From assembly GCA_002717915.1 (NCBI GenBank), contig PBCV01000024.1:1-5801 (forward strand): a stretch of 5,801 nucleotides of DNA, written 5' to 3'. The notes under the pieces were generated by a model. It saw only the letters and a list, made by a program, of their open reading frames with translations. It did no database searches and was not told the DNA's origin. This DNA is from Fidelibacterota bacterium (GTDB taxonomy: Bacteria; Fidelibacterota; Marinisomatia; Marinisomatales; UBA1611). Below, in pieces: positions 1 through 5,801 of this stretch (position 1 is the stretch's first letter; the number at the start of each line of letters is the position of its first letter). The position numbers were made by a program, and so were the translations under genes.

Positions 1-1232
1 ATTTCCAGATAACTGTCATCTTCTGCAATCGCTGAAGATACAATTGAAGGAAGAGTTCCAACTGCAACCGCATAATTCCCAATTTGCCCGCTATAGCCAT
101 CTAAAACAATATAATAGGTACCCGCTTCAAGACTAATACTATCAATAATACTTGCGTAATGCGGGGGATCAACACTTGCTTCGGGACAGAAATCCTGTGT
201 CCCATCATCCGATTCAATAATTGAAACATCATTACCACAGGCATCCTTAATTGATACAATTGTATCAAAATTTGTTAGGGTATCGCACGTGTCAATATAA
301 ATATTCCTTTGTGTAGACAATGTCAGTTCATATGCATAATCAACTCCATGTGGATAATTCTGAAAATTCCAATCGTCTCCCATTGTTTCATCAAGAGTTG
401 CTGCATGAAAAAAAGGCAATGCAGCAATCACAGAGTCTACACAGGCACCTGAACCTAAACAGATATCATTGTTTCCATATACATCTGCATCCCAATAACC
501 ACTGCCCGAATTTGTAAGTGTGCCATCATTTCCGTTTCCAGTCAGATCCGTTATGGTTGCATCATTCCCATCGTTAAAATTCCAATAGCCAATCAGTCCA
601 GGGTTGCCAATTGGAGAATTGCACATAACCGTCTGAAGTGTATTCTGGTCCAAGGCAGTATCCCATAAACGTACTTCATCAATACCACCGCTAAAATAAC
701 CATCAGAACCACCTGGATTATTATTACTCTTACCAATTTTCATTTCCACAGTTTCAATATATTCCCAATTGACGTTTCCGCCTTCCGTATTAAAACTTGC
801 CTGCTCTACGCCATTTTTAAAAACTTTTGCCTGTCCTGTTGCAGAATCATAGATCCCTGCAACATGTGTCCATACATCCTGATCAAGCGTTGTACCAGGC
901 CAAACTCCCAGACCATCGCCATAGATATCATAGTCTCCCGTACCTACGCTCAAGATAAAGCGTAATTCATTTTCAAAATACAGTAGGGTAAAACCGGATT
1001 CTTCTGTTGGGCCACCCAGTCTGAAGTAGTGTACAATAGGGGCAAAGTCTGAGTAGTTTTGAAGTTCAGGATTAACCCAGCACTCAATAGTCATACCTGT
1101 TTCTGTTTGAAGAGATGAATTGCTGCCAATTGTTACAAAATCATTTTCTTGAAAGGTAAAACTTGAGTCCTGAGCCCGCAATTGTACAGAACCAAACAAA
1201 ATTATAGTAATTAAGTAAAATCTATTCAACAT
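1..1232 (-). CDS. Secreted LamG-domain and PPC-like domain protein, C-terminus beyond window
   Basis: The frame is open from ATG at 1232-1230 to the window edge (410 codons, no stop), so the C-terminus is missing. Residues 1-20 form a signal peptide (MLNRFYLITI, then a hydrophobic run ending QLRA, cleavage before QDSS). Residues about 24-240 match a LamG/concanavalin A-like jellyroll: GMTIECWVNP (46-55), VWTHVAGIYD (120-129), KVFKNGVEQ (136-144), FSGGIDEVRLWD (180-191), LIGYWNFNDG (213-222), TGNGNDGTL (231-239). Residues about 275-392 resemble a pre-peptidase C-terminal (PPC)-like beta-sandwich: FDTIVSIKDACGND, then LEAGTYYIVLDGYSGQIGNY. Such modules usually sit in large exported adhesins or glycan-binding proteins, so a surface role with carbohydrate or protein binding is inferred; no catalytic domain is visible. 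Seven cysteines lie in the mature part, suggesting disulfides. The start overlaps the end of the preceding lipoprotein gene by 11 bases, implying translational coupling. More repeats and a sorting domain may follow outside the window. Confidence 0.85.
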   Translation of the reverse strand, partial: MLNRFYLITIILFGSVQLRAQDSSFTFQENDFVTIGSNSSLQTETGMTIECWVNPELQNYSDFAPIVHYFRLGGPTEESGFTLLYFENELRFILSVGTGDYDIYGDGLGVWPGTTLDQDVWTHVAGIYDSATGQAKVFKNGVEQASFNTEGGNVNWEYIETVEMKIGKSNNNPGGSDGYFSGGIDEVRLWDTALDQNTLQTVMCNSPIGNPGLIGYWNFNDGNDATITDLTGNGNDGTLTNSGSGYWDADVYGNNDICLGSGACVDSVIAALPFFHAATLDETMGDDWNFQNYPHGVDYAYELTLSTQRNIYIDTCDTLTNFDTIVSIKDACGNDVSIIESDDGTQDFCPEASVDPPHYASIIDSISLEAGTYYIVLDGYSGQIGNYAVAVGTLPSIVSSAIAEDDSYLE

Positions 1233-1791
1233 TAATATAACCCGTTCCAAAATCTTTAATTCTTACAGAATCATTATTGGCATCACGAAGCCTGGTATTG
1301 GGCCCATACAATAATTCTGACTCACCTGTCGATAGTGTTGAAAAATAAACTGTAGCCAGGGACCAGGTACCTCCTTCATTCTGATCCGATTCCATATCCG
1401 GAAGGTAATAGATAAAAATATCCAGAACTCCTTGTTCATCCACCGTGACTTCCATTGGATTATTTTCTCCCGTGAAAAAAGGGCCGGGGATAACAGAATC
1501 AACTGTTACACTGCCCCAATCATATCTCACATCTAAATGAGCGGCTGCTGCAGGATCCAGTTTTAATCCGTAGAGTTCAACCAAAATTGAGGCACCAACT
1601 GTAGCGTTAATCTCTGGCGGGTGAAAAAAAAGTGCCGGAGGGTCTAAGTCCATGTTCTCAGGATCAAAGGGATTATCTAATTCATAATTGGCTTCTTCAC
1701 ATGAAAACAATAAAAATGTACTTAAACCAATGACCCGAAATATGGGCTTAAACTTATGGAAAATTAAAATTGAGCTGAACCTGGTTAACAT
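1222..1791 (-). CDS. Cohesin-like domain lipoprotein
   Basis: This gene encodes 189 residues ending in TAG. Residues 14-30 are a basic then hydrophobic export signal ending LFS before Cys31, a lipobox-like site (Phe at -2 is unusual), so it is probably a lipidated envelope protein. NPFDPEN at 40-46 is a linker-type motif seen near the N-terminus of many lipoproteins in Marinimicrobia-like genomes. Residues about 60-189 follow the cohesin pattern: ATVGASILVEL opening strand, VRYDWGSVTVDSVIPGPFF, a DEQGVLDIFIYY strand, GTWSLATVYFSTLSTGES (compare GSGTLATITF in cohesins), LRDANNDSV, and a closing GTGYINVE strand. Cohesins bind dockerins or act as general beta-sandwich adhesion modules; no dockerin is visible in this window, so the partner is unknown. 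The ATG at 1791-1789 lies 38 bases inside the preceding gene and has only a weak ribosome binding site, consistent with coupled translation. No later ATG would keep the signal peptide. The cohesin call is by pattern only. Confidence 0.8.
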   Translation of the reverse strand: MLTRFSSILIFHKFKPIFRVIGLSTFLLFSCEEANYELDNPFDPENMDLDPPALFFHPPEINATVGASILVELYGLKLDPAAAAHLDVRYDWGSVTVDSVIPGPFFTGENNPMEVTVDEQGVLDIFIYYLPDMESDQNEGGTWSLATVYFSTLSTGESELLYGPNTRLRDANNDSVRIKDFGTGYINVE

Positions 1792-2962
1792 CGGGTTTAT
1801 ACTCTAGATCAAAAAAATATTCCCCATCAAAAAAATCATCATTAGGAGCCACAAGATATGCATGAACCATATTTACAATCCATATGGATGCACCTACACT
1901 GCGTATATTATTCATGAATGCGTTATACCTACGGGTATCAGCAGCATATTGAACAACTTTTGGGCGAAGTCCTATGAGTGTGTGGGGATCAGTCCCATCC
2001 TGGTATGCATTGTAATTTTTTTCAAACCCTCCCCAGGCCTTATTGTACTGGGTGTAAGCAATCAAGGCAGCCAGCCCCAGTGTTGCTTCTGTCCCCATGA
2101 ACCCATAGCCGGGATATTTTTTTTGCGCCCAGATCTGCCCGCTCCCAGGTAGTGCTGTAGACATCATGAGTGCTTTGATCTTACTGGGAATTGGCGGCAA
2201 TTTGATCCATTCCCTTTTACGTTTTATATCTTCAGTTATTGCAACTTGAGACGTATCAGTTCCCACAGATAACGTATCAGGAACTGGGAGTCCGCTTACG
2301 TTATACGCCATTTTTTTCATTTCCAGTAATAAACTGTCAGTGATACCGCTGTTCTTCATTGCAAACTCATCCAACGTGGTTTCCATATCCACTGAAAATA
2401 ATCGACCATTGATTAAAAATTCATCATCCCCTTCCTTTTGAATATTTCCAGCAATCACATAGTTCACATCCAGCCGCCTTCCAAGGTCTATGGCACATTC
2501 TTCTCTCCAGCAGGCCCAATAGTCTTTTTTAAGAGGGTAAAATATATTGATCTCATTGGTGATCCCACGATCCTGGACCTGAAAAATATTCAAATTTCTC
2601 ACTGTCCTACGGAATTCTTCTGTCAAATGAGCTGTCAATGGCGCAGAAATTCCTCTACCTTCGAATTCAAGAACTGCCAAATTGTTACCTGTTTTTAAAG
2701 AGCTTGGCAATGAAGTGGAACTATGCTGGTTGGGCTTTAGGCTGGATTTTTTTGGTACAACACCCACCAGTCCCTGCTGGTTGGGTTTTTTCTTAGTCTT
2801 TTTTGATCTTAAATCCTTTATTTGTTTCCGGTTTGCATACGCCTCCTTCGAAACCTTAGGTGAGATCTTTAATGAAGAGCAAGCAGTTATCATAATCAAA
2901 CTAGATATGACTAGAAATTGCAATTTGAATATTTTGGTCATTTTGATAAATAACTTCATCAT
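1754..2962 (-). CDS. Lipoprotein with CsgG/TolB-like domain and DUF5683-like domain
   Basis: This gene encodes 402 residues ending in TAA. The lipoprotein signal is residues 1-27, with lipobox ITAC and lipidated Cys28. Residues 31-90 are a lysine- and serine-rich, low-complexity linker in which a KPNQ motif occurs twice. Residues about 92-205 resemble the CsgG/TolB/FlgO-like fold: NNLAVLEFEGRGIS, LTAHLTEEFRRTV, FQVQDRG, CWREECAIDLGRRLDVNYVIAGNI and a following strand INGRLFSVDME. The C-x4-C then LG..L...YV..G signature is common in this fold. Residues about 252-372 resemble DUF5683: IPSKIKALMMSTALPGSGQIWAQKKYPGYG (in pieces, ALPGSGQ at 270-276), then a hydrophobic helix at 285-302 and another at 353-371. 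A role in outer-membrane or secretion-complex assembly is inferred from the fold, not shown. The start has a good AAGGA site about 8 bases upstream of the first ATG; Met2 and Met8 are alternatives. It heads a three-gene overlapping cluster. Confidence 0.85.
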   Translation of the reverse strand: MMKLFIKMTKIFKLQFLVISSLIMITACSSLKISPKVSKEAYANRKQIKDLRSKKTKKKPNQQGLVGVVPKKSSLKPNQHSSTSLPSSLKTGNNLAVLEFEGRGISAPLTAHLTEEFRRTVRNLNIFQVQDRGITNEINIFYPLKKDYWACWREECAIDLGRRLDVNYVIAGNIQKEGDDEFLINGRLFSVDMETTLDEFAMKNSGITDSLLLEMKKMAYNVSGLPVPDTLSVGTDTSQVAITEDIKRKREWIKLPPIPSKIKALMMSTALPGSGQIWAQKKYPGYGFMGTEATLGLAALIAYTQYNKAWGGFEKNYNAYQDGTDPHTLIGLRPKVVQYAADTRRYNAFMNNIRSVGASIWIVNMVHAYLVAPNDDFFDGEYFFDLEYKPDVNQVQLNFNFP

Positions 2963-2968
2963 TTATTG

Positions 2969-2975
2969 ATCCTTA
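2969..2975 (-). promoter_or_regulatory. Ribosome binding site of the CsgG-like lipoprotein gene
   Basis: The minus-strand sequence TTAAGGATCAATAA directly precedes ATGATG. AAGGA is a Shine-Dalgarno match about 8 bases before the first ATG (2962-2960) and about 11 before the second. It is the clearest such site in the window and supports the first ATG as the start. Confidence 0.6.
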
Positions 2976-2981
2976 ACACAG

Positions 2982-2999
2982 TCAAAATCATAATTTTGA
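2982..2999. repeat. Perfect 7-bp inverted repeat in the leader of the lipoprotein operon
   Basis: TCAAAAT at 2982-2988 and ATTTTGA at 2993-2999 are perfect inverted copies around a 4-base spacer. The element sits 20 to 37 bases upstream of the ATG at 2962 and just upstream of the AAGGA ribosome binding site. It could be a protein-binding operator or a weak AU-rich RNA hairpin near the translation start. Its AT-rich composition makes chance a real possibility. Confidence 0.4.
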
Positions 3000-3151
3000 G
3001 CTCGCGTAGAAACACCTCACCTACAAAAAGGATAATGATTATACCTCGGATCGTGGACATCATTGTTGTTGAAGGTTTGTTTTCCGCCCTTCCCGAAAAC
3101 TTACATCACTCAAGGACATTGTCAAAGAACGACGTTAAAAATTGAAAAAAT

Positions 3152-3652
3152 CTAAAATTGTCTCATTGGGTTGTCCCTGTACCACTGATCCAGGTACATA
3201 GAAATCAATTGGTTGATGGATTTTTCTACATCCCGGTAGAGATTTTGTGATGATGTCTGACCCATAACTTCATGAGAAAATATCTTACTGGTCATGAGTT
3301 TTTTTGTGATGAGTGTGTCGGCCATAGAGCGGTAATACATGGGTTCTGAAATACTGTAATTATATATGCTGAAAATGACCAGGAATGATGAAACTCTTTC
3401 TACCCTTGAATCAACTATATGAACATCAACTACCATTTTGGGCATCTGCTCTGCAACCATTTGAATATCATGTTCTAAAAACCGAAGCTCAATAAAACTT
3501 GAAACGCGTCCTTCCCAAACTGCATCTTCAAGTCCTTTAACATTCAGTTCCAAAGTTAACTCTTCAATGCCTTTAAGGTTGCCATTATACCATACGCTCT
3601 GTGCAGATACCATTGAAATGAAAAGAGCAGAATAGATCAGCTGTTTAACCAT
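3152..3652 (-). CDS. Small exported protein of unknown function
   Basis: This gene encodes 166 residues ending in TAG. Residues 1-17 are a signal peptide (MVKQLIYSALFISMVSA, cleavage before QS), so the product is probably periplasmic or released. The mature part alternates predicted strands (ELTLELNVKG at 31-40, SSFIELRFLE at 51-60, KMVVDVHIVD at 72-81, SSFLVIFSIYNYS at 88-100) and ends in a helix containing DVEKSINQLISMYLDQWY (141-158). The mature part has no cysteines and I see no catalytic motif or lipobox. The strands-then-helix layout recalls small envelope proteins of the DUF4136/YajG kind, but I do not recognise the family. The ATG lies 9 bases after the stop of the selenoprotein gene with only a weak AAGA-type site, so the two are probably co-transcribed and may work together. 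Confidence 0.8.
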   Translation of the reverse strand: MVKQLIYSALFISMVSAQSVWYNGNLKGIEELTLELNVKGLEDAVWEGRVSSFIELRFLEHDIQMVAEQMPKMVVDVHIVDSRVERVSSFLVIFSIYNYSISEPMYYRSMADTLITKKLMTSKIFSHEVMGQTSSQNLYRDVEKSINQLISMYLDQWYRDNPMRQF

Positions 3653-3661
3653 AATTCTTAT

Positions 3662-5698
3662 TTATTTTAATAAAATAATTTTCTGTACTTGGCTATAAGA
3701 CCCTGACTCAAGTTTAACAAAATAAACACCACTCGCTTTTGCAGATCCATTCCATTGAAGTTCCCTGTATCCAGGAGATAGTGTTTTATTCAATAATTCT
3801 GTAACAAAATGGCCATTACTATTAAAAATACCAATGCTCACAGGTCCTGGTTTTGAAATATTAAAACGAATATTTGTGAAAGGATTGAACGGATTGGGAT
3901 AGGCATGAAAGAGTTTCATCCTGTTGGGAATGATATTGTTCTTACTGACACTTAAATCTTCTCCAGCCAAGAGCACATCCAGGATATAGAGCATATATTC
4001 AGTATCTACTTCATTATTTGCATAAACCAGTAGCCCATTCTGATCCACAATGAAATCCCTGGGGTAAGGGGAACCCTGGTTTGGAATATAATATTCATCA
4101 TAGGTCACACCGCCAAAACCCCCTGGGCCTGTCCCACCGCTTGATTGATCCTGAAGAATGGGATAAGTGATGCCTGTTTCATCCACAAACTGATCAATCT
4201 GATTCTGATTTACAGATGTAACCCCTACAAGAATCACACTGTCTTGGGAATAGGTCTGCCAGATGGATGTCTCAAAATCCGATAACTCCGGAATGCAGAC
4301 AGGTCATCCTGGGGCAAAAAATGCAATCACTACTATTTGGCCTAAATGGTCACTTAAGGTAAAATCACCTGAGCCATTGGCAGCGATGGGCAATGTAAAA
4401 TCCGGTGCATCCAGACCAACAATTCCACCATCGTAATTACCTACTAATAAAACTTCGATTTCTGATTCATCCGGGTCATTGGATGTGATCCGCATCACAC
4501 CCGATGCATTTTGATTCGATTTTGTGTAAATGATCTGCGCGAGAGCTGTATCGCCAGGCTCAATATATTCAGGGAAATTCAGAGTATAGAAATCATTATG
4601 GTTCAGGAAAGGTGGAGAAAATCCCAGAGGGAATTGACCATTGTTTTCAACTAATAAATCAAAGGTATCACTTTCACCAGTTTCCAGAACAGGGAAAGAA
4701 ATATCCCAGGAACTGATATCCAGATCTGCCTCTTCAATCTCACCAAAGGAGAATGTCTGCAAATGCTGCCACTCCGCAGAATATATCACACTGTCCCTGG
4801 CTCCAATGGCCATGGTACGTTTACCTGTCCTTTTATATCCCACCAGTTCAAGGGTTTCGCCTGTCCATTCCAGTATCTTCACATCCAGCCAGTCAGAAAC
4901 AGCAATTTTATTGCTATCAAACACTGCAATTTTATTGGCGAGCCCTTGAGTGTCAAATTGATCCAATAAAACCGGTTCATTTATATTTGAGATTTCATAA
5001 ACAGAAATTCCGTGAGATCCTTCAGCGATAAAAAGTAAACTATCCTGAACTTCCAAATCCTTTACTGAACCTTGTGTTAAAAACGAGCTACCATCACAAG
5101 AATCAATGATACAACTGATCTCTTCAAGAATAACACCAAACTCACCGTTTCCGATTGCAATATGATTAGAATCCACAAATGCCACTGTCCATGCATTTTC
5201 ACAAGATCTGGAATAATTCAATTCAGGATTGATTGGATCAGAAATATCATAGAACAAAACACCATCTTCATGTGCAGCAACTGCCAGCATGTCACCATAA
5301 ATATCCGATCCTTCAAAAGAAGGATTGTTAATATTCGTTCCGGAGACCGATAACGAACCAATATGTTCTGGATTAGACGGGTCAGAAAAATTAATAATAG
5401 CTGAACCATCCTGTCGTGTCCTGCAAGTGAAATAGGCCACACTGTCAGCAGCAGAAACCCAAAGACCTGGCAAGGAACGGTTGCCCATGGGAACTTCAAA
5501 ATTGGTGATCAATGTTGGGTCGGTTGGATTTGAGATATCATAAAAATCATATCCATCCAAATTGCCTGGAATAATCATGATATCCCCAATAATCTCTACA
5601 TCCATGAGCTCCCTTGCAGGAGGGTTAAACCTGTTTTCAAGGGCCAGATTTTTTGCAAAGCAAAGGAATGGAAGGAAAAGAAGGACTATTTTTTTCAT
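3662..5698 (-). CDS. Secreted selenoprotein: LVIVD propeller, thioredoxin-fold UxxC redoxin, T9SS sorting domain
   Basis: One 678-codon gene is read through an in-frame TGA at codon 465 (4306-4304), taken as selenocysteine. Residues 1-15 are a signal peptide (MKKIVLLFLPFLCFA). Residues about 27-320 carry LVIVD-type propeller repeats (YDFYDISNPTDPTLI, VLFYDISDPINPEL, ISVYEISNINEPVLL). Residues about 325-422 are a HYDIN/choice-of-anchor-like beta domain (DLLVENNG.., MRITSNDPDE..). Residues about 426-578 are a TlpA/AhpC-TSA-like redoxin: GLDAPDFTLP, LGQIVVIAFFAPG, U465-P-V-C468, IPELSDFE, VILVGVTSV, and a cis-Pro loop PYPRDFIVDQNG (Pro546). Residues about 590-678 are a T9SS type A-like sorting domain (YPNPFNP at 600-606, SGVYFVKL near 656-663). 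Thiol/selenol redox activity outside the cytoplasm is inferred; the substrate is unknown. Both sides of the TGA share one frame, with 22 codons between it and the first possible downstream start, a GTG lacking a Shine-Dalgarno site. The start is 36 bases after the upstream gene. The alternative is a nonsense mutation or sequencing error of a Cys codon. Confidence 0.85.
4268..4301 (-). promoter_or_regulatory. Candidate bacterial SECIS element
   Basis: Two nested inverted repeats begin 2 bases after the UGA on the mRNA. The lower stem is UGUCU (4301-4297) with AGACA (4272-4268). The upper stem is UCCG (4292-4289) with CGGA (4281-4278), closing the 7-base loop GAGUUAU, or 5 bp with loop AGUUA if a G-U pair forms. 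An asymmetric internal loop (GCAU opposite UUUUG) separates the stems and leaves unpaired U next to the upper stem. The loop starts 15-16 bases after the UGA and has a G in its first two bases. These features agree with the bacterial SECIS layout bound by SelB. The fold was drawn by hand; no energy was computed. Confidence 0.72.
4304..4306 (-). other. In-frame UGA decoded as selenocysteine (residue 465)
   Basis: TGA replaces the N-terminal, normally nucleophilic cysteine of the thioredoxin CxxC motif, giving UxxC (U-P-V-C). The flanking residues are textbook for the family on both sides: hydrophobic strand VVIAFFAPG before, and PVCIPEL after, as in the FWATWCPPCRAE type of TlpA proteins. The complete genes in the window end in TAA or TAG, so TGA is not needed as a stop here, and TGG is used for Trp in normal positions. 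Confidence 0.82.
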
Positions 5699-5734
5699 GC
5701 TCTAACAGACTTTAATTTTCCAAAAACGAAAACC
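5699..5734 (-). other. Short spacer between probable pcm and the selenoprotein gene
   Basis: These 36 bases are AT-rich and show no terminator hairpin and no clear promoter. Just before the ATG the minus strand reads GTTAGAGC, giving at best a weak GAG-type ribosome binding site. Its shortness suggests that the selenoprotein gene is transcribed with the upstream gene. Confidence 0.4.
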
Positions 5735-5801
5735 TTACTCCTTGACCATGGGAACAAACCGCACCGGAAGGATTTTTTCTTTCTTTACGATCCCATCCTT
5801 G
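5735..5801 (-). CDS. pcm: C-terminal end of probable protein-L-isoaspartate O-methyltransferase
   Basis: Only the last 21 codons and TAA stop (5737-5735) are in the window; the rest lies beyond 5801. The readable residues are KDGIVKKEKI followed by LPVRFVPMVKE. The ending VRFVP-[LM] a few residues before the stop is a hallmark of the Pcm family, preceded there by a strand carrying a short charged turn as seen here. Pcm is a cytosolic SAM-dependent enzyme that repairs isoaspartyl residues in damaged proteins. The selenoprotein gene begins 36 bases downstream on the same strand, so the two may be co-transcribed. The call rests on a short tail and needs the upstream sequence. Confidence 0.65.
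   Translation of the reverse strand, partial: KDGIVKKEKILPVRFVPMVKE

What the first reader, a model, noticed from the sequence alone, without database searches (positions are those of the whole stretch)
3662..5698. Undescribed secreted selenoprotein hidden as two split ORFs
Seen directly: a 464-codon frame ends at TGA (4306-4304), and the very same frame continues open for 213 more codons to TAA at 3662. The TGA falls exactly at the first Cys of a thioredoxin CxxC motif (FFAPG-U-PVC-IPEL), and the half after it supplies the rest of the thioredoxin fold plus the sorting domain. Neither half makes sense alone: the first stops mid-fold, and the second has no signal peptide, starts mid-domain at a GTG and has no ribosome binding site. 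Known: UxxC in thioredoxin-fold proteins is the classic selenoprotein signature. Inferred: automatic annotation would split this gene and miss the selenocysteine.
Basis: partly seen in the sequence, partly recalled or inferred. Interest (0 to 1): 0.95.

Follow-up and report, generated by a model that had tools for sequence, protein, structure and literature searches.

The report
Secreted propeller-thioredoxin selenoprotein, hidden by UGA
This gene of a likely marine bacterium carries a stop codon in its middle that is predicted to be read as the rare amino acid selenocysteine, giving what is likely an exported redox enzyme; all 66 family members examined in two bacterial phyla keep that stop codon with the same short sequence behind it, none has ordinary cysteine there, and most of the related protein entries we listed are cut off at this point.

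Summary
The finding holds. Minus strand 5698-3662 is one frame of 678 codons interrupted only by a TGA (4306-4304) at the first Cys position of a CxxC in an AhpC/TSA-type redoxin domain. All 66 site-spanning family genes examined (48 in 47 of 245 genomes of the same phylum, 18 in 11 of 80 genomes of the Krumholzibacteriia phylum) have TGA there; none has Cys. Behind it CCGGAGTTNTCGGA is present in 66 of 66, and CCG, GAG and TCG in it are the only fully fixed codons among 50 conserved columns: a likely bacterial SECIS hairpin. The genome has selA, selB and a selD that itself carries an in-frame TGA. tRNA-Sec is absent from this 72%-complete assembly; relatives have it, beside a gene cluster apparently also missing here. 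Of 296 listed database relatives, 277 end exactly before the site, seven show Trp, none Cys. Architecture: likely signal peptide, seven-bladed LVIVD propeller, Ig-like domain, ResA-like UxxC domain, type IX sorting tail (or dockerin). UxxC redoxin selenoproteins are known; this architecture, its apparently Sec-only distribution and its frozen SECIS are not in the 2026 catalogue or, as a dedicated model, in NCBIfam. Sec insertion is inferred very strongly; function is untested.

The parts
3662..5698 (-). Whole selenoprotein gene, 678 codons plus TAA, with one in-frame TGA
   Evidence: relatives with the same site: 48 genes of the phylum and 18 of a second phylum
4304..4306 (-). TGA codon predicted to encode selenocysteine 465
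   Evidence: TGA in 66 of 66 site-spanning family genes; in the best match of 32 of 32 named loci, which partly repeat these
4295..4306 (-). UPVC redox motif (UxxC), residues 465-468
   Evidence: aligns with the CxxC of ResA-type proteins of the PDB
4278..4292 (-). Likely bacterial SECIS core UCCGGAGUUAUCGGA: stem UCCGG/UCGGA, loop AGUUA, apical loop 16 nt after the UGA
   Evidence: CCGGAGTTNTCGGA in 53 of 53 aligned genes and in 18 of 18 genes of the second phylum (five of them are among the 53); synonymous-codon controls; fold (stretches of about 50 nt or more fold differently); single occurrence in the assembly with one mismatch allowed
5654..5698 (-). Likely signal peptide, about residues 1-15 (MKKIVLLFLPFLCFA)
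   Evidence: by eye: charged start, hydrophobic stretch, small residues before the conserved (K)NL; no predictor was run; low pLDDT at 1-15
4739..5653 (-). Seven-bladed beta-propeller (predicted), residues about 16-320, LVIVD repeats
4436..4738 (-). Ig-like (HYDIN/ASH-type) domain, residues about 321-421
   Evidence: PF22544 in 31 of 43 members (not the window's own protein at E 0.01); HYDIN chains matched by the family profile at 320-394
4001..4420 (-). AhpC-TSA/Redoxin (ResA-like) domain holding U465
   Evidence: PF00578 and PF08534 in 43 of 43 members; ResA and other thiol-disulfide oxidoreductase chains
3674..3901 (-). C-terminal sorting domain, residues 600-675 (type IX secretion tail)
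   Evidence: PF18962 / TIGR04183; PF18962 in 30 of 43 members, Dockerin_1 in 11
3152..3652 (-). Next gene downstream, 166 aa, no family match; a similar-looking 168-aa ORF follows the selenoprotein gene in one close relative
   Evidence: ORF at L081:2974-3480, without Pfam match

Best explanation
The gene is very likely a selenoprotein gene: its in-frame UGA, kept in all 66 family members examined and followed in each by the same CCGGAGUUNUCGGA sequence, is predicted to be decoded as selenocysteine by SelB with Sec-tRNA. The hairpin UCCGG-AGUUN-UCGGA behind the UGA would be the bacterial SECIS element. The product would then be exported (likely signal peptide plus type IX tail, or a dockerin in other members), so that the UxxC site of a ResA/AhpC-TSA-type domain likely acts outside the cytoplasm as a thiol-disulfide or peroxide oxidoreductase, with the propeller as a likely docking platform. 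Shown: sequence conservation, domain matches and the presence of selA, selB and selD. Inferred: decoding, export, catalysis, substrate. If selenium is short, translation would be expected to stop at the UGA and yield a 464-residue propeller fragment without the active site.
For: TGA at the same codon in 48 of 48 site-spanning family genes from 47 of 245 phylum genomes, in 18 of 18 genes from 11 of 80 genomes of a second phylum, and in the best match of 32 of 32 named loci, which partly repeat these. Core hairpin in 47 of 48 genes against 74 of 9600 synonymous shuffles; an automatic bSECIS test passes 25 of 48 against 3-11 of 48 in 15 shuffle rounds. CCG470, GAG471 and TCG473 are the only 3 of 50 conserved columns with one codon throughout (43 of 43; median top codon 49%), although these codons make up 20%, 29% and 10% of their residues elsewhere in 48 genes. 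Purifying selection continues behind the TGA: dN 0.08-0.15 in the redoxin part against five close relatives, with dS 0.9 or more or saturated. selA, selB and a selD with internal TGA in the genome. 43 of 47 genomes with the gene have selA and 46 of 47 have selA or tRNA-Sec; Fisher p 0.0009 for gene against selA, relatedness not corrected. selA in 4 of 4 outgroup genomes. 277 of 296 listed database relatives end exactly one residue before the site.
Against: tRNA-Sec is not in this assembly. The isolated hairpin is not unusually stable (z 0.20, -0.91 and -1.19 for three windows), and stretches of about 50 nt or more fold into another structure (-13.4 to -14.2 kcal/mol) without the core hairpin. 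The core shows no compensatory changes because its inner pairs never vary. 23 of 48 genes fail the strict automatic bSECIS test. One family genome (G168) has neither selA nor tRNA-Sec in the listings, and 9 of 47 lack tRNA-Sec there. G167 has two more TGA in its first part and G181 a frame change. Seven database proteins show Trp at the site, most simply TGA translated by code 4, but their DNA was not seen. No protein-level or biochemical evidence exists. A T9SS in this genome was not looked for.
Confidence: 0.95

Rival explanations
1. The gene is broken: a nonsense mutation, assembly error or decaying pseudogene split one ordinary Cys thioredoxin gene in two.
For: Automatic ORF calling gives two ORFs, and the genome is a fragmentary MAG.
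Against: TGA recurs at this codon in 66 genes of two phyla, down to about 27% identity; dN is low on both sides; no Cys version of the family was found.
Confidence: 0.01
2. TGA is reassigned to Trp or Gly in this organism (code 4 or 25) and the residue is not Sec.
For: Seven database proteins carry Trp at the site.
Against: Three of 20 genes inspected in this genome, one of them rimM by eye, end in TGA; several relatives end the same gene in TGA; apart from G167 only one TGA lies inside the frame, at the CxxC position; selA, selB and selD are present.
Confidence: 0.01
3. The UGA is a real stop, and the two halves are separate proteins, the second made by reinitiation at an internal start.
For: The propeller plus Ig domain could fold alone, and databases hold it that way (277 of 296 listed).
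Against: The first half ends inside the AhpC-TSA domain, the second lacks its first strands and a signal peptide, by eye no ribosome binding site precedes GTG 4237, and the invariant sequence behind the stop is then unexplained.
Confidence: 0.02
4. Sec is inserted, but the redoxin domain serves metal or metalloid binding or detoxification rather than general thiol-disulfide exchange.
For: DUF3179 genes lie nearby in 8 of 32 named loci, with an outer-membrane-like protein in six of them and a MerT-like protein in one (many loci are too short to tell); the 2026 catalogue lists DUF3179 and a putative mercuric transport protein among predicted selenoproteins and links several selenoproteins to metals (PMC13188914).
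Against: In the window's own lineage these neighbours were not seen: beside the gene lies a PCMT repair-enzyme gene. The domain is closest to ResA-type thiol-disulfide oxidoreductases.
Confidence: 0.2

Closest known systems
Prx-like thiol:disulfide oxidoreductase selenoproteins (PF00578, UxxC/UxxU; example WP_010940744.1; PMC13188914 Table 1, PMC2398784 'Prx-like 1')
   Same: AhpC/TSA domain with UxxC, UGA plus a bacterial SECIS
   Different: The table lists domain and motif only; propeller, Ig-like domain and sorting tail are not mentioned. In the GOS survey Prx-like 1 has 2,740 Cys homologues against 225 Sec forms, whereas no Cys form of this family was found here
Redoxin family protein selenoproteins (PF08534, UxxC; example HEU0032618.1; GOS 'Prx-like 3' has the same domain)
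   Same: Redoxin domain and UxxC
   Different: As above; the example sequence was not fetched, so kinship with it is untested
ResA-type thiol-disulfide oxidoreductases (PDB 3c71, 1st9, 2f9s; also the uncharacterised 2ls5)
   Same: Sequence profile of the domain and position of the CxxC; likely the same kind of chemistry
   Different: Cys instead of Sec in the solved chains, single domain
Second redoxin match encoded in the same locus in 11 of 32 named loci (TGA in L092, L093, L098; TGT or TGC in eight)
   Same: Redoxin domain, in most with a sorting tail, UxxC or CxxC
   Different: No propeller match; Sec and Cys forms both occur; where TGA, a different sequence follows (GCGGAGGYTCCG)

Membership tests
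Bacterial selenoprotein | In-frame UGA at a position conserved across the family, with coding conservation beyond it | tested here: met
   66 of 66; dN and dS behind the UGA
Bacterial selenoprotein | bSECIS hairpin: loop of 3-9 nt, upper stem of 4-16 bp, G in the first two loop positions, loop 16-37 nt from UGA, MFE at most -7.5 kcal/mol (PMC13188914 Fig. 2 legend) | tested here: met
   Window gene: loop 5, spacing 16, -9.2 to -10.0 in stretches up to about 45-50 nt; longer stretches fold otherwise. Family: 25 of 48 pass the strict test, shuffles 3-11; the core sequence is invariant
Bacterial selenoprotein | selA, selB and selD in the genome | tested here: met
   selD with internal TGA
Bacterial selenoprotein | tRNA-Sec (selC) in the genome | tested here: inconclusive
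   Not in the 72%-complete assembly; present in 38 of 47 genomes with the gene; its neighbouring cluster seems missing here too
Bacterial selenoprotein | Sec shown in the protein | not testable with these tools
   Needs mass spectrometry or selenium labelling
Prx-like / Redoxin UxxC selenoproteins | AhpC-TSA or Redoxin domain with UxxC | tested here: met
   43 of 43 members; UxxC in 48 of 48
Prx-like / Redoxin UxxC selenoproteins | Sequence kinship with the catalogue's example proteins | not tested
   Examples not fetched
Type IX secretion substrates | C-terminal Por_Secre_tail | tested here: met
   30 of 43 members
Type IX secretion substrates | T9SS machinery (PorU, PorV, SprA and others; names recalled) in the genome | not tested

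The most novel reading that the evidence does not exclude
A Sec-obligate surface redox family: two phyla keep selenocysteine without a known exception in an exported propeller-thioredoxin, and the SECIS hairpin is frozen so hard that it dictates the protein motif PE(L/F)SD behind the active site. Export, through type IX tails in some members and cohesin-dockerin docking in others, would make it the first selenoprotein family sorted to the cell surface by these routes, working with DUF3179 and a second Sec/Cys redoxin on extracellular thiol or metal chemistry.
Probability: 0.45. Interest if true: 0.82.

Novelty: new variant of a known kind. Interest (0 to 1): 0.74.

Why it matters
At least 277 database entries of this family are cut at the likely active site, so what may be a widespread extracellular redox enzyme of uncultured bacteria is invisible to annotation. 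It would add a selenium requirement and a surface function to phyla that are hard to culture. The invariant SECIS and the apparent lack of Cys forms give a direct test of why some enzymes cannot give up selenium, and offer the sequence of a likely SelB-binding loop that is fixed across two phyla.

Tried and rejected
Covariation of the SECIS core: none visible, because its inner pairs are invariant; I rely on synonymous-site constraint instead. Folding energy against dinucleotide shuffles: not significant, and longer stretches fold otherwise. RF01852 in the own genome: best hit 46.3 bits, under the cut-off, and ARAGORN calls it tRNA-Ser; rejected as tRNA-Sec. RF00010 was a first look at the assembly and found nothing. 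The Foldseek and VIA searches with the whole model list almost only propeller matches; the redoxin fold is supported by sequence profiles, not by a fold search of its own.

Cys homologues: searches list the best 120 of 400, 553 and 370 hits, so weaker hits were not seen. The 296 distinct proteins listed divide into 277 that end exactly one residue before the site, 7 with Trp, and 12 others: P0218, which by its tail also ends there, three short ones with odd ends (P0201, P0282, P0283) and eight long LVIVD proteins of 994-1171 residues (searches had counted 279 with looser tail patterns). That the next codon in those entries is TGA is inferred; their DNA was not read. In one search, redoxin-only matches without internal stops (for example G198:C71, G194:C40, G195:C12, G070:C59, and G023:C2 in a 1478-codon frame) were not read; most have frames of about 280 codons and look like small Cys redoxins. 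G194:C4 there has one TAG and two TAA in a redoxin-only match, not examined. One search scored 4 candidates per genome and fifteen.

Rows dropped: of the 50 loci L018-L067, L066 (stand-alone small redoxin with TGA) and L067 (propeller part only, no site) were left out of the 48. The protein alignment A1 uses 43 of the 48; L032, L033, L063, L064 and L065 were left out because their start was unclear or they were partial. L033 (G167) has two more TGA in a first part that does not resemble the family. The Rfam scan of L014-L017 found only a TPP riboswitch above its gathering score. The tRNA-Sec survey used a strict cut-off (1e-9) and filters that lose weak matches. Counts of selA and tRNA-Sec among the 47 genomes were made by hand from the listings.

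Papers: of PMC13188914 I read the abstract, sections 5 and 7 and found passages; of PMC9312934 found passages and the table section; of PMC2398784 section 9 and found passages; of PMC1088965 found passages. Other papers were seen only in search listings. 'Not in print' rests in an open-licence library; [quoted passage not shown]

Full report
Observation. The minus strand holds one frame from ATG 5698 to TAA 3662, interrupted only by TGA at 4306-4304. The read-through protein (P0001, 678 residues) has AhpC-TSA at 427-559 across the TGA, a weak LVIVD repeat match and Por_Secre_tail at 600-675. The window is the start of contig C24 of a 52-contig, 1.28-Mb, 72%-complete genome. The nearest named relatives (72%, 72% and 69% identical) are titled Candidatus Neomarinimicrobiota or Marinimicrobia, so the window very likely comes from that phylum.

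Relatives. A read-through search of 245 genomes of the phylum gave 80 with any match at 1e-20. Among the matches, 48 genes in 47 genomes belong to the family and span the site; every one has TGA there. Two are irregular: G181 is split by a frame change, and G167 has two more TGA in its first part. A scan of named genomes gave 32 loci whose best match has TGA in each, two of them titled Krumholzibacteriia; L106 carries two copies in a row. In 80 genomes of the phylum of L106, 17 have a match at 1e-40; the 18 site-spanning matches, in 11 genomes, all have one TGA at the site, and they include the genes of L105-L108. That makes 66 distinct genes, 66 TGA, 0 Cys. In the protein database (best 120 of 400, 553 and 370 hits; 296 distinct), 277 relatives end exactly one residue before the site, 7 show Trp, 12 are others and none shows Cys. 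Trp is most simply TGA translated by code 4, an inference.

SECIS. Eleven bases behind the UGA lies UCCGGAGUUAUCGGA. Across 53 aligned genes CCGGAGTTNTCGGA is invariant, and the preceding T is kept in 52 of 53 although the codon it closes encodes Ala, Ser, Gly or Ile. Leu behind it is TTA or TTG in 27 of 27 phylum genes that have Leu. Of 50 columns with at least 95% one residue, only P470 (CCG), E471 (GAG) and S473 (TCG) have a single codon in 43 of 43; the other five conserved Pro columns have a top codon of 31-49%. Elsewhere in the 48 genes the three codons make up 20%, 29% and 10% of their residues. Synonymous shuffles recreate the core hairpin in 74 of 9600 cases against 47 of 48 native genes; the strict bSECIS test passes in 25 of 48 against 3-11 of 48. 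The window's hairpin meets the published limits (loop 5 nt, spacing 16 nt, G in the loop start, -9.2 to -10.0 kcal/mol; limits from PMC13188914). Against this: it is not unusually stable for its composition, stretches of about 50 nt or more fold otherwise, and its inner pairs show no covariation as they never change. In the assembly the motif, one mismatch allowed, occurs once, here.

Machinery. selA and selB lie side by side on two contigs that are 95.9% identical over 3.8 kb, and selD has its own in-frame TGA (context HGSGUACK). tRNA-Sec is absent. In four family members ARAGORN finds it (anticodon TCA) behind a cluster that by eye reads miaB - small membrane protein - two TPR-like proteins. 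One protein of that cluster, 54-63% identical among these relatives, has only a weak partial match in this genome (24%, E 6.8e-5), so the block is probably missing from the assembly. Of the 47 genomes with the gene, 43 have selA, 38 tRNA-Sec and 46 one or the other (counted from the listings). In the phylum 177 of 245 have selA; the gene is in 43 of these and in 4 of the other 68 (Fisher p 0.0009, relatedness not corrected). Four of four outgroup genomes have selA. TGA is an ordinary stop in 3 of 20 genes inspected.

Neighbours. In the window's contig a PCMT gene lies upstream, as in L081. In 8 of 32 named loci a DUF3179 gene is near, with an outer-membrane-like protein in six of them. A second redoxin match that spans the site lies in 11 of 32 loci, with TGA in three and TGT or TGC in eight. 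So Sec and Cys interchange in the small partner but, as far as seen, not in the large protein.

Judgement. That the UGA encodes Sec is about as sure as comparative genomics makes it. Export is likely. The chemistry (thiol-disulfide or peroxide reduction outside the cytoplasm) follows from the domain and motif. The docking role of the propeller and the metal link are conjecture. Known: UxxC selenoproteins of the AhpC/TSA and Redoxin classes (PMC13188914, PMC2398784). Not found in the 119-family catalogue, as a dedicated model in NCBIfam release 20, or in the paper searches named under Tried and rejected: this architecture, the apparent absence of Cys forms and the frozen SECIS.

Noticed in passing
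L012:1501-2424 (G000:C11:9206-10129): selD of the same genome carries an in-frame TGA (HGSGUACK), so it is likely itself a selenoprotein gene.
   Followed up: partly
L092, L093, L098 and L066 (small redoxin genes): A small redoxin has TGA at its CxxC in some genomes and TGT/TGC in others; where TGA, GCGGAGGYTCCG follows, a possible second SECIS type.
   Followed up: partly
L088, L091, L092, L097, L099, L100, L102, L109: DUF3179 genes lie within about 6 kb of the selenoprotein gene, in six of these with an outer-membrane-like protein of about 310 aa; a MerT-like gene in L091.
   Followed up: partly
L106:5875-9842: Two copies of the selenoprotein gene in a row in a Krumholzibacteriia genome.
   Followed up: no
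L033 (G167): The gene's first part carries two more TGA and does not resemble the family; frame error or decay, unexplained.
   Followed up: no
G000:C33 and G000:C15 (L015, L016): selA-selB occur on two contigs 95.9% identical over 3.8 kb, both ending there: likely two strains in one bin.
   Followed up: no
L015:12223-12326 (-): TPP riboswitch (63 bits) just upstream of a gene that by eye encodes a TonB-dependent receptor.
   Followed up: no
L014:6708-7199 (-): A second AhpC-TSA protein with CPVC (Cys form, 163 aa) lies near the selenoprotein gene, upstream of the PCMT gene.
   Followed up: no
window 3-1250 (-): Protein with a Laminin-G-like domain (PF13385) whose gene runs off the window.
   Followed up: no
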